Below are positions 1 to 64,000 of a stretch of 64,000 bases of DNA, one piece after another; position 1 is the first letter of the stretch, and every line of letters starts with the position of its first letter. A program made the translations under genes and the position numbers. The notes beneath the pieces are model-generated. The model had not been told where the DNA came from. It did no database searches and saw only the letters and a list, made by a program, of their open reading frames with translations. The stretch spans positions 3,962,204 through 4,026,203 of the forward strand of contig OY282386.1 in NCBI GenBank assembly GCA_958295945.1, in the 5' to 3' direction. The stretch is from Candidatus Poribacteria bacterium. Lineage in GTDB: Bacteria > Poribacteria > WGA-4E > WGA-3G.

Positions 1-516
1 TAAACTCAAGCAATCGGGACGGTTCGGGGTTATTTCCAGTTCAAAGATTGTATCATCTAAACCCAAGGCATCGGTAAACCCAATACCGATGGGAATATCA
101 GAGGATAATTCCATCAGTCCTGTAGCATCATCAGAGATTCCCAACTCCTTCTCTGAACAAAGCATCCCGTGCGATTCTTCACCGCGTAGTTTAGTGCGTT
201 TTATTGAGATACCAATGGGTAAATCTGTGCCTATTGTTGCGACAGGTGCAAACATTCCCTCACGTGCATTCGGTGCGCCACAAACTATCTGGAGTGCGTC
301 TTCTTCACCAATATCCACCTGACAAAGCACCAATTTATCGGCATTCGGATGAGGTCTAATAGAATTCACTTTTCCAACAACGACACCTTTTAATGCAGTG
401 CCAAGTTCTTTGATGGATTCTACTTCAATTCCTAACATCGTTAGTCTATCCGCGAGTTCTATTGCAGAAAATTCAAAGTCTATATATGTTTTCAGCCAAT
501 TTAATGTTACGTTCAA
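1..516 (-). CDS. pheT: Phenylalanyl-tRNA synthetase beta subunit, N-terminal part (cut by window edge)
   Basis: Encodes the first 172 residues of the beta chain of the alpha2-beta2 phenylalanyl-tRNA synthetase, which charges tRNA-Phe in the cytoplasm. The minus frame is open from a TTG at 516 to the window edge. It starts MNVTLNWLKTYIDF, as PheT proteins do, runs through an EMAPII/OB-like tRNA-binding domain (about residues 39-150, with PHPNADKLVLCQVD and CGAPNAREG) and ends in the typical ITPNRPDCLSL. I chose the TTG because the conserved N-terminus begins there and an AAGGA lies 8-9 bases upstream. The next in-frame ATG would delete the conserved start. It lies 72 bases after pheS, the usual pheS-pheT order, and presumably shares the T-box leader upstream of pheS. 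Confidence 0.93.
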   Translation of the reverse strand, partial: MNVTLNWLKTYIDFEFSAIELADRLTMLGIEVESIKELGTALKGVVVGKVNSIRPHPNADKLVLCQVDIGEEDALQIVCGAPNAREGMFAPVATIGTDLPIGISIKRTKLRGEESHGMLCSEKELGISDDATGLMELSSDIPIGIGFTDALGLDDTIFELEITPNRPDCLSL

Positions 517-588
517 TTTCTGAGTCCTTCGTTAATTATAACACGGAAATCAGGGTTACAACCCCTTTCATAAAAAGTCTACTGTCCA

Positions 589-1605
589 CTAAAACTGTCT
601 TAAGAATCGAAGATCGTTTTCATAAAATGTGCGGATGTCTGGAATCCGAAACTGAAGATTGGCGATACGTTCTACCCCCATCCCGAAGGCGAATCCAGTA
701 ACTTCTTCTAGATCATAGTTGACAGCACGGAACACCTCTGGGTCAACCGCACCTGCCCCTAAAATCTCAATCCATCCCGTGTGTCCACAACTACGACACC
801 CTTTACCTTGGCACACTGTGCAGGTAATATCTGCCTCTGCACTCGGTTCAGTGAACGGAAAAAAATGTGGACGGAAACGCATCCGCGTCTGATCACCAAA
901 CATCTGTCTGGCAAAAGACACTAACACTCCCTTCAATTCACTGAAAGTGACGTGTTTATCCACAAGCAGCCCTTCCACCTGGTGAAACATAGGTGTATGC
1001 GATACATCGTAATCCACACGATATGCTTTGCCGGGAACTATGATACGAACCGGCGGTTTCTGGTTTTCCATTGCACGAATTTGAACAGGCGATGTATGCG
1101 TCCGTAACAAATGTCCATCTGTCAGATAGAATGTATCATGCAGATCGCGTGCAGGATGGTCGGGTGGTGTATTGAGTGCATCAAAATTGTAATGTTCGGT
1201 TTCAACTTCTGGTCCCGTCACCACTTGAAACCCCATTTGTGTGAAAATCGATTCAATCCGTTCTAATGTCTGCATCACAGGGTGTGCTTTCCCGTAAGCA
1301 GGTTTTCGTCCGGGAAGTGTAATATCAACTGATTCTGTTATGAGTTGCTGTTCTTGATGTTTGCAATCCAGTGCATTCTTCGTTGCTTCAAAAGCATCCG
1401 TTAATGAAGCACGCACCTCATTCGCGAGTTTTCCAATAACAGGACGTTCATCTTTAGAAAGTTGTCCCATGCCCTTCATAACATCTGTCAACTTTCCTCT
1501 GCGTCCAAAATATTCAATTCTCAGCGATTCAAGTGCCTCTGCAGTTTTCACATCTTTTAATGCTTCCTGTGCTGCGACTTGAATCGCTTCTAATTCTGCT
1601 TTCAT
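589..1605 (-). CDS. pheS: Phenylalanyl-tRNA synthetase alpha subunit
   Basis: Catalytic alpha chain (338 residues, normal length) of phenylalanyl-tRNA synthetase; makes Phe-AMP and charges tRNA-Phe. The N-terminal ~90 residues are the charged coiled-coil tRNA-binding arm. The class II catalytic domain follows, with RTHTSPVQIRAM, FHQVEGLLVD (motif 2 region), the RFRPHFFPFTEPSAE stretch and motif 3 GFAFGMGVERIANLQF near the C-terminus. The CTVCQGKGCRSCGHTGW segment is a common PheS cysteine cluster. ATG at 1605 has AAGG a few bases upstream, immediately after the terminator U-run of the T-box leader. It is followed by pheT. Confidence 0.97.
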   Translation of the reverse strand: MKAELEAIQVAAQEALKDVKTAEALESLRIEYFGRRGKLTDVMKGMGQLSKDERPVIGKLANEVRASLTDAFEATKNALDCKHQEQQLITESVDITLPGRKPAYGKAHPVMQTLERIESIFTQMGFQVVTGPEVETEHYNFDALNTPPDHPARDLHDTFYLTDGHLLRTHTSPVQIRAMENQKPPVRIIVPGKAYRVDYDVSHTPMFHQVEGLLVDKHVTFSELKGVLVSFARQMFGDQTRMRFRPHFFPFTEPSAEADITCTVCQGKGCRSCGHTGWIEILGAGAVDPEVFRAVNYDLEEVTGFAFGMGVERIANLQFRIPDIRTFYENDLRFLRQF

Positions 1606-1615
1606 AAATGCCTTA

Positions 1616-1695
1616 TAAAAAGATTATGCCTGTCACACTGTCCCTCTATCTCAAGTTCTGCTTGAGATACTTATGGGGACGAAAGCGACAAGCAT
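1616..1695 (-). terminator. Terminator arm of the T-box leader
   Basis: On the minus strand ATGCTTGTC (1695-1687) pairs with GACAGGCAT (1634-1626). Inside it are further nested stems: GTCCC with GGGAC, and TCTCAAG with CTTGAGA. The hairpin is followed by AATCTTTTTAT, a plausible U-run, just before the pheS ribosome-binding site. This is the structure expected to compete with the T-box antiterminator. Confidence 0.8.
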
Positions 1696-1870
1696 CTACT
1701 TCCGCGGTACCACCCCGCTTGACAGACTGTTAAATCTGTCCGCTTCATTTCTTTGTCAATTGGCTCCAAGATGAATTTCAGTAGTTGTCTCAAAACCGCG
1801 CTTCCAGCCGATGGCACGGTATCTCTGCTTGAGATGTCTCAACGACCTACTTTGTCTCTTCACTACCGTT
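1616..1870 (-). promoter_or_regulatory. T-box leader riboswitch, Phe specifier, in front of pheS
   Basis: The minus strand between rplT and pheS carries the T-box hallmark GGTGGTACCGCGG (1715-1702), preceded by a side of the antiterminator (TCTGTCAAGC). Upstream is a stem I-like region starting near 1870 (AGTGAAGAGACAAAGTAGG). A UUC triplet at 1775-1773 in the context GAAATTCAT fits a phenylalanine specifier. Downstream lies a strong terminator (separate entry). In known T-boxes, uncharged tRNA pairs with the specifier and with the T-box bulge and stabilises the antiterminator, so pheS(T) is expressed when charged tRNA-Phe is scarce. The 5' limit is approximate. Confidence 0.9.
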
Positions 1871-1903
1871 CAATATCGTTATAGTTAATGTGTTTGATTG
1901 AAC

Positions 1904-2251
1904 CTATCCCTTTGCGAGGGTGGCAAGTTGTTCAAATCCTGATGCATCATTTACTGCGATGTCAGCGAGGACTTTTCTATCTAATTCCACACCTGCTGTC
2001 TTTAGTCCGTGTATGAATTTACTGTATGTCAGTCCGTGTAATCTCGCGGCGGCGTTAATACGCATAATCCACAGTCGTCTAAAGTCGCGTTTACGCGCAC
2101 GTCTATGTGTATAGGCGTGATTCCACGCTTTTTCAACCGCTTCCATCGCGGTACGTCTGAGGTTATTACGTCCACCACGAAAACCTTTGGAATGCTTGAG
2201 TATCCGTTTCCTCCGTTTCCGGCGGACATTCCCTGTTTTTACTCGTGCCAT
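1904..2251 (-). CDS. rplT: 50S ribosomal protein L20
   Basis: Ribosomal protein L20 (115 residues, normal size), a large-subunit assembly protein binding 23S rRNA. The very basic N-terminus [19 protein letters not shown] and the block [23 protein letters not shown] are diagnostic. It starts 9 bases after rpmI, with AGGAG just upstream, in the canonical infC-rpmI-rplT order. L20 is a known autogenous repressor of this operon in E. coli and B. subtilis. Whether it acts here is not visible. Confidence 0.98.
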
Positions 2252-2260
2252 TTTGAACTC

Positions 2261-2452
2261 CTAATAAATTAAACGTTTCAAACGTTTCTCATTGCTTGGG
2301 TCAACTAAGGTAGATTGTCGTAAACGTCGTTTCCGTTTCGCAGATTTTGATATAAACAAGTGTCCCGCATACGCACGATTGCGGCGAATCTTTCCTTTAG
2401 CAGTAAATTTGAAACGTTTTGCTGCGCCTTTATGCGTTTTCTTTTTCGGCAT
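2261..2452 (-). CDS. rpmI: 50S ribosomal protein L35
   Basis: Ribosomal protein L35 (63 residues, normal size) of the large subunit. MPKKKTHKGAAKRFKFTAKGKI and the basic RNRAYAGHLFISKSAKRKRRLR segment are typical. It sits between infC and rplT. The 214-base gap to infC holds a terminator-like hairpin (2531-2561), so rpmI-rplT may be expressed at a different level from infC or be controlled in that gap. Confidence 0.97.
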   Translation of the reverse strand: MPKKKTHKGAAKRFKFTAKGKIRRNRAYAGHLFISKSAKRKRRLRQSTLVDPSNEKRLKRLIY

Positions 2453-2530
2453 TACAATATCCTCTATAACGACTTTTCTAAACTGACTTATTGAAGGTCC
2501 TCTTCAAATAGGGTGTAGGCATAAACTCAC

Positions 2531-2561
2531 AAAATAAACGAGGAGAAACGTTGTCTCCTCG
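2531..2561 (-). terminator. Terminator-like hairpin between infC and rpmI
   Basis: Minus strand CGAGGAGA (2561-2554), a 7-base loop, then TCTCCTCG (2546-2539): a perfect 8-bp stem followed directly by TTTATTTT. It looks like an intrinsic terminator or attenuator inside the infC operon, 86 bases upstream of rpmI. It could produce partial termination or be read as an L20-responsive attenuator. The latter is inference. Confidence 0.7.
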
Positions 2562-2666
2562 CAAAAGGTGCGTCTCTTTCAAAAGCCGTAAAATAAAAGA
2601 GATACAGGTCGCTATGAACATAAACATGCGATGTTTTGCCGTTCATAGAATGTATGAGACACTAAG

Positions 2667-3212
2667 TTATGAAGATTTCGGTGTTAGGAGCATAGACATG
2701 ACACGGGTTTCCATCTTAGCAGGTTGTTCTACCTCTGCCAATTCAGCCACATCTTTTTCCAATCGGGAAAGCATGTTTCTGCCCAACTCTGTGTGCAGCA
2801 TCTCCCTACCGCGAAAACGCACAGTTGCCCGTACCTTCCAACCGTTCTTCAAAAAGTCTTCAACATGACGCTTTTTGAATTGGTAGTCATGTTCGGCTGT
2901 ATCAGGTCGGAACTGAATCTCTTTTAGTACAATCTTCGACTGCTTCTTTCGAGCTTCTCTTGCACGTTTATTCTTTTCGTACTGATATTTTCCGTAATCC
3001 ATTATCTTACAAACAGGTGGTTTCGCATTTGGTGAAACTTCAACCAGATCCAAACCGACTTCTTCGGCACGATCCATCGCCTCGCGTGGTGTCATCACAC
3101 CGACCTGCTTGTTTTCTTCATCAATGAGCAAAATCTCTTTGGCTCGTATTTGATAATTAGAACGAGTCTGTCTTTCCTTCGGTTTTTGATTACGTCTGCC
3201 TCTATAGTGTAT
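2667..3212 (-). CDS. infC: Translation initiation factor IF-3 with an AUA start codon
   Basis: IF-3 binds the 30S subunit and discriminates against wrong start codons and initiator tRNAs. The N-domain contains YQIRAKEILLIDEENKQVGV and LDLVEVSPNAKPPVCKIMDYGK. The C-domain contains EIQFRPDTAEHDYQFK and VRFRGREMLHTELG. No ATG, GTG or TTG start gives a complete N-terminus: the first TTG (3131) would remove the conserved NYQIRAKEI segment. The frame is open back to a TGA just upstream of an ATA at 3212-3210, which is preceded by GGGGGTG with good spacing. Starting there gives 181 residues (M-HYRGRRNQKPKERQ...), almost the 180 of E. coli IF-3. infC in other bacteria uses AUU, AUC or AUA for autoregulation, so AUA is credible. 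First gene of infC-rpmI-rplT. Confidence 0.93.
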   Translation of the reverse strand: MHYRGRRNQKPKERQTRSNYQIRAKEILLIDEENKQVGVMTPREAMDRAEEVGLDLVEVSPNAKPPVCKIMDYGKYQYEKNKRAREARKKQSKIVLKEIQFRPDTAEHDYQFKKRHVEDFLKNGWKVRATVRFRGREMLHTELGRNMLSRLEKDVAELAEVEQPAKMETRVMSMLLTPKSS

Positions 3213-3406
3213 TTTTCACACCCCCATGTATAACTATGCATGTACAACAAATACAGGCTATTGTGCATAATGAACAACCTATATACGTCTACACATGACC
3301 AATCTTGTATTTACCTTTCAGTAAACTGGACGACAATAAACCAATCTTTACAAAATGTTGATACACACTAAACACTTATGAATGTTTAGTCAATATTAAT
3401 TACGGT

Positions 3407-3435
3407 ATTATATCACATTTACAACACAAATGCAA
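3407..3435 (-). promoter_or_regulatory. Predicted extended -10 promoter for infC operon
   Basis: Minus strand TTGCAT (3435-3430), 17 bases, then TATAAT (3412-3407) preceded by TG in the extended -10 position. Transcription would begin near 3400 and give an infC leader of about 190 bases. The leader contains a small CTAAACA/TGTTTAG hairpin near 3370-3390 and nothing else I recognise. Confidence 0.55.
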
Positions 3436-3437
3436 AC

Positions 3438-3794
3438 TTAAAAATATCCGATTGTCCACAAAGTCCTTAGAACAATAATTCCGCAAGCCATACCACCTAT
3501 TATAATGATTAACGTGATGCTAATAATTTTGGCAAACCGGAATATGTTTTCAGCGTATTCTGGTTGTTCTTTCACCCAGGCACGCGCCAGACTGAATGTT
3601 AACACAACACTAATCAGGTTTAGCATTGCTGCCCCCATAAATGCTAAGAAAATTCCATTGAAGTCTACCATCTCCATCGTTTCTATGATTGAACCATACG
3701 TTGAATAACGTAGGATGAGAACGATTAGGATAGCAGCTAAAACAAGAATAAATCCAATGAAAACAATGAGTGTTCTTTTAAATTCACTTCCCAT
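3438..3794 (-). CDS. Small hypothetical membrane protein, three TM segments
   Basis: A 118-residue protein I do not recognise. Three strongly hydrophobic segments are visible: about residues 8-29 (TLIVFIGFILVLAAILIVLI), 46-70 (GIFLAFMGAAMLNLISVVLTF) and 88-112 (IISITLIIIIGGMACGIIVL). A basic stretch follows the first Met. The loop RAWVKEQPEYAENIFRFAK joins segments 2 and 3. No motif suggests a function. It stands alone, with a miniature inverted-repeat element upstream (3868-4016) and the infC promoter directly beyond its stop. Confidence 0.7.
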   Translation of the reverse strand: MGSEFKRTLIVFIGFILVLAAILIVLILRYSTYGSIIETMEMVDFNGIFLAFMGAAMLNLISVVLTFSLARAWVKEQPEYAENIFRFAKIISITLIIIIGGMACGIIVLRTLWTIGYF

Positions 3795-3867
3795 CTAATG
3801 TTTAACTCTTGTAGGCAAAGATATTATATGGCAATTGTAACACATTTATAATGGATTGGCAAATTTA

Positions 3868-4016
3868 GGGTGTCAAGTTTTTGTCACTAACTTCTTACCA
3901 TCCATTGTAGTGAAGGGTCTCTGTACCCATCATCCTTCAACCTACCAATAATAGCACGACACGTAGAACCGCAATACAATGGATAATGTGATATTTGCCA
4001 AAAACTTTACACACCC
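3868..4016. repeat. MITE-like element, family A, copy 1
   Basis: About 149 bp with imperfect terminal inverted repeats. The left end GGGTGTCAAGTTTTTGTCA is matched in reverse by the right end TGCCAAAAACTTTACACACC. Sub-terminal sequence also matches (CCATCCATTGTAGTG against CAATACAATGGATAAT). It fills much of the gap between the membrane protein gene and the gene at 4104. The same ends recur at 32697-33021, 43776-44839 and 51000-51290. Confidence 0.7.
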
Positions 4017-4103
4017 CATACCACCACGAAAACACTTGATATTTTCCGATAATGATGTTAAACTTTATCCTAACCTACCGTTTTGAAGAAAAGGAGCAAT
4101 TTC

Positions 4104-4694
4104 ATGGACATAGCATTCACGTCAGCAATCACTGAAGTCATTGAAAAATTAGAAGCAGGCAACCCACTTCCACCGCTTGTTCCAGAATCTACATGGAGTG
4201 ACGAATTAACAGACGAACTTATAGCACTATCACTTGAATACCTTTTTGATGGAGAATCGCTGAAGGACGACATTTTCGGGGGTGCGACCAAAAGTGGTCT
4301 ACTGCTCTGGAACGATGCATTGGACGATTCACACGACATTTCACAAGAGTTGAGTAACAACACTGGCAGCTACTGGCACGGCATTATGCACCGACGGGAA
4401 CCAGATTATAGCAACGCGAAATATTGGTTCGGTAGAGTCGGCACACACCCGATTTTCCCTAAACTCAGGGACCGTGCACTTGCAATCTCAAATGAAGTGC
4501 AAAACCCATCAGATACGCTGGCAGAAATCACACAAAAAATAGAGAACGAACCGCATTGGGATGCTTATCAGTTTATTGATTGGTGTCAAGCTGCGGAAAA
4601 CGATCCATCTTCAGACGCAACCCAATTCTTGCAACAAGTGCAGGCAGAGGAGATTAAACTACTACTTGCATATTCGTATCAGAACGCTATCTAA
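4104..4694 (+). CDS. Conserved-looking hypothetical protein, 196 residues
   Basis: A soluble protein with no signal peptide or TM segment. The N-terminal half is acidic. The central block [20 protein letters not shown], followed by [11 protein letters not shown], is His/Arg/Trp-rich and looks like a conserved motif of an uncharacterised family; I do not know its function. The ATG at 4104 was chosen because AAGGAG lies 7 bases upstream; a TTG 21 bases earlier lacks a site. The gene appears monocistronic. Confidence 0.8.
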
Positions 4695-4790
4695 TATTAA
4701 TGTAATCTTTTTATTTAGCAGTACATAAACACAAGCAGTAGGCGCGCTTTGTAAGCACGCAGGATTTTCAGATTTCTAAGGAGAAAAAGA

Positions 4791-5792
4791 ATGAACACAA
4801 GAGATAAGATTTTCACCCTGAACAATTGGTATTTTCTTTTAACTGTTATCACAAGTGTTCTCATGTTGGGTTCCTGTGTGCCGACTACGATGAACACCAG
4901 CGGCACGTCAAGGGTTCGACCGAGTGAGGCTTACGAAGAGATTAAACAACTCACAACAAAAGTAGAAACCACCAGCGATCCAACAGATGCTGAAATGTTG
5001 ATTGAAAAGTCACAGGATTTTATTAATTTGCATGGGAAATATAAGCATGCAGATGAGGTGTACTATATTCTGGGTACCACTTTAGTACAATTTGATCGCA
5101 CTACTGAAGGAATTGATGTATTAGAAGAACTCATAAAGTATTATCCCCTTGCATCTTATGTTGAACCAAGTTTGTTAACATTAGGATTAGCTTATGACAA
5201 GGTTGACAGACATGATGAGGCTGATGTAGTCTACGCGAAATTGATAAATAACCCAAAGTATAACAACGGCAGACACGCGCAAAATGCACAGAAATTGCTG
5301 CAAACAGACAAAGCAGATCGTAAAGGCGTGACTGAAGGTTTGTCTTCTACAAGCAATAGTCCACCTAATTTTGTGGGGCAATTAGCAATGGATTTTGATG
5401 TAACAGACCTAAATGGACAACCTTTATCATTAGCACAATTTCAAGGAAAAGTTGTACTTCTTGATTTCTGGGCAACTTGGTGTCCTCCCTGTAGGGCAGA
5501 GATGCCGAATGTGAAACGGACCTATGCAAAGTATAAAAACCAGAACTTTGAGATTATAGGTATTAGTTTAGATAGGGCAAAATCCGCTCTGAAATCTTAT
5601 ATAGCAAACGAAGGGATTACGTGGCCGCAATATTATGACAACGGTGGAAGGATTTCCGATATGTATCAGGTGCGATCCATTCCGTCTACATTCCTGATTG
5701 ATGGTGAAGGGGTTATACGTATGACGAATCTTCGTGGTAGCGCACTTGAGTCCGGGGTTGCACAACTTGTTCAGGAAAACGCTGCTCGTTAA
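4791..5792 (+). CDS. Lipoprotein with TPR-like region and TlpA-type thioredoxin domain
   Basis: A 333-residue exported thiol-disulfide oxidoreductase. The N-terminus has a lipoprotein signal with lipobox LGSC (Cys29), so it is probably membrane-anchored outside the cytoplasm. Residues ~40-175 are TPR-like helices (DEVYYILGTTLVQFD, EPSLLTLGLAYDKVDRHDEA). Residues ~195-330 are a TlpA/ResA-like thioredoxin fold with redox motif WATWCPPCR and the cis-Pro region SIPSTFLIDGEGVI. TlpA proteins reduce disulfides, for example in cytochrome c maturation; the actual partner is unknown. The gene at 10213 has the same TPR-thioredoxin layout and is a paralogue. Confidence 0.88.
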   Translation: MNTRDKIFTLNNWYFLLTVITSVLMLGSCVPTTMNTSGTSRVRPSEAYEEIKQLTTKVETTSDPTDAEMLIEKSQDFINLHGKYKHADEVYYILGTTLVQFDRTTEGIDVLEELIKYYPLASYVEPSLLTLGLAYDKVDRHDEADVVYAKLINNPKYNNGRHAQNAQKLLQTDKADRKGVTEGLSSTSNSPPNFVGQLAMDFDVTDLNGQPLSLAQFQGKVVLLDFWATWCPPCRAEMPNVKRTYAKYKNQNFEIIGISLDRAKSALKSYIANEGITWPQYYDNGGRISDMYQVRSIPSTFLIDGEGVIRMTNLRGSALESGVAQLVQENAAR

Positions 5793-5992
5793 ATAAACGT
5801 GAGTTTGATAAATGAAATTCTTGTATTCCATCAGAATACGCGTTTGGTGTTCTGAATTGGTAAGGAAACTGCATCTACAAGGCTTGTGGGAGTAAGTGTT
5901 TTTGGCAAATTAGGTTTATATCTCTATTATCAAACTCACATTAAAACAAAAGAATTGAAGTTGCAAGCCTTTGGAAATAAAGGAGTATGAAC

Positions 5993-6865
5993 ATGTCTTT
6001 ACGTAATACTTGGATACCGATCACGATTTTCCTTGTGGTAATCTGTGTCGTGCGTCCCGACTTGCGAAGCGAGATGGACGCGGAAACAGCCTCTGAGAGT
6101 CCCTTTGTCGCAGCGAAAAAACTCATCATAACCGAAAACTATTATGAGGCAATACTTGTGCTCCAACCGCTCTTGATGAGTGAGACCAAAAGCACGGAAC
6201 AAGAAGAAGCCCTCTGGCTGGCTCACACGCTTTTGGTCAATCTGGAAAGAAACGGAGTGTGGGGAAAAGACATAGATCAAAAAATAAAAATCCTGAATAA
6301 ATTGGGGGCGCAATTTGTTAATGGTGAGATACACTTTGGTTATAGATACGGTTTCCTGCATCGGTTGATAGAGACCTATCCAGATACGTCGAAACAGCCG
6401 ATCATTGAATACGCACTCATACAATCGGGATACCCTGTGCCGCAAGATATGTTTGATGAAGTGGGGCATTTTTTAACTGAAAAAAGTGAACCTGCGAAAG
6501 GAACACTTTCTGCCCTGCACGCGTATATTAAGAAATATGAGAAAACGGGCCGTGCTGAAGTTTACAGAGCATATCTTGATATTGCTCATATTCATCACGG
6601 TCTTTGGGCGGCGATCACTTTTTCTGATCATCCCTACGTTGGCATGTTTGCAAAGTTTGGGACCGGAGACCCTAAAAAAGATAAGAAACTCGCAGACTCT
6701 CACAGGGAAATTGCTCTTGAATATTACGCGAAGTTTTATATCAATCCACACGGCCTTACAGATACCTTTGATTATAAGTTCTTTGATTTCAAAGATGAAA
6801 ATGGTTATCAACTCTTAAAGCGGAGAGCAGAATTTGGTTGGGATTTTATTCTTTACGGATGTTAA
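5993..6865 (+). CDS. Secreted hypothetical protein, 290 residues
   Basis: Not recognised. The first ~20 residues (MSLRNTWIPITIFLVVICVV) are a hydrophobic signal or anchor. The rest is soluble, alpha-helical-looking and TPR-like in places (AAKKLIITENYYEAILVLQPLL; RAEVYRAYLDIAHIHHGLW). The ATG at 5993 is preferred to the ATG at 5987 because AAGGAG (5980-5985) is then 7 bases away. It is 36 bases upstream of the WD40 gene start and likely cotranscribed with it. Confidence 0.72.
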   Translation: MSLRNTWIPITIFLVVICVVRPDLRSEMDAETASESPFVAAKKLIITENYYEAILVLQPLLMSETKSTEQEEALWLAHTLLVNLERNGVWGKDIDQKIKILNKLGAQFVNGEIHFGYRYGFLHRLIETYPDTSKQPIIEYALIQSGYPVPQDMFDEVGHFLTEKSEPAKGTLSALHAYIKKYEKTGRAEVYRAYLDIAHIHHGLWAAITFSDHPYVGMFAKFGTGDPKKDKKLADSHREIALEYYAKFYINPHGLTDTFDYKFFDFKDENGYQLLKRRAEFGWDFILYGC

Positions 6866-6901
6866 GGTATCTCCTGTTTCCTAATGGAGAACGGTAAGAA
6901 T

Positions 6902-9658
6902 ATGAAATACAAATTCTATTTGGCTCTATCAGCATTTTTCTTAATACTTGCTTTTATACCTATCACCTTTGCACAAGAATTTACACATTGGCATCTACCC
7001 GAAGGTGCAAAGGCGCGTCTTGGAAAAGGTTGGGCAGGTCAAGCAAGATATTCCCCAGATGGCACACGACTAGCTTTGGCAAGTGGTATCGGTATTCAGA
7101 TTTACGACACACAAACCGGTGAAGCGATTGCATTATTCACGGGACATACAAATGCTTTCGGTAGCATCGCCTTTAGTCCTTTGGATGGCACAATACTTGC
7201 CGCGGGTTCAGCAGGTCCTATCTACCTTTGGGATGTTGAGACAGGTCGGCACCTGCACACGTTTGAAGGACATACAGATTTTGTCAGTAGCGTTGCGTTC
7301 AGTCCCGATGGGACACGACTTGTCAGTGGAAGTAAGGACAAAACTGTTCGAATATGGGATGTAAAAACAGGCAAACACCACGGCACATATCAAGAACATA
7401 GGGAGTGGGTCTATAGCGTTGCTTTTAGTCCTAATGGCAAGTTGGTCGCGAGTGGCAGCTTGGGGGATCCCGTCCATCTATGGGATCCTGAGACAGGCAA
7501 ACAGGTTCGGAAGTTACAAGGACATGATAGTTGGATTAATAGTGTTGCTTTTAGTCCTCTGAACGGCACTATACTTGCCAGTGCGGGTTCGGACGGTTCC
7601 ATCTTTCTTTGGGACGTGGGGACAGGTCAACACTTGCGAACACTTGATGGAGATACTGGTGAAGTTAATAGAGTGTCCTTTAGTCCCGATGGCAAGGTGC
7701 TCGCGAGTGGAGATGGAGACGGCAGCTTATCTGAAGGTGGTTTTATCCGTCTCTGGGATGTGCAAACAGGTCGGCAGCTTCGCTCGTTTGATGGACATTT
7801 AAAGGGTGTTCACGATGTATCTTTTCATCCCGATGGCAATGTGCTTGTCAGTGTGGGTTGGGACGGGACGGTCCGTTTCTGGGATGTTCGTAAACGCAGT
7901 AACCACCACACGCTTAAAGGACATTTTAGTCCTGTGCATATTGTTGCCTTCAGTCCGGATGGTAAAATGCTCGCGAGCGGGAGTTCGGATGGTATTATTT
8001 GTCTATGGAATGTGCAAACACAGGAACTTCTTGCCACTCTTGAGGAACATAAGGATGGTGTCATGAGTATGTCATTTACCTCTGATGGCAAGATACTTGT
8101 AAGCGGAAGTTCGGACGGTGTCTTATGTCAATGGAACGTGCAAACACATCAACTACTTAACACCAATGAGGAACATAAGTATAAGGAGGTATATAGTGGA
8201 TCGCTTAGTCCTGACGGTGCGGTGCTTGCAGTCGGGGATGTTGGTGTCAATTCCATCCATCTATTTGATGACGGATCAAGGAACCATATTGGCACACTAC
8301 AAGGACATGTAAGCACAGTCAGTAGTGTGTCTTTTAGTTACAATAGTGAACAACTCGCAAGCGTAGATTCGTCTGGCAACATCATTCTCTGGGATGTCCG
8401 CACCAGTGAGCAGCTTCACATGATAGACGAATTTGGGTTTTATCCTCGCAGTCTATCCTTTAGTCCTGATGGGACGATGTTGGCAGGAATGACAGGCGAT
8501 GCCATACGCTTATGGGATGTGCAAACAGGTCAACGGATTGGTATACTTAGGGTTGATGGAGATGATTATAACAGTGTCTGTTTTCACCCTGATAGTAAGA
8601 TACTTGCCAGCAGCGGTTCTGAAGGTACTATTCGCCTCTGGGATGTAGAAATAGGTCGGTGTCTCCGAAAACTTGTAGGAGATACTACGGGAGATGTTTA
8701 TAGTATCTCTTTTAGTCCCGATGGTAATATGCTTGCAAGCGGGGATGAAGACGGTGTTATCCGATTCTGGAACATCGGAACAGATGCCTATCTTGACACA
8801 CTTGGAGGATTTACGGGATTGGTCCGTAGCGTTGCGTTCAGTCCGGATGGTCATACACTTGCCAGCGGAGGTTCGGAAGGTTTCATCCGTCTGTGGGATG
8901 TTGAGTCAAACGCGCAACTTCGTACTCTTTGGGGAGATACAAAGTGGGTCAGAACCGTCTCGTTTAGTCCCGATGGTAAACTCATCGCCAGTGGGAGTAG
9001 CGATACCATCTATTTGTGGGATGCTGAAACGGGTAGACAACTTAGCAGACTACGTGGACATGAGTTTATTCACAGCGTTTCTTTCAGTCCTAATGGCAAA
9101 CTCCTTGCAAGTGGGAATGGTGACAATACTATCCAATTATGGGATATAGAAACAGGTAGACATATTACCACGCTACAAGGACATACAGGGTCTGTTAATT
9201 GCGTTTCTTTTAGTTCTAATGGTAAACTCCTGGCAAGTGGGAGTAGTGACAAATCTATCCGATTATGGGATATAGAAAAAAGTAGATACTTGACCACGCT
9301 ACAAGGACACACAGATGGGGTTCATAGCGTTTCTTTTAGTGCTGATGGCAAACGCCTCGCAAGCGGGGGACATGACAAAACTATCAGATTATGGGATGTT
9401 GAAACAGGTAGACACATTGCCACGCTACAAGGACACACAGATGTAGTTCATAGCGTTTCCTTTAGTGCTGATGGCAAACGCCTCGCAAGCGGGAGTGATG
9501 ACAAAACTATCAGATTATGGGATGTTGAAACAGCCAAGTATCTCCACACGCTTCGGGGACATACTTTGTCTGTCAGGAGTGTTTCTTTTAGTTCTGATAA
9601 GGCTACGTTGGCAAGTGGAAGTGATGATGGCACAGTGCTATTGTGGTATGATGAGTAG
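6902..9658 (+). CDS. Secreted WD40 protein with 21 repeats
   Basis: About 918 residues: a signal peptide (MKYKFYLALSAFFLILAFIP, cleavage likely after ITFA) followed by an uninterrupted run of WD40 repeats. I count 21 repeat ends of the type RLWDVETGRxLxTL, the last being LLWYDE. Twenty-one equals three seven-bladed propellers. Repeats 16-20 are the most alike, pointing to recent duplication. WD40 propellers are protein-binding scaffolds; no catalytic domain is present. The ATG at 6902 begins the signal peptide directly; an ATG at 6884 in the same frame would add MENGKN. The ORF ends at a TAG after which the same frame continues into a dockerin-like segment (9659-9745), so the protein may be truncated relative to its ancestor. 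Confidence 0.88.
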   Translation: MKYKFYLALSAFFLILAFIPITFAQEFTHWHLPEGAKARLGKGWAGQARYSPDGTRLALASGIGIQIYDTQTGEAIALFTGHTNAFGSIAFSPLDGTILAAGSAGPIYLWDVETGRHLHTFEGHTDFVSSVAFSPDGTRLVSGSKDKTVRIWDVKTGKHHGTYQEHREWVYSVAFSPNGKLVASGSLGDPVHLWDPETGKQVRKLQGHDSWINSVAFSPLNGTILASAGSDGSIFLWDVGTGQHLRTLDGDTGEVNRVSFSPDGKVLASGDGDGSLSEGGFIRLWDVQTGRQLRSFDGHLKGVHDVSFHPDGNVLVSVGWDGTVRFWDVRKRSNHHTLKGHFSPVHIVAFSPDGKMLASGSSDGIICLWNVQTQELLATLEEHKDGVMSMSFTSDGKILVSGSSDGVLCQWNVQTHQLLNTNEEHKYKEVYSGSLSPDGAVLAVGDVGVNSIHLFDDGSRNHIGTLQGHVSTVSSVSFSYNSEQLASVDSSGNIILWDVRTSEQLHMIDEFGFYPRSLSFSPDGTMLAGMTGDAIRLWDVQTGQRIGILRVDGDDYNSVCFHPDSKILASSGSEGTIRLWDVEIGRCLRKLVGDTTGDVYSISFSPDGNMLASGDEDGVIRFWNIGTDAYLDTLGGFTGLVRSVAFSPDGHTLASGGSEGFIRLWDVESNAQLRTLWGDTKWVRTVSFSPDGKLIASGSSDTIYLWDAETGRQLSRLRGHEFIHSVSFSPNGKLLASGNGDNTIQLWDIETGRHITTLQGHTGSVNCVSFSSNGKLLASGSSDKSIRLWDIEKSRYLTTLQGHTDGVHSVSFSADGKRLASGGHDKTIRLWDVETGRHIATLQGHTDVVHSVSFSADGKRLASGSDDKTIRLWDVETAKYLHTLRGHTLSVRSVSFSSDKATLASGSDDGTVLLWYDE

Positions 9659-9745
9659 CAATTGGAAACTGAACCCTCTGCAGATGTCAATAGTGATGGC
9701 GAAGTCAACATCTTGGATTTAGTTGAGGTTGCAAATGCGTTTTGA
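9659..9745 (+). other. In-frame dockerin-like tail after the WD40 stop codon
   Basis: Directly after the TAG (9656-9658) the WD40 frame continues for 28 codons to a TGA. It encodes QLETEPSA then DVNSDGEVNILDLVEVANA, a calcium-binding dockerin repeat (DxNxDGxVNxxDL). The dockerin of the gene at 55227 has almost the same wording (DLNADGTVNILDLVAVANQF). So the tail is a remnant of, or a readthrough extension to, the WD40 protein. It has only one of the two repeats of a full dockerin. Confidence 0.8.
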
Positions 9746-10212
9746 GGCAGGTGAAATGTTATTATCAAAAGGAGATCTCCAAATGCTGAAATCACGATTT
9801 AAACCGTTTAAGCAAGTTTCAATATTAAATTTATGTTTTTGATCCACAGATGAGTTGGAAGATTGGAAGTCCGGAAGTCGGGAAGATAATGAACACAGCG
9901 TTTCTTCTAATCTTCCTGTTTTCCATCCTTCCTCAAAACCTAAAATTTATTTCTTAATATTGCTTAATACTATTTCTAATCGATCACCTTACATTAGCAA
10001 AGAACGCGTTTGTAGTCGCGCAATTCTATTGCGCCTCGGACATTTTTCACTCTATGGTGTAACTGCAAATCTCAAAATGAAATCTTATCTTTTAGGAATG
10101 GTATAAGGTCAAATTTAGATATTCCGAAATTCTTAGTACACAATCTTTACACACCCAAATCAATAACAATTAGAAGTGAATAAAACCCAACAGGACACCA
10201 GAGGAGTATATG
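9746..10212 (+). other. Intergenic region without a credible gene
   Basis: Holds an 83-codon ORF at 9855-10106 with low-complexity, unconvincing sequence and no ribosome-binding site. It also holds a GTAGTCGCGCAAT...ATTGCGCCTC palindrome (10012-10037) and a single family-A end (CTTTACACACCC, ending 10156) about 55 bases before the next gene. Confidence 0.6.
10012..10037. repeat. GCGC palindromic dispersed repeat, copy 1
   Basis: GTAGTCGCGCAATTCTATTG followed by CGCCTC. The reverse complement matches the copies at 22670-22693, 40651-40674 and 51720-51744 (consensus GAGGCGCRATRMATTGCGCG then ACTAC). Short imperfect palindrome, always intergenic. Confidence 0.7.
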
Positions 10213-12540
10213 ATGATTATCCAAAATAAATGTAAAGGTAATCCACCATTAATTATCATGAGTTTAGGCATGCTCGTAATGATAGTTCTCATCGGTTTAT
10301 GCACGCATCTTGCCGCTGAAGACTCATCACAAACTGCTGCGACTGTGAGTCCAGCACAAATCGGATTCAAATATCAAGAAATAAAAGCACTTTACAAGAA
10401 ACTTGCAAGCAAGAATCAGCCAGAAGAATTAGACGTATTAGTTGAAAAATCAACAGACTTCGTAACATCCTTTCCTGAATACAAACGTATAGATGAAGTC
10501 TACTACTATCTTGGAAATGGATTAGTCCGATTAGAGAAAGTTGAGGAAGGTATCAAAATCTTTGAAAAACTTATTGCGGAACATCCAGAGGCGCGTTATG
10601 TTCAACCCAGCCTTTTAGAATTAGGTATGGCTTACGACAAACTCAAGAAACATGACAAAGCAGATGAAATCTATACAAAATTGATTGAACACCCCAAGTT
10701 TGGTTCACGATCTTATGCAAAACAAGCGAAGAAATATCTTGAAATGGACAGATCCAAACGAACTGGTGAAATTCCCAAACCATCAACACCAACAACATCG
10801 CGACCAAGTGAGTGGATCGGTAAACCTGCTCCTGATTTTCAAGTAAAGGATCTGAAAGGGGAAGACCTTTCGTTGGAAAAATATAAAGGGCATGTTGTAC
10901 TGCTTGATTTCTGGGCAACATGGTGCGGACCTTGCATTGCTGAATTGCCTAACGTCAAGAAAACATACCAAAAATACAAAGATCAGAAATTCCAAATTAT
11001 CGGTATTAGTCTGGACAGAGCACAAAAAACACTTGAGACGTTTGTTGAAAAAGAAGGACTATCGTGGGTTCACTATTTCGATCAAAGTGGACAGATTGCA
11101 AATCAATATAAAGTAACCGGGATTCCATCTATGTTTCTGCTTGATGGTCAAGGAGTTATCCGAAAGGCGGGATTACGTGGACACGCACTTGGAACTGCTG
11201 TTGCTGAATTGGTAGAGGAGAATCTCACAAATCCAGGAGGGACACCTACACCCAAGGTAGCCCCTGAGTCCACTTCTCCACCCAAGTCAATCCCCGCAAC
11301 GAAGTTAATCAAAATGAAACCGAATCCGCAAAGCGAACCAGCAGCTCAACCTACTAAGATCAAAGTAGAGGATTGGGTTGGCGAACCTGCTCCTGATTTT
11401 CAAGTAAAAGATTTGAATGGGGAAGAACTTTCGTTGGAAAAATATAAAGGACAGATTGTGCTCCTTGATTTCTGGGCAACATGGTGTCCACCATGTATCA
11501 AAGAGATCCCGAAACTTAAGAAAGTTTATGATAAATACAAAGATAAGAACTTTCAGATAATCGGTGTAAGTCTTGACAGAACAATGCAACCACTTGCAGC
11601 TTATGTAAAAGATGAAGTGCTTTCGTGGGATCATTATTGGGATGAAAGCCGAAACGTAAGAAACCAATACGGCGTCACTGCAATTCCAACTGCATTTCTG
11701 ATTGACGGTGAAGGTATTATCAGAAAAGCAAGTCTCGGTGGATTTGATGTGGACTCTGCTGTTGCAGAATTAATGAAGGAAAATCTCGCCAAACCTGATG
11801 AGACCGTTCCTCCTAAAAAAACGACTGACGACTTACCAGAAATCGGTGAAGGCGTAGACCCTAAAGCTAAAGAAGCAATTGCCGCAACGATTACCGCACA
11901 CGGTGGACTTGATAAACTGGAATCTGTTAAGAATATCGTGATGGAATCCCACAGTTTTGAATACTTCCCTGATGGTACCGTGCAGGATGAGGGCCGAAAC
12001 AGAACTTACTATTATCCTAACAAAGCACGCGCCGATTGGGACTTAGATGGGGGAAGCGACAGTTTAATCTTCAATGAAGATGCTATGTATAGGGTAACGA
12101 ATGGAAAGGCACAACCTATTCCAGAGGATAAGGCAGAATCTATTATTTCATTCTACAAGGACGGTCTTTTCAGAGAACCGATTTGGCTTCTGTCAAAACT
12201 CTCACAAGATGCAATTCCTGTTAAATACTTAGGAACTGAAGAAGTAGGTGATGACACTGCTTATGTTCTCCTTCTTCCACAACCATCTGAAAAGAAACTG
12301 AAAGTCTACATTAGCGAAAAGACACACTATATAATTCAGTTTGTATACGGTTTTGAAATGGAAGGTGAAGACAAAAAAATTACTGCTACTTTGGATGATT
12401 ACCGGGAAGTGGACGGTATCATGATTTCCCACCTTCGTACGACCAAGAACGGGGAATATCGTCAAATCTTAATTACCGACATATCCTTGAATGCAGAAAT
12501 TGACGATGCCCTCTTCAATCCTAATACATCTGACGAATAG
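10213..12540 (+). CDS. Exported protein: TPR-like region, two TlpA thioredoxin domains, LolA-like C-terminus
   Basis: About 775 residues. The N-terminal hydrophobic segment (PPLIIMSLGMLVMIVLIGL) exports or anchors it. Then come a TPR-like region (~50-190, DEVYYYLGNGLVRLEKVEEG), thioredoxin domain 1 (~200-340, WATWCGPCI), a Pro-rich linker, and thioredoxin domain 2 (~390-530, WATWCPPCI). Each thioredoxin domain begins with GxPAPDFQVKDL. The last ~220 residues (ATITAHGGLDKLESVKNIVM to the end) resemble the outer-membrane lipoprotein sorting-protein fold (LolA/LolB-like beta sheet). The two thioredoxin domains are clearly an internal duplication. GAGGAG at 10201-10206 suits the second ATG (10213) better than the one at 10210. 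Probable extracytoplasmic disulfide reductase; paralogue of the gene at 4791. Confidence 0.87.
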   Translation: MIIQNKCKGNPPLIIMSLGMLVMIVLIGLCTHLAAEDSSQTAATVSPAQIGFKYQEIKALYKKLASKNQPEELDVLVEKSTDFVTSFPEYKRIDEVYYYLGNGLVRLEKVEEGIKIFEKLIAEHPEARYVQPSLLELGMAYDKLKKHDKADEIYTKLIEHPKFGSRSYAKQAKKYLEMDRSKRTGEIPKPSTPTTSRPSEWIGKPAPDFQVKDLKGEDLSLEKYKGHVVLLDFWATWCGPCIAELPNVKKTYQKYKDQKFQIIGISLDRAQKTLETFVEKEGLSWVHYFDQSGQIANQYKVTGIPSMFLLDGQGVIRKAGLRGHALGTAVAELVEENLTNPGGTPTPKVAPESTSPPKSIPATKLIKMKPNPQSEPAAQPTKIKVEDWVGEPAPDFQVKDLNGEELSLEKYKGQIVLLDFWATWCPPCIKEIPKLKKVYDKYKDKNFQIIGVSLDRTMQPLAAYVKDEVLSWDHYWDESRNVRNQYGVTAIPTAFLIDGEGIIRKASLGGFDVDSAVAELMKENLAKPDETVPPKKTTDDLPEIGEGVDPKAKEAIAATITAHGGLDKLESVKNIVMESHSFEYFPDGTVQDEGRNRTYYYPNKARADWDLDGGSDSLIFNEDAMYRVTNGKAQPIPEDKAESIISFYKDGLFREPIWLLSKLSQDAIPVKYLGTEEVGDDTAYVLLLPQPSEKKLKVYISEKTHYIIQFVYGFEMEGEDKKITATLDDYREVDGIMISHLRTTKNGEYRQILITDISLNAEIDDALFNPNTSDE

Positions 12541-12616
12541 ACTCTCACTACCAAGGTAGGTGCAGTTTATAACCACATTAAGCGTCAATTTAGCGGAAAA
12601 TACCGCCAACCAGTGC

Positions 12617-12686
12617 AGTGCGGGTCTCCGTGCCTACCCATTATTTGAATGTCCCAGGTTTAGGCGGGGCACGGAGACCCCGCACT
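12617..12686. repeat. Inverted repeat with AGTGCGGGTCTCCGTGCC arms
   Basis: Left arm AGTGCGGGTCTCCGTGCC (12617-12634); the right arm near 12667-12686 is its reverse complement apart from one extra base. The same CTCCGTGCCCC/TACAATG wording recurs near 32740 and 51200, so it is part of the dispersed intergenic repeat pool. Confidence 0.65.
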
Positions 12687-12745
12687 ACAATATGGATAAC
12701 GGTTAATGCTTATACAAATCTCACAATAGAAAAGGAATAGATGAA

Positions 12746-13195
12746 ATGACAAGACTCAATCTACTTATACTTGTTATCATTTTTACTTGTCCGCTTGTTG
12801 GTGTTGTCCATGCACAAGGTGCAACAATCAAAGGGGAAGTCATTGAGGTATCTCCTGAACAGAGACCAATAGCAGAACAGAGACCAATAGAAGGAGTTAC
12901 CGTAAAAATAGTAAATGTTGCAACTGAAGAAGAATTTACCGGCACAACAAATAAAAACGGTTTCTATGAGAAGAAGGGATTACCTGCAGGTCGTTATACG
13001 ATTAGTGTATCCAAGAAAGGTTATGGAGACAGAGTAGGCAAATCCAAAGTTGTTGCTGCCGGTGGTGAAATCTTTGACAGAATTAAGATGAGAAAAAAGG
13101 AGAACATATTCACCTTTTTGTTTGATCTTTACGGGTACTTCTTCATTGGCGTTATGATAGCATTAATTCTAATATTTACTGGGGCAGAGTTGTAA
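12746..13195 (+). CDS. Small exported protein with carboxypeptidase-regulatory-like domain, paralogue 1
   Basis: 149 residues. Signal peptide (LLILVIIFTCPLVGVVHAQG), then a beta-sandwich like the carboxypeptidase regulatory domain: GATIKGEVIEVSPEQ, GVTVKIVNVATEEE, KNGFYEKKGLPAGRYTISVS, KKGYGDRV. A C-terminal TM segment follows (GYFFIGVMIALILIFTG). The RPIAEQRPIEG segment is a short tandem duplication. It is followed 98 bases later by a clear paralogue. Function unknown; such domains often sit on surface or receptor-associated proteins. Confidence 0.8.
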   Translation: MTRLNLLILVIIFTCPLVGVVHAQGATIKGEVIEVSPEQRPIAEQRPIEGVTVKIVNVATEEEFTGTTNKNGFYEKKGLPAGRYTISVSKKGYGDRVGKSKVVAAGGEIFDRIKMRKKENIFTFLFDLYGYFFIGVMIALILIFTGAEL

Positions 13196-13293
13196 TCTCC
13201 TATCTTTTTTCACAGAAAGTGCTCTATAAGTTGTACAAAACATTTCTTCTAAGATAATTTCGTCTTATGACAATCTGAAAAAGGAGCAAGAAA

Positions 13294-13788
13294 ATGACTC
13301 GCTTATGTTCAATTAGGATGTATATTATATGTCTGTGTTGTTTTGTGTGTTTCGGTATCGGATATGGACAAGATGCTTTTATGGATAGTGGAGGTGCAAC
13401 AATCAAAGGCCAAGTCCTTGACGCATCTCCTGAACGACAACCGATAGAAGGTGTTACCGTGAAAATAGTAGATTCTGCAGGTGGCCAGGAATATACCGTC
13501 ACAACAGACAAAGATGGTAATTACGAAAAAACAGGTTTACAAGCAGGTCGATATACGATCAGTGTATCTAAGGATGGTTACGCAGACAGAATGGGCAAAT
13601 TAAAGGTAGTTGCTGCAGGCGGTGAAATCTATGACCGAATCATAATGAGAAAGAAAGATAATAAATTCACCATATTCACCTTATTCCAAAGACCACCTCT
13701 CGTATGGTTACTTGTTGCTGGTGTTACCTTTGTAATTATTGTCGCTCTTGTGATTTTCTTCATAGATTTACGGAAACCACGTTATTGA
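13294..13788 (+). CDS. Small exported protein with carboxypeptidase-regulatory-like domain, paralogue 2
   Basis: 164 residues with the same plan as the preceding gene: signal peptide (ICLCCFVCFGIGYGQ), GATIKGQVLDASPERQPIEG, GVTVKIVDSAGGQEYT, GLQAGRYTISVSKDGYADR, VVAAGGEIYDRIIMRKKDNK, then a TM segment (PLVWLLVAGVTFVIIVALVI). The preserved positions (AGRYTISVS, VVAAGGEI) and shared order indicate a tandem duplication. AAAGGAGC precedes the ATG. It ends 10 bases before the ABC ATPase gene, which may be cotranscribed although functionally unrelated. Confidence 0.8.
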   Translation: MTRLCSIRMYIICLCCFVCFGIGYGQDAFMDSGGATIKGQVLDASPERQPIEGVTVKIVDSAGGQEYTVTTDKDGNYEKTGLQAGRYTISVSKDGYADRMGKLKVVAAGGEIYDRIIMRKKDNKFTIFTLFQRPPLVWLLVAGVTFVIIVALVIFFIDLRKPRY

Positions 13789-13798
13789 GGTTGAGTAA

Positions 13799-14893
13799 AT
13801 GGCACATGTCACCCTGAACGATGTAACAAAAATATATGACAATGATGTTCATGCTGTAGATAACGCAGACTTTCAAATCCCAGATGAGTCGTTTACTGTG
13901 CTTGTTGGACCTTCGGGATGTGGCAAGTCCACAATCTTACGGATGATTGCAGGACTGGAAGAGATTACCGAAGGGGACATCTATATTGACGATGAACGCA
14001 TTAACGACGTTCCACCGAAGGATAGGGACATCGCAATGGTATTTCAAAACTATGCACTCTATCCACACATGACGGTGTATAAGAATATGGCATTTGGATT
14101 AAAACTGCGAAAGTATGAGAAAAAGGAGATTGACGCACGCGTCAACGAAGCAGCAAACATCCTCAGTATTTCGCATCTGTTGAATCGAAAACCGAAGCAC
14201 CTTTCCGGAGGTGAACGTCAACGTGTGGCAGTCGGCAGGGCAATCGTTCGGCAACCGAAGGTATTTCTATTTGATGAACCTTTGAGCAACCTTGATGCGA
14301 AACTGCGTGTCCAGATGCGGATGGAAATCAGTCGTCTGCATGATCGACTCAAGGCAACTATAATCTATGTTACACACGATCAGGTTGAGGCGATGACGAT
14401 GGGAGATCAGATCGTTGTTCTCAATGAAGGGAAAATCCAACAGATCGCAGAACCGGGCACGCTCTACCACAAACCTGCTAACCAATTTGTCGGTGGTTTC
14501 ATCGGCACGCCTCCGATGAACTTTATTGATACACAGATTGAGAGGAATAACGGCACACCAACACTGAAATTTGAAGACTTCTCGTTGAAACTGAATCCTG
14601 AATTGCAATCAATTCTCAGTGAAATATCGGGGAACTCTGTGATGCTTGGAATCCGTCCTGAAAATATCCATGTCGGAGAAAATGAAACTAATCAAGTTAT
14701 CTCACAGGTGGAACTTGTTGAACCGCTTGGAAACCATGCACTCCTGTATCTACGGACAGAGAAGAACACCTTTGTTGTCCAATCAAATCTGGAAGACTTA
14801 CCACAACACAACACACCTTTGGCGGTGAGTTTTGACACTGAAAAAGCACATCTATTCCACTCAGAGACAGGCGAATCGTTGACAGCATCATAA
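13799..14893 (+). CDS. ugpC: ABC transporter ATP-binding protein, UgpC/MalK type
   Basis: 364 residues. ATPase subunit of the carbohydrate-uptake family that powers sugar or glycerol-3-phosphate importers. Walker [10 protein letters not shown] (37-45), Q-loop [13 protein letters not shown], signature [14 protein letters not shown], Walker [14 protein letters not shown]-loop VTHDQVEA. The C-terminal third is the TOBE regulatory domain (GIRPENIHV). In this family one ATPase often serves several permeases; no permease or binding-protein gene is next to it here. The substrate cannot be assigned, so the symbol is by family only. Its stop is 25 bases from the stop of the convergent Ldh2 gene. Confidence 0.92.
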
Positions 14894-14918
14894 TGTCATG
14901 TGGTATATACTAAATCCT

Positions 14919-15941
14919 TTATAGTAGATCTTGAATCTGCTGCCATGTCTCATCATCAATAGGTATGCCTTCCTGTTCACGTTTGCGCTGTTCGTCCCAA
15001 CCACGTTCACCCGGCATCAAAATCTCATCAACTCCAGCAGCGCGCTTTGCAGATTTGATATAGTTGATAAAACGTTCTATCTCCGCACTAAACCCAGGAA
15101 ACTCTCGAAAACTTGCAACATTCATCACATGCACAAACAACCCGTTGCCAACACGTGCATCTGAACTACGACTGCAACCCGCACCTGTCAACGCACCGGC
15201 AAGTAAATCCACAATCACACTCAATCCAAAACCTTTGTGTGCAGCAATCCCTCCGAATGGTAATATGGCTGCAGGTGTTGTTTCGTAGAATTCGTTTGGG
15301 TTTGTCGTTGGTTCACCGTCTGAATTGATGAGCCATCCTTTTGAAAGTGCTTCGTTGCGATGCTGTTTCACACGAATCTTACCCGATGCAACAACACTGG
15401 TTGACATATCCAATATAATCGGGTATTTGCCTTCAATAGGCACTGCACATGCAATCGGATTTGTGGAGAGTCTCCCTTCAACACCACCGTGCGGGGCAAC
15501 ACATGTGCCACCACCGTGGTCGTTCACCATCAGAAGTGCAATCATCTCAGCATCTGCAGCAAGACAAGCATAGCCACCTAACCTACCGACCTCATTACAT
15601 CGTGACACTGCAACCGAACTTACATCAGTTTGTTTTGCCTTTTGAATTGCCATTTCAACTGCACGCGAGGCAATGACAGGAACGAACCCCCAATTGCCAT
15701 CCAATACTGCTATGGATGCCGATTCATGAACTGTTTCAATCGGTGCGTTGGGTTGGATTAGTCCTGTTTCTATCTCACGCACATATTTTGGGAGATGGAT
15801 CACACCGTGTGAATCGTGTCCGACAAGATTCGCATCTACCATAGAACGGGTAACCACTTCTGCTTCGTCTGAAGGGATATTGTATTTTTGGAATACGTTT
15901 AGACATAAGGCAGTGAGTTCTTTGGCAGAAACATTTGGCAT
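14919..15941 (-). CDS. Ldh2 family (malate/lactate/ureidoglycolate-type) oxidoreductase
   Basis: 340 residues, NAD(P)-dependent 2-hydroxyacid dehydrogenase of the Ldh2/YlbC/YiaK family, unrelated to classical LDH. Diagnostic segments are GHDSHGVIHLPKYV, GGTCVAPHGGVEGRLSTNPIACAVP, PIILDMSTSVVASGKI and the glycine-rich GIAAHKGFGLSVIVDLLAGALTG. Substrates in the family range from malate and sulfolactate to ureidoglycolate, so the substrate is not assigned. It follows the epimerase gene by 7 bases and is probably in one operon with it. Confidence 0.92.
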   Translation of the reverse strand: MPNVSAKELTALCLNVFQKYNIPSDEAEVVTRSMVDANLVGHDSHGVIHLPKYVREIETGLIQPNAPIETVHESASIAVLDGNWGFVPVIASRAVEMAIQKAKQTDVSSVAVSRCNEVGRLGGYACLAADAEMIALLMVNDHGGGTCVAPHGGVEGRLSTNPIACAVPIEGKYPIILDMSTSVVASGKIRVKQHRNEALSKGWLINSDGEPTTNPNEFYETTPAAILPFGGIAAHKGFGLSVIVDLLAGALTGAGCSRSSDARVGNGLFVHVMNVASFREFPGFSAEIERFINYIKSAKRAAGVDEILMPGERGWDEQRKREQEGIPIDDETWQQIQDLL

Positions 15942-15948
15942 TGTGGGA

Positions 15949-16776
15949 TTATACGTCTTCTGTATGATTAAGGATTTCTGCTATCCGTTTCGCGAAACGA
16001 TACGCACTGTTGTCCTCTGGAGCATATCCTATCACCTGGCGCGCATTGGTAATACTCCAGAACTTATGGGAGTTGTCACTGATACCGTAAAATATCTGGA
16101 ATGGGATGCCGTTCTCGTCCTCAATGTTCTCTGTTTCAATGCTCTTGACAAAGAGTTGAACCTGATCACGGACACTCAAATATGCACCGAGTGCGCGGTG
16201 CATATTATGATAATTATCCGCAGTGATGTCATTCAAATCGGTTTCCCGCGGTGCACCGATACGGATTTGCACATTCTGTAGTTTCTTGTTCTTCCTAAAG
16301 CCAGTAGCAAAAACGAAACCGAGATGTTCATACGCTTCCTTTGCCCATCCATAGAAGTTATCTGACAAAGGACGCATCTCAGGTGTTACAAAATCCCATT
16401 TTCCGGACCAAATCAGTCTTTCATAATAGTCTGCTGCGTGGTTAGAACTACACACCACAACGCGCCGCACATCCGTTTCCCAACTGGTATGGTATATGTT
16501 ATATGCCATCTGTATATTGTTGAGTTCGTTCTCAAATCCGCCACCTTGAAATGCACAGTGCACAACAGCGTCTACACCTTCAAAATAGTGTTTATATAAC
16601 TCTCGGTCAGGATTGCTGACATCAACGATGTGAACATCGTCCATCTCTTCTCCCTGCCGATTTGTGTTTCGGACATCAAGAAGGACAAGATCATAACGTT
16701 CACGAAATGCTGATAGCATCCGTCCTGCGATATAACCCGCTGCACCTGTGATTAGGACTTTTTTGCGGTTTGGCAT
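15949..16776 (-). CDS. NAD-dependent epimerase/dehydratase (extended SDR)
   Basis: 275 residues. Rossmann motif GAAGYIAGRM at residues ~11-20, acidic VLLDVRN at the end of beta-2, VVCSSNHAAD, then YGWAKEAYE giving the SDR Tyr-xxx-Lys pair. The C-terminal substrate half is short. Members act on nucleotide sugars or similar carbonyl substrates; none can be named. Adjacent to the Ldh2 gene, suggesting a small sugar or hydroxyacid operon. Confidence 0.9.
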   Translation of the reverse strand: MPNRKKVLITGAAGYIAGRMLSAFRERYDLVLLDVRNTNRQGEEMDDVHIVDVSNPDRELYKHYFEGVDAVVHCAFQGGGFENELNNIQMAYNIYHTSWETDVRRVVVCSSNHAADYYERLIWSGKWDFVTPEMRPLSDNFYGWAKEAYEHLGFVFATGFRKNKKLQNVQIRIGAPRETDLNDITADNYHNMHRALGAYLSVRDQVQLFVKSIETENIEDENGIPFQIFYGISDNSHKFWSITNARQVIGYAPEDNSAYRFAKRIAEILNHTEDV

Positions 16777-16814
16777 TTATTATAGATATCCCTTCTTAAC
16801 TTTAAAATTAGTAT

Positions 16815-17567
16815 TCAGGAAGTCGGTCTGTGAGTTGTTATTTTTTGTATTATCCTATCCATGAAAGGATGAAAAGGAGTCATCTTAAATGCGATTTCAT
16901 ATAGACCGTGAATGCTATGTTTGACTCGTCGGTTGGACTTACTCAAAAATCGAACCAACATTTGGAAGAGAAGTTTGCCTCTCAATTGAAGTTGATATGC
17001 ATCTTTTATTTGTTGTTGAAGTTCTGAATTAGGGAAACGAAATCCCCTACGTTTTTGGAAACCATTATCCATTGCAGTTTGACCTTCAGGAACAACTTCA
17101 TTACAGTGATGGTTAAACTCAGGTGCTCTACCAGCTAATAACTCTTCAACTTCAAATGCAAACCAATCTACAACTGTGTCTAAAAGTTGACTATGTTCAA
17201 CCACTTCGCGAGGATCCATCAAACTTTCTAAACTGGGATCAGCACCTGCATATAAGTCGTTCTCAATGCTATATCCTTGTGTCCATATCATCTCATCGTA
17301 ACCTGCTGGGAGTTGTGTAAACAATTCTTTGTCTTTGTCGGCGATGAATGCAACGGGTAGATGTTCAAATTCGCTCTTTCTATCATAAACAGCAAATAGA
17401 TTTGGTCTACCACCTACTCCAAGAACATCAACATCATGAACCCTTAGGTGTCCTTCCATCCACCGGAAGATCTGCATATCAGCTTTACCTTCCACGATGA
17501 CAGTTGGTAGCTTAGATCTGCGGAGCATAGACACCAATTCGTCCACCGTTGGGTGTCGTTGTAACAT
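16815..17567 (-). CDS. DUF4435 TOPRIM-type protein, AriB-like (candidate PARIS effector)
   Basis: 250 residues. The N-terminal part has a TOPRIM layout: VIVEGKAD (Glu26), VLGVGGRPN (52-54 GGR) and AFIADKDKE (Asp77/Asp79), followed by WTQGYSIENDL, a block I associate with DUF4435 proteins. In PARIS, AriB is the DUF4435 TOPRIM nuclease released by the AriA ATPase. Here the start overlaps the stop of an AAA ATPase gene as TAATG, so the two are translationally coupled, as expected for an ATPase-effector pair. The assignment to PARIS rather than another ATPase-TOPRIM system (OLD, AbiL-like) is inference. Confidence 0.75.
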   Translation of the reverse strand: MLQRHPTVDELVSMLRRSKLPTVIVEGKADMQIFRWMEGHLRVHDVDVLGVGGRPNLFAVYDRKSEFEHLPVAFIADKDKELFTQLPAGYDEMIWTQGYSIENDLYAGADPSLESLMDPREVVEHSQLLDTVVDWFAFEVEELLAGRAPEFNHHCNEVVPEGQTAMDNGFQKRRGFRFPNSELQQQIKDAYQLQLRGKLLFQMLVRFLSKSNRRVKHSIHGLYEIAFKMTPFHPFMDRIIQKITTHRPTS

Positions 17568-18787
17568 TAACTTTCTCCGCGATCTTCATCAAGCATAAAT
17601 TCTTTATCGGGGTACTTTGTATAGATGAAAGGTGAATGTGTAGCGACAAAGAATTGGTTATTTTGTCCTTGCTCCATCAAAGTTGGAAATAAACATCTCT
17701 GCCAATCAACATGGAGACTTAATTCTGGTTCGTCAATGAAAATAGAGGTATTCTCACTAAAAGCGTTGTAGCACAAAAAACTGAGTATCTGTTTCTCACC
17801 AGAAGAGAGTTTGTCGGAAGAGATAGAATCCTTAGCCCTTCCAACTAAAATCCCTCTTCCTCCTACACCAAGGGTAATTCCTTCAGTGTCTTCGCTATGC
17901 GCAATTTTACCTGTGACATGAATTGCTTCGTACTGTAATATATTCCGAATGAGGTTTGATAACAGAGTAAAAGGTTGAAGCAGATCCTTCCGTTCTGTAG
18001 TAACTTGTTCAATTCTCTTTTGAATATCATTTAATTTATAATGCTTCTTTTCTGATGTTTGCCTCTCATGTTCCTCTTTACTAACAGGATTTTCTTTGGT
18101 TTTATGCGCGATGTCGTGTAAAACATTAGTTTGAAGTTCGTCTATCTTCTTGGAAATAGGTATGTATTTCTCTTTTAACAATGAGGCTATATCATTAGTT
18201 GAAATTGAAACAATAAACTTATGGTTGTGGACTGATACATCTGATGAGAGTTCTGATAAAGCATCTTGAAACTCTCGTGCCTTTCCCATTAACTGATATG
18301 GTGACACAAGCCTAGTACCTGTCTTTGGAGGCATATCTCTGAATAGTGTAGAAAAACCTTCTTCAATTCTCCTAAATGTTGGAAAGAATATGCTACTTTT
18401 CGTCAAACAGGATATTCGTGTCTTAATCTTTTGTAATTTTATTTCATTTTCCATTGGTGTAAGATTATCAGGTGACGAATCAAAAGCAACAACAAAAGAT
18501 TTTGATAAGAGGTCCTCTTGTGCATTAAATCTAGGAGTGAACTCAACTTCCCCTGAACCTAAACAAGTTATAGACAAAGAAAACAAATTTGTTTCCACTG
18601 AAACCGTCTTAAACGAAATTTCATCAACGATTCTATGTATATTCCCGCTGATTAAGTACCATATTAACTTAAGCAATGTCGTCTTACCAGAACCGTTTGC
18701 CCCTGTAAATATGTTCAAATCTTCATTGAACTCAAATTCAGCGTCAAGTTTATTATTGAGTCCCTCAACTTTAAGATATCGTATCAT
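17567..18787 (-). CDS. AAA/ABC-type ATPase, AriA-like (candidate PARIS sensor)
   Basis: 406 residues. Walker A GANGSGKTT (29-37) after MIRYLKVEGLNN. The signature-like LSSGEKQILSFLCYNA is followed by Walker B SIFIDEPELSLHVDWQ and the switch region FFVATHSPFIY. The middle is helical and charged (coiled-coil type). This is the ABC-like ATPase of OLD/AriA/AbiL-type systems. The start at 18787 was chosen because GAGGA lies 6 bases upstream; an upstream in-frame ATG at 18814 has no site. The downstream gene is a DUF4435 protein, the partner found in PARIS. Confidence 0.8.
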   Translation of the reverse strand: MIRYLKVEGLNNKLDAEFEFNEDLNIFTGANGSGKTTLLKLIWYLISGNIHRIVDEISFKTVSVETNLFSLSITCLGSGEVEFTPRFNAQEDLLSKSFVVAFDSSPDNLTPMENEIKLQKIKTRISCLTKSSIFFPTFRRIEEGFSTLFRDMPPKTGTRLVSPYQLMGKAREFQDALSELSSDVSVHNHKFIVSISTNDIASLLKEKYIPISKKIDELQTNVLHDIAHKTKENPVSKEEHERQTSEKKHYKLNDIQKRIEQVTTERKDLLQPFTLLSNLIRNILQYEAIHVTGKIAHSEDTEGITLGVGGRGILVGRAKDSISSDKLSSGEKQILSFLCYNAFSENTSIFIDEPELSLHVDWQRCLFPTLMEQGQNNQFFVATHSPFIYTKYPDKEFMLDEDRGES

Positions 18788-18829
18788 TTTTTTCCTCACA
18801 CAAATAGTTATCATTACAAAACGAAATAT

Positions 18830-20509
18830 CTACGGAATCTTCAACTTATCTTTACAGTGCCGCGCAAGGGCTTTCATCTCACCAATGACCTGTGTTTCAG
18901 TTTGAATCAGTTGATTATAAAAGGGTGGGACAGGTTCTCTGCCAAACAACTTATCAAAGAAACTACGTTGTGCCTCTGTCGGTATCTCAAACCGAGATGC
19001 TTCTGCTCTTGAAGGATCTACACCCAAATACGCAATTGTAAAATAGTGAGAACCATCATCTTTTATAATCTCTCCATTCTGAATACTGCCGGTAATCTTC
19101 CGTCCATAACTCACGGAATAGACTCTACCGGTTTTTTGACTTAGGACGGTATACCCACCCTCGTCAATAGATTCGTTCCAGCATTCCTCAAATCCATTCT
19201 GTGGAAGACGTTGGCGTAGTTCTTCTGCTGATCGTACCACAAAACTATTCTGATGTGGTGCCTTGGTTATAACAAATTCCTCGCTCTGCTCCTTAATCGG
19301 GGGGTGACCTGAAAGTAGGTCTACACCATCAAGCGTCCAGACGACACCTGCTTGAATACCTTTTGCTAAGTTTTGGTGTTTCTCAACAAACTCACCGTTG
19401 AGTGGATGAAGTTGGTAATCTCCATTTCCATTGAAAACTGCCCTCAATTTTTTACGATGATCTATCACGGAGAACCGCTTATCAGGAAGCGGTATCTCTA
19501 ACTGCATTGTATATCCTATATCCAAATCTGTTGTGAGATTGAGTTGTGATTTACGGAGGTTAGCAAGCCGTGTCAATGCAGTTTGACTTTTGGATAAGAC
19601 GCGTCCGATTAGATATTTACTTCGAAGATTAGGTATTTCAGTAGCAAGACGTTCAAGTGTTCCTTCATCCAACTTCTCCAACATCACTTTGTGTTCCCAA
19701 CGTGTGCCGCGTTCGTGTGCAAGAATTTGAAACTGCTGTTTATTACCACTGGGACGAATATATCCAAGGGCAGTCCACGGGTCAAAGGTAGCACGATAAT
19801 AGCCACTTGTTTCTGCATCGCCGCCTGCTAAGACACAATCCCGTCGTTCGTATCGGGAATATAGACCGAATTGGAATTCATAAGATTCGTAGTTCTCTAA
19901 GGCTTTACGCAAATCATGTGCAAACTCACTTCCGCGGGAAAACTTACTAAATATTTGTTCTGTCTGATGCGGTTGATTGAGTGCATCAAGGAAAGAACCG
20001 ATTGGAATACCTGCCTCTTCAACACCTTCGTCTTCACTTTTTCCAAACACTTTTGTTTTGGTTTTGAAAGGTGGGTTGCGAAGTGTTACATCACACTGCG
20101 AAACAAGTTGTAAAGCGGGATCGTCAGACATACCTGCAAGTGTTGGTGCATCTCCAAGGATTTCAGCTAACTTTGCATCATCAATCTTATCCATCAACAC
20201 AGTGCCACGTTTGAGTTCAGCGAAATGGATAATATCGTTGAGACTATATTGTAGCGGGGCACTGGATGAGAGGTTGTCGTAATTAGATCGGTGGAACCGA
20301 ATACGTGGTTTTATCCGAAAGACAGGTGTGAGTCCGTAATCTTTCAACAACGCATACAAGGTTACCGTATACGACTCCTCATGCACTTTCTGTGCAAGAA
20401 TTCCGCAATCAGAGGTCAAATTGTTGACGATTAACCGATCTTGTACAGGACTGCTATCATTACCAAAAATCATCATCCTATGTTCTTCTCTATTGTCATC
20501 AACTAACAT
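18830..20509 (-). CDS. Hypothetical protein, 559 residues, next to the PARIS-like pair
   Basis: Not recognised. The ATG at 20509 has GGGGAGG 8 bases upstream; the longer frame (to 20707) would overlap the end of the ROK gene. It is soluble, with no signal peptide. Visible segments include DVTLRNPPFKTKTKVFG, EFQFGLYSRYERRDCVLAGG and a C-terminal SFFDKLFGREPVPPF, none diagnostic. It ends 42 bases before the AAA ATPase gene on the same strand, so it may be the first gene of a three-gene unit. Confidence 0.7.
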   Translation of the reverse strand: MLVDDNREEHRMMIFGNDSSPVQDRLIVNNLTSDCGILAQKVHEESYTVTLYALLKDYGLTPVFRIKPRIRFHRSNYDNLSSSAPLQYSLNDIIHFAELKRGTVLMDKIDDAKLAEILGDAPTLAGMSDDPALQLVSQCDVTLRNPPFKTKTKVFGKSEDEGVEEAGIPIGSFLDALNQPHQTEQIFSKFSRGSEFAHDLRKALENYESYEFQFGLYSRYERRDCVLAGGDAETSGYYRATFDPWTALGYIRPSGNKQQFQILAHERGTRWEHKVMLEKLDEGTLERLATEIPNLRSKYLIGRVLSKSQTALTRLANLRKSQLNLTTDLDIGYTMQLEIPLPDKRFSVIDHRKKLRAVFNGNGDYQLHPLNGEFVEKHQNLAKGIQAGVVWTLDGVDLLSGHPPIKEQSEEFVITKAPHQNSFVVRSAEELRQRLPQNGFEECWNESIDEGGYTVLSQKTGRVYSVSYGRKITGSIQNGEIIKDDGSHYFTIAYLGVDPSRAEASRFEIPTEAQRSFFDKLFGREPVPPFYNQLIQTETQVIGEMKALARHCKDKLKIP

Positions 20510-20648
20510 GAACTTATCCTCCCCTGAAGAATACCAAAATAGCAGCCAGTGTTTTCTGATATGATAGCATTGTAAGGTGTAGCGACCTAATGCTACAAAC
20601 TGGAACAATTTGGTATAAATTATATCTCTCAGTGCCAAATTGATAGAT

Positions 20649-21623
20649 TTATCCCGAATTAAGTCGCTGTCTGGCAAGTGCGGCTGCACCAAGCACACCT
20701 GCATCATCCCCCAGTTGTGCTCTCACAATCTGAACACCTTTTAACGTATCGGGTAAAGCATACTTCTTTGCGGCTTTACGTATATCTTTTATGAAATCCT
20801 TGTCAAGTGCTTCAACAACACCACCACCAAGCACAATCATATCTGGATTTAGGAAATTAACAATAGAACCGATACCGACACCGAGATATTTTGTCGCCTT
20901 TCTAAAGACATTCTGTGTCAATTTGTCCTTACTCCGTAGTGCTTTGGCTAATGTGCCGCTGCGAATTTGCTGAAGGTCACCGTCAGTAAGCTTAGTAATG
21001 ACACTCTTTTTCCCTTTTTTCAGTATACCATTTCGTAATTGTTTTGTCATCGCCGTCCGGCTTGCAAGTGCTTCTAAACATCCACGATTCCCACAACCAC
21101 ACTTCGGTCCGCCTTCTTGGACAATAATATGTCCAATTTCACCTGCAGTTTTGCTAGCTCCGTGGAATAGTTCGCCGTTCAGAATGATTCCACCACCGAT
21201 CCCTGTGCCAACAAAGATCCCAACCACATTATCTACACCGCGTCCTGCCCCGTAAGTATGTTCACCGAGTGTGCCAACGTTAACATCATTGTCTACAAAA
21301 GTTGGGATTCCAATCCGTTCTTCTAATTCTGTCTTGAGTGGGACATCTTTCCATCCAAGATTCGGGGCGAAGATAATAACTCCTGTTTCCGGATCAAGCG
21401 GCCCCGGTGCACCAATACCGATAGCACGAATCGTCCCTTCAGATACTTCCGATTTTTTGAAAGCCTCCTTAATACAGTCCGAAATTCGATCAATAACTAT
21501 AGATGTATCGTCTTTTGCTTGTGTCGGAATTTTTGCTGTGGCTAAGATATTACCTGATGCATTAACAACTGCGGAGAGGATTTTGGTGCCACCCATATCC
21601 ACCCCGATAACATTAGCGTCCAT
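20649..21623 (-). CDS. ROK family sugar kinase (glucokinase-like)
   Basis: 324 residues. ATP-dependent hexose kinase fold. N-terminal phosphate motif GVDMGGTKI, GIGAPGPLDPETG, VDNDVNVGTLGEHTYGAG with catalytic Asp, GIFVGTGIGGGII, and the ROK zinc site GCGNRGCLEALAS preceded by CGC. DNA-binding helices of ROK repressors are absent, so it is a kinase, most likely glucokinase; the exact sugar is inferred. Confidence 0.92.
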   Translation of the reverse strand: MDANVIGVDMGGTKILSAVVNASGNILATAKIPTQAKDDTSIVIDRISDCIKEAFKKSEVSEGTIRAIGIGAPGPLDPETGVIIFAPNLGWKDVPLKTELEERIGIPTFVDNDVNVGTLGEHTYGAGRGVDNVVGIFVGTGIGGGIILNGELFHGASKTAGEIGHIIVQEGGPKCGCGNRGCLEALASRTAMTKQLRNGILKKGKKSVITKLTDGDLQQIRSGTLAKALRSKDKLTQNVFRKATKYLGVGIGSIVNFLNPDMIVLGGGVVEALDKDFIKDIRKAAKKYALPDTLKGVQIVRAQLGDDAGVLGAAALARQRLNSG

Positions 21624-21669
21624 TTTAATTTCCTTTGTCTAATAGGTAATTTAAGATCTTGTAAGATTT

Positions 21670-22134
21670 CTATGTCGCAATAATCTCAAGAAGTTTCTGT
21701 TTAAAGTCTGTTGCAGATAAATGCTCCCATTTTATTTTAAACTCTTGATAGTCGGAATTACGACTGCTCTGTGTCCGTGAGAAAAGGGTGTCAACGCCAA
21801 GTAACTCATCAGATTGACTACTTTTCTTATAATCTGTTAAGATATCCAAAATAACATCACTGTCGTGAATATCTCCGAGAATATCTTGTAGATCAATAAC
21901 AACTCCAAGAATATCGGAAAACCGACTGTCGTAATTTACGGCAAAGAATTCCATCGTATACCGCAGTCTTTTAACGGAAATTCGCATGTTATGAAGTTCA
22001 TCACGTCGCTCTGGGTCATTAATATACTGTTCCCAACTATACACCTCTTCAAGTCGTTGTGGTAAAACGGTACGCGCATTCTGACGAAAACTTTGCTTCG
22101 GATTGAGACCTATTATTTTCTGTGGCTTTGCCAT
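21670..22134 (-). CDS. CHAD domain, C-terminal half (second of a split pair)
   Basis: 154 residues. Contains LHNMRISVKRLRYTMEFF and LQDILGDIHDSDVILDIL, the second helical repeat of a CHAD domain, a polyphosphate-binding histidine/arginine-rich helical fold. The ATG (22134) lies one base after the stop of the preceding ORF, whose last codons contain the ribosome-binding site GGAGGGG. A normal CHAD domain (~300 residues) has both halves in one chain; here the two ORFs together make one. Confidence 0.8.
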   Translation of the reverse strand: MAKPQKIIGLNPKQSFRQNARTVLPQRLEEVYSWEQYINDPERRDELHNMRISVKRLRYTMEFFAVNYDSRFSDILGVVIDLQDILGDIHDSDVILDILTDYKKSSQSDELLGVDTLFSRTQSSRNSDYQEFKIKWEHLSATDFKQKLLEIIAT

Positions 22135-22135
22135 G

Positions 22136-22621
22136 TTACCCCTCCGACTGAAAGAACGCCAGAAATTTGGATTCGAAATCGTTTGTCTCAAGTTCTGTAA
22201 ACAATTCCAACATAGGTTTTCGTACTATTTCACGTTTCTGTTGTAGTTTTTCAATCAGTCCATGGATGCCACTTTGTTCTTCGTGTGGTAGCGTCTGCAC
22301 CTCCGATTGAAAATGTGCAATGAGAACATCAAGATCACGGACTACCCCCATCGTCCGAGTAATAGTACGTATCTGTCTGTAGTGTTGCTTGAAAAGTTCA
22401 CCTTGAAAACAATCCGAGAAGTTATCCATTGCAGCTCGTAAACGACGAGATGCAACCCTCATATCGTGGACAAATTCAATATTTGTGCCATCTATGGCTC
22501 CATCTTTGTAAGACATCATCTCTCGGAAATAGCCGACGATAATTAGTCGTGCACAGGTTTCCATATTCTCATTGGGTGCGACACCTTTGATTTCTATTGC
22601 AGCAGACATTTTAACACCCAT
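22136..22621 (-). CDS. CHAD domain, N-terminal half (first of a split pair)
   Basis: 161 residues. Has EFVHDMRVASRRLRAAMDNF, the first conserved His/Arg helix of a CHAD domain, and TMGVVRDLDVLIAHF. It stops with TAA immediately before the second half-gene, in another frame. A single frameshift could have split an ancestral gene, but the well-placed ribosome-binding site and ATG suggest both halves are now translated. No clear binding site is seen for its own start; an ATG at M5 is possible. Confidence 0.78.
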   Translation of the reverse strand: MGVKMSAAIEIKGVAPNENMETCARLIIVGYFREMMSYKDGAIDGTNIEFVHDMRVASRRLRAAMDNFSDCFQGELFKQHYRQIRTITRTMGVVRDLDVLIAHFQSEVQTLPHEEQSGIHGLIEKLQQKREIVRKPMLELFTELETNDFESKFLAFFQSEG

Positions 22622-22669
22622 TATATCTTACCATTTCTACAAATGATATTCCCTTTTACTGAAATGTAA

Positions 22670-22693
22670 GAGGCGCAATACATTGCGCGACAA
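22670..22693. repeat. GCGC palindromic dispersed repeat, copy 2
   Basis: GAGGCGCAATACATTGCGCG then ACAAC, between the CHAD genes and mgtE. Same family as 10012-10037, 40651-40674 and 51720-51744. Confidence 0.7.
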
Positions 22694-22777
22694 CAATCCA
22701 ACTATTTCAGGAATGGTATGTTCATTTTTAAAATGGTATCATTAGTGATGGATATATTCTTTTCTCTACCCAAGTTC

Positions 22778-24166
22778 TCAAAATAAGAATAGATTCGCAA
22801 ACAAAAAGTAGGTAAAAATCCCAATGACATCAATCGCAGTTGTAACGAACGGTCCTGTAGCAACTGCAGGATCAATATCTACGCGTTTGAAAAACATCGG
22901 AATAATCGTTCCAACCGTTGCTGCAATCACCATATTCACAAAAACAGCAAGGGCAACGACAAGTGGTAACTTCCATGCAAATTCCCGGAATTGCGGAAAA
23001 AGATAGGCGAAACCACCAAGCAGCATGCCATAGGTTGTACCGAGTAGTGCACCCGTGCTAAACTCGCGCCACAACACCCGCCAAGTATCTTTGATGCCAA
23101 CTTCCCCAATAGCAATACTTCGCACGATGATGGTGGAAGATTGAGTTCCTATATTTCCACCCATACCCATGATGATAGGAATAAATGCGGCTAAGGCTGC
23201 AATCTGTTTCAATTGTGCTTCAAATATGCCGATGACATATACCGCCAGTAACCCACCGGCAAAACTGGCAAGTAGCCACGGCAAACGCGCTCGCGTGTTT
23301 CTAAAAATGGAACGGGATGTAATATCCAGATCACCTGTTCCCGCCATCTTAAGCATATCTTCTGTATTCTCTTCTCGGATCACATCAACGATATCGTCAA
23401 TTGTTACAACACCCACCAACTTCCCGATGCTATTGATGACTGGGATTGCTAACAAATTGTAACGAGCAACTGCACGTGCCACTGTTTCTTGTGGCATATC
23501 CGTATGAACAGTGTATAGATGCGATGTCATTAGATCCTTGAGTGGCGTATCTGGTTTTGTTTGCACCAACTGCCGTAAGGACAAAACACCTTTTAGTGTA
23601 TTTTCTTCGTCAATGACATAGACATAGAAGGTAATCGGCGGTATGTCTATTTCAGTGAGATCCCGTATCATCTCGGTTGCTTCAGCGGCGGTTGTCTCTT
23701 GAGGTAGTGCGAAATAGTTCGGGGACATAATCGCACCCGCAGTTTTCTCCTCATACTCAAGTAGTCGTTCAACATTCTCAGAAGTAGTTCCCTCAATGAG
23801 ATTAAGTAATTCCTCCTTCTTCTCTTCAGGTATGTCAGATAGAATCTGTGTGACATCGTCTGCGGGAATAGTGTGTAAGACAATAGCAACAGTTTCAGGT
23901 TCAGTTTCTTCAACAAATTCGTTGATGTTTGTAGCGTTTAGTTCACAAAGGACCTCACCCATACGCTGTTCTTCAATTAGGAGCGTGAAAAGGCTGCTTT
24001 TTTCTTCAAAACGTAGGCGCGGAAACCATCTTGCGATATCTGCAGAATGCGTTTTTGCGATGATGTTACGAAGGTTCGGAAAGGCACGCCGTTGAATCAA
24101 ACGAACTACGGTAGAGATAAACAGTTCATCAACATCATGTGTTGTAATGATTGTTTGACCTTCCAT
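22778..24166 (-). CDS. mgtE: Magnesium transporter MgtE
   Basis: 462 residues. Inner-membrane Mg2+ channel/transporter. The N-terminal MgtE_N superhelix (~25-125, ending in repeated LLEYEEKTAGAIM) is followed by two CBS domains (~130-255, GVLSLRQLVQ and KLVGVVTIDDIVDVI). A five-TM C-terminal domain follows, with AAFIPIIMGMGGNIGTQSST, the conserved pore segment, and DPAVATGPFVTTAIDVIG. The ATG at 24166 is preferred over an upstream TTG (24178). Confidence 0.96.
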   Translation of the reverse strand: MEGQTIITTHDVDELFISTVVRLIQRRAFPNLRNIIAKTHSADIARWFPRLRFEEKSSLFTLLIEEQRMGEVLCELNATNINEFVEETEPETVAIVLHTIPADDVTQILSDIPEEKKEELLNLIEGTTSENVERLLEYEEKTAGAIMSPNYFALPQETTAAEATEMIRDLTEIDIPPITFYVYVIDEENTLKGVLSLRQLVQTKPDTPLKDLMTSHLYTVHTDMPQETVARAVARYNLLAIPVINSIGKLVGVVTIDDIVDVIREENTEDMLKMAGTGDLDITSRSIFRNTRARLPWLLASFAGGLLAVYVIGIFEAQLKQIAALAAFIPIIMGMGGNIGTQSSTIIVRSIAIGEVGIKDTWRVLWREFSTGALLGTTYGMLLGGFAYLFPQFREFAWKLPLVVALAVFVNMVIAATVGTIIPMFFKRVDIDPAVATGPFVTTAIDVIGIFTYFLFANLFLF

Positions 24167-24202
24167 ATTTGTGCTCAAGAATAATTTCTTATAGTGACAA
24201 CT

Positions 24203-25276
24203 TTAGGACTTTGCGTGGTGTCGGAGCAGATGATCAGTAAGCACAAGTGCTGCCATCGCTTCTACGATTGCTGGAGCACGTATTAGCACACACGGATCAT
24301 GCCGACCACTTGCTTCTAATGTCACCTCGTTCCCATCTATGTCAACCGTTTGTTGTGGTTTGCCAATAGTTGCTGTTGGCTTAAATGCAATTTGGAATAC
24401 GATATTTTCTCCGTTTGAAATGCCACCTTGTGTGCCTCCCGAATTGTTAGTTCTGGTGCGAATCTGGCCGGACTCATTGTAGAATGCATCGTTGTGTTCA
24501 GAACCTGTCATCGTAATACCGTCAAAACCGGATCCAATTTGAAACCCCATCGTTGCGGGTAGAGACATCATCCCCTTTGCTAAATCAGCTTTAAGTTTGT
24601 CAAATACTGGTTCACCAAGACCTACAGGAACGTTGCGGCATACGGATTCAATTATGCCCCCAAGCGAATCCTGATCCCGTCGTGCCTGATCAATACGCTC
24701 CGCCATTTTTGGACTGACAATTGGGTCAGGACATCGCACAGGACTTGCTTCAATCTCATCATGCGTAACCCTGTCTGCATCTACTGTGGCTTGGAATGTA
24801 TGTATCTGTTTGACATAAGCGAGTGTTTCAGTTTCACATCTCACACGTAGGATCTGCTTTGCAATTGCTCCTGCAGCAACGCGTCCGATGGTCTCGCGTG
24901 CACTTGCTCTACCACCTCCCTGCCAATTTCGAATGCCATACTTTTGCTGATAAGTAAAGTCAGCATGTGAGGGACGGTATAGATTTTTCAGATGTTCATA
25001 AGCGGATGGCCGTGCATCCTTGTTCCATACTAACATAGAGATAGGAGTGCCAAGGCTTTTTCCTTCAAACACACCTGAAAGTATTTCAACAACGTCTTCC
25101 TCTTTACGCGGCGTAGTGAGATGACTTTGCCCGGGTCTACGACGATAAAGTTCATACTGTATAACGTCTATGTCTATATCAATCTGTGGAGGACAACCAT
25201 CTACTACCACACCGACAGCACCGCCATGCGATTCACCCCAAGTTGTTATCCGAAAAAGGTGTCCAAAAGTGTTCAT
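24203..25276 (-). CDS. aroC: Chorismate synthase
   Basis: 357 residues. Last step of the shikimate pathway: EPSP to chorismate, using reduced FMN. Signatures: [72 protein letters not shown] and the C-terminal [23 protein letters not shown]. Full length. No other aro gene is next to it. The 205-base gap to the divergent gene carries one family-A repeat end (near 25392). Confidence 0.97.
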
Positions 25277-25481
25277 GTCTCAGTTCCGTTACAAACAATT
25301 AAATAAGTATATCTCTTTATTGCGTCTTATTACATATTTTAGGATATACTATAACAAATTGTCAATATTCATGCAAAACAATATTTGACAAGGGGGGTGT
25401 AAAGTTATTTACTTGACTCTATTTATCTTTCACTATACAATTGCCAAATATTATTCAACAAACAAGCGGAGGAATTTGCCA

Positions 25482-26690
25482 ATGGAAAAAACAGTGTGGG
25501 TTGTCGGAACAATGGATACCAAGGGTGAGGAATTTGCTTATATCACAGATCATTTAGAATCAAGTGGTGTCCCAACGAGTGTTGTTAATACTGGCATCTT
25601 AGGAGAACCGCAGTTAATACCCGATATTTCTGCTGATGAGGTTGCACAGGCAGGCGGTTCCTCTTTGAAAGCATTGCAAGCGGAAGGGGACAGAGGCAAT
25701 AGCGTGGCTGTGATGGCACAAGGCGCAGCAACTCTCGTCGCTGAAAAACACGCTGCCGGTGAGATTGTGGGAATAATTTCACTCGGTGGTTCCGCTGGTA
25801 CTACTATCGGAACGGCTGCAATGCGAGCATTACCAGTGGGTGTCCCAAAAATCATGGTTTCAACCTTGGCATCAGGTGACACAAGTCCTTATGTGCAATC
25901 CAAAGATATTTGCATGATGTATTCTGTAGTTGATATTGCTGGCATAAATCGTCTGTCACGGCAGATACTTGCCAACGCTGCTGAAGCTATGATCGGCATG
26001 GTTACTGCTTATACTCCAGAAGCATCAGATGACAAGCCTCTCATCGCTGCGACAATGTTCGGTGTAACGACTCCGTGTGTTACAAAAGCACGAGAGATCC
26101 TTGAAGCTGCTGGCTATGAAGTACTTGTCTTTCATGCAACTGGCACTGGTGGACGCGCAATGGAAGACCTTGTCAAAGATGGATTCCTTGCAGGTGTGCT
26201 TGACGTAACCACAACGGAACTTGCCGATGAATTGGTCGGTGGGATACTCAGTGCTGGCCCCGAACGTCTGGAAGCCGCTGGACAGGCAGGTTTACCACAA
26301 GTGATCGCACCCGGTGCATTGGACATGGTTAACTTCGGTCCGCCCGATACAGTGCCAGAGAAGTTTAGCAAACGACATTTCTATCAACACAATCCAACAG
26401 TCACACTCATGCGAACAACTGCCGAAGAAACTGCAGAGTTAGGAAAAATCATGGCACAAAAACTCAACGAAGCAAATGGACCAACAACCGTTCTCATTCC
26501 AACACAAGGCGTATCCGCAATAGATAAAACAGGACAGCCTTTTGACTCACCTGAAGCACGAGATACTTGGCGAGAAAATTTGAAAGCACACATCAACGAC
26601 AACGTTACAGTTATTGAGATGGACGCACATATCAACGATGACAAATTCGCTATCAAACTCGCAAAAACCTTATTGGCTAGCCTGAAATAA
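25482..26690 (+). CDS. Tm-1-like ATP-binding domain protein (UPF0261)
   Basis: 402 residues, usual length for UPF0261. Starts MEKTVWVVGTMDTKGEEF, followed by GIISLGGSAGTTIGTAAMRALP, PKIMVSTLASGDTSPYV, ATMFGVTTPCVTKAREILE, VFHATGTGGRAMEDLV and the C-terminal VLIPTQGVSAIDKTGQPF. The family includes the plant Tm-1 viral-resistance protein ATP-binding domain; the bacterial role is unknown. ATG at 25482 has GGAGG 9 bases upstream; the longer frame from 25413 starts at TTG without a site. Followed 12 bases later by a PhyH gene, a likely two-gene operon. Confidence 0.92.
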   Translation: MEKTVWVVGTMDTKGEEFAYITDHLESSGVPTSVVNTGILGEPQLIPDISADEVAQAGGSSLKALQAEGDRGNSVAVMAQGAATLVAEKHAAGEIVGIISLGGSAGTTIGTAAMRALPVGVPKIMVSTLASGDTSPYVQSKDICMMYSVVDIAGINRLSRQILANAAEAMIGMVTAYTPEASDDKPLIAATMFGVTTPCVTKAREILEAAGYEVLVFHATGTGGRAMEDLVKDGFLAGVLDVTTTELADELVGGILSAGPERLEAAGQAGLPQVIAPGALDMVNFGPPDTVPEKFSKRHFYQHNPTVTLMRTTAEETAELGKIMAQKLNEANGPTTVLIPTQGVSAIDKTGQPFDSPEARDTWRENLKAHINDNVTVIEMDAHINDDKFAIKLAKTLLASLK

Positions 26691-26702
26691 GAGGATATAT
26701 TT

Positions 26703-27593
26703 ATGGCAAAAACCTATAAGACACTCGCGCAATCAGATGTAGACCATTTCGTTCAGAAAGGGCATGTTGTCTTGAAAAACTGCTTCTCACGTGAATTAGC
26801 TGCAGAGTGGCGCGCATTTGCCTTTAAACGTCTCGGTTATTCCCCTGATGACCCAGAAACTTGGGAAAAACCCCGTATACATTTGCCCTCCATGAATCGT
26901 TTGCCGATTCGTGAAATCGCACCGAGGGCATGGGATGCTATATGTGATTTACTTGGTGGTGAAGATAGGATTGCTAACACACAACCTTCTTGGGGTGATG
27001 GTTTTATTATCAACTTTGCATTAGGGGCAGATACAGAATGGCAACCGCCTGAGTCGCACTACTCAGGTTGGCACAAAGATGGCGATTTCTTCAGACACTT
27101 CTTGGATAGTCCTGAACAAGGATTACTAACAATCGTTGTCTGGTCAGACATTCAACCAAAGAGTGGTGGCACTTATGTCGCATGTGATTCTGTCCAATAC
27201 GTGGCACAGCATTTGCATGCACACCCAGAAGGTTTGTTACCAGGACAAGGTTTCGGTCAGTTGTATCAGAAATGTAAGGATTTCGTGGAAATTACGGGGA
27301 ATGCTGGAGATGTTGTTCTGCTGCATCCGTTTATCCTACATTCAGCATCACAGAACCCATCGGGACGTGCCAGATTTATCACAAATCCACCCGTTGCACT
27401 CAAGGAACCTATGAATTTCAATCGGGACAAACCCGATGATTTCTCACCTGTGGAGTTAGCAGTCTTACGAGGGTTAGGGAAAGAAAGTTTAGATTTCAAA
27501 CCAGCAGCATCAAGAGAAAGATTAGTGCCGGAACGGGTTAAACGTCAAAAGCAGATGTTGGAAGATCAGCAAAAACGACTCGCAATGGGATAA
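26703..27593 (+). CDS. Phytanoyl-CoA dioxygenase (PhyH) family protein
   Basis: 296 residues. Fe(II)/2-oxoglutarate-dependent dioxygenase fold. Metal ligands are likely HKD (His124, Asp126) in SGWHKDGDFF and a distal His in VVLLHPFILHSASQNPSGRARF, where the Arg would bind 2-oxoglutarate. The substrate is unknown; PhyH genes are unusually numerous in Poribacteria. Directly downstream of the UPF0261 gene. A second family member lies at 45765. Confidence 0.9.
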   Translation: MAKTYKTLAQSDVDHFVQKGHVVLKNCFSRELAAEWRAFAFKRLGYSPDDPETWEKPRIHLPSMNRLPIREIAPRAWDAICDLLGGEDRIANTQPSWGDGFIINFALGADTEWQPPESHYSGWHKDGDFFRHFLDSPEQGLLTIVVWSDIQPKSGGTYVACDSVQYVAQHLHAHPEGLLPGQGFGQLYQKCKDFVEITGNAGDVVLLHPFILHSASQNPSGRARFITNPPVALKEPMNFNRDKPDDFSPVELAVLRGLGKESLDFKPAASRERLVPERVKRQKQMLEDQQKRLAMG

Positions 27594-27596
27594 CTT

Positions 27597-27688
27597 ATAC
27601 CAAATTAACGAGATTTGTCCTGTTTTTGATGCTGAGAACACGGACAGGCAGGGGAGCCCTGCCCCTACGATTTAGGTTAATTTGGTAT
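27597..27688. repeat. MITE-like element, family C
   Basis: 92 bp bounded by ATACCAAATTAAC and its exact reverse complement GTTAATTTGGTAT. The interior contains the palindromic GGCAGGGGAGCCCTGCC. It sits between convergent genes; its right end overlaps the stop codon of the redoxin gene by one base. Part of the end (AATTTGGTATAAAT) also appears near 20610. Confidence 0.7.
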
Positions 27689-28764
27689 TACTCCTCTTTT
27701 TCCGCTTCTAACTGTGCCTTCTGCCACCCATAATCCACATTACCATCATAAAACTTGTCAGGATTCTCTACTGCCCAAATCTGTTTATGGATAATCCAAT
27801 TTTTGAGGTCTAATGCCAGTGCCTTCCTCCATTCTGTCATCGCTTCAGCCTTTTTCCCTATCTCTAACAAGGTCAGTCCAAGTTGAAAACGCGCATTTGC
27901 TTCAATAACTTTTGGGTTGAGCGATTTGCTTGCTGGTTTCACATTTCCGAGTAGTGTCGCATTATATGCAGGATCCGTTAACCATTTTTCCAGCATAGTA
28001 AGTGTCTCTTTTTTAGCAACATTGATACTGAAAGGTGATTTGACCAACCGTCCTGCTTCGTCAATCATTATCCCGTAGGGAATTGCTTTTAGGTTGAAGA
28101 GATTCCCAAGGATATTCTCCGAATCAACAAGCGTGACGAATTCGGCATTAGCTTTGTCATGCCATGGACGCACTACAGACGCGCCTTGAGCATCTATAGC
28201 AACGGCAACTAAATTTAGTTTATCACGATGTCTTGCGTAAAACTTCTGCCATCCAGGCAGTTGACCACGGCACGCTCACCATGAACCCCAAATGTAGAGA
28301 AGTGTTTTCTTTCCGCGAAAATCTTGCATACGTTTTGGTGTATCGTCAAGATCAGGTAGCGTAAATTTAGGGGCAAGTTGTTCTGATCTAACAATCTCTA
28401 CTTCGGTTTCGGTGGTTTTGTATATTTCAAAACCGAAAGGTTCAGTAAGGTCTTCAAGTTTAGAGTAAGTTACATTGTCAATGCTGAATGCATCCTCACC
28501 CAATTGGAGTGGCACACACAATTCCGATTCTCCACTACCACAGATGACGACCATCTCTTCCCCATCAGGCATCTCAACCTTTAAACCTAACTGCTTGCCG
28601 AGAGTTTCAATCGGTACTAACCACGTCCCATTCTTAAATATAGGAGATGTAGAAAATGCAACCAGCTTGCTATCAATTGAAACTTTGAGATTGCTAACAG
28701 GTGATGCATGCAATCCTGCGGCAAGGGACAGTATAACACAAGTGGTAAGTATCAGTTTTGTCAT
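27688..28764 (-). CDS. Exported TlpA-like redoxin with in-frame UGA in the redox motif (candidate selenoprotein)
   Basis: Read through one TGA (28278-28276) this is a single 358-residue protein; both parts are in the same frame. Signal peptide (residues 1-20, ending LHASP), a copper-amine-oxidase-N-terminal-like beta domain (~25-120, with GTWLVPIETLGKQLGLKVE), then a TlpA/redoxin domain: APKFTLPDLDDTPKRM, DFRGKKTLLYIWGSW-[UGA]-ACRGQLPGWQKFY, IPYGIMIDEAGRLVK. A TPR-like tail (GLTLLEIGKKAEAMTEWRKAL) ends it. UGA falls exactly where the first redox cysteine is expected, giving a U-A-C motif (Sec163, Cys165). The sequence after it keeps perfect coding character for 195 codons. A hairpin follows the UGA (separate entry). 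The cytochrome gene upstream overlaps it by 4 bases. The alternative is a recent nonsense mutation or sequencing error. Confidence 0.75.
28246..28278 (-). promoter_or_regulatory. Candidate bacterial SECIS hairpin after the UGA
   Basis: Minus strand: UGA (28278-28276), 15 bases, CUGCC (28260-28256), loop UGGAU, GGCAG (28250-28246). The loop lies 20 bases after the UGA and has G at its second position. Bacterial SECIS elements lie just after the UGA with a G in the first bases of a small apical loop, so it fits, but the 5-bp stem is short and chance cannot be excluded. Confidence 0.45.
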
Positions 28765-29129
28765 GGTGTGCTTTTCTCCCGATGTTGTGCATCATAAGTT
28801 AAGAATTTGATTATCTGTTCAGCAGTTTTAGGGTTAAGTCCTGACCCTGGTTTTCGCATCATCTTATGCACATATTTTCGCCATTCCTCAGCCTTAAAGT
28901 TGGAATTAATCGGACGGGCAATGGTATGACATCTGCTGCATCTCCGAGTGAATACCGCGTAAAGCGTCTGCATCTCCTCTGGGTATTCTGAAACATCAAT
29001 AAAGTTTGGTCCATCATCTGCTGGATATGTACTAGAAGCAGTCCGCGGTACGCGTAAGGCATAATACATGCCAAAACCTACCAGAATAAGAATAATTATT
29101 ACGACAATCCAGACAATAGCCTGCTGCAA
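28761..29129 (-). CDS. Membrane-anchored monohaem c-type cytochrome
   Basis: 122 residues. N-terminal TM anchor (IVWIVVIIILILVGFGMYYAL), then a periplasmic or extracytoplasmic domain with haem motif CSRCH (Cys64, Cys67, His68). The downstream YVHKMMRKPGSGL could supply the Met ligand. Reads as a small electron-transfer cytochrome. It begins with TTG and overlaps the TlpA-like gene by 4 bases (ATGA), so the two are co-translated; a thiol redoxin beside a cytochrome suggests shared redox or cytochrome-maturation chemistry. Confidence 0.82.
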   Translation of the reverse strand: MQQAIVWIVVIIILILVGFGMYYALRVPRTASSTYPADDGPNFIDVSEYPEEMQTLYAVFTRRCSRCHTIARPINSNFKAEEWRKYVHKMMRKPGSGLNPKTAEQIIKFLTYDAQHREKSTP

Positions 29130-29196
29130 TTCTTAGTACCTTTCAATCTTGCTACTTATAGAATTGATGAAAACTAATGAGAAAATTGCTTCACGA

Positions 29197-30078
29197 TTAC
29201 TCATCGTGTTCACTCAGAATTTGCCTGAATTCATTGGCATTTTCTACTTGAATTGCAGCGCGAAATAACAACTCAAGTCGTTGTATATCATCAATTGACT
29301 CAACTGATTTCTTAAATATGTGTGCCGTTTCATCTCCAAATCGAAGTTGAATAGCATCAAGGATGTGCTTACGAGTGCTTTGTTTGATTCCTTGTTCACG
29401 GGCAATTGGTGCCGCATATTCAGCAATTGAAGGTTGTTGCATGGTTTCCTCCGAAATAATATCAAATATTGTTTGTGAATCAAAAATCAAATTTCCCAAA
29501 ATAGCGAGACTTCCAAGATATTCAATCTTGTTGGGAACATCAATACTGTCAGCGACTTGAATACATTTGCGAAGCCATTGTTCATCGTTTGTATCTGCAT
29601 GGTGTCCCATAAGTGGCGTAAATGGAATCAACCCCACGATCTTTGAATCAAGTATGTTATCTCCATCAAGATCAATTAATCTGAAAACTTGGTATTCAAT
29701 TGAAATATTATGATTTTCAAGATTTTGCTGAAATTTACCCGGATCGTTTCTGCCAGCATCAGGACGTAAGTAAATCACATTAGAATAAACAGGTAGACCG
29801 TAGCCTTCAATTGATCTGATAATATAACCTGCCATCCGTAGTGGCATTTCTGGATCGTAACTATCATTGGTTTGGAATTCAAAATGCACAAGTACTTCTC
29901 TACTGTTGTGCATTACCTTAATAAGTGAATCTGCTTGATGCATTTCTACGGTTGGTTGCTCAGGTGTAACAATCTCTAACACAACTGTATCTGCTTCACC
30001 AAACCTGAAGCAAAGGTCTACGAAATCTTGAGGATTAATTTCAATCTGTTTCTTAGTGATAGTATCAAAACTTGCCAT
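29197..30078 (-). CDS. Rpn-like PD-(D/E)XK nuclease/putative transposase
   Basis: 293 residues. The N-terminal half resembles Rpn/PDDEXK_2 proteins: FVDLCFRFGEADTVVLEIV, HQADSLIKVMHNSREVLVHFEFQT with the Asp...Glu-Phe-Gln core, MPLRMAGYIIRSIEGYGLPVYSNVIYLRP. The C-terminal part is helical (REQGIKQSTRKHILDAIQLRFG). The family contains RecA-independent recombination-promoting nucleases and domesticated transposase relatives. AAGGAG precedes the ATG. Not part of an obvious operon. Confidence 0.8.
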   Translation of the reverse strand: MASFDTITKKQIEINPQDFVDLCFRFGEADTVVLEIVTPEQPTVEMHQADSLIKVMHNSREVLVHFEFQTNDSYDPEMPLRMAGYIIRSIEGYGLPVYSNVIYLRPDAGRNDPGKFQQNLENHNISIEYQVFRLIDLDGDNILDSKIVGLIPFTPLMGHHADTNDEQWLRKCIQVADSIDVPNKIEYLGSLAILGNLIFDSQTIFDIISEETMQQPSIAEYAAPIAREQGIKQSTRKHILDAIQLRFGDETAHIFKKSVESIDDIQRLELLFRAAIQVENANEFRQILSEHDE

Positions 30079-30121
30079 TTCACTCCTTCAATCCCGTTAA
30101 TCCATACTCCACTACAGAATA

Positions 30122-31960
30122 TCAAACGACATCTTTCACCTTCTGCAAAATAGCATTAGCACTAATCCCATGCAGTTCCAATAACTCCTCAGGTTTGCCA
30201 GAACGTGGTATGCCTGTAACAGCAAGTTTATGCACGCGGATATCTTCAGTCGCAACAGCGTCCAACACCGCATCCCCTAAACCACCTTCAGGATAGTGGT
30301 CTTCAACGGTTATGAGGGTATTGTTTGTTTCTGATGCAGCGGATAATAGCGTTTCAGTATCAACAGGTTTGACGGAATAAAGATCAATGATACGGACATT
30401 GACACCTTCTTTCGCAAGTATATCGTGTGCTTTTAATGCCTCGTGAAGCGTGACACCGGCGGTAACTATAGTCGCTTTATCTTCTGCACTTTTCCGAACA
30501 ACCTTACAACCACCGATAGGAAAGCTATCTGTAGCATCGTAAAGAAGCGTAGTTTTTGGACGAGAGGTGCGGATATAGACGATGCCTTGGTGTGCAGCAG
30601 CTTCCGCTATAAGACGTTCCGCAGCGACAGCATCGCTCGGATATAACACGACAGAATCAGGAATTGCTCGGAACATAGCAATGTCTTCTAAACCCATCTG
30701 GGAAGGACCATCTTCGCCAATTGAGACCCCACAGTGTGAACCCGCATATTTGATATTGGCTTGTGAAATCGCGGACATACGAATCTGGTCATACGCACGC
30801 GATAGAAATGCAGCGAATGTGGAAACAAATGGAATCTTCCCTCGTTTCGCCAATCCGATTCCTGCTCCTACCAAGTTCTGCTCCGCAATGAACATTTCAA
30901 AGAACCGATCCGGATAAAGTTCCATAAACTGTTCTGCATAAGTAGAGTTTTTGGTGTCTCCATCCAGTGCGACAACATTTGGATTGGCAGCACCGAGTTT
31001 TGCTAAACCCGTACCGTAACCACCACGAGTCGCCACCTCTTCGTCAGCGGCGTAATCTGGTGGTTCACATGCTTTAATCTTAGTAGGTTGACTATCTATC
31101 GGATTTGGAGCTTCTACTTCAACTGAAATATCTGTGTTTAGCGGTCCAAGTTCTGCTAACGCCTTATCAAGTTGTTCACCTTTGGCAACAGCCTTCCCGT
31201 GCCAGTTGTCTTCATTCTCAAGGAAGGATACTCCCTTCCCTTTATACGTTTTCGCGACAATCATGGTCGGTTTATCAGTTGATGCTTTCGCTTTCTTCAA
31301 GGCAGGTAAGATTTCATCATAATCGTGTCCATCAATACCGATTGTTTGCCATCCGAATGCTTCAAAACGGCTACAATATGTTTCAATATCAAACGCATAC
31401 ATCGTCCGTTGACTCTGTCCAAGAGCATTTACATCTACAATTCCGATAAGGTTATTCAACTGATAATGTGATGCCAATGCTGCAGCTTCCCAAACACCAC
31501 CTTCAGCGGTTTCACCATCTCCAAGTAATACGTAAACACGGTAATCTGATTTATCCAAGTATTTACCATTGAGTGCCATTCCCAATCCAAGCGACAAACC
31601 TTGTCCGAGTGACCCGGTCGCCACTTCTGTCCAATCGAAGCGTGGCGTGGGATGCCCTTCAAGAATGCTATCAATTTGCCGTAGTGTTAGCAGATCATCT
31701 ATTGGAATGATACCTGCTTCAGCATAAGCGGCATAAAGGAGTGGTGCGGCATGCCCTTTTGATAAGATAAACCGATCATTATTCGGGTTTTGTGCGTCTG
31801 CACAGTCGTAGCGCATCGCATGAAAAAACAGCGCAGAAACAATATCTGCTGCTGAAAGACAAGTCGTTGGATGTCCTGAACCCGCCTCCGATGTTGATAG
31901 GATAGAGTGTATACGCAAGTTCGTTGCTTTTCTTTTTAAATTATTTTTCAATGTGTCCAC
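30122..31960 (-). CDS. tkt: Transketolase
   Basis: 612 residues, single-chain transketolase. Thiamine-diphosphate enzyme of the pentose-phosphate pathway moving two-carbon units. N-terminal PP domain: STSEAGSGHPTTCLSAADIV, GHAAPLLYAAYAEAG, TGSLGQGLSLGLGMAL, VYVLLGDGETAEGGVWEAA. Pyr domain: VALDGDTKNSTYAEQF, FIAEQNLVGAGIGLAKRGKI. The C-terminal domain includes VEDHYPEGGLGDAVLDA. The length is slightly shorter than E. coli TktA (~660). Start appears to be GTG at 31960 (VDTLKNN), with AGGAAGGA about 12 bases upstream. Confidence 0.93.
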   Translation of the reverse strand: MDTLKNNLKRKATNLRIHSILSTSEAGSGHPTTCLSAADIVSALFFHAMRYDCADAQNPNNDRFILSKGHAAPLLYAAYAEAGIIPIDDLLTLRQIDSILEGHPTPRFDWTEVATGSLGQGLSLGLGMALNGKYLDKSDYRVYVLLGDGETAEGGVWEAAALASHYQLNNLIGIVDVNALGQSQRTMYAFDIETYCSRFEAFGWQTIGIDGHDYDEILPALKKAKASTDKPTMIVAKTYKGKGVSFLENEDNWHGKAVAKGEQLDKALAELGPLNTDISVEVEAPNPIDSQPTKIKACEPPDYAADEEVATRGGYGTGLAKLGAANPNVVALDGDTKNSTYAEQFMELYPDRFFEMFIAEQNLVGAGIGLAKRGKIPFVSTFAAFLSRAYDQIRMSAISQANIKYAGSHCGVSIGEDGPSQMGLEDIAMFRAIPDSVVLYPSDAVAAERLIAEAAAHQGIVYIRTSRPKTTLLYDATDSFPIGGCKVVRKSAEDKATIVTAGVTLHEALKAHDILAKEGVNVRIIDLYSVKPVDTETLLSAASETNNTLITVEDHYPEGGLGDAVLDAVATEDIRVHKLAVTGIPRSGKPEELLELHGISANAILQKVKDVV

Positions 31961-31980
31961 AAATTTGGTTCATCCTTCCT

Positions 31981-32559
31981 TTAAGAGTGTTTCGCTTTCA
32001 AAGTTTCTGCGCGTCGTTGCGCTGCAATCGTGAGATAATGTTCGTTGCAGGTTTTTACGAGGGATTCAAATGCCTTTAACGCTTTCGGAATATCATGTGT
32101 TTTGACATAAGCCTCTGCCTGCCAATAAATCGATTTGGCTAATATTTCATTTGTGGCAGATTGTTTCCCTCTTCTCTGCTTCTTTTCGTTTTTGATAGCA
32201 TCAGTAAATTTCTCTATTGCCAGTTCATAATCGTTGTCATCATAGTAAGCGGTAATCGCTTCTGTATAAGCAAGGTTATCTTCTTCTTGTTCGTTAAATG
32301 GTGCGATGTCAATGGTTTGCCCTAAAATAAGTGATGAAGATTTTGCAATGGGTTCATCCTCGTCGTAGTATTCGTCCTCACTTTCATCCGGTTCATCTGC
32401 TTCATACACAGCATTCTTAGCATCGTCTTCATCGTCATCTCCTTCAACAGGTAACGGATCAAATTCCTCTTCGTCGGTGAATTCTTTATTATTCTCCTCA
32501 TCAGAATCGTCCAATATTTCATCATCAATACCATCCATCTCTTCAAGTTTGAAATTCAT
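31981..32559 (-). CDS. Acidic TPR-like protein
   Basis: 192 residues, not recognised. The first ~95 residues are extremely acidic and probably disordered (runs of D/E such as EGDDDEDDAKN and SEDEYYDEDEP). The C-terminal ~100 residues form TPR-like helix pairs (ITAYYDDNDYELAIEKFTDA; AKSIYWQAEAYVKTHDIPKA; LKAFESLVKTC). The start at 32559 has AGGAG 8 bases upstream. It is 20 bases upstream of tkt on the same strand, so probably cotranscribed. Confidence 0.75.
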   Translation of the reverse strand: MNFKLEEMDGIDDEILDDSDEENNKEFTDEEEFDPLPVEGDDDEDDAKNAVYEADEPDESEDEYYDEDEPIAKSSSLILGQTIDIAPFNEQEEDNLAYTEAITAYYDDNDYELAIEKFTDAIKNEKKQRRGKQSATNEILAKSIYWQAEAYVKTHDIPKALKAFESLVKTCNEHYLTIAAQRRAETLKAKHS

Positions 32560-32696
32560 ATTTCTTCTCCTCATAATTGATATGTTCATTAGTGATGTCA
32601 AGTATAAATACGCTTTTTGCTGTCATTGTCAATATGATATCTATGTTTATATCATATCAAATTTGAGGTGAGATGTCAAGAAAATCTAACTGATAA

Positions 32697-33021
32697 TGTG
32701 TATCAAGTTTTGGACTCTAACTTCTTACCATCCATTGTAGTGCGGTGTCTCCGTGCCCCATAGGTGTCAATTTAAGGAAAATTACGCTCAAACGACTCAG
32801 TATCCGTAGGCGGGGAATGCCAAAAGGCATTCATACCGTTGATTTAGTGCTTTGTAAGCGCGCTGGGCTTTGAAATCAAATTACCCAATTTATTTCTTAA
32901 TCTTCATACGGGACTAAAGAACTGGAGGCTACTCGGTTTCTATAAACATGCCGTCCCTACGGGACTAAAGAAAACAGAAGTTTATATCTCTGTGTCAAAT
33001 ATCCAAAAACTTTACACATCC
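32697..33021. repeat. MITE-like element, family A, copy 2
   Basis: The left end GTGTATCAAGTTTTGGACTC is followed by CTTCTTACCATCCATTGTAG, identical to the inner left part of copy 1. The right end is CCAAAAACTTTACACATCC. The interior (~280 bp) differs from other copies and includes GGGGAATGCCAAAAGGCATT and two CCTACGGGACTAAAGAA-type repeats. Confidence 0.55.
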
Positions 33022-33604
33022 AATTGTAAATAATAATTTGACTAAAATAATTTTATTATGTTATAATATACGTCACATATAACTTGTTGAATAAGGCAGA
33101 GAATTATGAAAACAAAACAACGGACACAAGGAATAATGATCATCCTACAAGCAATCTTTTCAGGACATAGACAAAATAGTGAAGACGTACAATTTAAAAA
33201 AAATCTGTTTCTTAATAAATACCGGACGAACCCTTATGTCCACTGCTCTTACAGCGACGCACAAAGACGTACAGTTGTACGTCAATTTGTACGTCTATTG
33301 TCCGGTTTTGACAAAGGAAAAATCTCGGATTTCATTAACAAGACACGCGTTCAATGTGTATGTCTTATACACATTCACCAAGCACTATTCATTGCACCTC
33401 GGACATTCATCTCACATTGTTGGAGTGGTTTTCAACCACGATTTATTAGAATGTCAACAGTGTTGGAGGGTTTTCAACCAGATGAATACTATAAGCGTAT
33501 GTTGATTTGAATTGGCTATATTGGATTTTCAAGCTTTCCATACAACATGAAAATGAAATGGTTCATGCCAAAAACTTTACATACCCCCCAGTAGCAAACT
33601 ATAC

Positions 33605-33633
33605 TTGACAAAAATGACTGTATTAGGTAAAGT
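33605..33633 (+). promoter_or_regulatory. Predicted promoter for the DegT aminotransferase gene
   Basis: TTGACA (33605-33610), 17 bases, TAAAGT (33628-33633); perfect -35, 4/6 in the -10, with the ATG at 33668. Confidence 0.45.
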
Positions 33634-33667
33634 GTCACAAATTCGGATGTTGATACTGGAGGAGAAG

Positions 33668-34927
33668 ATGTCAGAACGTTTAGCAGTAGATGGTGGAACA
33701 CCCGTCATCACAGAACCGATTCCTGGTGGAATGCACGGACCGAGTGTCATAGACGATCGCGAAATTGACGCTGTGACGGAGGTATTACGAAGTGGGAAAC
33801 TCTTCCGATTTGTGGAAGGTTCAAATGTCGCTGCCTTTGAGCAGGAAGCTGCAGCACGGCTTGGTGTCAAACACGCTTTGATGGTGAATTCTGGCACATC
33901 GGCTATTATTTGTGCACTGACAGGTGTAGGCATAGGTCCTGGCGATGAGGTGATACTACCCGGATACACCTTTATAGCAACTGCGGCGGCAATTGTCGGT
34001 GTTGGAGCGATTCCTGTCATCGCAGAAATTGACGATTCACTCGGATTAGACCCTGCGGATGTAGAAAGGAAAATCACACCGCATACCAAAGCAATATTAC
34101 CCGTTCACATGCAAGGTGTGCCGTGCAAACTTGAGGAAATTATTACTATTGCAAAGAAACATAATCTCAAGGTTGTTGAGGACTGCTGTCAATGTGTCGG
34201 CGGTCAATACAACGGAAAATATGCCGGTACTTGGGGTGATGCGGGTACGTGGAGTCTTAACTACTTCAAGGTGATAACTTGTGGTGAAGGTGGGTTGGTT
34301 TTTTCGGATGATTACGACACGTATGAACGGGCAGCGTTTGCTTCTGAACCGGGTTTACCAATGTGGATGAGCGATTCTGAATGGCAGAATAAACCGTTTT
34401 CGTGCCAAACATATCGTCCAGGTGAGATATTAGGTGCAATCGCACGCGTGCAACTTTCCAAACTGAACAATATTATCGGACATACACGTTTGCTCAAAAA
34501 GACTTTTATAGCTGAACTATCTGATGAACCGAAAGGATATACCCGTCAGCACGTGGACGATCCCAGTGGAGAGTGCGGTATCAGCGCAGCGATTATCGTC
34601 CGGGATGTTGAACTCGCGAAAAAATATACTGAAGCACTCAGAGCAGAAGGACTTGGTGCTGGTACTGCTTACAACGAAGGTTTCCCTGACAGACATATTT
34701 ATACCTATTGGGATTCCATTCTGGATAAACATTCACCGAATGCTGCAGGCTATCCGTGGAGTGATCCTCGTTATACAGGTAATGTTGAATATTCACGAGA
34801 TATGTGTCCTGAAACGCTTTCTATCCTCGGTCGTGCATTACGATTTGGATTTAATGTCAATATGCAGGAGGACCATGCGCGGTTAATGGCTGCTGCTATC
34901 AATAAAGTTGATGATGCTCTTGGGTAG
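33668..34927 (+). CDS. DegT/DnrJ/EryC1 family PLP aminotransferase
   Basis: 419 residues, PLP-dependent aminotransferase of the sugar-aminotransferase family (or AHBA-synthase-like). N-terminal LAVDGGTPVITEPIP, ALMVNSGTSAIICALTGVGIGPGDEVILPGYTF, VEDCCQCVGGQYNGKY (Asp binding the PLP nitrogen) and TWSLNYFKVITCGEGGLVF with the Schiff-base Lys. The C-terminal domain includes YPWSDPRY. Substrate unknown. ATG at 33668 preceded by GGAGGAGAAG. Confidence 0.9.
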   Translation: MSERLAVDGGTPVITEPIPGGMHGPSVIDDREIDAVTEVLRSGKLFRFVEGSNVAAFEQEAAARLGVKHALMVNSGTSAIICALTGVGIGPGDEVILPGYTFIATAAAIVGVGAIPVIAEIDDSLGLDPADVERKITPHTKAILPVHMQGVPCKLEEIITIAKKHNLKVVEDCCQCVGGQYNGKYAGTWGDAGTWSLNYFKVITCGEGGLVFSDDYDTYERAAFASEPGLPMWMSDSEWQNKPFSCQTYRPGEILGAIARVQLSKLNNIIGHTRLLKKTFIAELSDEPKGYTRQHVDDPSGECGISAAIIVRDVELAKKYTEALRAEGLGAGTAYNEGFPDRHIYTYWDSILDKHSPNAAGYPWSDPRYTGNVEYSRDMCPETLSILGRALRFGFNVNMQEDHARLMAAAINKVDDALG

Positions 34928-34983
34928 TGTCATCAACTATCCTCGTTCTGTTTTCCATTGTGTGATGAAAGGATTCTCTGTTA

Positions 34984-35778
34984 ATGAAGATTACGATATT
35001 AGGTTCAGGCACTTCCACAGGTGTTCCTGAGTATAAGTGTGAATGCGAAACTTGTCAAGATTCAATGCAGGTAGGATCGAAAAACTATCGCACGCGTTCG
35101 TCTGTCCATATTCAAAAGGATGGTAAAAATCTGCAATTTGATCTCAGTCCAAACTTCATGGATCAAATCAATCGGAATAAAATTGAATGGATAGATGCTG
35201 TCATCTTTACGCACTGCCATGCGGATCATATCAGTGGAACAAACGATATTGTGATGCCGTGCCGAAAACAACAGATGGATATGCCTATCTATGGACCTGA
35301 ACAGACACTTGATATTTTACAACGAAACTACGATTATATGTTCACCAAAGAGACCTTCCAAGGTGGTGGTGTCGGTCATCTTCTACCGAATGCGGTTGAT
35401 GGCAGGTTTGAATTACTTGGATTTGACATCACTCCCATCCCAGTAGATCATGGGAACGTTGATACCAATGGCTACCGAATAGATAACTTTGGATATATAC
35501 CAGATGTCAAGCGGTTACCAGAAACTTCGCAAGTACTGCTTGAAGGAATTGAGGTGTTGGTTATTGATGCGTTGAGTTTCAATCCGGGACATCCAACCCA
35601 CCAATCAGTCGGACAGGCATTGGAGATTAGTGCTGCGTTGCAGCCAAAAGAGACCTATTTTACACATATTATGCACCGGCTTGACCACCGGTATTTCAAA
35701 GATCAGTGCGCTGAACAGGATATTGAACTTCCTGACAACGCCTACTTAGCGTATGATGGACAAGTGATTGATTTGTAA
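34984..35778 (+). CDS. Metallo-beta-lactamase-fold hydrolase, PhnP-like
   Basis: 264 residues. Metal motif THCHADH (His77, His79, Asp81, His82). N-terminal ITILGSGTSTGVPEYKCECETC resembles PhnP-type phosphodiesterases, where the cysteines may bind a structural zinc. Further ligands are PVDHGNVDTNGYRI and FTHIMHRLDHR. PhnP hydrolyses a cyclic ribose phosphate; related proteins have unknown phosphodiester substrates. It follows the DegT gene by 56 bases on the same strand. Confidence 0.88.
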   Translation: MKITILGSGTSTGVPEYKCECETCQDSMQVGSKNYRTRSSVHIQKDGKNLQFDLSPNFMDQINRNKIEWIDAVIFTHCHADHISGTNDIVMPCRKQQMDMPIYGPEQTLDILQRNYDYMFTKETFQGGGVGHLLPNAVDGRFELLGFDITPIPVDHGNVDTNGYRIDNFGYIPDVKRLPETSQVLLEGIEVLVIDALSFNPGHPTHQSVGQALEISAALQPKETYFTHIMHRLDHRYFKDQCAEQDIELPDNAYLAYDGQVIDL

Positions 35779-35804
35779 TAGAGAACAATATCGAATACGA
35801 TTTT

Positions 35805-37685
35805 CTATCTACCCCAACCACTTTGTGATCTTTGTCGGCGTTGTAGGATGACGCGGTCACCTTCTTTGATACCGCTCTTGACAATGACGTTTGTCTCGTT
35901 TTGCATGCCCGTTTCAATAAGGGTTTCAACACCTTTGCCTCCATTATCCAACATCACATACTTTCCTCGTATAACATTGACCTGTGCTTGAACCCCATCC
36001 GCTTTCTTCTCTCCATTAATTAATAGTGATACGGTAGAGGATCCCGAGATGAGACCGCGTTGTGAACTGTCAAGGTCAATCGTGACGCTTCCATTTGCAA
36101 CATCTTTGATAGTACCATTGAATATCTTCTCACTTAACGTCTGCATAGCGATCGGTTTTCCAACCTTGAAAGGGGATGTGTTGCCTACTTGTGTAACAGC
36201 AGTGGCAGAAGTCTTTGATATGACTGCATCAAGTGGAAGCAACAGGACGTTCTTCTCTTCATAAGTAATGATGTCCACATCAGCACTCATTCCGGGTTTG
36301 ATTCTTCCTGATGAATCAAGCACTTCTATCATAACCTCAAATGATATAATGTTGTCTTGTTGTTGTCCACTCGGTGAGATTTCATAGACTCTACCGTCAT
36401 ATTTTTGTGTTTGGAAAGCATCGATTTTGATGACAGCGGGTTGGTTGTTTTCAAGACGTTCCATATCAACTTCGTTGATGAAGGTTTTGACCACCATTTT
36501 TGAAAGGTCTGCGATTGTCATAATAGGTGGACTCTGTGAAAATGCGGAACGACCAGAGGTTACGATTTCACCTTGTTCAATAGCGAGTTGCGTAACTGTG
36601 CCTGACATCGGTGCCGTAATAGTTGTCCATTCAAGGCGTTCTTCACGATTCTTCAAACTGCTTTCTCTGCGGAGGAGGTTTGCATCAGCACTCACCTTTG
36701 ACTGTTCCGTAAGCTGTTTTTCATTGTCAATAGTGAGCATTAGTTCTTGTAGCTGCGTTCTTGAGTTTTCCAAACGAATTTGGCTCTCTTCTTCTGCTTT
36801 TTGTCGTGTCATTTTGAGGTGTTGAAGGTTTAATTCTTGGTATTGTAACTGAGCTTCGCGCGTTTTAATTCCAGTTTTACGTGCTTCAATTGTGCGTTGT
36901 TGTGAATCAATGGTTTTTTTCTGTGATTCCACCCGTTTTTTGGCGTTTTCATGTTGTGTGTTAGCATTTGCATGTCGAGTTTCAGCATCTTCTAACACCT
37001 GCTTTGAGACCAATTCCTGTTGATAGAGTGAGGTGTTTCGATCCAACTCTGATTTTGCCGAATCTAAAGAAACCTTGGACGAGTTTAATGATGTCTCATA
37101 TTCTGCAAGTGACAGTTTTACTTGTTCAAGTGATATTTTCGCTTGTTCTAACGAAATATTGTCCTGTTCTAACAAATTCTTTGTTGCCTGAATATCGGTT
37201 TCAGCGGAACTGATACGAGTTAAGGATTCCGCTTTTGTTGTTTCAAGGTTCGCCTGCGCGATTCTGACAGCAGCCTGCCTCTGTGTTTTGTCACTATCCA
37301 AACGTTCCTTCTTAAGTTTAATGTTTAATTCTGACTGCGTCTGTTGTGCTAGTGCTGCCTTAACATCCGCTTGTGCTTGTTTCTCTTCCTCTTCATATAA
37401 TTTCGGATCAAGTCGAACTAAAATATCTCCTTCATTCACATAATTCCCATCATCAACAAGCAGTTCTATGACTTCACCTTCAACGTTTGATTTGACTTCA
37501 ACGTCAAGAAGTGGCTCTAAATTCCCAGTGGCTCTGATGGTCATTTGGAAATTGCCGCGTTTGACCAGTTCTATTTTTGGTGCGAGTCCCGGTTCAGGAC
37601 CGCTTTTTCCACGGCTCAGGACGACCCAACCCGCTGCAACCACAATAATAACGATAGTTGCTACAGTAATAATTAATTTCTTCAA
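35805..37685 (-). CDS. HlyD/MacA-type periplasmic adaptor subunit
   Basis: 626 residues. Membrane-fusion protein of an efflux or export ABC system. N-terminal TM (ITVATIVIIVVAAGWVVL), split lipoyl domain (NLEPLLDVEVKSNVEGEVIEL and later ITAPMSGTVTQLAIEQGE), between them a very long coiled coil (~100-350, rich in SLEQAKISLEQVKLSL-type heptads), then beta-barrel (PAVIKIDAF, IKPGMSADVDI) and C-terminal domain. TTG start with AGGAGG 9 bases upstream. Last gene of an array with four MacB-type permeases; no ATPase gene is included. Confidence 0.9.
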   Translation of the reverse strand: MKKLIITVATIVIIVVAAGWVVLSRGKSGPEPGLAPKIELVKRGNFQMTIRATGNLEPLLDVEVKSNVEGEVIELLVDDGNYVNEGDILVRLDPKLYEEEEKQAQADVKAALAQQTQSELNIKLKKERLDSDKTQRQAAVRIAQANLETTKAESLTRISSAETDIQATKNLLEQDNISLEQAKISLEQVKLSLAEYETSLNSSKVSLDSAKSELDRNTSLYQQELVSKQVLEDAETRHANANTQHENAKKRVESQKKTIDSQQRTIEARKTGIKTREAQLQYQELNLQHLKMTRQKAEEESQIRLENSRTQLQELMLTIDNEKQLTEQSKVSADANLLRRESSLKNREERLEWTTITAPMSGTVTQLAIEQGEIVTSGRSAFSQSPPIMTIADLSKMVVKTFINEVDMERLENNQPAVIKIDAFQTQKYDGRVYEISPSGQQQDNIISFEVMIEVLDSSGRIKPGMSADVDIITYEEKNVLLLPLDAVISKTSATAVTQVGNTSPFKVGKPIAMQTLSEKIFNGTIKDVANGSVTIDLDSSQRGLISGSSTVSLLINGEKKADGVQAQVNVIRGKYVMLDNGGKGVETLIETGMQNETNVIVKSGIKEGDRVILQRRQRSQSGWGR

Positions 37686-37782
37686 AACCTAATTCCTCCT
37701 AAAATTTGTGTGTAAGTAAAACTCCATAAGTTTCATAGTGTTGGTATGGAATCTAAAAGTCCTCCATAAGGCAGCTACCAAT

Positions 37783-39099
37783 CTATTCGGATCGGAGTGC
37801 TTCAACTGGTGTAAGCTTCGCTGCCTTATATGCTGGATATAACCCAAAGAAAACACCGATAGCAACAGACACGAGTAATGCAATGAACATTGTTAAAAAC
37901 GATACGACAGAGGGCCAGTTACTCCCTTCCCATACGAATTTAGAGATTAGTGCTGCTGTACCCTTTCCCATAAATACTCCCATAATTGATCCGAGTATTC
38001 CACCAGCGAATGTAAGGACAGAAGCCTCAATCAGGAATTGTGTGATAATGTCATTGAATGTGGCACCGAGTGCTTTCCGCAGCCCGATTTCTTTGGTGCG
38101 GTCCGTTACGGAAACGAGCATGATGTTCATGACACCGATGCCTGCTACCATCAATGCAATGCCCGCGATACCACCCATTAGTAGTTTCATGACCAAACCG
38201 ACTTTATCAGCGGTTTTCAATTCCTCCTCTGCAGTCCAATAGTTATATTCTTCTCCTGTGTTGTTGTGCTGTCTGCCTAACACCTGTTTTGAATCGTCTA
38301 TTACGAGTGGAATTTTCTCAATGTCTTCAGCTTCCACGCGTATACGTTCAACATCTTGCCTACCCTTAAACCGCTCTTGAAGCGTTGTTATTGGTATGAT
38401 GAACCTGTCATCCCACCCAGTAGTGTCCATCGCGTCGCCTTTTTCTTCCATGACACCGATGACTTTTAGGCGCACCTCATAGAGTCCGCTCATACCGCGC
38501 CAATATGAAGGACGCGAAGCCTTGATTTCTTTCCCTACTGGATCTTCATGAAGAAAAATCTCTTCAGCAATTTTAGAACCAATAACAGCGACACTGCTTG
38601 AGGATTCAACTTCTTCTGGCGTAAAGAATCTTCCAGTCGATGTGTACCAGTTATGTGAACGGTCGTAACCGGCAGTTGATGCGACAATTCGTGATTCCTT
38701 TTTGCGTCCTTTGAAACTAACACTCCAGCCGGGCATATCATCTTCAGCAACGACATCAATGATTCCGCGCGCGTTTTTTAATATTTCAAATGCATCTTCA
38801 GTTTCTAAATGTTCAGCGCGGTTTCTACGCCATCGACTCTTACCTCTAACTGCCTGACCAGCCGCACGACTCAAAGTGCCAGATTGCTTATCCCAATCAT
38901 CTTTGTAAATTTCAATAATCTTTGTGCCACCGGTCCGTTCAATCTCTCGTAACACCATGGCTCTGGAACCGTCTCCAACAGAGACCATACAGACCACAGA
39001 ACCGACTCCAACGATTATACCCAAAATCGTCAGACCTGAACGAAGCGGGTTTCTTTTTAGACTGGTGATACCTAAAATTATACATTCAAAAAGGTTCAT
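37783..39099 (-). CDS. MacB/FtsX-type ABC transporter permease (438 residues)
   Basis: N-terminal TM with LTILGIIVGVGSVVCMVSVGDG, a large extracytoplasmic MacB_PCD domain (~45-270), then three C-terminal TM segments (GIAGIALMVAGIGVMNIMLV; FLIEASVLTFAGGILGSIMG; SFLTMFIALLVSVAIGVFFG) and end motif YPAYKAAKLTPVEALRSE. The conserved VTDRTKEIGLRKALGA coupling helix is present. The ATPase domain of true MacB is missing, so an external ATPase is needed. Divergent from the other three permeases of the array; 12 bases after the preceding stop. Confidence 0.92.
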   Translation of the reverse strand: MNLFECIILGITSLKRNPLRSGLTILGIIVGVGSVVCMVSVGDGSRAMVLREIERTGGTKIIEIYKDDWDKQSGTLSRAAGQAVRGKSRWRRNRAEHLETEDAFEILKNARGIIDVVAEDDMPGWSVSFKGRKKESRIVASTAGYDRSHNWYTSTGRFFTPEEVESSSSVAVIGSKIAEEIFLHEDPVGKEIKASRPSYWRGMSGLYEVRLKVIGVMEEKGDAMDTTGWDDRFIIPITTLQERFKGRQDVERIRVEAEDIEKIPLVIDDSKQVLGRQHNNTGEEYNYWTAEEELKTADKVGLVMKLLMGGIAGIALMVAGIGVMNIMLVSVTDRTKEIGLRKALGATFNDIITQFLIEASVLTFAGGILGSIMGVFMGKGTAALISKFVWEGSNWPSVVSFLTMFIALLVSVAIGVFFGLYPAYKAAKLTPVEALRSE

Positions 39100-39111
39100 A
39101 TAGTTCTCCTG

Positions 39112-40413
39112 TTATTCGGTGCGTAATGCTTCAATCGGGGAAAGTGCAGAGGCTTTTAATGCGGGATATAACCCAAAAGAGACACCAATCAAAGCAGAAA
39201 ATGAGACAGATATAATAACCCACTGCATTGAAATAACGGATGGCCAATCAGGTACGACCTTGACGATATTAACAGCAAGGAGGGCCATACCTTCACCCGC
39301 AAGATAACCTAACCCAACACCTAATGCTCCCCCTATGATACACATCACAATGGATTCAATGAGGAATTGCATCATAATATCTAAACGTTTAGCACCGATC
39401 GCTTTACGTAGACCGATTTCTCTGGTACGTTCACTCACAGCGACCAACATCATATTCATTATACCGATGCCACCAACGAGGAGTGAAAATCCAGCGATGC
39501 TTCCCAACGCGATCTTAATAACTTTACTGATTTTATCCAGTTGTGCCATACCTTCTCGCATATCTCGAAGGTCAAAGAAGTCATCCTGATTTTTGTGCAT
39601 ACTTCTCATAACCGCTTTCACCTCTTCAATGGCTTTCGGAACATCATCAACAGTGTGTGCTTGAACCGATAGCATAACGACGTTATCGTTACCAGTAAAC
39701 CGTTCTTGTGCTGTAGTGAGAGGAAGAAATAACATATCGTCAAGGTTCCAGCCAAATCGTAGACTTCTTCCGCGTGCTTCCATTGTTCCGACTACGGTGA
39801 ACCTCTCAGCGATCCGTGCTTGGTCTCTCCTTCCGTACCGGTCATAACGGTTTCCCCCTTTACCGATCTTTATTTCTTTGTTTATGGGAGATGTATTTCC
39901 GAACAAGTTAAATGCCACCTCAGTTCCTAATACACAGACTTTCGCTTTGAGATCCATATCTTCGTCGGTAATAAAGCGACCTTCTTCTACTTTCCAGTCC
40001 ATTGCTTCGGAAAAAGAAGCGTTGACACCATTATAGCCACTACGCGCTTCGGATCCATCATTCGTTTGGATGAGTACCCCTCGCCATTCAGGAATTCGTG
40101 GGACGACGACCTTGACAGATGGACATTCAGCTTCAATTGCCAAAACGTCATCGTACTTAAAGTGTTCATTACTACGGTTTGGCATCCATCGAGACCCAAC
40201 CCGTTTGTGACTGCTGCGATACATAGTGAATTGGTTGACACCACCGAGTTTTTGGGCATCCTGCAGCACTATTTCCTTCGCCCCATCCCCGATTGAAATC
40301 ATTGCGAGTACAGAGGCAACACCAATGATAATTCCGAGCATCGTTAGCAAGGATCGTAGTTTGTTGCTACGAATCGCTGAAAACCCAACGAAAAATCCTT
40401 CAAATATACGCAT
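39112..40413 (-). CDS. MacB/FtsX-type ABC transporter permease (433 residues, copy 2)
   Basis: Same architecture: LRSLLTMLGIIIGVASVLAM near the N-terminus, MacB_PCD extracytoplasmic domain, coupling helix VSERTREIGLRKAIGA, four TMs in total, C-terminus YPALKASALSPIEALRTE. Nearly the same length (433) and wording as the genes at 40864 and 42356, indicating tandem duplication. Confidence 0.92.
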   Translation of the reverse strand: MRIFEGFFVGFSAIRSNKLRSLLTMLGIIIGVASVLAMISIGDGAKEIVLQDAQKLGGVNQFTMYRSSHKRVGSRWMPNRSNEHFKYDDVLAIEAECPSVKVVVPRIPEWRGVLIQTNDGSEARSGYNGVNASFSEAMDWKVEEGRFITDEDMDLKAKVCVLGTEVAFNLFGNTSPINKEIKIGKGGNRYDRYGRRDQARIAERFTVVGTMEARGRSLRFGWNLDDMLFLPLTTAQERFTGNDNVVMLSVQAHTVDDVPKAIEEVKAVMRSMHKNQDDFFDLRDMREGMAQLDKISKVIKIALGSIAGFSLLVGGIGIMNMMLVAVSERTREIGLRKAIGAKRLDIMMQFLIESIVMCIIGGALGVGLGYLAGEGMALLAVNIVKVVPDWPSVISMQWVIISVSFSALIGVSFGLYPALKASALSPIEALRTE

Positions 40414-40650
40414 TTCTTGTCTCCAAAGACATGCAAAGATAATACATTTCTATGCTTGGCTATTTAGACAGAAAAAAAGCGGATAATGTTCGTGAAATTA
40501 ACAAATTTATGTATTAAATCTGCATGCTCTGTTTGCCAAGTAGTACATGGTGTTGTTTAGAATATAATTACTTTATTGACGTAAGAATAGTGTAATAGGT
40601 TTATTTGAAAAGGAGTGCTTCCTGAATTGAGGATTGCGCGGAAAATGAAA

Positions 40651-40674
40651 GAGGCGCGTGAATTGTGCGACTAC
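40651..40674. repeat. GCGC palindromic dispersed repeat, copy 3
   Basis: GAGGCGCGTGAATTGTGCGA then CTAC; same family as 10012-10037, 22670-22693, 51720-51744. Confidence 0.65.
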
Positions 40675-40712
40675 GAAAGCGTATTTTGGCAGAATATCGG
40701 AATGCACTGAGG

Positions 40713-40754
40713 GAGTGTTTGTTCATCCTCATATTTCAGGATGAACAAACACTC
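40713..40754. repeat. Perfect 17-bp inverted repeat (long hairpin)
   Basis: GAGTGTTTGTTCATCCT (40713-40729), 8-base loop, AGGATGAACAAACACTC (40738-40754). CACT/AGTG outside extends it. No U-run follows on either strand, so it does not look like a standard terminator. Confidence 0.75.
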
Positions 40755-40863
40755 TAAGTGCAAAGCAATCTTGGAAATCTGCAAATCCTGTGAATCCTGG
40801 TTCAGACAATAAAGATGGCGAGTCATAGAGACCTCACCCGACAAATGGCTTATGGGATACGTT

Positions 40864-42165
40864 CTACTCTGTCCGTAACGCTTCAATGGGGGAGAGTGAG
40901 GATGCTTTGATAGCAGGATACAAACCAAACGATATACCGATCAACGCGGAGAACGAAATTGAAATCAAGACCCATTCGGTTGAGATGACTGAGGGCCATT
41001 CAGGGACGACTTTTGCTATTTTAACAGCGAGAATTGCCATGCCTTCGCCAGCGAAATACCCTAAAGCTACACCTATCAATCCACCTACACTGCACATTGC
41101 AACAGCCTCAATTAGAAACTGGGTTAAGATGTGATAACTTTTAGCACCGAGTGCTTTCCGCAGCCCTATCTCACGCGTACGTTCACTGACAGCGACAAGC
41201 ATCATATTCATGATGCCGATTCCACCAACAAGTAACGAGAAACCTGCAATACTACCCAGTGCAATCTTTATGACTTTACTGATTTTATCTAATTGTGCCA
41301 TACCTTCACGCATATCAAAGATTCTAATGAAGTCATCTTGGTTTTTGTGACGTTTGCGTATAACTGCCTTAACCTCTTCAATCGCCTTTGGGACATGATC
41401 AACAGTTTTTGCATAAACGACAATATCCTGTATCCTATCATCTCCAGTGAACCTTTCTTGTGTTGTTGTCACAGGCATAAAGACAAGACTATCGTAACTC
41501 CAACCGAAACGCAGACTTCTCCCTCTCGGTGTCATCGTGCCAACAACGGTAAAACGTTCTGTGGATCGGTTCTTACTTCTGCGTCCATATCGGTCATAAC
41601 GACCATCTCCTCTGGCGATTTTTATCTCTTGTCCGAGTGGGGATTCATCACCGAATAAGTTTTTTGCTGTCTCATCACCCAGTACACAGATAGTAGATGC
41701 ATTTTCCACATCTTCATCAGTAATAAATCGTCCTTCTTGAAGTTTCCAATCCATTGCGGTGTGATAATATGCATCCACACCGTTATAACCCGCACGGACT
41801 TCTCTACCTCTGGAGGCTTGAATTAACGCGCCTCTCCATTCCGGTATCCTTGGTGTTACAGCAATAACTGATGGACATTCCGCAGCAATTGCTATGACAT
41901 CATCATATTTCATATACTCATTACTGCGGATTCTCACCCACTGTGTGCCTTCCCGTTTATACCATGTCCGGTAGATAGTAAACTGGTTGGCACCACCGAG
42001 TTTTTGAGCGTCACGTAGGACGATTTCTTTTGCGCCATCCCCGATTGCAATCATCGCAAGCACCGAGGCAACACCAATTATTATTCCAAGCATCGTCAGC
42101 AATGAACGCATTTTGTTGGATCGGATAGCATGAACCCCGATAGATAATCCCTCAAAGAGTCGCAT
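40864..42165 (-). CDS. MacB/FtsX-type ABC transporter permease (433 residues, copy 3)
   Basis: LRSLLTMLGIIIGVASVLAM, MacB_PCD domain, VSERTREIGLRKALGA, end YPAIKASSLSPIEALRTE. Closely similar over its length to copies 2 and 4. 450 bases separate it from copy 2, so the array is interrupted by repeats. Confidence 0.92.
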   Translation of the reverse strand: MRLFEGLSIGVHAIRSNKMRSLLTMLGIIIGVASVLAMIAIGDGAKEIVLRDAQKLGGANQFTIYRTWYKREGTQWVRIRSNEYMKYDDVIAIAAECPSVIAVTPRIPEWRGALIQASRGREVRAGYNGVDAYYHTAMDWKLQEGRFITDEDVENASTICVLGDETAKNLFGDESPLGQEIKIARGDGRYDRYGRRSKNRSTERFTVVGTMTPRGRSLRFGWSYDSLVFMPVTTTQERFTGDDRIQDIVVYAKTVDHVPKAIEEVKAVIRKRHKNQDDFIRIFDMREGMAQLDKISKVIKIALGSIAGFSLLVGGIGIMNMMLVAVSERTREIGLRKALGAKSYHILTQFLIEAVAMCSVGGLIGVALGYFAGEGMAILAVKIAKVVPEWPSVISTEWVLISISFSALIGISFGLYPAIKASSLSPIEALRTE

Positions 42166-42186
42166 ATTATTACCTTTAGATTATGA

Positions 42187-42328
42187 CTAGTAGACTGTCC
42201 ACACTAAAATTGTGGATCGCAAAATAAATCGGGAATCGGAGTTCCCTCCTACAATGAGTGGTCAGTCGGTAGGAGCGATCTCCGAATCGCGATATTTACC
42301 TAAAAAATAAGAGTGGACACTCCACTAG
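42187..42328. repeat. MITE-like element, family B
   Basis: 142 bp bounded by CTAGTAGACTGTCCACA and its imperfect reverse complement GAGTGGACACTCCACTAG. The interior contains CGGAGTTCCCTCCTAC against GTAGGAGCGATCTCCG. A partial related sequence (CTACTGTCCACTAAAACTG) overlaps the pheS stop near 579-598. Confidence 0.6.
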
Positions 42329-42355
42329 GTTGAATTCTATATGAACTGATTGTAT

Positions 42356-43657
42356 CTATTCTTTTCGTAGTGCTTCCATAGGTGAAAGCATTGCGGCTTT
42401 TATTGCTGGATATAACCCGAATGATATACCGATAGCTGCTGAGAATAATACTGAAATTGCAATCCAATGTCCTGATATAACTGCAGGCCACTCTGGAACT
42501 ACTTCAGCAATCTTGACTGCGAGAACAGACAGGCCTTCTCCCACCAACATACCTATGCAGATTCCTATGATTCCGCCTACTGCACACATCCCAACAGATT
42601 CTATCAGGAATTGCAGCATTATGTCAAATGGTTTTGCCCCGAGTGCTTTCCGTAAGCCGATTTCGCGTGTGCGTTCAGTGACAGCGACTAACATCATGTT
42701 CATGATGCCGATACCACCGACAAGGAGCGAAAAACCTGCGATGCTACCGAGTGCAATTTTTATCATCTTACTTATTTTTTCAAGCTCCCGTATACCCTTT
42801 CGCATCTCATAGATTTTAACGAAATTATCTTCGCCATTGTGCCGTTTTCTGATAACTTCTTTTACTTCTCTGACTGCATTTGGTACATCTTCAACGGTAT
42901 TTGCATATACAATGATTTCCTGAATACGGTCATCACCTGTGAACCGCTCTTGCGTGGTTGTGATTGGGAAAAAGACCATGGTATCAAAACTCCAACCGAA
43001 ACGTAGACTTCTGCCTCTCGGCATCATTGTGCCGACAACTGTGAAACGGTCGGTAATGCGTCTACTACGTCTCTTTCCTCGGTGGTCGTAATATCTTACT
43101 CTTCGTGCTATTTTTATCTCCTTGCCAAGTGGTGAGATATTCCCGAACAAATCAGTTGCAGCTTCATCGCCCAGCACACAAATTTGTGTAGCATTTTTCA
43201 CATCTTCGTCTGTGATAAAACGTCCTGCTTGTAATTTCCAGTCCATAGCAGTCTTGAAGGAAGCGTCAACTCCGTTATATCCTGCGCGCGTTTCTGCACC
43301 TATATCGGACTGGACTAATAACCCTTTCCAATCGCGTATTCTCGGAGTAACATCATTTACAGAAGAGCATTCAGATTTAATTGCAAGCACATCATCATAG
43401 TTTAGATATTCTTTTGTTCTGATACGTATGTTGTGTCTACCAAGTTTTTTAGTTGATCTACGATAGAGAGTGAATTGGTTTGCACCGCCGAGTTTTTGTG
43501 CATCTTGTAGCACAATCTCTTTTGCACCATCTCCGATTGCGATCATGGCAAGTACGGAAGCGATTCCTATGATAATTCCAAGCATTGTCAGCAATGAACG
43601 CATTTTGTTTGCCCGTATTGCTGCAATGCCGATAGATATTCCTTCGATTAGTCCCAT
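42356..43657 (-). CDS. MacB/FtsX-type ABC transporter permease (433 residues, copy 4)
   Basis: LRSLLTMLGIIIGIASVLAM, MacB_PCD domain, VTERTREIGLRKALGA, end YPAIKAAMLSPMEALRKE. First gene of the permease array on the minus strand. Upstream is a family-A element interrupted by an insertion sequence. Confidence 0.92.
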   Translation of the reverse strand: MGLIEGISIGIAAIRANKMRSLLTMLGIIIGIASVLAMIAIGDGAKEIVLQDAQKLGGANQFTLYRRSTKKLGRHNIRIRTKEYLNYDDVLAIKSECSSVNDVTPRIRDWKGLLVQSDIGAETRAGYNGVDASFKTAMDWKLQAGRFITDEDVKNATQICVLGDEAATDLFGNISPLGKEIKIARRVRYYDHRGKRRSRRITDRFTVVGTMMPRGRSLRFGWSFDTMVFFPITTTQERFTGDDRIQEIIVYANTVEDVPNAVREVKEVIRKRHNGEDNFVKIYEMRKGIRELEKISKMIKIALGSIAGFSLLVGGIGIMNMMLVAVTERTREIGLRKALGAKPFDIMLQFLIESVGMCAVGGIIGICIGMLVGEGLSVLAVKIAEVVPEWPAVISGHWIAISVLFSAAIGISFGLYPAIKAAMLSPMEALRKE

Positions 43658-43802
43658 ATATCCTTCTCATTTTCTCCGACAAAAAAATCATAAGTTAAAC
43701 GTCATTGAGAGAAAATGGTTTATTTTGTTTATGAGATTGAATTTAGTAATTGGAGTCAATTCTCGTCTAATTCAAGGGTGTGTAAAGTTCTTGGCAAAAT
43801 AT

Positions 43803-44800
43803 GAACTCATAGCGAGTAACATCTAAGAATCGTTGAAAGTTACCCGAAAATTTATCATTGAATATGCTAAATTACGAAAACCTAAACGGGTTTCTTTGAG
43901 TTTATCATAACTTAGAACGAGCCTTCGATAAGTATCTTGCCACCCGAAAGTTCGCTCTACTTTATACCGGTCTTTGTATATATCTTTTCTAAACCACCGG
44001 AACTTGCGAGCGATAGCGATAGGTTCTTTAGTGTTCCGTTTGTTAGGATAGATCACTGGGATCAATCCTTGTTCTTTGATAATCTTGTGATTCACCTTGG
44101 AATCAAAACCAGAATCCAGCGTTAGCGCGGAACCATCAAGTGCCATGCCAATGCGATTGCTGAAGCAGATGAGTTCGGTCAAGGCCTCGGGCAAAATCGT
44201 TGTATCATGTTGGTTCACTGGTTTGAGGGTTATTGGACCAATGATAAAACCTTTATTGTCAATGATAGTCACCTCTTTTTCACCTTTTTGATGTTTATGA
44301 CCTGAATACCCTATGGTGTCACCCCTTTTTTTACAACAGTGTTTGAACCATCACCATGTAAACAAGAGGTGTCAAGTTGATCACTATCCTGAAGATGTAT
44401 GACAGATGCTTCAAAAAGTTTCTCATAAGAACCATCTTTTGACCAACGATTATGCCATTTATAGACGTTAGACCAATGGAGTTCATTACGCCGTGTGCGG
44501 AGTTGGTTCCATTGAATACCGGTATGTAAAACATAGAGGATATAGTTGAATATCTTATAGAAAGACAGTTTCGGTTTGGGACCTTTTATGCGTTTCTTTA
44601 GATGAGGTTTGATATAACGATTAAAATCCTTACGTGAAACCTGCTTCGGAATACCATTGTATCTGAGGGACTCTTGAACCTTGTCTGCCATAACAACACC
44701 TTTCAATAAGTTATATATATGAAGTGAAAGAATAGGACATAAATAAACTCTTGTGTTTCCCTATTATACAGTATTCTTATGTTTTACTCAATATGAGTTC
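43803..44800 (-). mobile_element. IS5-like insertion sequence, 998 bp
   Basis: Inverted ends: left GAACTCATAGCGAGTAACAT; the reverse complement of the right end reads GAACTCATATTGAGTAAAAC. Both flanks are TAT (43800-43802 and 44801-44803), a 3-bp target duplication. It carries a two-frame DDE transposase. The intact ends and duplication suggest a fairly recent, possibly active insertion. Confidence 0.88.
43823..44691 (-). CDS. IS5-like DDE transposase, two ORFs joined by a probable -1 frameshift
   Basis: ORF A (44691-44311) has the N-terminal transposase domain (FNYILYVLHTGIQWNQLR, LHWSNVYKWHNRW) and the first catalytic Asp in CLHGDGSNTVVKKG. ORF B continues in the -1 frame: GDTIGYSGHKHQKGEKEV, then the second Asp in TLDSGFDSK and Glu in RYKVERTFGW. 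The frames meet at seven A's followed by GGGG (44332-44322), a classic slippery site; shifting -1 there joins them perfectly. Some IS5-group elements use such programmed frameshifting. A one-base sequencing error is the alternative. ATG at 44691 preceded by AAAGGTG. Confidence 0.87.
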
Positions 44801-44839
44801 TATCACATTAACCATTGTAGTGCCAAACACTTTACACCC

Positions 44840-45180
44840 TAATTCAATACTGGTAAGTTCGGTTAGAGAAGCGATCCATAAGCGGCAATTTAACGGAATT
44901 CTTTTTGTCTGAACCAAGATTGGCAGAAATTGCAATAAAATGGGGACAGAGGATAAATCCTCTGTCCCGTCAGAAAGTGTGCGACACTTAGTGTCACACC
45001 AAAGGGCGTAACACTAAGTGTCACACCTCCTCTGATTTGATAACATAACAAATACCTCCTTCTCCGCAATACAGCGGCATTAGGATACCATTACCATTAA
45101 AAATGATAATGATTCACCTATACACAATTTTGGATGCACTTTTGATCTGGACATACGCATATATCTCCAAAAAGAGGTAT
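44840..45180. other. Intergenic region with hairpins
   Basis: No gene. Holds the perfect hairpin GGGACAGAGGA/TCCTCTGTCCC (44943-44968) and two near-identical palindromic ACACTWAGTGTCACACC repeats (near 44985-45001 and 45012-45028). Confidence 0.6.
44943..44968. repeat. Perfect 11-bp hairpin, 4-base loop
   Basis: GGGACAGAGGA, loop TAAA, TCCTCTGTCCC. No U-run, so not an obvious terminator. Confidence 0.7.
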
Positions 45181-45462
45181 TTATGATCCCGGATTCCGCC
45201 ATACGATACGTCCACGAGTTAGATCGTACGGTGAGAGTTCAACAGTAACTTGGTCACCCGGCAGTACCCAGATCTTGTGTTGCATCATCTTACCCGCAAG
45301 GTATGCAACAACCTTATGATCATTCTCTGTCAACTCCACACTAAATAAGTTCCCCGGTAAAGATTCCAAGACTATTCCGGGGACACGAATTGCAGCATCT
45401 TTTGTTGATTCAAGACCTTCTTCCCTATTTTCTTCATTTGCTTTTGTGTCTTTTTCCCTCAT
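45181..45462 (-). CDS. infA: Translation initiation factor IF-1
   Basis: 93 residues; the S1/OB-fold IF-1 core ([58 protein letters not shown]) is preceded by a charged extension of about 25 residues absent from most IF-1 proteins. IF-1 binds the 30S A site with IF-2 and IF-3. AAGGAG precedes the ATG. It is not within a ribosomal-protein cluster, where infA often lies. Confidence 0.92.
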
Positions 45463-45764
45463 TTTTCCACTCCTTCAATTTTCTATTGTGAACATTTCAA
45501 TGACTGATTCTTGTATTATTGACGCTACTGACACAATGGTAAGTAACCTGTGAACATCACGAATATCAAATTCTCAATATTAATTATTTGGTTTTAGTAT
45601 AAGTGCGAAGTATGTAACACTATATTGGATGCACTTTATTAGTGTCTTGTTCAGTAATTAACGTATTGTATGATAATAAAGTTGACATGACAGGTAAAAG
45701 TTGATAAGATATATTAAAGTTGTTCCAATACATCATAAGGGTAGCATTTTAAGGAGAAGAGAAA
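45463..45764. other. Divergent intergenic region infA/PhyH
   Basis: No gene. AT-rich; contains a predicted plus-strand promoter (45682-45710). Nothing else recognised. Confidence 0.5.
45682..45710 (+). promoter_or_regulatory. Predicted promoter for the PhyH gene at 45765
   Basis: TTGACA (45682-45687), 17 bases, TAAGAT (45705-45710), 55 bases before the ATG. Confidence 0.5.
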
Positions 45765-46568
45765 ATGAGCGAAGCGTTACCGTTAATTGCATATCCTGAT
45801 CTTGAAGACCAAGTCAAAGCGATGGAAGAAGATGGGTATGCGTATTTGCCACAAGTTATCAATTCTGAAGAACTTGCAGAACTCCGTGAGGCGATGGATA
45901 AATTAACTGCAATTCCTGAGAGTTTTGATAAACATAGTGTTCCAGAAAATGGGAGCGGATTCCTTAATAAACATATCAATAACGCATTTAATCGCGATCC
46001 GGTATTCTTGAGTTATCTTGACAAATCACCTGTCATAGAGTTGGCGGAAGCAGTGCATGGAGGTGATTGTCATGTGATTGGAATGACAGCTTGGATAACA
46101 GGACCTGGTCGTCCTGACCAAGGACTCCATATAGATTGGTTACCTATTCCACTTCCAGCAGATGTTATAGAAGACGCGCGTGTTAGAGTCCCCATATTCA
46201 TCACAACTGCTCACTACTACCTTGATGACCTATATGAGGATCTTGGTCCAACGAAGTTTGTGCCGGGTAGCCATCTTTCTGGCCGGGGACCTCATGGCGA
46301 ATCGGAATGGAAAGGAGCGACAGAGAAGAGTATTCTCTGCAATGGTGGCGACGTTGTGATTTTTAGGAGTGAAGTTTGGCATAGAGGAACAGCAAACCGT
46401 AGTGACCAGACGCGTTACCTACTACAGGTCCATTACGCAAACCGTATGATAACACAGAAGTATCCACCCTACTTGAATCGGTTTCAATTTGATGAATCAA
46501 TTTTAGAGTTGGCAACAGAACGTCAACAGCGTCTGATGGGCAATCATCGTCCAGGTGCTTATGATTAG
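45765..46568 (+). CDS. Phytanoyl-CoA dioxygenase (PhyH) family protein
   Basis: 267 residues. Fe(II)/2-oxoglutarate dioxygenase: HID (His122, Asp124) in GLHIDWLPIP and distal His in VWHRGTANRSDQTRYLLQVHY, Arg for 2-oxoglutarate. The N-terminus MEEDGYAYLPQVINSEELAEL is typical of PhyH. AAGGAGAAG precedes the ATG. Substrate unknown; only distantly similar to the PhyH gene at 26703. Confidence 0.9.
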   Translation: MSEALPLIAYPDLEDQVKAMEEDGYAYLPQVINSEELAELREAMDKLTAIPESFDKHSVPENGSGFLNKHINNAFNRDPVFLSYLDKSPVIELAEAVHGGDCHVIGMTAWITGPGRPDQGLHIDWLPIPLPADVIEDARVRVPIFITTAHYYLDDLYEDLGPTKFVPGSHLSGRGPHGESEWKGATEKSILCNGGDVVIFRSEVWHRGTANRSDQTRYLLQVHYANRMITQKYPPYLNRFQFDESILELATERQQRLMGNHRPGAYD

Positions 46569-46608
46569 TATTGCGGGAACACACCTCTTATGAGGACATC
46601 AGTCTCCC

Positions 46609-47529
46609 TTGAATAGACAAGAACCTATCAGAACAACAGCAAGTCGACATGTTATCAGCGAGGATCCTCACGGCAAGATAATCGCCCTCAGTTTGCTCCT
46701 CGCGTTTCTTTGGGGTGGAAATTCACTATCAATAAAAGTCGGTTTGGAAGACATGCCACCGATGGCATTGGCGTTTGTGCGCTTTGTTATCGGTTTGATT
46801 ATTGTCGGTATATGGTCGTTGTATCGCCGCATTCCACTCGGTCTAAAACGAGGGGACTTGTCACGACTACTCCTGCTCACTGCGATTTTCATATCGCAAA
46901 TCATCACACTTAACGTTGGCACCGTCTACACGACCGCTTCTCGTTCAACTATCTTTATTAATACCTATCCCTTTTTTACAGCCATTTTCGCACATCTCTG
47001 GATTCCGGGTGAGAAACTGTCGGTTACAAAGACTTTCGGTGTTATTGTTGCCTTTAGTGGGGTCTTTGTCACCGTCGCACAGGATCTTGGAAATGGGGAG
47101 ATATCTCTCCTTGGTGATATATTGGTTCTTGTGAGTGGAGCATTTTTAGGCCTACGTGTTGTCGTGACGAAATTGTTAGTCCAATCCATTCACCCGTATC
47201 GTCTATTGGTCTGGTATTTAGCCTTGAGTCTCCCTGTTTATGGTCTATTGAATGTGCTATTAGAACGTGGAGCGACCTACGATTTAACCGTTGATGGCAG
47301 TTTAGCACTTCTCTATCAAGGGGGTGTGATTGCTGGTTTCTGTTTTTTGGCATGGACAGCAGTCCTTGAGAGATATAGTGCGAGTAAACTTGTTGTGTTC
47401 TTCTTTGCTACGCCGCTATCTGGTGTTCTGTTTAGTCATCTGCTGTTGGGTGATGAGTTGACTATTTATTTGTTAATTGGTTCAGTTCTGGTGGCAGCTG
47501 GAATCTATCTGGTAAATCTGCAGCGTTGA
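46609..47529 (+). CDS. EamA/DMT family transporter
   Basis: 306 residues, ten TM helices in two EamA repeats. Repeat 1 starts LSLLLAFLWGGNSLSIKVGL and contains MPPMALAFVRFVIGLIIVGI; repeat 2 contains LLGDILVLVSGAFLGLRVVV and ends LIGSVLVAAGIYLVNL. Drug/metabolite exporter superfamily; substrate unknown. No in-frame ATG near the start; TTG at 46609 is used tentatively with a weak GAGG upstream. Downstream of PhyH, possibly cotranscribed. Confidence 0.85.
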   Translation: MNRQEPIRTTASRHVISEDPHGKIIALSLLLAFLWGGNSLSIKVGLEDMPPMALAFVRFVIGLIIVGIWSLYRRIPLGLKRGDLSRLLLLTAIFISQIITLNVGTVYTTASRSTIFINTYPFFTAIFAHLWIPGEKLSVTKTFGVIVAFSGVFVTVAQDLGNGEISLLGDILVLVSGAFLGLRVVVTKLLVQSIHPYRLLVWYLALSLPVYGLLNVLLERGATYDLTVDGSLALLYQGGVIAGFCFLAWTAVLERYSASKLVVFFFATPLSGVLFSHLLLGDELTIYLLIGSVLVAAGIYLVNLQR

Positions 47530-47582
47530 AGTGGTAACAACAGACGCGTATTCCTCAATAATGGAAAGCCTTAGATGTCAAT

Positions 47583-48497
47583 TTAAATCGGTAAACGGAT
47601 TTGATTTGTATACTGTTTTATTCGTTCATTTGCCAGTTTGATATATGCCTCCTCAATATCGTATCCGATATAGTGTCTATCAGATTTAACGGCACTCAAA
47701 CAGGTCGTTCCACTCCCACAAAATGGGTCTAAAACAACATCGTTTTTGAAGGTGTATAACTGAATTAGTCGGTGCGGTAGTTCTTCAGGGAACGGTGCGG
47801 GATGCCCTATACGTTTTGCAGATACGGATGGAAATGTCCACACGCTTTTTGTCCACTCTAAGAAATCTTCTTTCGTTATGGAATTTTCCTTGTCATTCCG
47901 CTGCCGCGAAAAGGAATCTTTTGAGAAGACGAGAATATATTCATGAACATCTCTGAGGACAGGATTCGCGGCAGATAGCCAACTCCCCCACGCCGTTGAA
48001 CTTCCCGCAGATGCAGCTTTGTCCCAGATGATTTCTCCACGCATATAGTAACCTATCTCCAACATATCTTCTATGATATGACTATGCAATGGGATATACG
48101 GTTTGCGTCCTAAATTAGCGATATTTATGCATGCCCTTCCACCTGTTACCAACTTTTTGTAGGTTTCGGCAAAAACGTTGCGGAGGAGTTCTCTATACTC
48201 GTCTAATGACAGGTCATCGTCGTATTCCTTTTTGGCGTTATATGGAGGCGATGTCACCATAAGATGGATGCTGCCATCAGGAATTTCTGACATCTGTTCG
48301 CTTGAAGCACAATAGAGTTGGTCAAGGTTTTCAGGTGGTATAGGGTTTTCTATCCACGTTTCGGGTTCAGGTGGTGCTTGGTTTGCGTAGAGTTTTCCCT
48401 TATAGAATTCAGTGGAGTCGTGGTTGATTCTGCCGGGTGTTCCAAATGCACTTGTTTTTGTGCCTTGTCTTTGAGATTTTGAGTGTGGTTCACGCAT
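47583..48497 (-). CDS. Site-specific DNA methyltransferase (N4-cytosine/N6-adenine, beta type), orphan
   Basis: 304 residues. Motif IV VTSPPYNAKKEYDD comes before motif I LDPFCGSGTTCLSAV, the beta-class order; the SPPY form is common in N4-cytosine enzymes. The EIIWDKAASAGSSTAWGSW segment is typical of the type II methylase family. No restriction endonuclease gene adjoins it. It starts 3 bases after the GNAT stop, so expression is probably coupled. Confidence 0.88.
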   Translation of the reverse strand: MREPHSKSQRQGTKTSAFGTPGRINHDSTEFYKGKLYANQAPPEPETWIENPIPPENLDQLYCASSEQMSEIPDGSIHLMVTSPPYNAKKEYDDDLSLDEYRELLRNVFAETYKKLVTGGRACINIANLGRKPYIPLHSHIIEDMLEIGYYMRGEIIWDKAASAGSSTAWGSWLSAANPVLRDVHEYILVFSKDSFSRQRNDKENSITKEDFLEWTKSVWTFPSVSAKRIGHPAPFPEELPHRLIQLYTFKNDVVLDPFCGSGTTCLSAVKSDRHYIGYDIEEAYIKLANERIKQYTNQIRLPI

Positions 48498-48500
48498 ATT

Positions 48501-49721
48501 TCAATACCTATCTGGATACCAAAAGAGGACATCACGTTTTGGAAACAATACATTTAAAAATTCCGATACCTCATCAGAAACTGACACATCTGCTTTTATC
48601 TCCTCCCATCCGATTTCACCGAACAGCAGTTGCCAAAAATCTTCCTCGCTCATTTCCAAGTGATCGGCATCTTGTGCATCGTTCACAATTTGAATAGTAG
48701 CATTACCATCGTATCTCAACACTGCTTGTTGTTTGTTCACAACTGGAAATTCCACTGCGAGTGATGGGAACGATTGTTCTGCTTCAGCAATCACCGCTTC
48801 CCATCTAACCACAAGTCGCCGTAGCAGTGTAGGTAAACAGACAGCATAGAGCATCATCGTAGTATCTGTTAATTTTGTAACTTCACCTTTGCACCTCGAG
48901 ATAAGCTGCGCCACAAACGGATGTTTCGGTGAGAAAATGCCACTAATTTCTTCAATCTGTTCTGTTTCACAGACTTGTCCAAGTTGGGATACCAATGTGT
49001 CCAAAACTTCAGGCGTGTCTGGTTTGTAACCAACTTCAAGCACTTCCACAGATTTCTCATGAATATTGTAGTTAAGGTATCCGCATAAATCTCCATTTCG
49101 GTGTGTGATCACAGTGGGGAGGATTCCACGAATTCGGGAGGGTTCCATATCCCAATATGATCGGGTTCGCGAAAGCGTTCCGCTCTGTGCCGCATTAGAC
49201 AGGTCGTGTATTGATGCGACGGTATCTAAATCTGTTTCTAAATTGAAAGTGCGTACCTGCAAGTCAGATTGACTTACCGCTAAAGTTGCAGAATGGCATT
49301 TTATCTGAAACCCGTGGAGAGGCAAGGAAGTCCATCCAAGTCTGTGATAAAAACTCTCCGGTATGATAGTGAAAAGCACACCGATGTCACAACCTGCCTT
49401 CTTAAGATAGTCTATTGTTTGCCGCATGAGTGCGGATGCATAGCCGACACCTTGATATTTTTCGTGTGTGCAGACACCGCCGATGCCACCCATCGTTACA
49501 AGGGACGTGCCGATTCTAATTCTCCGTTCCCAGACGCGCAACGTTGAAACGACCATATCATTCACAACAACAACTCGGGTTTGTGCGAGCCTGTAGCTGC
49601 TATCACCGCGGAGATACTGCCAGTAACGTTCATGTTGGTTCGGATTGAACGCTTGGCAGTTGAGTTCTACGACCTGTTCTAATTCTGATTCACGGGCTGC
49701 TCTAATTTCCATATTTCTCAA
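48501..49721 (-). CDS. GNAT family acetyltransferase, Eis-like
   Basis: 406 residues with a GNAT domain at the N-terminus (acetyl-CoA loop GVCTHEKYQGVGYASALMRQ), a second degenerate GNAT-like half, and a sterol-carrier-like C-terminus (QAVLRYDGNATIQIVND), the plan of Eis-type acetyltransferases. Acceptor unknown. Immediately upstream of the methyltransferase gene and just after the dehydrogenase gene. Confidence 0.87.
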   Translation of the reverse strand: MRNMEIRAARESELEQVVELNCQAFNPNQHERYWQYLRGDSSYRLAQTRVVVVNDMVVSTLRVWERRIRIGTSLVTMGGIGGVCTHEKYQGVGYASALMRQTIDYLKKAGCDIGVLFTIIPESFYHRLGWTSLPLHGFQIKCHSATLAVSQSDLQVRTFNLETDLDTVASIHDLSNAAQSGTLSRTRSYWDMEPSRIRGILPTVITHRNGDLCGYLNYNIHEKSVEVLEVGYKPDTPEVLDTLVSQLGQVCETEQIEEISGIFSPKHPFVAQLISRCKGEVTKLTDTTMMLYAVCLPTLLRRLVVRWEAVIAEAEQSFPSLAVEFPVVNKQQAVLRYDGNATIQIVNDAQDADHLEMSEEDFWQLLFGEIGWEEIKADVSVSDEVSEFLNVLFPKRDVLFWYPDRY

Positions 49722-49729
49722 ACACCGAT

Positions 49730-50779
49730 CTACTTCATTGTAAAGATAACACCTAATGCTTCATTTGGGGTTTGTATCAATTTTTCGCACGCCTCGGAGG
49801 CTTGGTCAATTGGCACTATGTCTGTGATGATATGTTCTAAGTTGACTTTGCCATCTGAAATCAATCGGAGTGATAGTTCTAAATTGCGTTGTGTTGGCCA
49901 CGGCACTAACACAGGTGGATAATCTGCACCGTGTTCGTAATCTTCATCATGGTAGCCTGGACCTGTGCGTGCTGCACTGATAACATCCACGTTTCCAAGT
50001 CCTGCCGCAAAACCGTGTGTAATGCTTGCCCCACCCACAATAACAATCCGTCCCATTCTGTGGGTATCTGGAGCAAGTTTTAACATAGATCGGATTTGCT
50101 GGAACGCACTTGTCGCATCTCCACCGAAGGCGATAATACCGCAGTCCATCCCGTATCCGTTGGTGAAATCCTGTGAAATCGGAATCGGGTCTGTTTCTGA
50201 AACATTTATTGCGCGACCTATACCAGATTTTTTAGCAATTTTTAACCTTAACGGAAGTTTGTCTAACCCGATAACATAAGCACCCGCAGTTTTTGCAACC
50301 TGACTTGCCAATTGTCCAAGCATCCCTAATCCAGCAATGACAACATTTTCACCGATGCGGATACGTCCACGCTGCACTGCGTGGAGTGCTGTTGCTGTCA
50401 GGTGAACAGATGCCGCCGCCTCATACTTGACGTTTTCTGGTATCTTGGCACAGAGGTTGTGTGGCACACATGCATACGTTGCATGGAGTGCGTATCCACC
50501 ACCCATGCCTGCTACTCTGTCACCGATCTCAAATTCATCACAGTCTCCTTCTATGCCGATGACAATACCCGCGTTGGTATATCCAAATGGACGTTTTTGT
50601 GTTGGGTCTCCTGGGTTTTCGCGTCTCCGTTTCATTCCACCGAGTTCTGTGCCTGGACTAACCATCGAAGCGTGAACTTCAATTAGGAGTTGGCCGGGTT
50701 TCGGTGCAGGTGTTTCCTGTTCCTCTGTTGAGACACGTCCTGCGTCACTTCTCATCACAACTCTTCTTGTTTTGCTCAT
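49730..50779 (-). CDS. Zinc-type alcohol dehydrogenase-like (MDR) oxidoreductase
   Basis: 349 residues. GroES-like N-domain (PGQLLIEVHASMVSPGTELGG), EIGDRVAGMGG, then Rossmann VVIAGLGMLGQLASQVAKTAGAYVIGLD, and C-terminal IITDIVPIDQASEACEKLI. The usual catalytic Cys of zinc ADHs is replaced in the SPGTELGG stretch, as in the branch lacking catalytic zinc. ATG at 50779 has AAGGA upstream; an earlier ATG (50824) lacks a site. Confidence 0.88.
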   Translation of the reverse strand: MSKTRRVVMRSDAGRVSTEEQETPAPKPGQLLIEVHASMVSPGTELGGMKRRRENPGDPTQKRPFGYTNAGIVIGIEGDCDEFEIGDRVAGMGGGYALHATYACVPHNLCAKIPENVKYEAAASVHLTATALHAVQRGRIRIGENVVIAGLGMLGQLASQVAKTAGAYVIGLDKLPLRLKIAKKSGIGRAINVSETDPIPISQDFTNGYGMDCGIIAFGGDATSAFQQIRSMLKLAPDTHRMGRIVIVGGASITHGFAAGLGNVDVISAARTGPGYHDEDYEHGADYPPVLVPWPTQRNLELSLRLISDGKVNLEHIITDIVPIDQASEACEKLIQTPNEALGVIFTMK

Positions 50780-50999
50780 ACAGGTTTCCTTTGATGTTGT
50801 TCGTATTCTAACGCAAGTTGCCACCTATCATTTGTTGGAGGGGTTTGTAACCCCGATTTATATGAAGTGGCACTCAAATATGCAGAAATCCTTTGTTTCT
50901 TCGTTCAATAAAGTCCTTTGATGATTCATATTCAGTAAGTAGCAACTTAGGTTATTCTAATCAAAATCAGTTTTGTTGTCAATCTATAGGATATAGAAG

Positions 51000-51290
51000 G
51001 ATGTGGAAAGTTTTTGTCACCGTAGATGTCAATTCAAGTGAAAAACCTGTAATCTATTGTAGGGCCAAATCAAGTAAGCAACGGTATGAACACCTGTAGG
51101 CGTTCCCCCAAATCAACGCCAAATGCGCGTATGGCATTTGTCGGGTATGAATGCGCTTAGACGAATACGCGTTTGGTATTCGCCATGATTCCCCGGGTCT
51201 CTGTGCCCCGCCATTCCTTGTCCTGTAAGGCAACGGGTGGGCACAGAGACTCGCCCCTACAATTCATTAGTGACAAGATCTTTACACACC
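51000..51290. repeat. MITE-like element, family A, copy 4
   Basis: Left end GATGTGGAAAGTTTTTGTCA, right end TTAGTGACAAGATCTTTACA then CACC, in inverted orientation. The interior contains the GGGTCTCTGTGCCCCGCC/GTGGGCACAGAGACTC palindrome and ACGCGTTTGGTATTCGCC, which also occurs near 5840. Confidence 0.6.
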
Positions 51291-51719
51291 TATTCAAACT
51301 CAAAAAATAGAGCAATGATTCAGAACCATCCAACTACATAATTTTTTACTTGTTTTTTTAGTTTTTTCTGCATAGTGTTTTCGTTATTGTTATAATGTGG
51401 GTTTGTGACGGTATTTTGTCTTGACTAAATTTTGAAAAAACAAGTAAATAGGATATTTTTTTTCATTAATTGTTCATTTTTTGGACAGTTCTTGGTACTG
51501 TTTTGCTGTGTCTATCTGTTCTATTTTACAGTTCGTGATATTCTATTCCTCGCTTCATCGTGGTTTGTTGTGTGATTTTTGTGTATTATTATACTTGACA
51601 TTGGTTTGGAATAATAGAATTTCTGTGATTGAGGACAATGGATTTATAATAAGATTGGGATGGTATTTGTTGATGTATTACAGATTACAACGGATTACGC
51701 AGCGTCGCTGATGTTGTAA

Positions 51720-51744
51720 GAGGCGCGATGAATTGCGCGACTAC
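51720..51744. repeat. GCGC palindromic dispersed repeat, copy 4
   Basis: GAGGCGCGATGAATTGCGCG then ACTAC; nearest to the family consensus. Confidence 0.75.
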
Positions 51745-51992
51745 ATACTAATGATTTGTTAAGGAGTAGTGATTTTTAAAATGTTAAAATATTGAGTCAG
51801 CAACCTCCTGAATAATACGGTAATAGTCGAGATTGGAAACCACTCAACAAGAATGAATAGTTACAATAGCATGTGTATGACAACTGTGGGTGTGTAAAGA
51901 TTTTATTTGCTTAAATTCAGCAATTTGTAGTATAATAATTAATAATTATCAAAATAATTACTGAAATTGTTCTATTTGAAATCTAATTTGAC

Positions 51993-52019
51993 TTGACAAC
52001 GTTTTTACATTAGTATAAA
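51993..52019 (+). promoter_or_regulatory. Weak promoter-like sequence before the cohesin gene
   Basis: TTGACA (51993-51998) and TATAAA (52014-52019), spaced only 15 bases; about 180 bases upstream of the ATG. Confidence 0.3.
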
Positions 52020-52200
52020 CTAAATTGTTAAGTCCACAACCACGTTTGAGCGATTCGCCTTAATACATATAGCGAAAACAAATATTTGTTAATGTGTCCA
52101 TAGATTTCCGGTGAACCCCTCCTCAAACAAGAATTTTGATTAATACCGAAAGGTAAAGAATACGTCACAAAAAGTAAATGAATTAGTAAGGAGTGTTTTT

Positions 52201-55107
52201 ATGAATAATCAGCTTTTAAACAGGAAATTGTTATTTTCCGTGATGGCTGTAATAATGTGTTTGGGATTCACAGCACTGAGTTACGGTGCAGCCACCGTAT
52301 CTGTTGATCCCGCTACTGTTGATTCCCCTGCTGTTGGTGAACAACTCAAAATAAAAATTAATATTGCTGGTGGTGCTGGTGTTGCAGGTTTCCAAGCAAC
52401 CGTCAATTATGACAATACTGCTCTAAGTTACGTTTCCGTAGCAAAAGGAGACTATCTTCCTGGTGATCCTGCTGCAGGAACATTTTTCCCAGTTATAAAA
52501 CCAGGTGATTCCCACGTCGTCGTTGGTGGAACTGCTGTTGGTGTAGGAACTGCGGATGGTGATGGAACGCTTGCGACGGTAACCTTTGAGGTGCTTGAGG
52601 TAAAAGCGTCTTCTATCACACTGTCAGGCGTAATTGTTTCTGATGCCGGTGGAAAGCCTTTGGAAGTCACACCTGCCAATGGTTCGGTTACTGTTCCAAC
52701 AACAGATACGGATACCGATACGGACACAGATACGGATACCGATACGGACACGGATACGGACACGGATACCGATACGGACACGGATACGGACACGGATACG
52801 GATACCGATACGGACACGGATACGGACACGGATACCGATACGGACACAGACACCGATACGGACACAGACACCGATACGGATACTGATACCGACACGGATA
52901 CTGATACTGATACTGATACGGATACTGATACCGACACCGATACTGATACCGATACTGATACTGATACCGACACTGATACCGATACGGATACGGATACGGA
53001 TACGGATACGGATACCGATACGGATACGGACACGGATACCGATACGGACACAGACACCGATACGGACACAGACACCGATACGGATACTGATACCGACACG
53101 GATACCGATACCGATACTGATACTGATACGGATACGGATACCGATACCGATACCGATACCGACACCGATACCGATACGGACACCGACACCGATACGGACA
53201 CCGATACTGATACTGATACTGATACTGATACTGATACTGATACTGATACTGATACCGATACCGATACCGATACCGACACGGATGCTGATACCGACACGGA
53301 TACTGATACCGATACGGACACCGATACTGATACGGACACCGATACGGATACGGATACGGATACCGATACTGATACGGACACCGATACGGATACGGATACC
53401 GATACGGATACGGATACGGACACCGATACGGACACCGATACCGATACGGACACCGATACCGATACGGACACCGATACCGATACGGACACAGATACCGATA
53501 CGGACACAGATACCGTTGTCCCCGAGCCCCAAGTGTTTGCTATTACCCTCACGAACCTAACAGAAGGTGAACCGGGAATGGGTGGACAAATTTTCTCACC
53601 CCCAATCTTTGCAGCACACCTTGCAGGCGCAAAAATCTATGAAGTTGGTCAACCCGCAAGTGAAGCACTTGTCAAACTTGCTGAAGGTGGAGATGTCTCA
53701 GGACTCGCCGCCATTGCAGCAGCTGCAGGTGCAAATAGCGTTGCCGAAGATAGTTACGTCTTCCCGGGTGCTTCTGTTACTGTCATGGTCTCAGCAGATG
53801 CAATGAACTCTGCACTCTCACTTGCAACAATGTTGGTCTCAACAAATGATGCGTTCATTGGTGTCACTGATTTACCACTTTATGATGAAATGGGAATGCC
53901 AATTACCACATCATTGTCCCTAAGATCTTACGATGCAGGGAGTGAACAGAATACGGAACGTGGCACAGATATTCCTGGTCCAGTCGGACTACCGACTGAT
54001 CAAGACCCGATGAATTCCAATGCGCGTGTTCCCACAGAAGGTGGCGTAATTACACCACATCCGGGTATTATGGGAGTTGGTGATGTCGGACCATCATTTG
54101 AATGGGAAGAACCCACGGCGATGCTGACGATTATGCCTTATGTGCCAGAACCCACACCTGAACCACCACCTGTATTGCCTACTTATGATGTCAAACTCGC
54201 AGCGGGACTAAACATGATCTCTGTTCCGTTGATGCCGACAGAACCCTACACAGCAAAATCTCTTGCAGAAATGTTAGGTTCAACGGTTGTCATCAGGTTA
54301 GATGCCTATTCACAAAGTTTTGATGGTTATGTCGTTGTTGAAGATGATGACGGCTTCGCAATTGAAGGTGGAAAAGGTTATATCGTCAATGTACCGGAAG
54401 GGAAAACGGTAACATTCAGTGGGAATGCATGGTCTAACGAACACCCAGAAATGACGATGGATGAAGCTGCTGCTGCTGCACCCAAGGTCCCCACTTCTTC
54501 CAGTGCTTGGGCATTTATCGTTACAAGCAACTTGCAGGAAAAAGTAAGTGGTGCAACTTACACGATGGTTGCGAAAAACCTCCGCACTGGCGTAGTTTCC
54601 ACCAAAACAGTTACCAGTGACGATGGGTACGTCTCGGCTGTTTGGGCAGATCTGAGCGAGAAGAGCGTCGTGCAAGCTGGCGATAAAATTGAGATCTCCG
54701 TTCTTGACGAAGATGGCACTGTTGTGTCCGGTCCGTTTGAACGCACAGTCCAAAGCACAGATATTCACAACGCATATATGGATGTGGAAATGCGTGTTGG
54801 CGATGTACGTCCAAAAGATAGTATTCTTGGACAGAACTTCCCCAATCCGTTCAATCCTGAAACTTGGATTCCATATCAGTTGAGCAGTGATTCCAATGTT
54901 ATGATTACGATCTATGATGTTTCCGGTCATACAGTTCGTGAATTAAACTTGGGTCATAAGTCAACCGGTTCGTATATGACGAATTCATCAGCTGCCTATT
55001 GGGATGGTAAGAATGAAACGGGTGAACATGTTTCGAGCGGTATCTATTTCTATTCGCTCCAAACAGCGACTTTCTCCGCGACCCGTCGCATGGTCATACT
55101 CAAGTAG
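52201..55107 (+). CDS. Secreted cohesin protein with long Thr-Asp repeat and FlgD-like C-terminal domain
   Basis: 968 residues. Signal peptide (1-30, ending ALSYGA). Residues ~31-165 are a cohesin-type beta-sandwich (VSVDPATVDSPAVGEQLKI, GFQATVNYDNTALSYVSV, GTLATVTFEVLEVKA). Residues 168-438 are an almost pure Thr-Asp repeat with one Ala. A middle domain (ITLTNLTEGEPGMGGQIFSP; MLVSTNDAFIGVTDLP) follows, then another beta domain (AAGLNMISVPLMP). The C-terminus has the sorting-type FPNPFNPETWIPYQL and a FlgD-like fold ending MVILK. Cohesins bind dockerins; the next gene encodes a dockerin. AAGGAG precedes the ATG and a terminator follows. Confidence 0.88.
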   Translation: MNNQLLNRKLLFSVMAVIMCLGFTALSYGAATVSVDPATVDSPAVGEQLKIKINIAGGAGVAGFQATVNYDNTALSYVSVAKGDYLPGDPAAGTFFPVIKPGDSHVVVGGTAVGVGTADGDGTLATVTFEVLEVKASSITLSGVIVSDAGGKPLEVTPANGSVTVPTTDTDTDTDTDTDTDTDTDTDTDTDTDTDTDTDTDTDTDTDTDTDTDTDTDTDTDTDTDTDTDTDTDTDTDTDTDTDTDTDTDTDTDTDTDTDTDTDTDTDTDTDTDTDTDTDTDTDTDTDTDTDTDTDTDTDTDTDTDTDTDTDTDTDTDTDTDTDTDTDTDTDTDTDTDTDTDTDTDTDTDTDTDTDTDTDTDADTDTDTDTDTDTDTDTDTDTDTDTDTDTDTDTDTDTDTDTDTDTDTDTDTDTDTDTDTDTDTDTDTDTDTDTDTDTVVPEPQVFAITLTNLTEGEPGMGGQIFSPPIFAAHLAGAKIYEVGQPASEALVKLAEGGDVSGLAAIAAAAGANSVAEDSYVFPGASVTVMVSADAMNSALSLATMLVSTNDAFIGVTDLPLYDEMGMPITTSLSLRSYDAGSEQNTERGTDIPGPVGLPTDQDPMNSNARVPTEGGVITPHPGIMGVGDVGPSFEWEEPTAMLTIMPYVPEPTPEPPPVLPTYDVKLAAGLNMISVPLMPTEPYTAKSLAEMLGSTVVIRLDAYSQSFDGYVVVEDDDGFAIEGGKGYIVNVPEGKTVTFSGNAWSNEHPEMTMDEAAAAAPKVPTSSSAWAFIVTSNLQEKVSGATYTMVAKNLRTGVVSTKTVTSDDGYVSAVWADLSEKSVVQAGDKIEISVLDEDGTVVSGPFERTVQSTDIHNAYMDVEMRVGDVRPKDSILGQNFPNPFNPETWIPYQLSSDSNVMITIYDVSGHTVRELNLGHKSTGSYMTNSSAAYWDGKNETGEHVSSGIYFYSLQTATFSATRRMVILK
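52702..53514 (+). repeat. Hexanucleotide GAYACN tract encoding (Thr-Asp)n
   Basis: About 813 bp, ~135 units. Asp codons vary GAT/GAC and Thr codons vary ACA/ACC/ACG/ACT, but only one amino-acid change occurs (Thr to Ala, near 53284). Larger blocks are duplicated: about 60 bp starting near 52850 recurs near 53040. Confidence 0.95.
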
Positions 55108-55131
55108 GTTTCATAACTAAAACTGAATAAC

Positions 55132-55203
55132 AAAAAACGCCCCGACTGCCGGTTTTCCGACCGCGAATCAACTTGATTAGCGTCGGCGGCGGGGTGTTTT
55201 TTT
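55132..55203 (+). terminator. Intrinsic terminator after the cohesin gene
   Basis: ACGCCCCGAC ... GTCGGCGGCGGGGTG hairpin with AAAAAA before and TTTTTTT after (55197-55203); could work in both directions. Confidence 0.85.
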
Positions 55204-55226
55204 GTGTTATTATGAGGAGGAGACTT

Positions 55227-58200
55227 TTGAATAAACGAATCAAAACCTTTTTTCTTTGTGGCATGCTTGTTCTATTGTGTGTCGTCAGTAGCAGTAGTGT
55301 ATTTGCCTATTCTTTTAATCCACCAAATGAAAAGACAGGTGCGCCGGGTGAAGGCAACTGTACGCAATGTCATACAGGTAATGCGCTGAATGCCGCAGGT
55401 GGATCATTGATGTTGACAGTGCCTGGTGTCTATACTCCCGGCATGGAATATGATATTGTTGTTAAATTATCACGTGTGGCGCAGGAGCGGTGGGGTTTTC
55501 AGATGACGGCACTTAATAGTAATAATGCACGTGCCGGCACTTTCGCCACTTCAGATAATAATACGCAATTAGATGAAGAAAACAGTAAGCAATACATAGA
55601 ACAAACAAGAGATGGAACATCTGCAGGAACAAGAGATTCAAATAGTTGGACTTTTAAATGGACAGCACCTTCTTCTGATGTGGGACGTATTACATTTTAT
55701 GCTGCTGGGAATGCTGCAGATGGGACTTTCTTCACAAACGGTGATTATATTTACACCCAAAAAGCAACATCTGACATTACCTCTGTTTATGGCGTTTCGT
55801 TAGCAGGTGTTGGTTCATTGAGTAAAACGGTAAATACGGGGGTAGAGACAAAATATACACTCCGTGTTACAAACAATGGCAATACAAGAGATACGTTAAC
55901 TTTGTCTACTTCAGGGGTTTCTTCAGCAAGATTAAGTCGGTCATCTGTTGCACTTGATGCGGACACTTCTGCAAACGTAACTTTGACGATTCCCGGTTCC
56001 GCATTAACGAGGGCAGGAGAATATAAGGCTACGGTCAGTGCCTCGTCACAAGGTGATAGTTCAAAATCTGCTGAAGTTATAACTACTACAACTATTCTTC
56101 CTGAATACAGTGTTAGTTTAGCAGGCGAAGGTAGCTTAACAAGACAGACAACAGATGCAAGTGACGGTGTGAGTTATACGGTCAAAGTCACCAACGATGG
56201 CAATACAACTGATACCATACGTTTGACAGATTCAGGGGATGTTTCAGCAACAATAAGTCCAACTTCAGTCCTACTTACAGCGGGGGCATCCAGAAATGTC
56301 ACATTGACAGTTTCAGATAGTAAACTTGCAAGAGCCGGTAAATACGATGTCAAGGTTACTGCGACATCACGAGGGGATAGCACCAAAACCGCTGATATTA
56401 CGACTACGACGACGATCTTACCTGTTTACGGTGTTACATTAGAAGGTATTAGTGATTTAACGGATGAGACATCTGGGGATAGTGTGGTTTATCGTATTAG
56501 AGTGAAAAACATAGGTAACACGGATGATACCATTACATTATCTGAATCGGGAGATGTTGATGCGACGTTAAGTTCAACTTCAAGGTTCATTGCCTACGGA
56601 TCCTCTTCAACAGTGGTATTGACAATCCCCCGTTCTTCTCTAACTAAAGCAGGTGTTTATTCAGTGAAAGTCATAGCGACATCACGAGGGGATAGGACCA
56701 AAACCGGTGAAATTACGACGACCACAACAGTTCTCCCTGTCTACAATATTGTATTAGAAGGTGTGGGTGAGTTGACAACTGAAACTGCAGATGCGAGTGA
56801 TGGTGTGGGTTATACGATCAAAGTCACAAACAACGGAAATACGGATGATACGATTGATTTGACAATATCCGGCACTGCAGCCACATTAAGTCAAGAGTCT
56901 GTTTCGCTTGCATCAGGTGTTTCAGCAGATGTGATGTTGACGATTTCGGGTGATCTGCTTGCTTTAGCAGATACTTATGAAGTCAAGGTTACTGCCACAT
57001 CGCAAGGTGATGACACCCAAACCGTTGAAATCACAACCACTGCAACTATCCTTCCTGTATACGACATATCATTAGAAGGTGTCGGTGAGTTGACTTTTGA
57101 AACTTCGGATGCAAGTGAAGGTGTGAATTATACACTCAAAATTACAAACAACGGAAATACGGACGATGTGATTGATTTAGCAACGGAAGGCACTGATGCA
57201 ACATTGAGTCAAATGTTAGTCCCGCTTGCATCAGGTGCTTCAGCAGAAGTCCTGTTGACGATTTCGGGTGATCTGCTTGCTTTAGCAGATACTTATGAAG
57301 TCAAGGTTACTGCCACATCGCAAGGTGATGACACGAAAACGGGAACAGTGACTACGACAACGACTGTTCTCCCCGTATACGGCGTGACTTTAACAAGTGA
57401 TACACTCACTGGCGCAACGAAGGAAGCGAATATAGGTGTAACTTATACACTCACATTGACAAACACCGGTAATACTGACGATACGATAGTTCTCGGTTCC
57501 TCTGCTGAAGTAGGAATCGGTGGTGCTGTTCTGGGGGCTTTCAATTTGCCAGACTCTGAAGAACCTGACACGGCACAGTTGGAAATAATGCTTGCTGCAG
57601 GGGAATCCGCAGAGATAGCGTTTATTGCTTCTGGTGATCTTCTGACACAACCCGATGAATATGAAATTGTGGTTACTGCAACTTCACAAGGTGATACTAC
57701 GAAGACCGCTGTCCTCACTACGACAACTACGATTACTGCAATTCCACCGGAATACGGTGTCCAGTTGGTAGGTAAAGATGGACTCACAGGTGCAACATGG
57801 GATTTCCTCACCGGTGTCACTTATGCACTTACCGTTACAAACACCGGCAACACAGAAGATACAATTGTTCTCAGTTCTTCAGCAGAAGTCGGGATTGAAG
57901 GCAGCGTTCTCGGTTCGTTCAGTTTGCCAGACTCTGAAGAAGCTGCTACAAGTCAGTTGCAAATTACGCTTGATGTGGACGAATCAGTTGAAGTGAACTT
58001 TACAGCAGCAGGTGATTTCTTCACGAAAATTAGGGAATATGTAATCGTAGTTACAGCAACTTCACAAGGAGATACTACGAAAACTGCTGAAGTTACGACC
58101 ACAACTACGATTGGACCTGTGCCGTGGGATCTGAATGCTGATGGCACCGTGAATATCTTGGATCTGGTTGCGGTTGCTAACCAATTCGGTGAAACAGGTG

Positions 58201-58316
58201 ATGGACTTTCTGGTGATGTGAATATGGATGGCACGGTGAATATCTTGGATCTGGTTGCGGTTGCTAACCGATTCGGAAAATCACATGCTGAGATTGTCCA
58301 AGCAGCTAACCAGTAG
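55227..58316 (+). CDS. Secreted CxxCH protein with seven repeats and C-terminal dockerin
   Basis: 1029 residues. Start at TTG 55227, with AGGAGGAG six bases upstream, opens the signal peptide MNKRIKTFFLCGMLVLLCVV (cleaved near VFA). Then GNCTQCHTG (Cys45, Cys48, His49; possible c-haem) in a Reeler/anchor-V-like domain up to ~190 (WGFQMTALN, ITFYAAGNAADG). Seven repeats of ~85-110 residues follow, each with NNGNTxDTI, an ADT.VTLTIS core and a TTTTILPVYG-type end; they look like NEW3/CARDB domains. The C-terminus is a complete type I dockerin with two calcium loops (DLNADGTVNILDLVAVANQF and DVNMDGTVNILDLVAVANRF). Alternative ATG at 55212. Confidence 0.87.
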   Translation: MNKRIKTFFLCGMLVLLCVVSSSSVFAYSFNPPNEKTGAPGEGNCTQCHTGNALNAAGGSLMLTVPGVYTPGMEYDIVVKLSRVAQERWGFQMTALNSNNARAGTFATSDNNTQLDEENSKQYIEQTRDGTSAGTRDSNSWTFKWTAPSSDVGRITFYAAGNAADGTFFTNGDYIYTQKATSDITSVYGVSLAGVGSLSKTVNTGVETKYTLRVTNNGNTRDTLTLSTSGVSSARLSRSSVALDADTSANVTLTIPGSALTRAGEYKATVSASSQGDSSKSAEVITTTTILPEYSVSLAGEGSLTRQTTDASDGVSYTVKVTNDGNTTDTIRLTDSGDVSATISPTSVLLTAGASRNVTLTVSDSKLARAGKYDVKVTATSRGDSTKTADITTTTTILPVYGVTLEGISDLTDETSGDSVVYRIRVKNIGNTDDTITLSESGDVDATLSSTSRFIAYGSSSTVVLTIPRSSLTKAGVYSVKVIATSRGDRTKTGEITTTTTVLPVYNIVLEGVGELTTETADASDGVGYTIKVTNNGNTDDTIDLTISGTAATLSQESVSLASGVSADVMLTISGDLLALADTYEVKVTATSQGDDTQTVEITTTATILPVYDISLEGVGELTFETSDASEGVNYTLKITNNGNTDDVIDLATEGTDATLSQMLVPLASGASAEVLLTISGDLLALADTYEVKVTATSQGDDTKTGTVTTTTTVLPVYGVTLTSDTLTGATKEANIGVTYTLTLTNTGNTDDTIVLGSSAEVGIGGAVLGAFNLPDSEEPDTAQLEIMLAAGESAEIAFIASGDLLTQPDEYEIVVTATSQGDTTKTAVLTTTTTITAIPPEYGVQLVGKDGLTGATWDFLTGVTYALTVTNTGNTEDTIVLSSSAEVGIEGSVLGSFSLPDSEEAATSQLQITLDVDESVEVNFTAAGDFFTKIREYVIVVTATSQGDTTKTAEVTTTTTIGPVPWDLNADGTVNILDLVAVANQFGETGDGLSGDVNMDGTVNILDLVAVANRFGKSHAEIVQAANQ

Positions 58317-58381
58317 TTGTAATTTAGTAATTATCCGATGGGCTCGCATTTTTTGCGTGCCCATACCTTATGGAGATGAAT

Positions 58382-59449
58382 ATGGCATCAAAATATCGGG
58401 TCGGTATTATCGGATGTGGTGGAATTGCCAACGCACATGCACGAGGATATGAAGGTGTTGAGCAAACTGAAATTGTCGCACTCGCAGACCCTGTTCAAGC
58501 AGCACTTGATAGATTTTCAGACACCTACGGTGTCTCCGCAGACCACTGTTATTTAGACCCACGAGATATGCTGGATAACGAAAATCTTGATATTGTCAGT
58601 GTTGCTACGTGGCATAAACTTCACGCACCGATGACAATCGCAGCGTGCGCACGAGCACCAAAGGCTGTCCTCTGTGAAAAACCGATGGGTGTTAATCTGG
58701 GTGAGTGCGATGAAATGTTAATCGCAGCAAACCGAAACAGTGTCAAACTTGTTATAGGACACCAACGTCGTTTTAATTCCGCATGGACAGATGCGCGCAA
58801 TCTCATCGCTGAAGGAGCTATCGGTGAACCCCGACAGATCGTCTGCCACGGCGGACAAGGATTGTTAAATGATTGCTCGCACCTCTTAGATATGATGCGA
58901 TATGTGCTCGGTGATCCTGCCCCTCAATGGGTCATCGGCAACGTTGAACGCAAAACGGAACGATATGAACGGGATATTCAGATTGAAGATCGAAGTGCAG
59001 GCATAGTCGGATTTGCGAACGGATGTATCGGTATGCTAACACAGGAAATCGGTAGACCAAACTATCAAGGTGGGATTGTCTACGGAACAGATGGAATAGC
59101 AGATGTAACAGAGGGACGCGTCCGACTACTCAACAATAAGGCTACGGATTGGGAAGAACGTCCTTCCGATGGACGAAACCAGCATATTGCGCAAGCACAA
59201 GAATTAGTTGAATGGATTGAAGATGGACATGAGCACCGTGGTGAAGCAAAACATGGACGTGCTGCTGTTGAGATTATCATGGCGATATACGAATCAGCAC
59301 GTATGCACGAAGTGGTACAACTGCCGTTACGCACCCAGGCAAACCCGCTTGATTTAATGATTGAAAGCGGTGATTTACCCATTGAACGTCCGGGAAGATA
59401 TGACATTCGTGCGTTTTTACTACGCGGTGAATCCATGAAACCTGAATAA
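58382..59449 (+). CDS. Gfo/Idh/MocA family oxidoreductase
   Basis: 355 residues. NAD(P)-dependent sugar or polyol dehydrogenase. Rossmann motif RVGIIGCGGIANAHARGYE, then ALADPVQAAL, CEKPMGVNLGECDEML (the family EKP), GHQRRFNSAWTDAR, and GLLNDCSHLLDMMRYVLGDP in the C-terminal domain. The ATG at 58382 is chosen because GGAG lies 6 bases upstream; the ATG at 58370 is alternative. An ATGGGCTCGCA/TGCGTGCCCAT hairpin without U-run lies before it (58338-58363). Confidence 0.9.
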   Translation: MASKYRVGIIGCGGIANAHARGYEGVEQTEIVALADPVQAALDRFSDTYGVSADHCYLDPRDMLDNENLDIVSVATWHKLHAPMTIAACARAPKAVLCEKPMGVNLGECDEMLIAANRNSVKLVIGHQRRFNSAWTDARNLIAEGAIGEPRQIVCHGGQGLLNDCSHLLDMMRYVLGDPAPQWVIGNVERKTERYERDIQIEDRSAGIVGFANGCIGMLTQEIGRPNYQGGIVYGTDGIADVTEGRVRLLNNKATDWEERPSDGRNQHIAQAQELVEWIEDGHEHRGEAKHGRAAVEIIMAIYESARMHEVVQLPLRTQANPLDLMIESGDLPIERPGRYDIRAFLLRGESMKPE

Positions 59450-59478
59450 TTTCCGCCTACAAATTCAATTTTTATATT

Positions 59479-60720
59479 ATGCAGATTACGCAAGGCGTTA
59501 GTGTCGGATTAGCAGCACTCAGTCGTAACAAATTACGTTCTGTCCTTACAACGTTGGGAATAATCATCGGTATTGCAGCAGTCGTTGCAGTCGTTTCTGT
59601 GGGTGGTGGCGCAGAACACCTTGTCCTCATAGAAATGGAACGTATAGGTGGTGCGGGGATGATCGTCTGCTTCCGAAAAGACCATATTCGCAGAGATGAT
59701 GGTTCGTATGTAGAGAATAAACATCCAGAATATATTGAATACGATGACCTTGCTTTCATACTTGAAACGTGTCCATCCATAAAAACTGCAACTGCACAAT
59801 CTGGGATGCATCTCCGTGTATCACACAGATACAACAATCGATCCCTACAGGTTCACGGTGTTACGCCTTCCTTTCAAGAAGTTAATAACTGGTACGCAGA
59901 AAGGGGTCGGTTTTTTAGTGAAAACGACATGGAACTGCGAGACACTATCTGTGTGATTGGATCTGAAGTCCAGAAAGAATTATTTGATATGTCCGATCCG
60001 ATCGGACAAGAATTAAGAGTTGGCTCAGGACGATTCACCGTTGTTGGGGTTATGGAGGAAAAAGGCAATAATATGGCAACTGAGGGGTGGGATAATCGTG
60101 TGATTATACCCCTCACTACGATGAAAACACGTTTTGTTGGAGATAGAAAAGGATGGCTTATACTATTTACACAAGCAGTCAATTTTGAAAAAGTGGAACA
60201 AGCAGTGGCTGAACTCAAAGTTGCCATGAGACAACAACACGGTGATGAAAAATACTTTGATTTTTTCTCAGCAAAGCAAGTAATAGAACAGGTAGGAAAT
60301 GTTAGTCGTATAATACAAGTTCTACTCGGTGCTGTTGCGAGCATCGCCCTTTTTGTTGGAGGGATCGGCATCATGAATATTATGTTGGTGTCGGTTACGG
60401 AAAGAACACGTGAAATCGGTTTACGCAAAGCCATCGGTGCAAGACGCACAGACATTCTCATTCAATTCTTGATTGAAGCGATCGTCCTAAGCATTTGTGG
60501 AGGATTGATCGGCATCTTTATCGGGAGTGGACTTGCGACAGGTTCAGGGTGGGTCATCTCAAAATTTATAATTAAAGATGCGGCATGGCCCGCAGTTGTG
60601 TCTATTCAAGCAGCGTTGGTTGCGTTTGGTGTTTCAGCTTTCATCGGAGTGTTTTTTGGTATCTATCCAGCAAACAAAGCCGCAAGTCTCATGCCAACTG
60701 AAGCATTGCGTCATGATTAG
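59479..60720 (+). CDS. MacB/FtsX-type ABC transporter permease (413 residues)
   Basis: LRSVLTTLGIIIGIAAVVAVVSVGGG near the N-terminus, a MacB_PCD domain slightly shorter than in the 37-43 kb array, coupling helix VTERTREIGLRKAIGA, three more TMs (VASIALFVGGIGIMNIMLVS) and end YPANKAASLMPTEALRHD. A fifth permease of the family in the window, again without an ATPase next to it. 29 bases after the Gfo/Idh gene. Confidence 0.9.
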   Translation: MQITQGVSVGLAALSRNKLRSVLTTLGIIIGIAAVVAVVSVGGGAEHLVLIEMERIGGAGMIVCFRKDHIRRDDGSYVENKHPEYIEYDDLAFILETCPSIKTATAQSGMHLRVSHRYNNRSLQVHGVTPSFQEVNNWYAERGRFFSENDMELRDTICVIGSEVQKELFDMSDPIGQELRVGSGRFTVVGVMEEKGNNMATEGWDNRVIIPLTTMKTRFVGDRKGWLILFTQAVNFEKVEQAVAELKVAMRQQHGDEKYFDFFSAKQVIEQVGNVSRIIQVLLGAVASIALFVGGIGIMNIMLVSVTERTREIGLRKAIGARRTDILIQFLIEAIVLSICGGLIGIFIGSGLATGSGWVISKFIIKDAAWPAVVSIQAALVAFGVSAFIGVFFGIYPANKAASLMPTEALRHD

Positions 60721-60803
60721 GAACTGATTTTGTGTGTGGTAATATCTTGTTGGAAAAGAACATATTGGAACACAATTACACAACATTCATGGGGACGTAT
60801 CAG

Positions 60804-61406
60804 ATGGCATTTACAGATTTCAATTCAATTGCTCAGGTACAGGAATCCTTCAATATAAAATATACAGAAAACGAATATATGCAATATGTGAATATTGAAC
60901 CTTCCCAAGCTTTTTTGGAAGACTTTAAATTCAGTCAACGACACATCAATGTATTTTCATCAGAAGCATCTCGTTGCGAAAACGTGATCTATCCAGTTCT
61001 TAGGGACGTATATAAAAACTATGTCGATTGGTTTGCTTTGTGGAGTCATGAATTGATTTCTTACGATGACGAACTCAGCGGCACCCCTGATTACCTAATA
61101 TCAACAAAATCTGCTTTAGGTAAAACGGTACCTGGGACTCCGATTATTATTGTGGCAGAAGCAAAACGAAATGACTTTGTCAAAGGATGGGGGCAGTGTT
61201 TAGCAGAAATGGTAGCCGTTCAAAAGATTAATGACAATGATGCAATAACAGTATACGGCATTGTAACGGATGGTGAGTTTTGGCAATTCGGTAAATTGGT
61301 TGGAAACCAGTTTACCCGAAACGAGTCCGCTCTCACAATAAGTGAACTTAACAAAGTATTTGGTGCAATAGGGTATTTGATGGATGTCAGTTTACCGGAA
61401 GTATGA
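60804..61406 (+). CDS. Hypothetical protein with PD-(D/E)XK nuclease-like core
   Basis: 200 residues. The core GTPDYLISTKSALG, PIIIVAEAKRNDFVKGWGQC (Asp ... Glu-Ala-Lys) resembles the PD-(D/E)XK fold of restriction enzyme subunits such as the HsdR N-domain; VYGIVTDGEFWQFGKL follows as in type I-like proteins. Start at the ATG 60804, with GGGGA upstream; the longer GTG frame (60732) is less likely. Beside a methyltransferase-nuclease fusion on the opposite strand. Function inferred only by fold. Confidence 0.68.
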   Translation: MAFTDFNSIAQVQESFNIKYTENEYMQYVNIEPSQAFLEDFKFSQRHINVFSSEASRCENVIYPVLRDVYKNYVDWFALWSHELISYDDELSGTPDYLISTKSALGKTVPGTPIIIVAEAKRNDFVKGWGQCLAEMVAVQKINDNDAITVYGIVTDGEFWQFGKLVGNQFTRNESALTISELNKVFGAIGYLMDVSLPEV

Positions 61407-61438
61407 TGGGTACGGTGAATCTTCTACACACATTCCAT

Positions 61439-63163
61439 CTATTCCCGTAGCAATGGCAACTGTTGATCTGTAAAATGACGTGCCGACTTCTGTGTTGGTC
61501 GGATACGCCATGCATCTGGCAAACGAACTAATGTGTTGATGATATCTGGATTCTTAAAGTATTCGTCATCTAACTGCCAAAACTGGAGGCGTGGATAGGT
61601 TTTGTTGTTATGCTCAAAATTGCCCGTATTCTCTGCAACTTGACGCATTTTCGGACTCACCGGCGCAATCGTGATAAAAATACCAACTTCCGCTTTGTGC
61701 TCCTCCATCACATGACAGAAGGCACGCACCTGTGTGATGTTCGGTTTGCCTGTCTTAACCTCTGCCAATATCCGTGCATCTGTCTCCTTCATTTGCTGCG
61801 GATTCCATAGCGTAACATGTCCGATACCGTCCAGTCCACCATCACCGACATCTTTTGTCGGTCTCAGACCAAGCCGTGTTACTGCCCAATTCGAGAAATC
61901 ATGATATTTTCGTTTGTCACCATCTTTCAACAACCTGTGAACTTCCTGCATATTGGTCGGATACCCTTCTATCTGATAGTCAATAGAGGGTTCTAACCCG
62001 TGCCGATCTGCCAACCGTTGCCGCATTGGATCCAGTGCAAGAATCGTGATGTCAATCCCCAGCCATTGCCGATTGAGCGTATGCGCCGCATCAATCGTTG
62101 TACCGCACCCGCAGAATGGATCAAGAACAATATCACCTTCATTACTGGATGCTCTGATTAAACGTTCATAAAGCGCAAGCGGTTTCTGTGTGGGATAGCC
62201 AAGGCGTTCCTTAGCATTGCCGGACAAAGGGTTGATATCTGTAACCACATCATGCACTCTACTTCCCTTTGATGTAGATAGGTATCGCTTAAACCCTGGA
62301 ACACTACCCTTGGGAGGCCAATAAATTAATCCATTTTCATCTAACACATCTAATTTTTTGTGAACCGAAAGCAATTCATAATTTTCAGGCGGTTTAACGT
62401 CTTCGGGCCACGCTTCCCTACGTGGGGTACTCCAATGCCTACCCACTTTGCTCGGATTTATCCCTCGCCACGGTTTACCTGATTCCCCTTCCTGCGTTAC
62501 CCCCGGGGCATACAGATCACCAACTCTATAGAGGCCTCTTTCGTCATGATGTCGATAAAACTTCTTTACGTATTCTGGATCGTGTTCTGTATAGATAGGA
62601 TTCCATACGGTTTTGCTACTTTTGCTATAGAACAGAATTGTGTCGTGAACCCTGCCATATTGCTTGCCATCATTATGCGCGTTTGTGCGTTGCCAGATAA
62701 TCTCATTTCTGAAATGCTCTACGTCAAAGATAGCATCCATCACGCCTTTTAGATAGTGGCTTGCTGTCGGATCGCAGTGCAGATAGATACTCCCCTTTTT
62801 GGTAAGGACGCGGTGCATCTCGGCAAGACGCGGTCCCATAAAGGCGAGATATGCACGCATTGCACCACTGTCCCCAGAGACTGCGTTTAGCAACACCATG
62901 TCGTATCCCTTCAGACAGGTATTGAGTGCTTTGTAAGTATCATTAGCAATTGCTCGTGATTCTATGTCTGCACGCGCGTGTTGTGCAGTAGTGTCCCAAG
63001 TCCATGTATCGGTAAACGCCTTCTTTTGTGCAAGGGAGTCACCGAGAAATGTGTTATAGTTTCGTCCGCTGTTGAAAGGTGGATCGGTGCAGATTAGGTG
63101 GACGCGTTCATCCTCCATCTCACGTAGTATTTCTAAGTTATCGCCGAAGTAAAGTTTGTTCAT
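61439..63163 (-). CDS. DNA methyltransferase fused to an Mrr-like restriction endonuclease
   Basis: 574 residues. N-terminal beta-class methylase: LICTDPPFNSGRNYNTF (motif IV at 26-30), variable target-recognition middle, then LDPFCGCGTTIDAAHTLN (motif I) and WLGIDITILALDPMRQR. The C-terminal ~140 residues are Mrr-like: GDGGLDGIG with Asp, ARILAEVKTGKPNITQVRAF giving Glu-x-Lys, then VGIFITIAPVSP. So one chain may both methylate and cleave, a type IIG-like plan. Specificity is unknown. Start overlaps the stop of the preceding small ORF (TAATG). Confidence 0.87.
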   Translation of the reverse strand: MNKLYFGDNLEILREMEDERVHLICTDPPFNSGRNYNTFLGDSLAQKKAFTDTWTWDTTAQHARADIESRAIANDTYKALNTCLKGYDMVLLNAVSGDSGAMRAYLAFMGPRLAEMHRVLTKKGSIYLHCDPTASHYLKGVMDAIFDVEHFRNEIIWQRTNAHNDGKQYGRVHDTILFYSKSSKTVWNPIYTEHDPEYVKKFYRHHDERGLYRVGDLYAPGVTQEGESGKPWRGINPSKVGRHWSTPRREAWPEDVKPPENYELLSVHKKLDVLDENGLIYWPPKGSVPGFKRYLSTSKGSRVHDVVTDINPLSGNAKERLGYPTQKPLALYERLIRASSNEGDIVLDPFCGCGTTIDAAHTLNRQWLGIDITILALDPMRQRLADRHGLEPSIDYQIEGYPTNMQEVHRLLKDGDKRKYHDFSNWAVTRLGLRPTKDVGDGGLDGIGHVTLWNPQQMKETDARILAEVKTGKPNITQVRAFCHVMEEHKAEVGIFITIAPVSPKMRQVAENTGNFEHNNKTYPRLQFWQLDDEYFKNPDIINTLVRLPDAWRIRPTQKSARHFTDQQLPLLRE

Positions 63164-63390
63164 TAGTATCCTTCTAAACTATAGCACGTTTCTCCTGATG
63201 CGATAGCATCTCGAATGTCTGAAAAGAGATTAAATGCTTCCTCAAATTCAGAAAACTCTGCTATAACGCGTTCGGATCCATCTTGAGCAGTTAATACAAG
63301 TTTACATCCTTCAGGATCTTCACCTTTTACACTCAAATTACGATACTGGTTGAAGTTTATAATTTCTAAGTCGTCAGTTACAATGAACAT
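63163..63390 (-). CDS. Small hypothetical protein, 75 residues
   Basis: Not recognised. Compact and mixed alpha/beta in appearance: MFIVTDDLEIINFNQYRNLS, LVLTAQDGSERVIAEFSEFE, then a helix (EAFNLFSDIRDAI). Its stop overlaps the methyltransferase start by one base, so it is translated with the restriction-modification gene and may be a regulatory or structural partner; that is inference. Upstream sequence lacks a strong binding site. Confidence 0.6.
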   Translation of the reverse strand: MFIVTDDLEIINFNQYRNLSVKGEDPEGCKLVLTAQDGSERVIAEFSEFEEAFNLFSDIRDAIASGETCYSLEGY

Positions 63391-63466
63391 AATAACCCCT
63401 TCATTAATATTATGAGACGCTTTAAGAATAGCACTTTCCTTTCTTTCTGAATATCAGGTTCAGTCA

Positions 63467-63934
63467 CTATAAATTACCAAAATTGCTTTCATACACCGTT
63501 TCAACTTCACTGGGAGATGTAATAAACCATTCCTTACCAGGTGCATCTTGCTTTTGTTTACCTTGTAGTTTCAATATATTTTGTATTGTGCTTTCCATTA
63601 AATTTAACGCGTCTGTTTTGATAATTAGACCAACCTTGGGATATTCGGGAAGTGCAGTGCGTGTTTGTGAAATTATTCTGTTAATAGGGTCATTCATCGC
63701 CTTTCCAATTTTACATGGCCATACTTCTTCGTTCTGCTCTCGCGCGTATCTCTTGTAAATCGGAAAATAGTAAAGGTACACCGAATGTTTACCAGTTCCA
63801 ATGATTTTCTCAGGTTCAAGATCTTCAGCATCTAGATTATTACGCTCAGAATCAACTTTTACGCTATCCTGAGTTGTTGAAAGAATAAGCCAATAACCTT
63901 GACGTGGGTTATCTGCTTGTCCTTCATTTTTCAT
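63467..63934 (-). CDS. GIY-YIG-like nuclease domain protein (T5orf172/Mug113-like)
   Basis: 155 residues. VYLYYFPIYKRYA, VWPCKIGKAMNDPINRI, QTRTALPEYPKVGLIIK, then ALNLMESTIQNILKLQGK and GKEWFITSPSEV: the order of the T5orf172/Mug113 branch of the GIY-YIG nucleases (Tyr, Gly-Lys, Glu, Lys-Glu-Trp-Phe). Next to the methylase-nuclease fusion, so possibly part of a defence cluster. Strand and start are inferred from the ORF; the window ends soon after. Confidence 0.68.
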   Translation of the reverse strand: MKNEGQADNPRQGYWLILSTTQDSVKVDSERNNLDAEDLEPEKIIGTGKHSVYLYYFPIYKRYAREQNEEVWPCKIGKAMNDPINRIISQTRTALPEYPKVGLIIKTDALNLMESTIQNILKLQGKQKQDAPGKEWFITSPSEVETVYESNFGNL

Positions 63935-64000
63935 TCTTGATAGGGCAAGGGTGACTGGGTGGTGAAACCTAGCTCGTGATGACAGCCCATCACGCTCACG
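63935..64000. other. Window edge, nothing recognised
   Basis: Short sequence with no visible gene or RNA structure. Confidence 0.4.

Follow-up and report, generated by a model that had tools for sequence, protein, structure and literature searches.

A UGA-interrupted TlpA/ResA-like redoxin gene of Candidatus Poribacteria as a new branch of a predicted selenoprotein family

What does a single in-frame TGA mean in the middle of a redoxin gene? The question is raised by the window analyzed here, a stretch of 64,000 nucleotides from Candidatus Poribacteria, in which a mechanical list of open reading frames splits one gene into two pieces of the same frame (28764-28276 and 28173-27688). Translation revealed a frame of 358 codons on the minus strand, running from 28764 to 27688, whose only interruption is the TGA at 28278-28276. 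A preliminary description of this DNA had given these coordinates and the two same-frame pieces parted by a single TGA correctly, and had left the strand unstated. When the TGA is read as selenocysteine (Sec, U), the product is a protein of 358 amino acids that begins with MTKLILTTCV and ends with KEE, in which residue 163 falls in the context LLYIWGSW-U-ACRGQLPGW. As the same description had noted (GSW-UGA-AC-R), the codon stands at the Cys site of the redox motif (WGSW-U-A-C-R), and the resolving Cys165 of the resulting U-x-C motif is encoded at 28270-28272 on the minus strand. Selenocysteine had been proposed as the natural reading, with a simple nonsense mutation as the alternative.

The closest named relatives of the locus are Candidatus Poribacteria bins. 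We assembled 73 orthologue loci, comprising 43 usable named loci from a scan of genome contigs and 30 more from a genome search, partly of the same species. TGA was found at codon 163 (28276-28278, minus strand) in all 73, a count that, like the other conservation counts given here, is made over related sequences and therefore over non-independent events. Each of the 58 strong matches of the genome search (E below 1e-25) that span the codon has exactly one internal TGA, down to 29% identity. The class- and phylum-level relatives (29-53% identity) carry the UGA in the motif W-A-S-W-U-G-C-R, and so does a short Armatimonadia contig (L053, 40% identity) that may be misbinned. In a second phylum, 53 matches to the NCBIfam model NF041054 include the motif and score above 130 bits, and the codon is TGA in all 53. 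The preliminary description had suggested asking whether homologues have Cys or UGA here; among the orthologue loci, the genome matches and the second phylum, every homologue spanning the codon has UGA and none has the Cys form. The predicted replacement of Cys-x-x-Cys by Sec-x-Cys was likewise borne out, as U-x-C occurs in all sequences compared, with UAC in the window and UGC in most relatives; Cys165 is invariant in alignment A1 and its codon is TGT or TGC in every sequence compared. Stop-free proteins in the same searches scored much lower, and those inspected were ordinary WCxxC TlpA/ResA proteins, one residue longer; the searches thus yielded no Cys version of the branch.

These results bear directly on the possibility that the gene is a pseudogene, namely a once Cys-containing redoxin carrying a nonsense mutation or a sequencing error. 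An in-frame TGA together with a motif one residue short of Cys-x-x-Cys could indeed mimic a small deletion plus a stop, but an identical TGA in an equally shortened motif is seen throughout the orthologue loci and in a second phylum. Moreover, the sequence 3′ of the UGA is homologous to its very end (alignment A1), and this downstream half is under strong protein constraint. Because the TGA is conserved in dozens of independently assembled genomes, in which a sequencing error could not have recurred, the pseudogene reading is refuted and retains a negligible probability. Separately, in one locus (L184; G007:C1:3500-5492) the gene is frameshifted after residue 220 with its UGA intact, reflecting either an assembly error or recent decay.

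The hairpin with a loop G that had been reported 15 bases after the UGA was found at 28260-28246 on the minus strand (CTGCC TGGAT GGCAG). In the numbering of a 48-mer that starts from the UGA, stem positions 19–23 pair with 29–33. This 5-bp stem is intact in 75/75 distinct sequences from the loci compared, and the second position of the loop is G in all of them. The outer stem pair is C-G in 72 and U-A in the remaining three (L096, L101 and L103), which lie apart in the tree, and both of the compensatory changes are synonymous (Leu CTG/TTG and Gln CAG/CAA). No other positions in the region have mutual information as high as loop positions 24 and 27, where the third bases of the Pro codon and the Gly/Val codon fall. 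The two are complementary in all 19 second-phylum sequences (12 C-G, 7 G-C), with a permutation p of about 1e-5 from a statistic that ignores relatedness. These positions correspond to 28255 and 28252 of the window (minus strand) and covary in Watson-Crick fashion at synonymous sites, with two bases (GG or GU) between them. Sequences with A at position 24 break this pairing rule; position 28 is an invariant U, with which that A could pair instead. When the structure including the 24/27 pair was evaluated on alignment A2, both the number of paired cells and the covariation score exceeded those of all 500 shuffles and dropped sharply when the structure was slid along the alignment.

Codon usage across 45 orthologues gave a similar picture. 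The stem codons Leu+6 and Gln+10 are CTG and CAG, respectively, each in 44/45, whereas Leu and Gln codons elsewhere vary and codon choice is far less restricted at Pro+7 and Gly+8 of the loop. Synonymous constraint on the stem codons is among the strongest in the gene and that on the loop codons is weak, and of all 8-codon windows in the gene the one at +4 has the lowest value. Compared with the published model of the bacterial SECIS element (loop 3-9 nt, stem 4-16 bp, G in the first two loop positions, spacing 16-37 nt, MFE <= -7.5; PMC13188914), the hairpin has a loop of 5 nt, a stem of 5 bp, G at position 2, a spacing of 20 nt and a folding energy of -12.3 kcal/mol (48-mer), in agreement with every constraint. 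That energy is no better than the energy of shuffled sequence (z = -0.09), and one second-phylum sequence prefers another fold when folded alone; stability by itself is thus no evidence, and the case for a SECIS element rests on conservation and covariation, not on energy. A lower stem below an internal loop was considered and rejected, as the consensus fold gave it no support, and an Rfam scan of the window returned no match. The covarying loop pair provides data on what SelB may recognise.

The genome, a single 5.34 Mb contig containing the window, encodes a complete Sec system. Profile searches, carried out for the four components whose presence had been left to check, recovered selA (612 bits), selB (362 bits, over cutoff) and selD (361 bits), together with a tRNA-Sec (78 bits) directly adjoining selB. 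Among the 58 genomes bearing the selenoprotein gene, selB scores above its curated cutoff in 54; the four without it are 73–83% complete, and above 83% completeness none of the gene-bearing genomes lacks selB. The selenoprotein gene is absent from several relatives that do have selB (e.g. G019 and G020, each of few contigs), indicating that the gene is dispensable in some lineages. The selD gene of the same genome (L105:1017-1943, plus strand; G000:C1:1975016-1975942) has a UGA of its own at the active site (AGUASK), from which a minimum of two selenoproteins can be predicted for the genome.

Since bacteria commonly show low-level read-through, the UGA might act as a regulated terminator or be read through as another amino acid such as Trp or Cys. 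Against this possibility, which we consider very improbable, stand the complete set of Sec components, the correctly spaced hairpin with its covariation and the presence of selB in all gene-bearing genomes above 83% completeness. Instead, an active-site UGA kept in all relatives, a conserved hairpin of the bacterial SECIS type and the Sec machinery of the genome together indicate a working selenoprotein gene, in support of the selenocysteine reading originally put forward. Judged from sequence, it is highly probable that the gene encodes a selenoprotein with a thiol/selenol redox role, whereas its particular clients are far less certain. A seemingly broken gene would then be a selenoprotein gene, common across one bacterial family and mis-annotated wherever the UGA is read as a stop. 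For one sponge, SelA and SelB have been reported together in the majority of symbiont bins (PMC5649159), and a selenoprotein of this type would represent a concrete use for such machinery. We found no publication joining 'selenoprotein' with 'Poribacteria' in the literature collection searched.

Translation, Pfam and the orthologues agree on a protein composed of a Cu-amine-oxidase-N-like part, a TlpA/ResA-like redoxin and a TPR-like tail. Pfam assigned PF07833 (Cu_amine_oxidN1) to residues 30-78, just at its cutoff, PF00578/PF08534 (AhpC-TSA/Redoxin) to residues 129-243 as the top domains, and a weak TPR_2 to residues 289-320; the members of alignment A1 agree with these domains. Homology runs to the C-terminus, consistent with the redoxin and TPR-like tail that had been described as continuing past the TGA. 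A probable signal peptide, MTKLILTTCVILSLAAGLHAS (28702-28764, minus strand), can be read from the short basic start and the hydrophobic stretch that follows. The AlphaFold model has a pLDDT of 80.6, with confidence below 50 for residues 1-23, and the best PDB matches of its redoxin part are ResA structures (TMt up to 0.85, for the predicted model), in line with the sequence profiles. The only Cys and Sec residues are C9, within the probable signal peptide, C75 (codon 28540-28542, minus strand), C83 (28516-28518, minus strand), U163 and C165. Both C75 and C83 are invariant in alignment A1, and the upstream Cys pair was found in 75/75 proteins of sufficient length, 71 of them identified by pattern and the other four by inspecting the rows by eye. 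Two redox pairs in one chain are therefore a reproducible pattern, and electrons may be exchanged between C75/C83 and U163/C165. Three ordinary WCxxC TlpA-like motifs were also observed in the window (10912, 11473 and 5469, plus strand), so that the organism possesses redoxins of the Cys type as well.

Like ResA, TlpA and StoA, the window protein is predicted to adopt a TlpA-like thioredoxin fold, in which P229, at the expected cis-Pro site, is invariant (alignment A1). Those proteins, however, have Cys-x-x-Cys, one residue longer than U-x-C, contain no Sec and are devoid of the N-terminal and TPR-like parts. The closest NCBIfam model is NF041054 (WAxxUGC_long, 'ResA-like WAxxUGC motif-containing protein'), against which the window protein scored 141.5 bits (E 4e-41) and did not reach the equivalog cutoff of 300. 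The model matches 22/22 members of alignment A1, and it shares with the window protein the order of parts (N-terminal Cys-pair domain, redoxin with W-x-x-W-U-x-C, helical tail) as well as identical positions of the UGA and the hairpin. Of 387 genomes, a set with all Poribacteria relatives in it, not one reached the 300-bit cutoff, whereas 13 second-phylum genomes exceeded it. Unlike NF041054, the window branch mostly has the motif WGSWU[A/G]C instead of WAxxUGC, and its tail ends in an NWIIHKQIWA...DYGWQ block that has diverged in second-phylum members. In the tree, whose midpoint root serves for drawing only, the second-phylum branch is parted from the rest with full support.

This kind of protein had already been predicted as 'Prx-like (UGC-containing)' in the Global Ocean Sampling (GOS) survey (PMC2398784), and the latest review (PMC13188914; see also PMC9312934) calls it 'UGC-containing TlpA disulfide reductase family protein'. 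By published description, the window branch resembles these UGC-containing Prx-like/TlpA selenoproteins in having an AhpC-TSA/TlpA domain with a UGC motif. The family has 855 Cys homologues in GOS (PMC2398784), whereas the window branch yielded no Cys form. The U-x-C spacing is shared with the thioredoxin-like Sec.2 (UxC) and DUF1573 UGC selenoproteins (PMC13188914), but their domains, PF13192 and PF07610, were not found in the window protein by Pfam. A literature search for the model name WAxxUGC gave no result. On these comparisons the window protein belongs to a family of selenoproteins already predicted, in which it forms a new branch below the cutoff of the current model; it is not a new kind. 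A branch with a shortened U-x-C, a second Cys pair and no Cys version found would be a good test of why some enzymes stay with Sec.

For Sec insertion, secretion, redox direction and partners alike, we infer the following route. Ribosomes would arrive at UGA-163, where SelB, bound to Sec-tRNA(Sec) and to the hairpin, would insert Sec to give the 358-residue protein, which, given its probable signal peptide, would work as an extracytoplasmic oxidoreductase of the ResA/TlpA type. Its Sec163 would attack, or be attacked by, a substrate disulfide or an oxidant, and Cys165 would resolve the intermediate via a Se-S bond across the shortened U-x-C motif. The C75/C83 pair of the N-terminal domain could provide a partner dithiol in the same chain, and the small cytochrome c of the overlapping gene might serve as electron partner or, as a client, have its CXXCH kept reduced. 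An extracytoplasmic thiol/selenol oxidoreductase that forms a Se-S bond across U-x-C is the most likely function.

A peroxide or organic-hydroperoxide reductase of the Prx type, receiving electrons via the N-terminal Cys pair or the cytochrome, would fit the general preference of Sec for peroxide chemistry and the AhpC-TSA and Redoxin domains at the top of the Pfam results. Relatives have also been named 'Prx-like (UGC)' (PMC2398784). However, the nearest solved folds are of the ResA/TlpA/StoA type rather than peroxiredoxins, and no NCBIfam peroxiredoxin model reached its cutoff, so we regard peroxide reduction as an unlikely function.

The thiol/selenol oxidoreductase might alternatively be tied to its neighbor. 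As described previously, the gene overlaps a c-type cytochrome gene. The latter is listed as an ORF at 29129-28761 (28761-29129, minus strand), and its stop shares ATGA with the start codon of the selenoprotein gene; the encoded cytochrome is small, has the motif CSRCH and carries a hydrophobic segment at its N-terminus. A dedicated cytochrome c maturation reductase (ResA/CcmG-like), keeping the CSRCH of this neighbor reduced for haem attachment, would agree with ResA being among the best fold and sequence relatives and with the ATGA-type linkage, the cytochrome gene lying immediately upstream in 40 of the 43 named orthologue loci. Against such a role, each gene occurs alone in other genomes. 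The cytochrome is found throughout the order, including genomes without the selenoprotein (G019, G020, G022, G028, G030 and G058-G069), and is missing in other orders of the class; conversely, the selenoprotein occurs without such a cytochrome in f5, f7, f9 and the second-phylum loci inspected. Since the two are separable, a specific maturation role is not the general function of the family. A Cys-Gly-Cys disulfide is moreover relatively unstable and oxidising (about -167 mV, cited in PMC4316792), which, if transferable to Sec-x-Cys, would favor an oxidase, an isomerase or fast exchange over strong reduction. We accordingly hold a maturation reductase to be improbable, about as much so as a peroxide reductase.

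As an obligate partner the cytochrome was rejected as a general rule, as both genes occur separately in many genomes, and the link is at most a lineage-specific partnership. A self-contained extracytoplasmic relay, in which C75/C83 would exchange electrons with Sec-x-Cys and these would pass to or from the cytochrome c of the overlapping gene, is slightly less probable than either reductase role; if true, the respiratory chain of these Poribacteria would be coupled directly to thiol chemistry based on selenium.

Two minor observations were made in addition. Just 3′ of it, at 27647-27670 of the window, lies the self-complementary GC-rich sequence GGCAGGGGAGCCCTGCCCCTACGA, present in one copy in the window, which looks like a dispersed intergenic repeat. 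Finally, several of the cytochrome relatives in genomes lacking the selenoprotein (G019, G022, G059 and G065-G069) have a stop codon (TAG, TAA or TGA) within the stretch that aligns; in the two inspected (L180 and L183) it lies at the very C-terminal end and probably just makes the protein shorter.
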